DNA of 11,463 nucleotides from contig CALMDN010000440.1 of NCBI GenBank assembly GCA_937864935.1, positions 1-11,463 of the forward strand, read 5' to 3'. Below, in pieces: positions 1 to 11,463 of this stretch (the first letter of the stretch is position 1; each line of letters begins with the position of its first letter). Source of the stretch: an uncultured Bacteroidales bacterium. GTDB lineage: Bacteria; Bacteroidota; Bacteroidia; Bacteroidales; Lentimicrobiaceae. The notes beneath the pieces were generated by a model. It was not told the DNA's origin. It worked only from the letters and a program-made list of their open reading frames with translations, and did not search any database. Made by a program: the position numbers and the translations under genes.

Positions 1-919
1 TTTTATTCTGAGCTACGAAAGCCGCAAAGCAGAAACTGCTCAGGAAAAAGTCGTAGTCAACCCAAACGGTACCGGCATTGCCCCAGGTACTTCCCCATGA
101 ATTGATGACCTTAAATGCACTTCTTGAGTCATCATAACCTGCCAGAACCATGGCGTGATAGGCATGTTGCATCCCTGGATTGAGGTAGGTGTCGTAGTCG
201 ATCACTGCATCGCTGTTCCAGCGCATGAAGCGGTCGCCCAGTTTTGCTCCGAGTGCGATGGGCCGGCCTTCGGCCAGGTAGGCCTTGAAGTTTTCAACCG
301 TCATGGAAGCCGGATTGCTCTGATCGGCAATCTTACGGAAATTGGTCAGTTTGTTGTTGCCTGCATCCGCAGTCCAGTCTGATGGGGGTGTCTGGCTGCA
401 GTCGCCGAGGCTGGTGTAAGGGACAGTTGCAAGTGAAGCTCCGCCACGGGTGATCAGCATATTCATGGCCGACTCAAACTGAGTGCCATTGCAATCGCTG
501 CCCTTCTCGGCAGAGGGGATGGCCCAGAAAACATCTTTCGGACTGGTTTGGTTTGATGCCTGTGCTAGTTGACTGGCGGTCCACTGGTTGTCGATGCCGT
601 TGAGTGCAGTCTTCAGGTTATACCCTACTGCCCAGGCCACGCAGGTGCCATACTCGCCCTGGTCACCGATGGGTGGAAACTTGCTGCTCAGGTCAACACT
701 GGAAGGCAGACTCCCGGTATTGTCGTTGATGTCGAGGTCCTGCGGGATCTCATCAAGCTCTTCATCTTCCGCATTCCAGCTGGCCATGGCCTCAACCAGG
801 ATTTCACTGAGAATCTGGGTGATTTCTTCCTTGGTACAGCTGTTGAAGGTGAACATTGACAAGCCCATCACAGGAATCAGGAACATGGGCACACTCAGTT
901 TTTTAAAAAGATTTTTCAT
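1..919 (-). CDS. Papain-family (C1) cysteine peptidase, predicted lipoprotein, 3' end outside window
   Basis: The reading frame starts at an ATG (919-917) and stays open for 306 codons to the window edge, so the C-terminus is missing. The N-terminus is a lipoprotein signal peptide: basic MKNLFKK, a hydrophobic stretch, then FNSC with lipidated Cys28. The peptidase domain starts near residue 71. Its C1 active-site residues are all visible: Gln87 and Cys93 in GDQGEYGTCVAWA, His255 in YHAMVLAGYDD, and Asn273 in VINSWGSTWG. It should hydrolyse peptide bonds in the periplasm or at the outer-membrane surface. Only about 40 residues, acidic and low in complexity, separate Cys28 from the catalytic domain, so no full I29-type inhibitory prodomain is seen. 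It begins 37 nt after the pentapeptide-like gene and is probably cotranscribed with it. The family call is secure; the substrate is unknown. Confidence 0.9.
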   Translation of the reverse strand, partial: MKNLFKKLSVPMFLIPVMGLSMFTFNSCTKEEITQILSEILVEAMASWNAEDEELDEIPQDLDINDNTGSLPSSVDLSSKFPPIGDQGEYGTCVAWAVGYNLKTALNGIDNQWTASQLAQASNQTSPKDVFWAIPSAEKGSDCNGTQFESAMNMLITRGGASLATVPYTSLGDCSQTPPSDWTADAGNNKLTNFRKIADQSNPASMTVENFKAYLAEGRPIALGAKLGDRFMRWNSDAVIDYDTYLNPGMQHAYHAMVLAGYDDSRSAFKVINSWGSTWGNAGTVWVDYDFFLSSFCFAAFVAQNK

Positions 920-956
920 GGAAACGGGTTGAATTTAAATTATAACAAAGTTTTCT

Positions 957-1910
957 TCAGTCTTTACGGAATTCTTTGAAAACAGCAATTTTCGAGCCAT
1001 CGGTGATGAGCCTGCCCGGAGAATTTACAACAAATTCATCCTGAATTGGTTCACCATTGAAGAATGTACTGCCACTGAGGTCGAAATTCCCATTGACAAC
1101 AGACTTTGTGAGGTTCACTGCCCCGTGAAAGCTGCTGTTGCTGAGCCAGGCTGCCGACAGTAACTGCACGCTGATCAGGTCGAGCCGCCCGTAAACCACC
1201 ACATTGCCCATCCTGAAATCGCTTCCGAAGTTGGCATAGGTAAAGAGGGCATCACTCCCGAAGCGGGTAAGCGAGAAATCACTCTTACCATCGCAGTCCA
1301 TGTCGCTGAACCTTGCCGTACCTGTAAAAACAGTGCCCTGAAAAGTGATCTTCCCAGTTACCCTGGCTTTAAAGAAATCGGATTCTCCGGATATTAACGA
1401 TTCCTGCATCGAGAAATGTTTTTCGCTGACAAAAGCGGTGAAATAGTTGTGCCGTCCCCTGAAAGTTACGTTGTTGAAGATCGCTTTTTCCCTGAATATT
1501 GCCCCGGTAAAGTTCACAGATCCCTCAATGGTGGTATTGCTGAAATCCGCTTCACCCCTGAAGTCACAGGCTTCAAAGGATACATTTCCGCCGAAATGGC
1601 TGGTCGTTGTAATCTTCCCATCGTTAGATACAGTGCTGACCTTTCCCATAAAAATGCAATTCAGAAAGGTTACGGGGCCATTGATCCGGGCTGTTTTCTG
1701 TGATGTACTGAATACCTCTGTATTGCCTGACCGGGTGAAATCAAGGTCACCGGTAATGATTTTATCCTGAATAAGTACAGGTTTCCCTTTGTGAATCAGG
1801 CGGATAACAGATGCTGCACTGATCCCGTTGTTCAGCTGTTTCTCCGGATTGGCACGGCAGCCGGTAAGCAAAACATGGATCAGCAGGAACAGGAGGAGGT
1901 TTCGTTTCAT
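957..1910 (-). CDS. Pentapeptide-repeat-like lipoprotein
   Basis: A 317-residue protein with a lipoprotein signal peptide (MKRNLLLFLL..LLTGC, lipidated Cys18). From about residue 50 to 285 it consists of degenerate strand-like repeats with Phe or other aromatics at regular spacing, for example GDLDFTRS, ADFSNTTIEG, SVNFTGAIF, KAIFNNVTF, ARFSDMDCDG and FDLSGSTFF. This fits the pentapeptide-repeat class, which folds as a right-handed quadrilateral beta-helix. The repeats diverge from the textbook A(N/D)LxX pattern, so the match is to the loose extracytoplasmic type. Known relatives act as structural or binding scaffolds; no catalytic motif is visible. The ATG at 1910 fits the signal peptide. 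The C1 peptidase gene follows after 37 nt, suggesting an operon. The upstream gene ends at a strong terminator, so a promoter should lie in 1911-2049, but I could not identify one. The function is unknown. Confidence 0.75.
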   Translation of the reverse strand: MKRNLLLFLLIHVLLTGCRANPEKQLNNGISAASVIRLIHKGKPVLIQDKIITGDLDFTRSGNTEVFSTSQKTARINGPVTFLNCIFMGKVSTVSNDGKITTTSHFGGNVSFEACDFRGEADFSNTTIEGSVNFTGAIFREKAIFNNVTFRGRHNYFTAFVSEKHFSMQESLISGESDFFKARVTGKITFQGTVFTGTARFSDMDCDGKSDFSLTRFGSDALFTYANFGSDFRMGNVVVYGRLDLISVQLLSAAWLSNSSFHGAVNLTKSVVNGNFDLSGSTFFNGEPIQDEFVVNSPGRLITDGSKIAVFKEFRKD

Positions 1911-2049
1911 TTTAACTGTTTTTCAATGCAAAATAACGGTTTTTAGCCTAATGAACAGGATTGTAGTTGATAAGTTTGATTGGTCATTCTAACCTGAACG
2001 GTAAGTGCAAGCCTCAGGGTATTTTGCAACGATCACTTCGCGGAAAAGA

Positions 2050-2086
2050 AAATAACAAAAAGAGGCTGCTTTGTAAGGCAGCCTCT
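2050..2086 (-). terminator. Rho-independent terminator after the uncharacterised lipoprotein gene
   Basis: On the minus strand a perfect 9-bp stem AGAGGCTGC / GCAGCCTCT (2078-2086 pairs with 2061-2069) encloses an 8-nt loop and is followed immediately by a T-rich tract (TTTTTGTTATT). It lies 21 nt beyond the stop codon at 2108. It separates the signalling locus and its downstream lipoprotein from the pentapeptide-like/peptidase gene pair. Confidence 0.88.
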
Positions 2087-2107
2087 GAATTAGAATCGGA
2101 AGTAAGA

Positions 2108-3049
2108 TCAGGGAAGGGGAAGGAAACTGGTGCCTGTATAGGTGCCATTCTGCCAGTCAACGCGGTAGTGCGTCGGGCAATCACCATTGGTTACAGGCTG
2201 GTTGTTGCTGTCGTACCCGAAAGTAATGGTGGCACTTTTCTCAACGCCCGGAATCTGGTGAACCTTGATGCCGCTAACCGGATTTCCGTCGCAGACCTCT
2301 TTGTGTACCACCGATTGATTGATCTGGGTGTAAAACTCTTCTCCGGCACGGTTGGTTCCCCACACAACCAGATTGCTGTAATCGCCCGATGTTCCGAATC
2401 CGTCAACGGTAAGCACAATCTCTCCGGGTGTACCGGTATAGGTGCGCTGGCGGGCAACGTTCCACGAACGGGTGGTGCCGTTGTCAAAAAGAATATCCAT
2501 ATGACCGCTAACCCGGTGAACTACAGTTGTGATTCCGAAATTTCCGAGCATGTAAACGAAACCACCGGTAACATTGGTGAAGGTCTTGTCGCTGTTGATC
2601 ACAATGGTTTTTCCCGTAAGTACGCGGGTAACAGAGAAGTTGATGTATTTCACATTAACACTGGCTCCGGGCATTCCCCAATGGGTGCCGACCTGCTTTC
2701 TGATCTGTACCTGGCCGGTTCTGAACTTGCGGCCATTGCATGACAATCCGTTGTAGGTGATGTAAATGGTAATGGTATCATTGACAACGGAAGTAGAGTC
2801 AACAGTGGCATTGCAGGGCAGGTTGCTGGTTGATTTGTAGCTGCTTCCATTGTAACTCAGCACGCTTTCAACATCCTGCAGTGCATCATTGGAAATTTCT
2901 TCAACAGTGATTTCATCTTTCGACAGTTCAGTCATAGAAGTTGAATCATTTTTACCTTCTTCAAGGTTGTCTTTCTTACAGGAAGTGAGTGCCAGACCTG
3001 ACAAAGCAAGAACAAATGCTGCGGTGCGGATTGATTTGAGTGTTTTCAT
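2108..3049 (-). CDS. Uncharacterised secreted lipoprotein with its own ECF-type promoter motif
   Basis: The start is placed at the ATG 3049-3047, giving 313 residues that open with a proper lipoprotein signal: MKTLKSIRTA, a hydrophobic segment, then ALTSC with lipidated Cys24. An in-frame ATG at 3118 would add 23 polar residues before the signal peptide and lies only 3 nt past the promoter motif at 3122-3151, so it is rejected. After an acidic linker (residues 25-65) the body looks like an all-beta extracellular domain, rich in Thr, Ser, Asn and Gly. Conserved-looking points are GLSCNGRKFRTGQVQI, a central GGFVYMLGN, EVCDGNPVSGI and the C-terminal NGDCPTHYRVDW. It resembles a group of unannotated Bacteroidota lipoproteins with similarly placed cysteines, but I cannot name a family. 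It lies 162 nt below the DUF4249 gene and ends before a strong terminator. It could be a surface ligand-binding or accessory protein of the TonB locus; this is inference from context and promoter only. Confidence 0.8.
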   Translation of the reverse strand: MKTLKSIRTAAFVLALSGLALTSCKKDNLEEGKNDSTSMTELSKDEITVEEISNDALQDVESVLSYNGSSYKSTSNLPCNATVDSTSVVNDTITIYITYNGLSCNGRKFRTGQVQIRKQVGTHWGMPGASVNVKYINFSVTRVLTGKTIVINSDKTFTNVTGGFVYMLGNFGITTVVHRVSGHMDILFDNGTTRSWNVARQRTYTGTPGEIVLTVDGFGTSGDYSNLVVWGTNRAGEEFYTQINQSVVHKEVCDGNPVSGIKVHQIPGVEKSATITFGYDSNNQPVTNGDCPTHYRVDWQNGTYTGTSFLPLP

Positions 3050-3121
3050 GATAGTGAGATTGAGTTTAATTTTTTTTCTGTTGTTTTCTTTGGTGCGAAC
3101 CTTTCTGTGTGGTTGCATAAG

Positions 3122-3151
3122 TATTACACCTCAACACGCGTTTACCCCTAT
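3122..3151 (-). promoter_or_regulatory. Putative ECF-sigma promoter of the uncharacterised lipoprotein gene
   Basis: The minus strand reads ATAGGGGTAAAC, 10 nt, GTGTAATA. The same two blocks with the same spacing occur at 7832-7861 before the anti-sigma gene. The first block fits a -35 element and the second a -10 element. The predicted leader is about 65 nt, A-rich and without a Shine-Dalgarno sequence, as is usual in Bacteroidota. The motif lies in the non-coding gap between the DUF4249 gene and this gene. Assigning it to the sigma factor at 7878-8441 is inference. Confidence 0.65.
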
Positions 3152-3211
3152 GCGAAAACTGATTTTTTTACTTATTTTTTTAAACACTTGAATTACACGT
3201 TATTAAAATAG

Positions 3212-4069
3212 TTAATTGTTGCCTTTTGACAGCGGAAGTATGGTTCTGGCGATGTCGGTTTTTGTGGTCACTGCGCAGGCGCTGAAATACCCCCGTGCAT
3301 TGTTGCTCAGGTTGGTAGGCAGATTGGCAGAGGCAACATTGAAAAGCCCGCCCTGCCAGTTGGTTTCTGAGAGCAATGCCCTCAGAAAAGCAGCATGGCT
3401 TTCGGTGATTGAGTATCGTTTTTCCGTTATGTGGGTACCCGGGGGAAACAATACCATTTCAGAGGACGGTGCAAAAACCTGATTGACATCCAGAGTGGGC
3501 AGGGTATAATACAACAGCCTTGCATGGGTCTCTTCGTATGGCAGGTGCTTATACCCATCTACCATCGACCAGTCGAGCAAAACTTCATACATCGCAAGCC
3601 GGTTGGCATTGTAGGTGTTGGCAACCCACACCAACCTGAATAAACCGGTTGAACCATGTTTTACATACCTCAGAAAAACAAATTCTCTGCCAACCGGCAT
3701 GGTAGCTTTGGCGGTGATGACATTGTTATTGTGATTGATCAGCAGGGTGTACGTCCTCAGCTGCTTTCCTGCAAAGCGTATTTTTGACCGGTATGTTCCC
3801 GGTTGCTCCGGATCTTCCGTGAATTCGTAAAGCTCATCAGGCGAACTGACCAGTACCCCTGCTCCGCTTACCACCTCAGGAGTGATTCCAGGGATGGTAC
3901 TCACTTTTGTCAGATACACCGTCTGATATTCAGTTTCGCTGGTAATCATGCCCTCTACGACAATGCTGCTGTCTGACAACCCGTTTCCGGCCCAGTCGTT
4001 CTGTTCTTCACAGCCCGACAAAACAGATACGGTCAGAAGCAGGTACAGCAGTATTCTTCGTTTCATCAT
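3212..4069 (-). CDS. DUF4249-family lipoprotein, partner of the TonB-dependent receptor
   Basis: A 285-residue protein with a lipoprotein signal peptide (MMKRRILLYL..VLSGC, lipidated Cys20). Acidic residues directly follow the cysteine (CEEQNDW), similar to the acidic export signals described for surface-exposed Bacteroidota lipoproteins. The body matches the DUF4249 pattern: an early IVVEGMIT strand, a YLTKVS segment, a SGAGVLVSS segment with YEF.EDPEQPGTY, then a YTLLINHNNNVITAKA strand. The C-terminal part has NLPTNLSNNARGYFSACAV, also typical. DUF4249 proteins are habitually encoded next to STN/CarboxypepD-like TonB receptors and are presumed to work with them at the outer membrane; no substrate is established. 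The gene starts 16 nt after the receptor stop codon and is almost certainly cotranscribed. Two adjacent ATG codons (4069, 4066) are possible starts. No terminator is seen after it, so readthrough into the next lipoprotein gene is possible. Confidence 0.85.
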   Translation of the reverse strand: MMKRRILLYLLLTVSVLSGCEEQNDWAGNGLSDSSIVVEGMITSETEYQTVYLTKVSTIPGITPEVVSGAGVLVSSPDELYEFTEDPEQPGTYRSKIRFAGKQLRTYTLLINHNNNVITAKATMPVGREFVFLRYVKHGSTGLFRLVWVANTYNANRLAMYEVLLDWSMVDGYKHLPYEETHARLLYYTLPTLDVNQVFAPSSEMVLFPPGTHITEKRYSITESHAAFLRALLSETNWQGGLFNVASANLPTNLSNNARGYFSACAVTTKTDIARTILPLSKGNN

Positions 4070-4085
4070 AGAGAATCAGGTTTTG

Positions 4086-6749
4086 TCAGAATCTGAATGT
4101 ATAATTTAATGCAGGAATCAGTCCGGCAACCGAAATGCTGGTTGGGATAACTTCGTAGGATCCGTCAAGATCTGACGGTACGACAAACTCCCCCTTGTCG
4201 TTCATGATTTTGTTGAAGGCAAAGGCAAATGGATTTTTATGTGCATAAAGGTTGTAGAACGACAGTACAATGTTGTGTTTGTATCGGTTTTCAGGTTTAT
4301 TCAGCCTGAAACTGATTGAGACATCCATGCGGTGATAGTCTGGCAGACGGCTGTTGTTTCTGGCACCATACACCGGCACAGTGTAGCCGTTGAAACTCAT
4401 AAAGCCGGTCGGGGAAGTGTATGCTGATCCGCTCATATAAAACCATGAAGCTGAAATATCGACAAAGCTGGCAGCCTTCCAGGTGAGGTTGGTAAACAGG
4501 CTGTGCGGCCGGTCGTAGATAGCCGGAAACTCCAGGCCATTGTTGAGGTCTTCCATGGTTTTCAATATCCTGGTATAAGCATAGCCAAGCCATCCGGCGA
4601 GTTTACCGCTTGATTTCTTCAACAGCAGTTCAACTCCGTATGAACGGGCAGTCCCGAAGCGGAGTTCGCCCTCAATAAAAGGGTTGTAGAGCATGTTGGC
4701 ATGATCCTTATAATCGATCTGGTTGTGGAATTTTTTATAAAAAGTCTCAACACTCAGCTGTACCGGATTCCCGTTGAATCGGGTCAGGAAACAGGCGGTG
4801 AACTGATCGGCAGTCTGCGGCCGGATGTTCGGTCCTGAAGGCGCCCATACTTCAAGGGAAGTAAACGGGCTTGTTGAATTCGACAACATCTGCAGGTATT
4901 GGGCAGTGCGGGTATATCCGGCAGTCAGGGTCGATTCTCTGCCAATTCTCCAGGACAGGCTCAGGCGTGGTTCAGGACGGTAGTAAGGGGTAAAATAGCT
5001 TCCCTTGCTTACAGTTACTGTGTCAATTACCTGGTATGCAGCATCATAGAAATACACGGTCGCCGGACCAGTGTTTCTCCATGAACTCAGTCTGAGTCCG
5101 TACCTTAGCAGCAAGCGGTCACCGATCATCTGATCATTGCTAAGGTAAACTGATAAGCCCATTGAATTGTATTCAGGAATCACCGGTGCACTCTTCTGTG
5201 TGTCTTCGTCTGAGAAATGCACATTCCCGGGATTGGAGTGGTTTCCGCTGATCTCAGCCCCGGCCCTGATGGTATTGGCAGGGTTCATGTAGAATGTGAA
5301 ATCGGTTTTGAGGGTTCTGTTCCGAACCGAAGAAAGCCAGTAATCATCCTGTTCGCGTGAAATGTAAAGGTAATAGTTGTACTGACTGAAGACCGCGGTG
5401 GTATTGGAAAACAAGCGGTTGCTGAAGAGGTGGTTCCACCTGATGGTGCCTGTGGTGTTGTTCCAGCTGATGCCAAAAGTGTTTACAGAAGATCCCGTAA
5501 TCCGGCTGAATTCATCCCTGCCGGTGAACCCGGTAAGAAACAGACGGTTTTTGTCGTTGATCCTGATGTTAAACTTGGCGTTGAGGTCGTAAAAATCGAT
5601 GGTGATGGATTTGTTGAAGATCTCCTCACTGTTGAGCCAGTTGAGGTTTGATTTTCTTGCCGACAGAATAAAGGAGCTTTTCTCCTTCTGTATCGGGCCT
5701 TCAACTGTAAGATCGGAGGTGTAGATGCCCAGGTTGCCCGAGAATCCGGGCCGGTTGATGTTTCCGTCCCTCGCCCTGATGTCGATTACTGATGACAGCC
5801 TGCCGCCGTAAGATGCCGGAAAATCACCCTTGAACGCCCTCACATCCTTGATGGCATCGGGTGCCAGGGCAGAGAAGAACCCGAAAAGATGGGCCGGATT
5901 AAAAATAGGGGCTTCATCGATGAGCATGAGGTTCTGATCGTTGTTACCTCCACGCACATAATAGAAGGAAGAGCCGTCGCCGAAGGTATTGATGCCCGGG
6001 ACTGCCTGTAATGACCGGATAACATCAATATTGCCGGCAAAACCGGCCATCCTCTTCAGGGCAGCAGCCGTTAACCTCACTTCACCTGCATTTCCGGCTG
6101 TGATCTCCTTTTCGTCCTGTCCTCCCTTTATCTCCACAGCCTTCATGTCGATGCCGGTTTCATTGAGTTTTATGTTCAGGCTTCTGTTGCTGTTCAGGTT
6201 CAGTGCAAGGCTTGTGGCTGCATAACCCAGCAATGAGAAGGTAATATCGTAGTGGCCTTCGGCCAGCGTAATTGAGAAGAACCCATAGGCGTTGGTGGTG
6301 GTGCCGGTATAACTGCTTTTGTCGTATACATTGGCCCCGATCAGTGCTTCGCCGGTCTTTTCATCCCTCAGAAAACCGCTCAGGGTGTATTTCTGAACCG
6401 CTGCCGTTGCGTTCTCTTCTTTCATTGCCTTTGATGGCTTCAGAATTACCTGCTGCTCACGCTGTATCCTGGCAATGTTAAGTGGTTTCAGGATTTCGTC
6501 CAGAATGGTTTCAATGTTCTTCTCACTTGCTCTGTAAACGATTTTCCTGTCAAGCGGCAGGCTGGCGGCATTGTACGAAAACAGAATTCCTGACTGCCGG
6601 CTGAGCTCCCTGAGAACCTCCTCCAAGGGGACATTGTTGAATTCAACCGAAATTTTCTGGTTTAAATGCTGGGCATGGAGCATACCGACGGAAGCCAGGA
6701 GAAGGGCCGTCACAAAAATCGTTCTGAAGAGTAGCTTCAAAGGGCTCAA
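4086..6749 (-). CDS. TonB-dependent outer-membrane receptor with STN signalling domain
   Basis: About 887 residues. Domains in order: signal peptide (1-27, ending MLHAQ); STN/secretin-like signalling domain (about 34-92, VEFNNVPLEEVLRELSRQSG); carboxypeptidase-regulatory-like beta-sandwich (about 121-200, YTLSGFLRDEKTGEALIGAN); plug (about 218-330, with YYVRGGNNDQNLMLIDEAP and FPASYGGRLSSVIDIRA); and a C-terminal beta-barrel ending in aromatic YTFRF. It imports an unknown ligand across the outer membrane using TonB energy, and the STN domain should signal to the FecR-like protein encoded just upstream (40-nt gap). No in-frame ATG precedes the signal peptide: an in-frame stop lies at 6764-6762, and the candidate starts are TTG at 6749, TTG at 6740 or CTG at 6761. 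TTG-6740 gives the neatest signal peptide (KLLFRTIFVT after the start). The 16-nt spacing to the DUF4249 gene indicates an operon. I cannot see the substrate. Confidence 0.93.
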   Translation of the reverse strand: MSPLKLLFRTIFVTALLLASVGMLHAQHLNQKISVEFNNVPLEEVLRELSRQSGILFSYNAASLPLDRKIVYRASEKNIETILDEILKPLNIARIQREQQVILKPSKAMKEENATAAVQKYTLSGFLRDEKTGEALIGANVYDKSSYTGTTTNAYGFFSITLAEGHYDITFSLLGYAATSLALNLNSNRSLNIKLNETGIDMKAVEIKGGQDEKEITAGNAGEVRLTAAALKRMAGFAGNIDVIRSLQAVPGINTFGDGSSFYYVRGGNNDQNLMLIDEAPIFNPAHLFGFFSALAPDAIKDVRAFKGDFPASYGGRLSSVIDIRARDGNINRPGFSGNLGIYTSDLTVEGPIQKEKSSFILSARKSNLNWLNSEEIFNKSITIDFYDLNAKFNIRINDKNRLFLTGFTGRDEFSRITGSSVNTFGISWNNTTGTIRWNHLFSNRLFSNTTAVFSQYNYYLYISREQDDYWLSSVRNRTLKTDFTFYMNPANTIRAGAEISGNHSNPGNVHFSDEDTQKSAPVIPEYNSMGLSVYLSNDQMIGDRLLLRYGLRLSSWRNTGPATVYFYDAAYQVIDTVTVSKGSYFTPYYRPEPRLSLSWRIGRESTLTAGYTRTAQYLQMLSNSTSPFTSLEVWAPSGPNIRPQTADQFTACFLTRFNGNPVQLSVETFYKKFHNQIDYKDHANMLYNPFIEGELRFGTARSYGVELLLKKSSGKLAGWLGYAYTRILKTMEDLNNGLEFPAIYDRPHSLFTNLTWKAASFVDISASWFYMSGSAYTSPTGFMSFNGYTVPVYGARNNSRLPDYHRMDVSISFRLNKPENRYKHNIVLSFYNLYAHKNPFAFAFNKIMNDKGEFVVPSDLDGSYEVIPTSISVAGLIPALNYTFRF

Positions 6750-6789
6750 ACTGCTGTTCAGTTATAATTTGATTCTTAAATGCCTGCAA

Positions 6790-7815
6790 TCAGTTGCCAT
6801 TGCAACCAGAACCGCTGATTTGGATTACCCCGTCTTTTGTTGTTACGGTCAGATCCAGGGTTGCGGCAATGACGCTGAGCACCGACTCAATTGTCTGACC
6901 CTCAAACGTAGCTGTGAGGGTGCAGTTTTCAGGGTTCTTCTGCTGTATGCTTATTTTCCTGCTGTATACTTTTTCGAGTGTCGTGCAGACTGATTCCAGA
7001 CTGGTATTGTTAAATTCAAGTCTTCCGGTTACCCAGGCGTTGTAGTTGGGGTCGTCGTTGGGTGAAGTGACAATGGCTCCCGTTGCAGAATCCAGGGTGC
7101 CTTTCTCCCCGGGACTAAGTGTTCTGCTGTTTTGCTCATCATCCCTGAAATAAAGCGCAACACTGCCGGAAGTAAGAACGACACTCACCTTGTTGTTGCC
7201 GTTGTTGGTATTGACATTGAATTGGGTTCCCAGCACCCTGATGCGGGCATCTCCGCCCGAAACGATGAAGGGTTGGGATGCATTGTGGATAACCGAAAAA
7301 TATGCTTCACCGGTCAGCGTAACTTCCCGGGTGCCGGAACTGAAGGATTCAGGATATTCAATGGATGACCCCTGAAGCAGGGTAACCCTGCTGCCGTCAG
7401 GAAGTGTTGTTTCGAGTTTGCCTTGCTCAGCTGTGATTGTTTTAACCCCTGAACTTCCCAACAGGTACACTGCTCCGATGACCATTACCAGCAGCGCAAT
7501 GGCTGCTGCTGAAACCCAGGCTGACCGTAAGCTGATCAGCCGGCCTGAACGTGGTGCTGCTGATGGCTTGTTTTCCGGAGATTCTGCAGCTTTCAGTTTT
7601 TGTTCTGCTGCCTTCCATTCCTGGTCTATGTCAAGGGTAGTCCCGATTACCTCCTTACCGGTAAGCAGCCAGGTCTGATAGAACGATTCAAACACTGCAA
7701 GGTTTGCTTCATCTTTCGTGATCCAACCCGAAAGTTCCGCGATCTCATCCGGAGTGGCTTCCCCGGCTAAGTAGGTGGTAATCAAATCCTCGTAGTATGT
7801 TGCTGAAGCTTTCAT
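6790..7815 (-). CDS. FecR-family anti-sigma factor (sigma regulator), inner membrane
   Basis: A 341-residue protein. Residues 1-95 form a cytoplasmic sigma-binding region (YYEDLITTYLAGEATPDEIAEL, then W31 and F42-W49). One transmembrane helix follows (about 100-120, WVSAAAIALLVMVIGAVYLL). The periplasmic part is a FecR domain (about 125-222: TAEQGKLETTLPDGSRVTL, REVTLTGEAYFSV, FIVSGGDARIRVLGTQFNV) and a C-terminal DUF4974 domain (about 265-335: GRLEFNNTSLESVCTTLEK). It should hold or activate the adjacent sigma factor and receive a signal from the STN domain of the receptor. It lies 62 nt after the sigma gene, and the gap contains the putative ECF promoter. An AGGA sequence sits 7 nt before the ATG. 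The receptor gene follows after 40 nt. The family is clear; whether it inhibits or is also needed for sigma activity cannot be read from sequence. Confidence 0.93.
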   Translation of the reverse strand: MKASATYYEDLITTYLAGEATPDEIAELSGWITKDEANLAVFESFYQTWLLTGKEVIGTTLDIDQEWKAAEQKLKAAESPENKPSAAPRSGRLISLRSAWVSAAAIALLVMVIGAVYLLGSSGVKTITAEQGKLETTLPDGSRVTLLQGSSIEYPESFSSGTREVTLTGEAYFSVIHNASQPFIVSGGDARIRVLGTQFNVNTNNGNNKVSVVLTSGSVALYFRDDEQNSRTLSPGEKGTLDSATGAIVTSPNDDPNYNAWVTGRLEFNNTSLESVCTTLEKVYSRKISIQQKNPENCTLTATFEGQTIESVLSVIAATLDLTVTTKDGVIQISGSGCNGN

Positions 7816-7831
7816 GATGGTTTCCTGGTAA

Positions 7832-7861
7832 TATTACACATGAAATGTGGTTTACCCCTAT
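7832..7861 (-). promoter_or_regulatory. Putative ECF-sigma autoregulatory promoter of the anti-sigma/receptor operon
   Basis: The minus strand reads ATAGGGGTAAAC, 10 nt, GTGTAATA, with blocks and spacing identical to the site at 3122-3151 (20 of 20 block positions; only 3 of 10 spacer positions agree). It lies wholly in the 62-nt gap between the sigma and anti-sigma genes, the usual place for an autoregulated ECF promoter. The -10-like block ends 16 nt before the anti-sigma ATG, so the leader would be very short and the AGGA ribosome-binding sequence (7823-7826) would be near the transcript's 5' end. An operator is an alternative reading. Confidence 0.65.
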
Positions 7862-7877
7862 CTTTTTTCATTTTATT

Positions 7878-8441
7878 TCAGTTTTTCGTCAGAAGAACAC
7901 GGATCAGAGCTGCTACTGCGATCCAAAGACTGAGGTATCCCGACAATTTCAGGCGAAGGTGCTGCAATGCTTTCGACATCTGAGCCTCAACCGTCTTGAC
8001 TGATATTCCCAGCTTGTCGGCAATCTGCTGATACCTGAGGTTCTCATAGCGGTTCAGTAAAAAAATCTCCCGGCATTTGTCGGGTAATTCAGCGATCGCT
8101 TTGTCGATCTCCTGCTTGAGTTCCTTCTCAACCAATGTGTCCGTATTGCCGCCGGAGCTTGGTTCTGTCAGCTGCTCAGCTTCCAGCAGGTTCTTGTCGA
8201 ACTTGCGGTTATCGCGCAGGTAATTGTAACACTTGTTGTGGATTGCAGTCACAAGGTACGATTTTACCGACCTGGACGGATCAATACCCGCCCTTTTTTC
8301 CCAAAGGCTGATGAACGAGTCCTGAACGATTTCTTTGGCAATGTCATGGTCTTTCACATACTTCCATGCCATAAAGCACAGGCCTTTAAACTCTTCGCGG
8401 AAGAGTTTTTCGAAACCTGCTTTGTCAAATTGTGGCATCAT
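7878..8441 (-). CDS. ECF RNA polymerase sigma-70 factor, FecI-like (Bacteroides expansion type)
   Basis: A 187-residue ECF sigma factor. Region 2 spans about residues 10-78 (FEKLFREEFKGLCFMAWKYV, then AKEIVQDSFISLWEK for -10 recognition and core binding, then KSYLVTAIHNKCYNYLRD). Region 4 spans about 115-165, with the helix-turn-helix LRYQQIADKLGISVKTVEAQ for -35 recognition. After region 4 comes a hydrophobic tail (168-184, GYLSLWIAVAALIRVLL). It directs RNA polymerase to the promoters of its regulon, most likely including the two motifs in this window. Two adjacent ATGs (8441, 8438) are possible starts. It is followed by the FecR-like gene, the classical sigma/anti-sigma arrangement. It faces away from the nitroreductase gene across a 153-bp gap. 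A general promoter for it was not confidently found. Confidence 0.95.
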   Translation of the reverse strand: MMPQFDKAGFEKLFREEFKGLCFMAWKYVKDHDIAKEIVQDSFISLWEKRAGIDPSRSVKSYLVTAIHNKCYNYLRDNRKFDKNLLEAEQLTEPSSGGNTDTLVEKELKQEIDKAIAELPDKCREIFLLNRYENLRYQQIADKLGISVKTVEAQMSKALQHLRLKLSGYLSLWIAVAALIRVLLTKN

Positions 8442-8594
8442 GGAATTCTGTTGCGAATGATCGGTATGGAGCTGCCTGTTTTTGCAGCTGTTTCTGGCAA
8501 GCGTTTTAACAATGCCTTTTATTTATTGTTTGAAAGATTTTAAGTAACCTTTGCAACGAAAATAAATATCGCTGTAACCTCATCACAAAAGTAT

Positions 8595-9155
8595 ATGATT
8601 TTTTCTGAACTGATTCTTACGCGCCAGAGTGTACGCAGGTACTCCCCGACAGCTGTAGAAGATTCGCTGATTCTTCAGTGTCTGGAAGCTGCCCGCATGG
8701 CTCCTTCGGCAAGTAACTCCCAGCCATGGCATTTTATTGTTGTCAATCAGGAGCCCCTGAGAACCGAAGTGGCGAAAGCCACCTTCAGCGACATACAGCT
8801 TATCAACAAATTTACCCTCACCGCCCCTGTAATGGTGGTGATGGTGATGGAGAAGGCCAGACTGATAACCCGTCTGGCAATGCTTGTCAAAAAAAAGGAA
8901 TGGCCCCTGATCGACATCGGGATTGCCGCTGAGCACTTCTGCCTTCAGGCTGCTGAACTCGGGCTGGGCACCTGTATGATCGGCTGGTTCGATGAGAAGA
9001 AGCTGCAGAAACTGCTGAACATCCCATCCGGAAAGTCAATCGGACTTGTCATCAGCGCGGGATATCCTGAGGAAGGGTATAAACTCCGCACCAAGGTGAG
9101 GAAAGGGCCCGATGAGATTATCTCCTGGAATGCCTATCCGGTAGGAAAACAATAG
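8595..9155 (+). CDS. Nitroreductase-family FMN-dependent oxidoreductase
   Basis: A 186-residue protein with the short nitroreductase-family layout. The N-terminal FMN-phosphate-binding motif is TRQSVRRYS (9-17). SASNSQPWHFIVV (38-50) is the typical second flavin-contacting segment, DIGIAAEHFCLQAAELGLGT (107-126) is the central helix, and MIGWFDEKKLQKLL (128-141) follows. IGLVISAGYPEEGYKLR.K.RK (149-170) is the usual C-terminal strand and basic segment. Family members use NAD(P)H to reduce nitroaromatics, quinones or other electron acceptors, so the physiological substrate cannot be inferred. It is the only plus-strand gene, divergent from the sigma gene and convergent with gcvP, so it is probably a single-gene transcript unrelated to the TonB locus. 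The ATG is preceded by an AT-rich leader without a clear Shine-Dalgarno sequence. Confidence 0.92.
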   Translation: MIFSELILTRQSVRRYSPTAVEDSLILQCLEAARMAPSASNSQPWHFIVVNQEPLRTEVAKATFSDIQLINKFTLTAPVMVVMVMEKARLITRLAMLVKKKEWPLIDIGIAAEHFCLQAAELGLGTCMIGWFDEKKLQKLLNIPSGKSIGLVISAGYPEEGYKLRTKVRKGPDEIISWNAYPVGKQ

Positions 9156-9196
9156 CGGTTAACCCTTCAGCCTTTTCAGACCTTTAAATTAACCGC
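9155..9196. repeat. Inverted repeat between two convergent genes, possible weak terminator
   Basis: GCGGTTAA (9155-9162) and TTAACCGC (9189-9196) form a perfect 8-bp inverted repeat around a 26-nt loop in the 79-bp gap between the convergent nitroreductase and gcvP genes. The position fits a bidirectional transcription end, but neither side has a proper T-run and the loop is long. I therefore call it only as a repeat with possible terminator function. Confidence 0.35.
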
Positions 9197-9234
9197 CGGG
9201 TATGCAGACAGACTTTCAGAATTTTTATTGCCCG

Positions 9235-11463
9235 CTATGATTTCTCTGCATAATCAGCCACCGGAGCGCAGGTGCAGATCAGGTTACGGTCACCGTAGGC
9301 ATCATCAATGCGGGTAACCGAAGGCCAGTATTTGTCACTCTTGTCGCAGGGCAGCGGGAAGGCTGCTTTTTCGCGGGAGTAGGGTAGGCTCCACTCCTCC
9401 GCTGTCACCATACAAAGGGTATGGGGGGCTTTCCTGATGACGTTCATGGTCTTATCGGCCTTGCCTTCTGCGATTTCATCAATCTCTTTGCGGATGGCGA
9501 TCATGGCATCCACGAAGCGGTCAAGTTCTTCGAGCGGCTCACTTTCAGTTGGTTCAACCATCAGCGTTCCATGAACCGGGAAAGCAACGGTTGGTGCATG
9601 GAATCCATAGTCCATCAAACGTTTGGCCAGGTCAATTACCTGCAGGTCAGCGGTTTTGGTGAATTCGTTGCAGTCGAGGATCATTTCATGGGCAACCCTG
9701 CCGTTTTTGCCGGTATATAGTATTTTGTAACTTCCTTCAAGTTTGGTTTTCAGATAATTGGCATTCAGAATGGCCAGCCGGGTGGCTTCTGTCAAACCGT
9801 CGCCACCGAGCAGCTTGATGTATCCATACGAGATGGTGAGTACCGAGGCGCTGCCGTAAGGGGCGGATGAAACAGCCGTAATGGACTGATCGCCTCCGAT
9901 ATTTACCAGCTTGTGTCCCGGAAGGAAGGGAACCAGATGCCTGGCTACACCGATGGGACCCACACCCGGACCTCCGCCACCATGAGGAATGGCAAATGTT
10001 TTGTGCAGGTTCAGGTGACAGACATCTGCACCGATAAAGCCGGGACTGGTGAGCCCGACCTGGGCGTTCATGTTGGCACCATCCATATATACCTGACCGC
10101 CATTGCTGTGGATGATTTCAATCAGCTCCAGAATGCCCTCTTCAAATACCCCATGGGTGGAAGGATAGGTAACCATACAGGCTGCAAGCACATCTTTGTG
10201 TTTCTCAGCTTTTTCTCTAAGGTCGGCAAGGTCGATGTTGCCGTTTTCATCGGTTTTTACGACCACAACCGACATGCCTGCCATGGCAGCGCTGGCAGGG
10301 TTGGTGCCATGAGCCGATGCCGGAATGAGGCATACGGTACGGCCTGAATCTCCACGGCTGAGGTGGTAAGCCCTGATGACCAGCAATCCGGCATACTCAC
10401 CGGAAGCCCCTGAATTGGGCTGGAAAGACATGGCCGCGAAGCCGGTAATCTCACAAAGCGATTTTTCCAGATCACGGATCAGCAGGCTGTAGCCCTCTAC
10501 CTGATCCAGGGGAACAAAGGGGTGCAGGCTGGTAAACTCAGGCCAGCTGAGGGCGAAAAGTTCGGCAGCAGCATTCAGTTTCATGGTGCATGATCCCAGC
10601 GGAATCATCGAACGGTTGAGCGACAGGTCTTTGCCTTCAAGCTTTTTGAGAAAGCGCATCATGCCGGTTTCAGAATGATAGCTGTTGAAAACCTTGTCCT
10701 GCAGGAAGGCAGACGTCCGTTTGAAACTCTCCGGGATGGTTTTGATTCTGCAGCACTCTTCCGGAATACAGACATAATCGGCGAACTGTTTTTTCGCGGC
10801 GGAGGCAAAGATATTGACCAGGGTGTTTAGATCCTGCAGGTTGGTGGTCTCATCAATGCTGATGCCGATCACCCGTTTGCTGATGTACCTGAAGTTGACT
10901 TCATTTTCGGTGGCCAGTTTCCTGAAATCGGCCATGCGGACGGTTTCCGGTATCTGTATACGGACAGTGTCAAAATAGGTGGTGTTGAGCTGCTGATAAC
11001 CATATTTAAGGACTTCAGTAGCCAGCACACCAGCGAGGATGTTGATGCGGCGGGCTATCTGTCTTATTCCTTCAGGCCCATGATAAACGCCATACATTCC
11101 GCTCATGATGGCCAGCAGGGCCTGGGCGGTACATATGTTTGAGGTTGCCCGTTCACGCTTGATGTGCTGTTCACGGGTCTGCAGGGCCATGCGAAGTGCG
11201 CGCTTGCCCAGGGCGTCTACCGATACACCGATGATGCGGCCGGGGATGTTCCGTTTGTACTCTTCACGGGTGGCAAAGTATCCGGCATGCGGGCCACCGT
11301 ATCCCATCGGGATGCCAAACCGCTGGTTGGTTCCAACCACCACATCGGCTCCCCACTCACCCGGAGGAGTGATCAGCGCCAGACTCATCAGGTCGGCAGC
11401 TACTGCAACCATCACACCTTTTTCTTGCGCCACGTTTACGAAACTGCTGTAATCGTGAATCTC
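9235..11463 (-). CDS. gcvP: Glycine dehydrogenase (decarboxylating), P protein of the glycine cleavage system, 5' end outside window
   Basis: The frame is open from the right edge (EIHDYSSFVNVAQEKG) to a TAG at 9237-9235, giving 742 residues of a protein that is normally about 950. The P protein decarboxylates glycine with PLP and transfers the aminomethyl group to lipoyl-GcvH. Visible landmarks are GADVVVGTNQRFGIPMGYGG and PHAGYFATREEYKRNIPGR in the N-terminal half. In the C-terminal half they are MIPLGSCTMKLNAA, PNSGASGEYAGL, SAHGTNPASAAMAGM and the PLP-lysine site LHKTFAIPHGGGGPGVGPIG (Lys codon at 10002-10000). Both halves are in one reading frame, so this is the single-chain GcvP form rather than the split GcvPA/GcvPB form. 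No frameshift is seen. A GTG at 11433 is only an internal valine, not the start. This is housekeeping one-carbon metabolism with no evident link to the TonB locus. Confidence 0.97.
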   Translation of the reverse strand, partial: EIHDYSSFVNVAQEKGVMVAVAADLMSLALITPPGEWGADVVVGTNQRFGIPMGYGGPHAGYFATREEYKRNIPGRIIGVSVDALGKRALRMALQTREQHIKRERATSNICTAQALLAIMSGMYGVYHGPEGIRQIARRINILAGVLATEVLKYGYQQLNTTYFDTVRIQIPETVRMADFRKLATENEVNFRYISKRVIGISIDETTNLQDLNTLVNIFASAAKKQFADYVCIPEECCRIKTIPESFKRTSAFLQDKVFNSYHSETGMMRFLKKLEGKDLSLNRSMIPLGSCTMKLNAAAELFALSWPEFTSLHPFVPLDQVEGYSLLIRDLEKSLCEITGFAAMSFQPNSGASGEYAGLLVIRAYHLSRGDSGRTVCLIPASAHGTNPASAAMAGMSVVVVKTDENGNIDLADLREKAEKHKDVLAACMVTYPSTHGVFEEGILELIEIIHSNGGQVYMDGANMNAQVGLTSPGFIGADVCHLNLHKTFAIPHGGGGPGVGPIGVARHLVPFLPGHKLVNIGGDQSITAVSSAPYGSASVLTISYGYIKLLGGDGLTEATRLAILNANYLKTKLEGSYKILYTGKNGRVAHEMILDCNEFTKTADLQVIDLAKRLMDYGFHAPTVAFPVHGTLMVEPTESEPLEELDRFVDAMIAIRKEIDEIAEGKADKTMNVIRKAPHTLCMVTAEEWSLPYSREKAAFPLPCDKSDKYWPSVTRIDDAYGDRNLICTCAPVADYAEKS

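Follow-up and report, generated by a model that had tools for sequence, protein, structure and literature searches.

A conserved two-block motif ahead of a fecR-headed receptor operon and a lipoprotein gene is very probably the promoter of the neighbouring FecI-type sigma factor in a Bacteroidales genome

The DNA analyzed here (11,463 nucleotides, hereafter the window) carries on its minus strand, in this order, genes for a sigma factor, a FecR-type protein, a TonB-dependent receptor, a DUF4249 protein, a lipoprotein (LP), a pentapeptide-repeat protein and a papain-family peptidase (Table 1). The calls for the FecR, LP and sigma genes agreed with those of an earlier reading made from the sequence alone (the sequence-only reading). 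According to Pfam and NCBIfam, the sigma factor has regions 2 and 4 only and is an ECF sigma factor of the FecI type, and it is adjoined by a FecR-domain anti-sigma gene, as in loci of the FecI/FecR/FecA kind. An STN-like domain at the N-terminus of the receptor gave an E-value of 2.3e-6 and 27.7 bits, slightly under the Pfam cut-off of 28.4, and the DUF4249 protein is likely to be the partner of this receptor. A polysaccharide utilisation locus of the SusCD type has a SusC protein above cut-off together with a SusD partner; the window is not such a locus, as its receptor reached 50.8 bits against the SusC family (cut-off 368.25) and no SusD domain was found by Pfam among the nine window proteins scanned.

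The LP sequence matched no Pfam family, and the search for homologues returned 504 at E <= 0.001, 120 of them listed. In the AlphaFold2 model (mean pLDDT 87.7, pTM 0.79) the protein is predicted to form an N-terminal helix and a large antiparallel beta sheet, a fold with no clear match among the solved folds compared. The LP start codon is likely the one at 3049, because the longer frame from 3118 would start almost on the -10 block of the motif described below, and translation from 3049 opens with a lipoprotein-type signal. A stem with a T-rich tail follows the gene at 2086-2061, so the transcript that begins ahead of LP would probably contain LP alone; this candidate terminator likely separates LP from the pentapeptide-repeat and C1 peptidase genes in the window, and sites of this kind are not above shuffles in the region (7 found, 7.7 expected). 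Between the window and the related locus L034, LP is the best conserved of five proteins compared, with 97% identity (sigma factor, 90%; receptor, 88%; DUF4249 protein, 83%; FecR, 73%).

Table 1. Features of the window, and related motif sites elsewhere in its genome
Feature	Position	Strand	Basis or remark
Putative promoter P1: -35 block ATAGGGGTAAAC, -10 block GTGTAATA	7832..7861	(-)	exact match, 16 nt ahead of FecR start codon
Putative promoter P2: same blocks as P1	3122..3151	(-)	exact match, 72 nt ahead of LP start codon 3049
ECF (FecI-type) sigma factor, 187 aa, TIGR02985	7878..8441	(-)	Pfam Sigma70_r2 and r4_2; NCBIfam TIGR02985, 171.7 bits (cut-off 126.4)
FecR-type anti-sigma/sensor, first gene of the putative P1 transcript	6790..7815	(-)	Pfam FecR and FecR_C above cut-off
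TonB-dependent receptor with STN-like, CarboxypepD_reg and Plug domains	4086..6749	(-)	Pfam; start codon uncertain
DUF4249 protein	3212..4069	(-)	Pfam PF14054, 45.4 bits (cut-off 28.5); syntenic in relatives
Putative target lipoprotein LP, 313 aa, without Pfam family	2108..3049	(-)	gene call; homologues; AlphaFold2 model
Intrinsic terminator candidate after LP	2061..2086	(-)	9-pair stem, then T-rich tail; fold -17 kcal/mol, z -4.0
Pentapeptide-repeat protein	957..1910	(-)	3' of LP; syntenic in L034, L035, L036, L270
Papain-family (C1) peptidase	2..919	(-)	3' of LP; syntenic in L034, L035, L036, L270
Nitroreductase	8595..9155		divergent, upstream of sigma
Glycine dehydrogenase, cut by window end	9235..11463		upstream of sigma
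Second-class motif site (L144), own genome	C124:1034-1060	(-)	ahead of a secreted-type protein
Second-class motif site (L150), own genome	C513:219-245	(+)	ahead of a secreted-type protein
Second-class motif site (L154), own genome	C534:2477-2503	(+)	ahead of a secreted-type protein

The sequence-only reading had drawn attention to two identical two-block sites on the minus strand, and its description proved exact. Both sites have the form ATAGGGGTAAAC-N10-GTGTAATA; the minus strand reads ATAGGGGTAAACCACATTTCATGTGTAATA at 7861-7832 (P1) and ATAGGGGTAAACGCGTGTTGAGGTGTAATA at 3151-3122 (P2), with 20 of 20 block bases but only 3 of 10 spacer bases in common. P1 and P2 were the sole matches to the full two-block pattern in the window when up to three mismatches were allowed, and none of 200 dinucleotide shuffles of the window contained a match. 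The genome-wide search with mismatches that had been proposed as a check, carried out on the draft genome of the window (3,003,338 bases in 589 contigs, 72.5% complete), returned P1, P2 and a single match with three mismatches, and no third copy within two mismatches; the reversed pattern, used as a control, had no match in the whole draft genome. The bare core GGGT-N14-GTGT is not rare, being found twice in the window against 0.32 expected and twice in 7 of 200 shuffles, and the significance of the sites rests on the full blocks and on their position.

We examined the junctions between the genes in a set of 93 sigma loci, the window included, and kept the 47 (the window among them) in which the sigma factor was at least 44% identical and a receptor was found. 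The order of the sigma, FecR, receptor, DUF4249 and LP genes was the same in relatives. A scored site was present at the sigma/FecR junction in 40 of 47 loci and at the DUF4249/LP junction in 16 of 16, compared with 0 of 47 at the FecR/receptor junction and 0 of 42 at the receptor/DUF4249 junction; the score was built on a consensus seen beforehand and is partly circular, so these other junctions are the real control. Only 0.1 to 1.4% of single-base shuffles of the junctions attained the site score. Counting the bare core gave 44 of 47 loci at the sigma/FecR junction, the comparison of orthologous intergenic regions that the sequence-only reading had called for, and 16 of 16 at the DUF4249/LP junction, the window being included in both counts. 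The three loci without the exact core ahead of FecR were L051 (GGGA), L078 (TTGT) and L166, and in L080, excluded from the counts with a sigma identity of 42%, the core was seen by eye at both junctions. Many of the loci, such as L158, L159 and L160, are closely related to one another and do not represent independent cases. The consensus around the core was AT[AC][AG]GGGTAAA-N11-GTGTATTATT; GGGT and GTGT are invariant in it because the search pattern required both. The last C that the sequence-only reading assigned to the first block is not conserved.

The presence of just two copies in the draft genome could also mean that the sites are identical through a recent duplication or by chance and have no function. 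We consider this vanishingly improbable in view of the differing spacers, the absence of the pattern from all 200 shuffles and the conservation of the sites down to loci with 44% sigma identity. The spacers of P1 and P2 within one locus had a mean identity of 0.29 (15 pairs), which is near chance, so the two sites are not recent copies of each other, as the sequence-only reading had argued in favour of functional sites. In sixteen full modules, which together span 214,635 bases, every strict site on both strands (24 in all) lay either at P1 (13) or at P2 (11).

We searched 41 genomes (19 of the window's genus and 22 of other genera) for the strict pattern GGGTAA-N12-GTGTAWTA. A sigma orthologue (identity >= 55%) was found in 12 of the 19 genus genomes and in none of the other 7. 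The 12 genomes yielded 18 strict hits; 16 are P1 or P2 sites, spread over 10 genomes, so the scatter inside genes named beforehand as evidence against a promoter was not seen. The two hits outside the module are in G007 and G008, whose modules carry variant sites, and one of the two lies inside a galactokinase-like gene. There was no strict hit in the 7 genus genomes without the orthologue, and no hit to the reversed pattern in any of the 19. The 22 genomes of other genera gave 7 strict hits (one of them an LP site) against 3 reversed, and the strict form is therefore informative only near the window's lineage.

The lipoprotein was present in 17 of 60 genomes searched, the window's own included. 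The motif was found ahead of LP in every one of the 15 genomes that have a sigma orthologue (identity >= 49%) and in neither of the two that lack one; loci L273 and L274 were read by eye. Of the two genomes without an orthologue, G018 is 96% complete, and G003 is 78% complete, so that its assembly may have missed a sigma gene. In G018 (L270, contig C70) the sigma-FecR-receptor-DUF4249 block is absent from a neighbourhood that is otherwise as in the window: LP lies directly between the nitroreductase and pentapeptide-repeat genes, and the C1 peptidase gene is also retained. The 3.9-kb LP region of this genome contains no match to GGGT-N14-[GT]TGT. Four genomes (G024, G031, G044 and G050) have a sigma relative of 48-55% and lack LP, which is therefore not an obligate member of the module. 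In G029, a genome from the same taxonomic order as the window that also carries the module, a strict GTGTATTA site (L131; C658:6467-6492, minus strand) lies 40 nt ahead of a gene for a 294-aa secreted-type protein, a possible third target in that genome.

Other DNA-binding regulators can likewise recognise two blocks at a fixed distance, and an activator or repressor sharing the regulon could use the motif as its operator. This is very unlikely, given that the two blocks form no inverted or direct repeat, that the sites lie at promoter distance, in a single orientation and beside an ECF sigma gene, that the motif co-occurs with the sigma gene and is absent without it, and that a paralogous sigma factor has a variant of the motif at its own FecR gap. 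This paralogue is one of two further sigma factors of the same kind found in the window's genome at E <= 1e-20, on contigs C335 and C346. The sigma factor on C335 (G000:C335) is 38% identical to that of the window, and the gap before its FecR gene holds GGGGTAAACACCTGTTTGATTGTCTAT (L205:1573), with the same GGGGTAAA block and a -10 end TTGTCTAT instead of GTGTAATA. The existence of both paralogues, and the GGGGTAAA block shared with the C335 site, would fit P1 and P2 being read by a different ECF sigma factor of the genome. We regard that as highly improbable, since the C335 site differs in its -10 end and since four genomes of the same genus (G002, G014, G016 and G018) have such paralogues but neither the orthologue nor a strict site.

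We conclude that P1 and P2 are very probably the -35/-10 promoters of the sigma factor encoded beside them, with P1 predicted to drive fecR, the receptor and DUF4249 genes and P2 to drive LP, the sigma gene being transcribed from elsewhere. The two-transcript regulon proposed in the sequence-only reading is supported by the conservation at the junctions and the co-occurrence with the sigma gene. Its premise that the sigma factor autoregulates through this motif did not hold: no match to GGGT-N14-[GT]TGT was found within 300 nt upstream of the sigma gene in any of 46 loci, and P1, lying 3' of the sigma gene, is unable to drive it. The sigma gene of this subfamily thus appears not to be autoregulated, and it is the anti-sigma gene that carries the motif and would be under the control of the sigma factor. 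The motif, its position, its conservation and its co-occurrence with the sigma gene are observed; sigma binding, the flow of the signal and a ligand are what we infer. By analogy with surface signalling in FecIR and HasIS, a ligand at the receptor would signal through the N-terminal STN-like domain to FecR, which would then free the sigma factor to fire P1 and P2 together, yielding more receptor, DUF4249 protein and lipoprotein. Firing of P1 would also yield more FecR and shut off the response, a negative feedback without sigma autoregulation. The expected behaviour would be a burst triggered by the receptor and limited by newly made FecR.

The C335 site is the TTGTCTAT variant of a second class of motif. 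In G001 and G004, sigma genes related to the C335 one are followed by GGGGTAAA-N11-TTGTCTTA 27 nt ahead of FecR. Of 19 genomes, 6 contained this pattern, with 13 hits in total, compared with none for the reversed pattern. Three of the 13 sites (L276, L280 and L284) have no convincing downstream gene. A T9SS sorting tail scored above cut-off in two of the three secreted-type proteins that follow such sites in the window's own genome (Table 1), and the L150 protein runs off the contig end, so that its missing tail is not informative. This second class is likely the regulon of the C335 paralogue, and the pairing of a shared -35 block with a different -10 sequence (TTGTC) suggests a -10 code that could insulate the two regulons.

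We extended the comparison to 198 loci of the wider family, in which [AG]GGGT[AT]-N13-NTGT was present just downstream of the sigma gene in 100 and, unlike in the window's subfamily, upstream in 16; the reversed pattern was found at 0 and 1, respectively. A nearby site accompanied 103 of 183 distinct sigma genes. The bases flanking TGT vary, the main forms being GTGTA, GTGTT, GTGTG and TTGTC, and 97 of the 183 distinct sigma factors (those with a GTGT or TTGT site) were kept for covariation. Sigma residues associated with the -10 bases cluster in loop L3 and regions 2.3/2.4 (window-sigma positions 52-58 and 65-88; rank-test p 3e-5 and 6e-7, uncorrected for kinship), and columns 18, 36, 44, 45 and 161, some of them outside the DNA-reading parts, rank high as well. 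Arginine at position 76 accompanies G in 55 of 57 cases and T in 8 of 40. The combination R-D-K at 76/77/80 occurs with GTGTA in 24 of 25 cases, GTGTG in 8 of 10, GTGTT in 8 of 17 and TTGTC in 0 of 33, where K followed by H or Y accounts for 21 of 33. Changes in the -10 bases and residues occurred independently on only 1 to 4 supported branches and are thus not significant after kinship, and a residue code for the -10 bases is suggestive only. Loop L3 of ECF sigma factors has been described as reading one flipped-out -10 base (PMC8103513). We lean towards a wider pattern in which many FecI-like (TIGR02985-type) sigma factors across Bacteroidota would have a target promoter in the gap before fecR, with a common GGGT -35 element and a subfamily-specific -10 element (GTGT[A/G/T] or TTGTC) that depends on a small number of L3 and region 2.4 residues (R-D-K at 76/77/80 or mostly K-H/Y-x), the regulons being mutually insulated.

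Approaches to identifying ECF target promoters rely largely on sigma factors that are autoregulated (PMC8103513), and B. thetaiotaomicron alone is reported to have 50 ECF sigma factors (PMC12596196). A conserved site between the sigma and anti-sigma genes offers a direct handle on ECF regulons that are not autoregulated. If the wider pattern is true, the sigma/fecR gap would reveal the code of each sigma factor, and the non-autoregulated regulons of a genome could be read from its sequence. The natural absence of the block in G018 and the paired paralogues within one genome provide material for experiments on the sigma residues that select the -10 element, and the motif pair connects a DUF4249 receptor operon with a lipoprotein family that has so far gone unstudied.

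The hallmark ECF promoter has AAC at -35 and CGT at -10 (PMC8103513), whereas the conserved core here is GGGT and GTGT; the first block in the window does end with AAC, of which the C is not a conserved base. A TonB receptor adjoining a DUF4249 gene is also known from BT2172/BT2173, which are reported to work together, and the relevant passages of that account mention neither a sigma/FecR pair nor an LP gene (PMC11003636). The ECF sigma/anti-sigma pairs of Bacteroides polysaccharide loci such as PUL24 likewise combine a sigma factor, an anti-sigma factor that represses the receptor operon and a TonB receptor (PMC11501099), but no SusD domain was found in the window locus and its receptor falls below the SusC cut-off. 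FecI-like sigma factors have been described as an exception to ECF autoregulation (PMC8103513), which agrees with the result for the sigma gene of the window's subfamily. In the haem signalling system of Serratia, HasI is needed for transcription of the anti-sigma gene hasS, yet HasI is not autoregulated, and a TonB receptor is the sensor (PMC9249621). The locus in the window would resemble that system in each of these respects, and differs in that its anti-sigma gene heads the receptor operon directly behind the sigma gene, that its predicted target set includes DUF4249 and an uncharacterised lipoprotein, and that its host belongs to the Bacteroidota. The ferric citrate system of E. coli (FecIR-FecA) shares the FecI-type sigma factor, FecR, the TonB receptor and the lack of sigma autoregulation; there, fecIR is one unit controlled by sigma70 and Fur and the FecI promoter lies ahead of fecA (PMC9249621), whereas the presumed sigma promoter of the window sits between the sigma gene and fecR.
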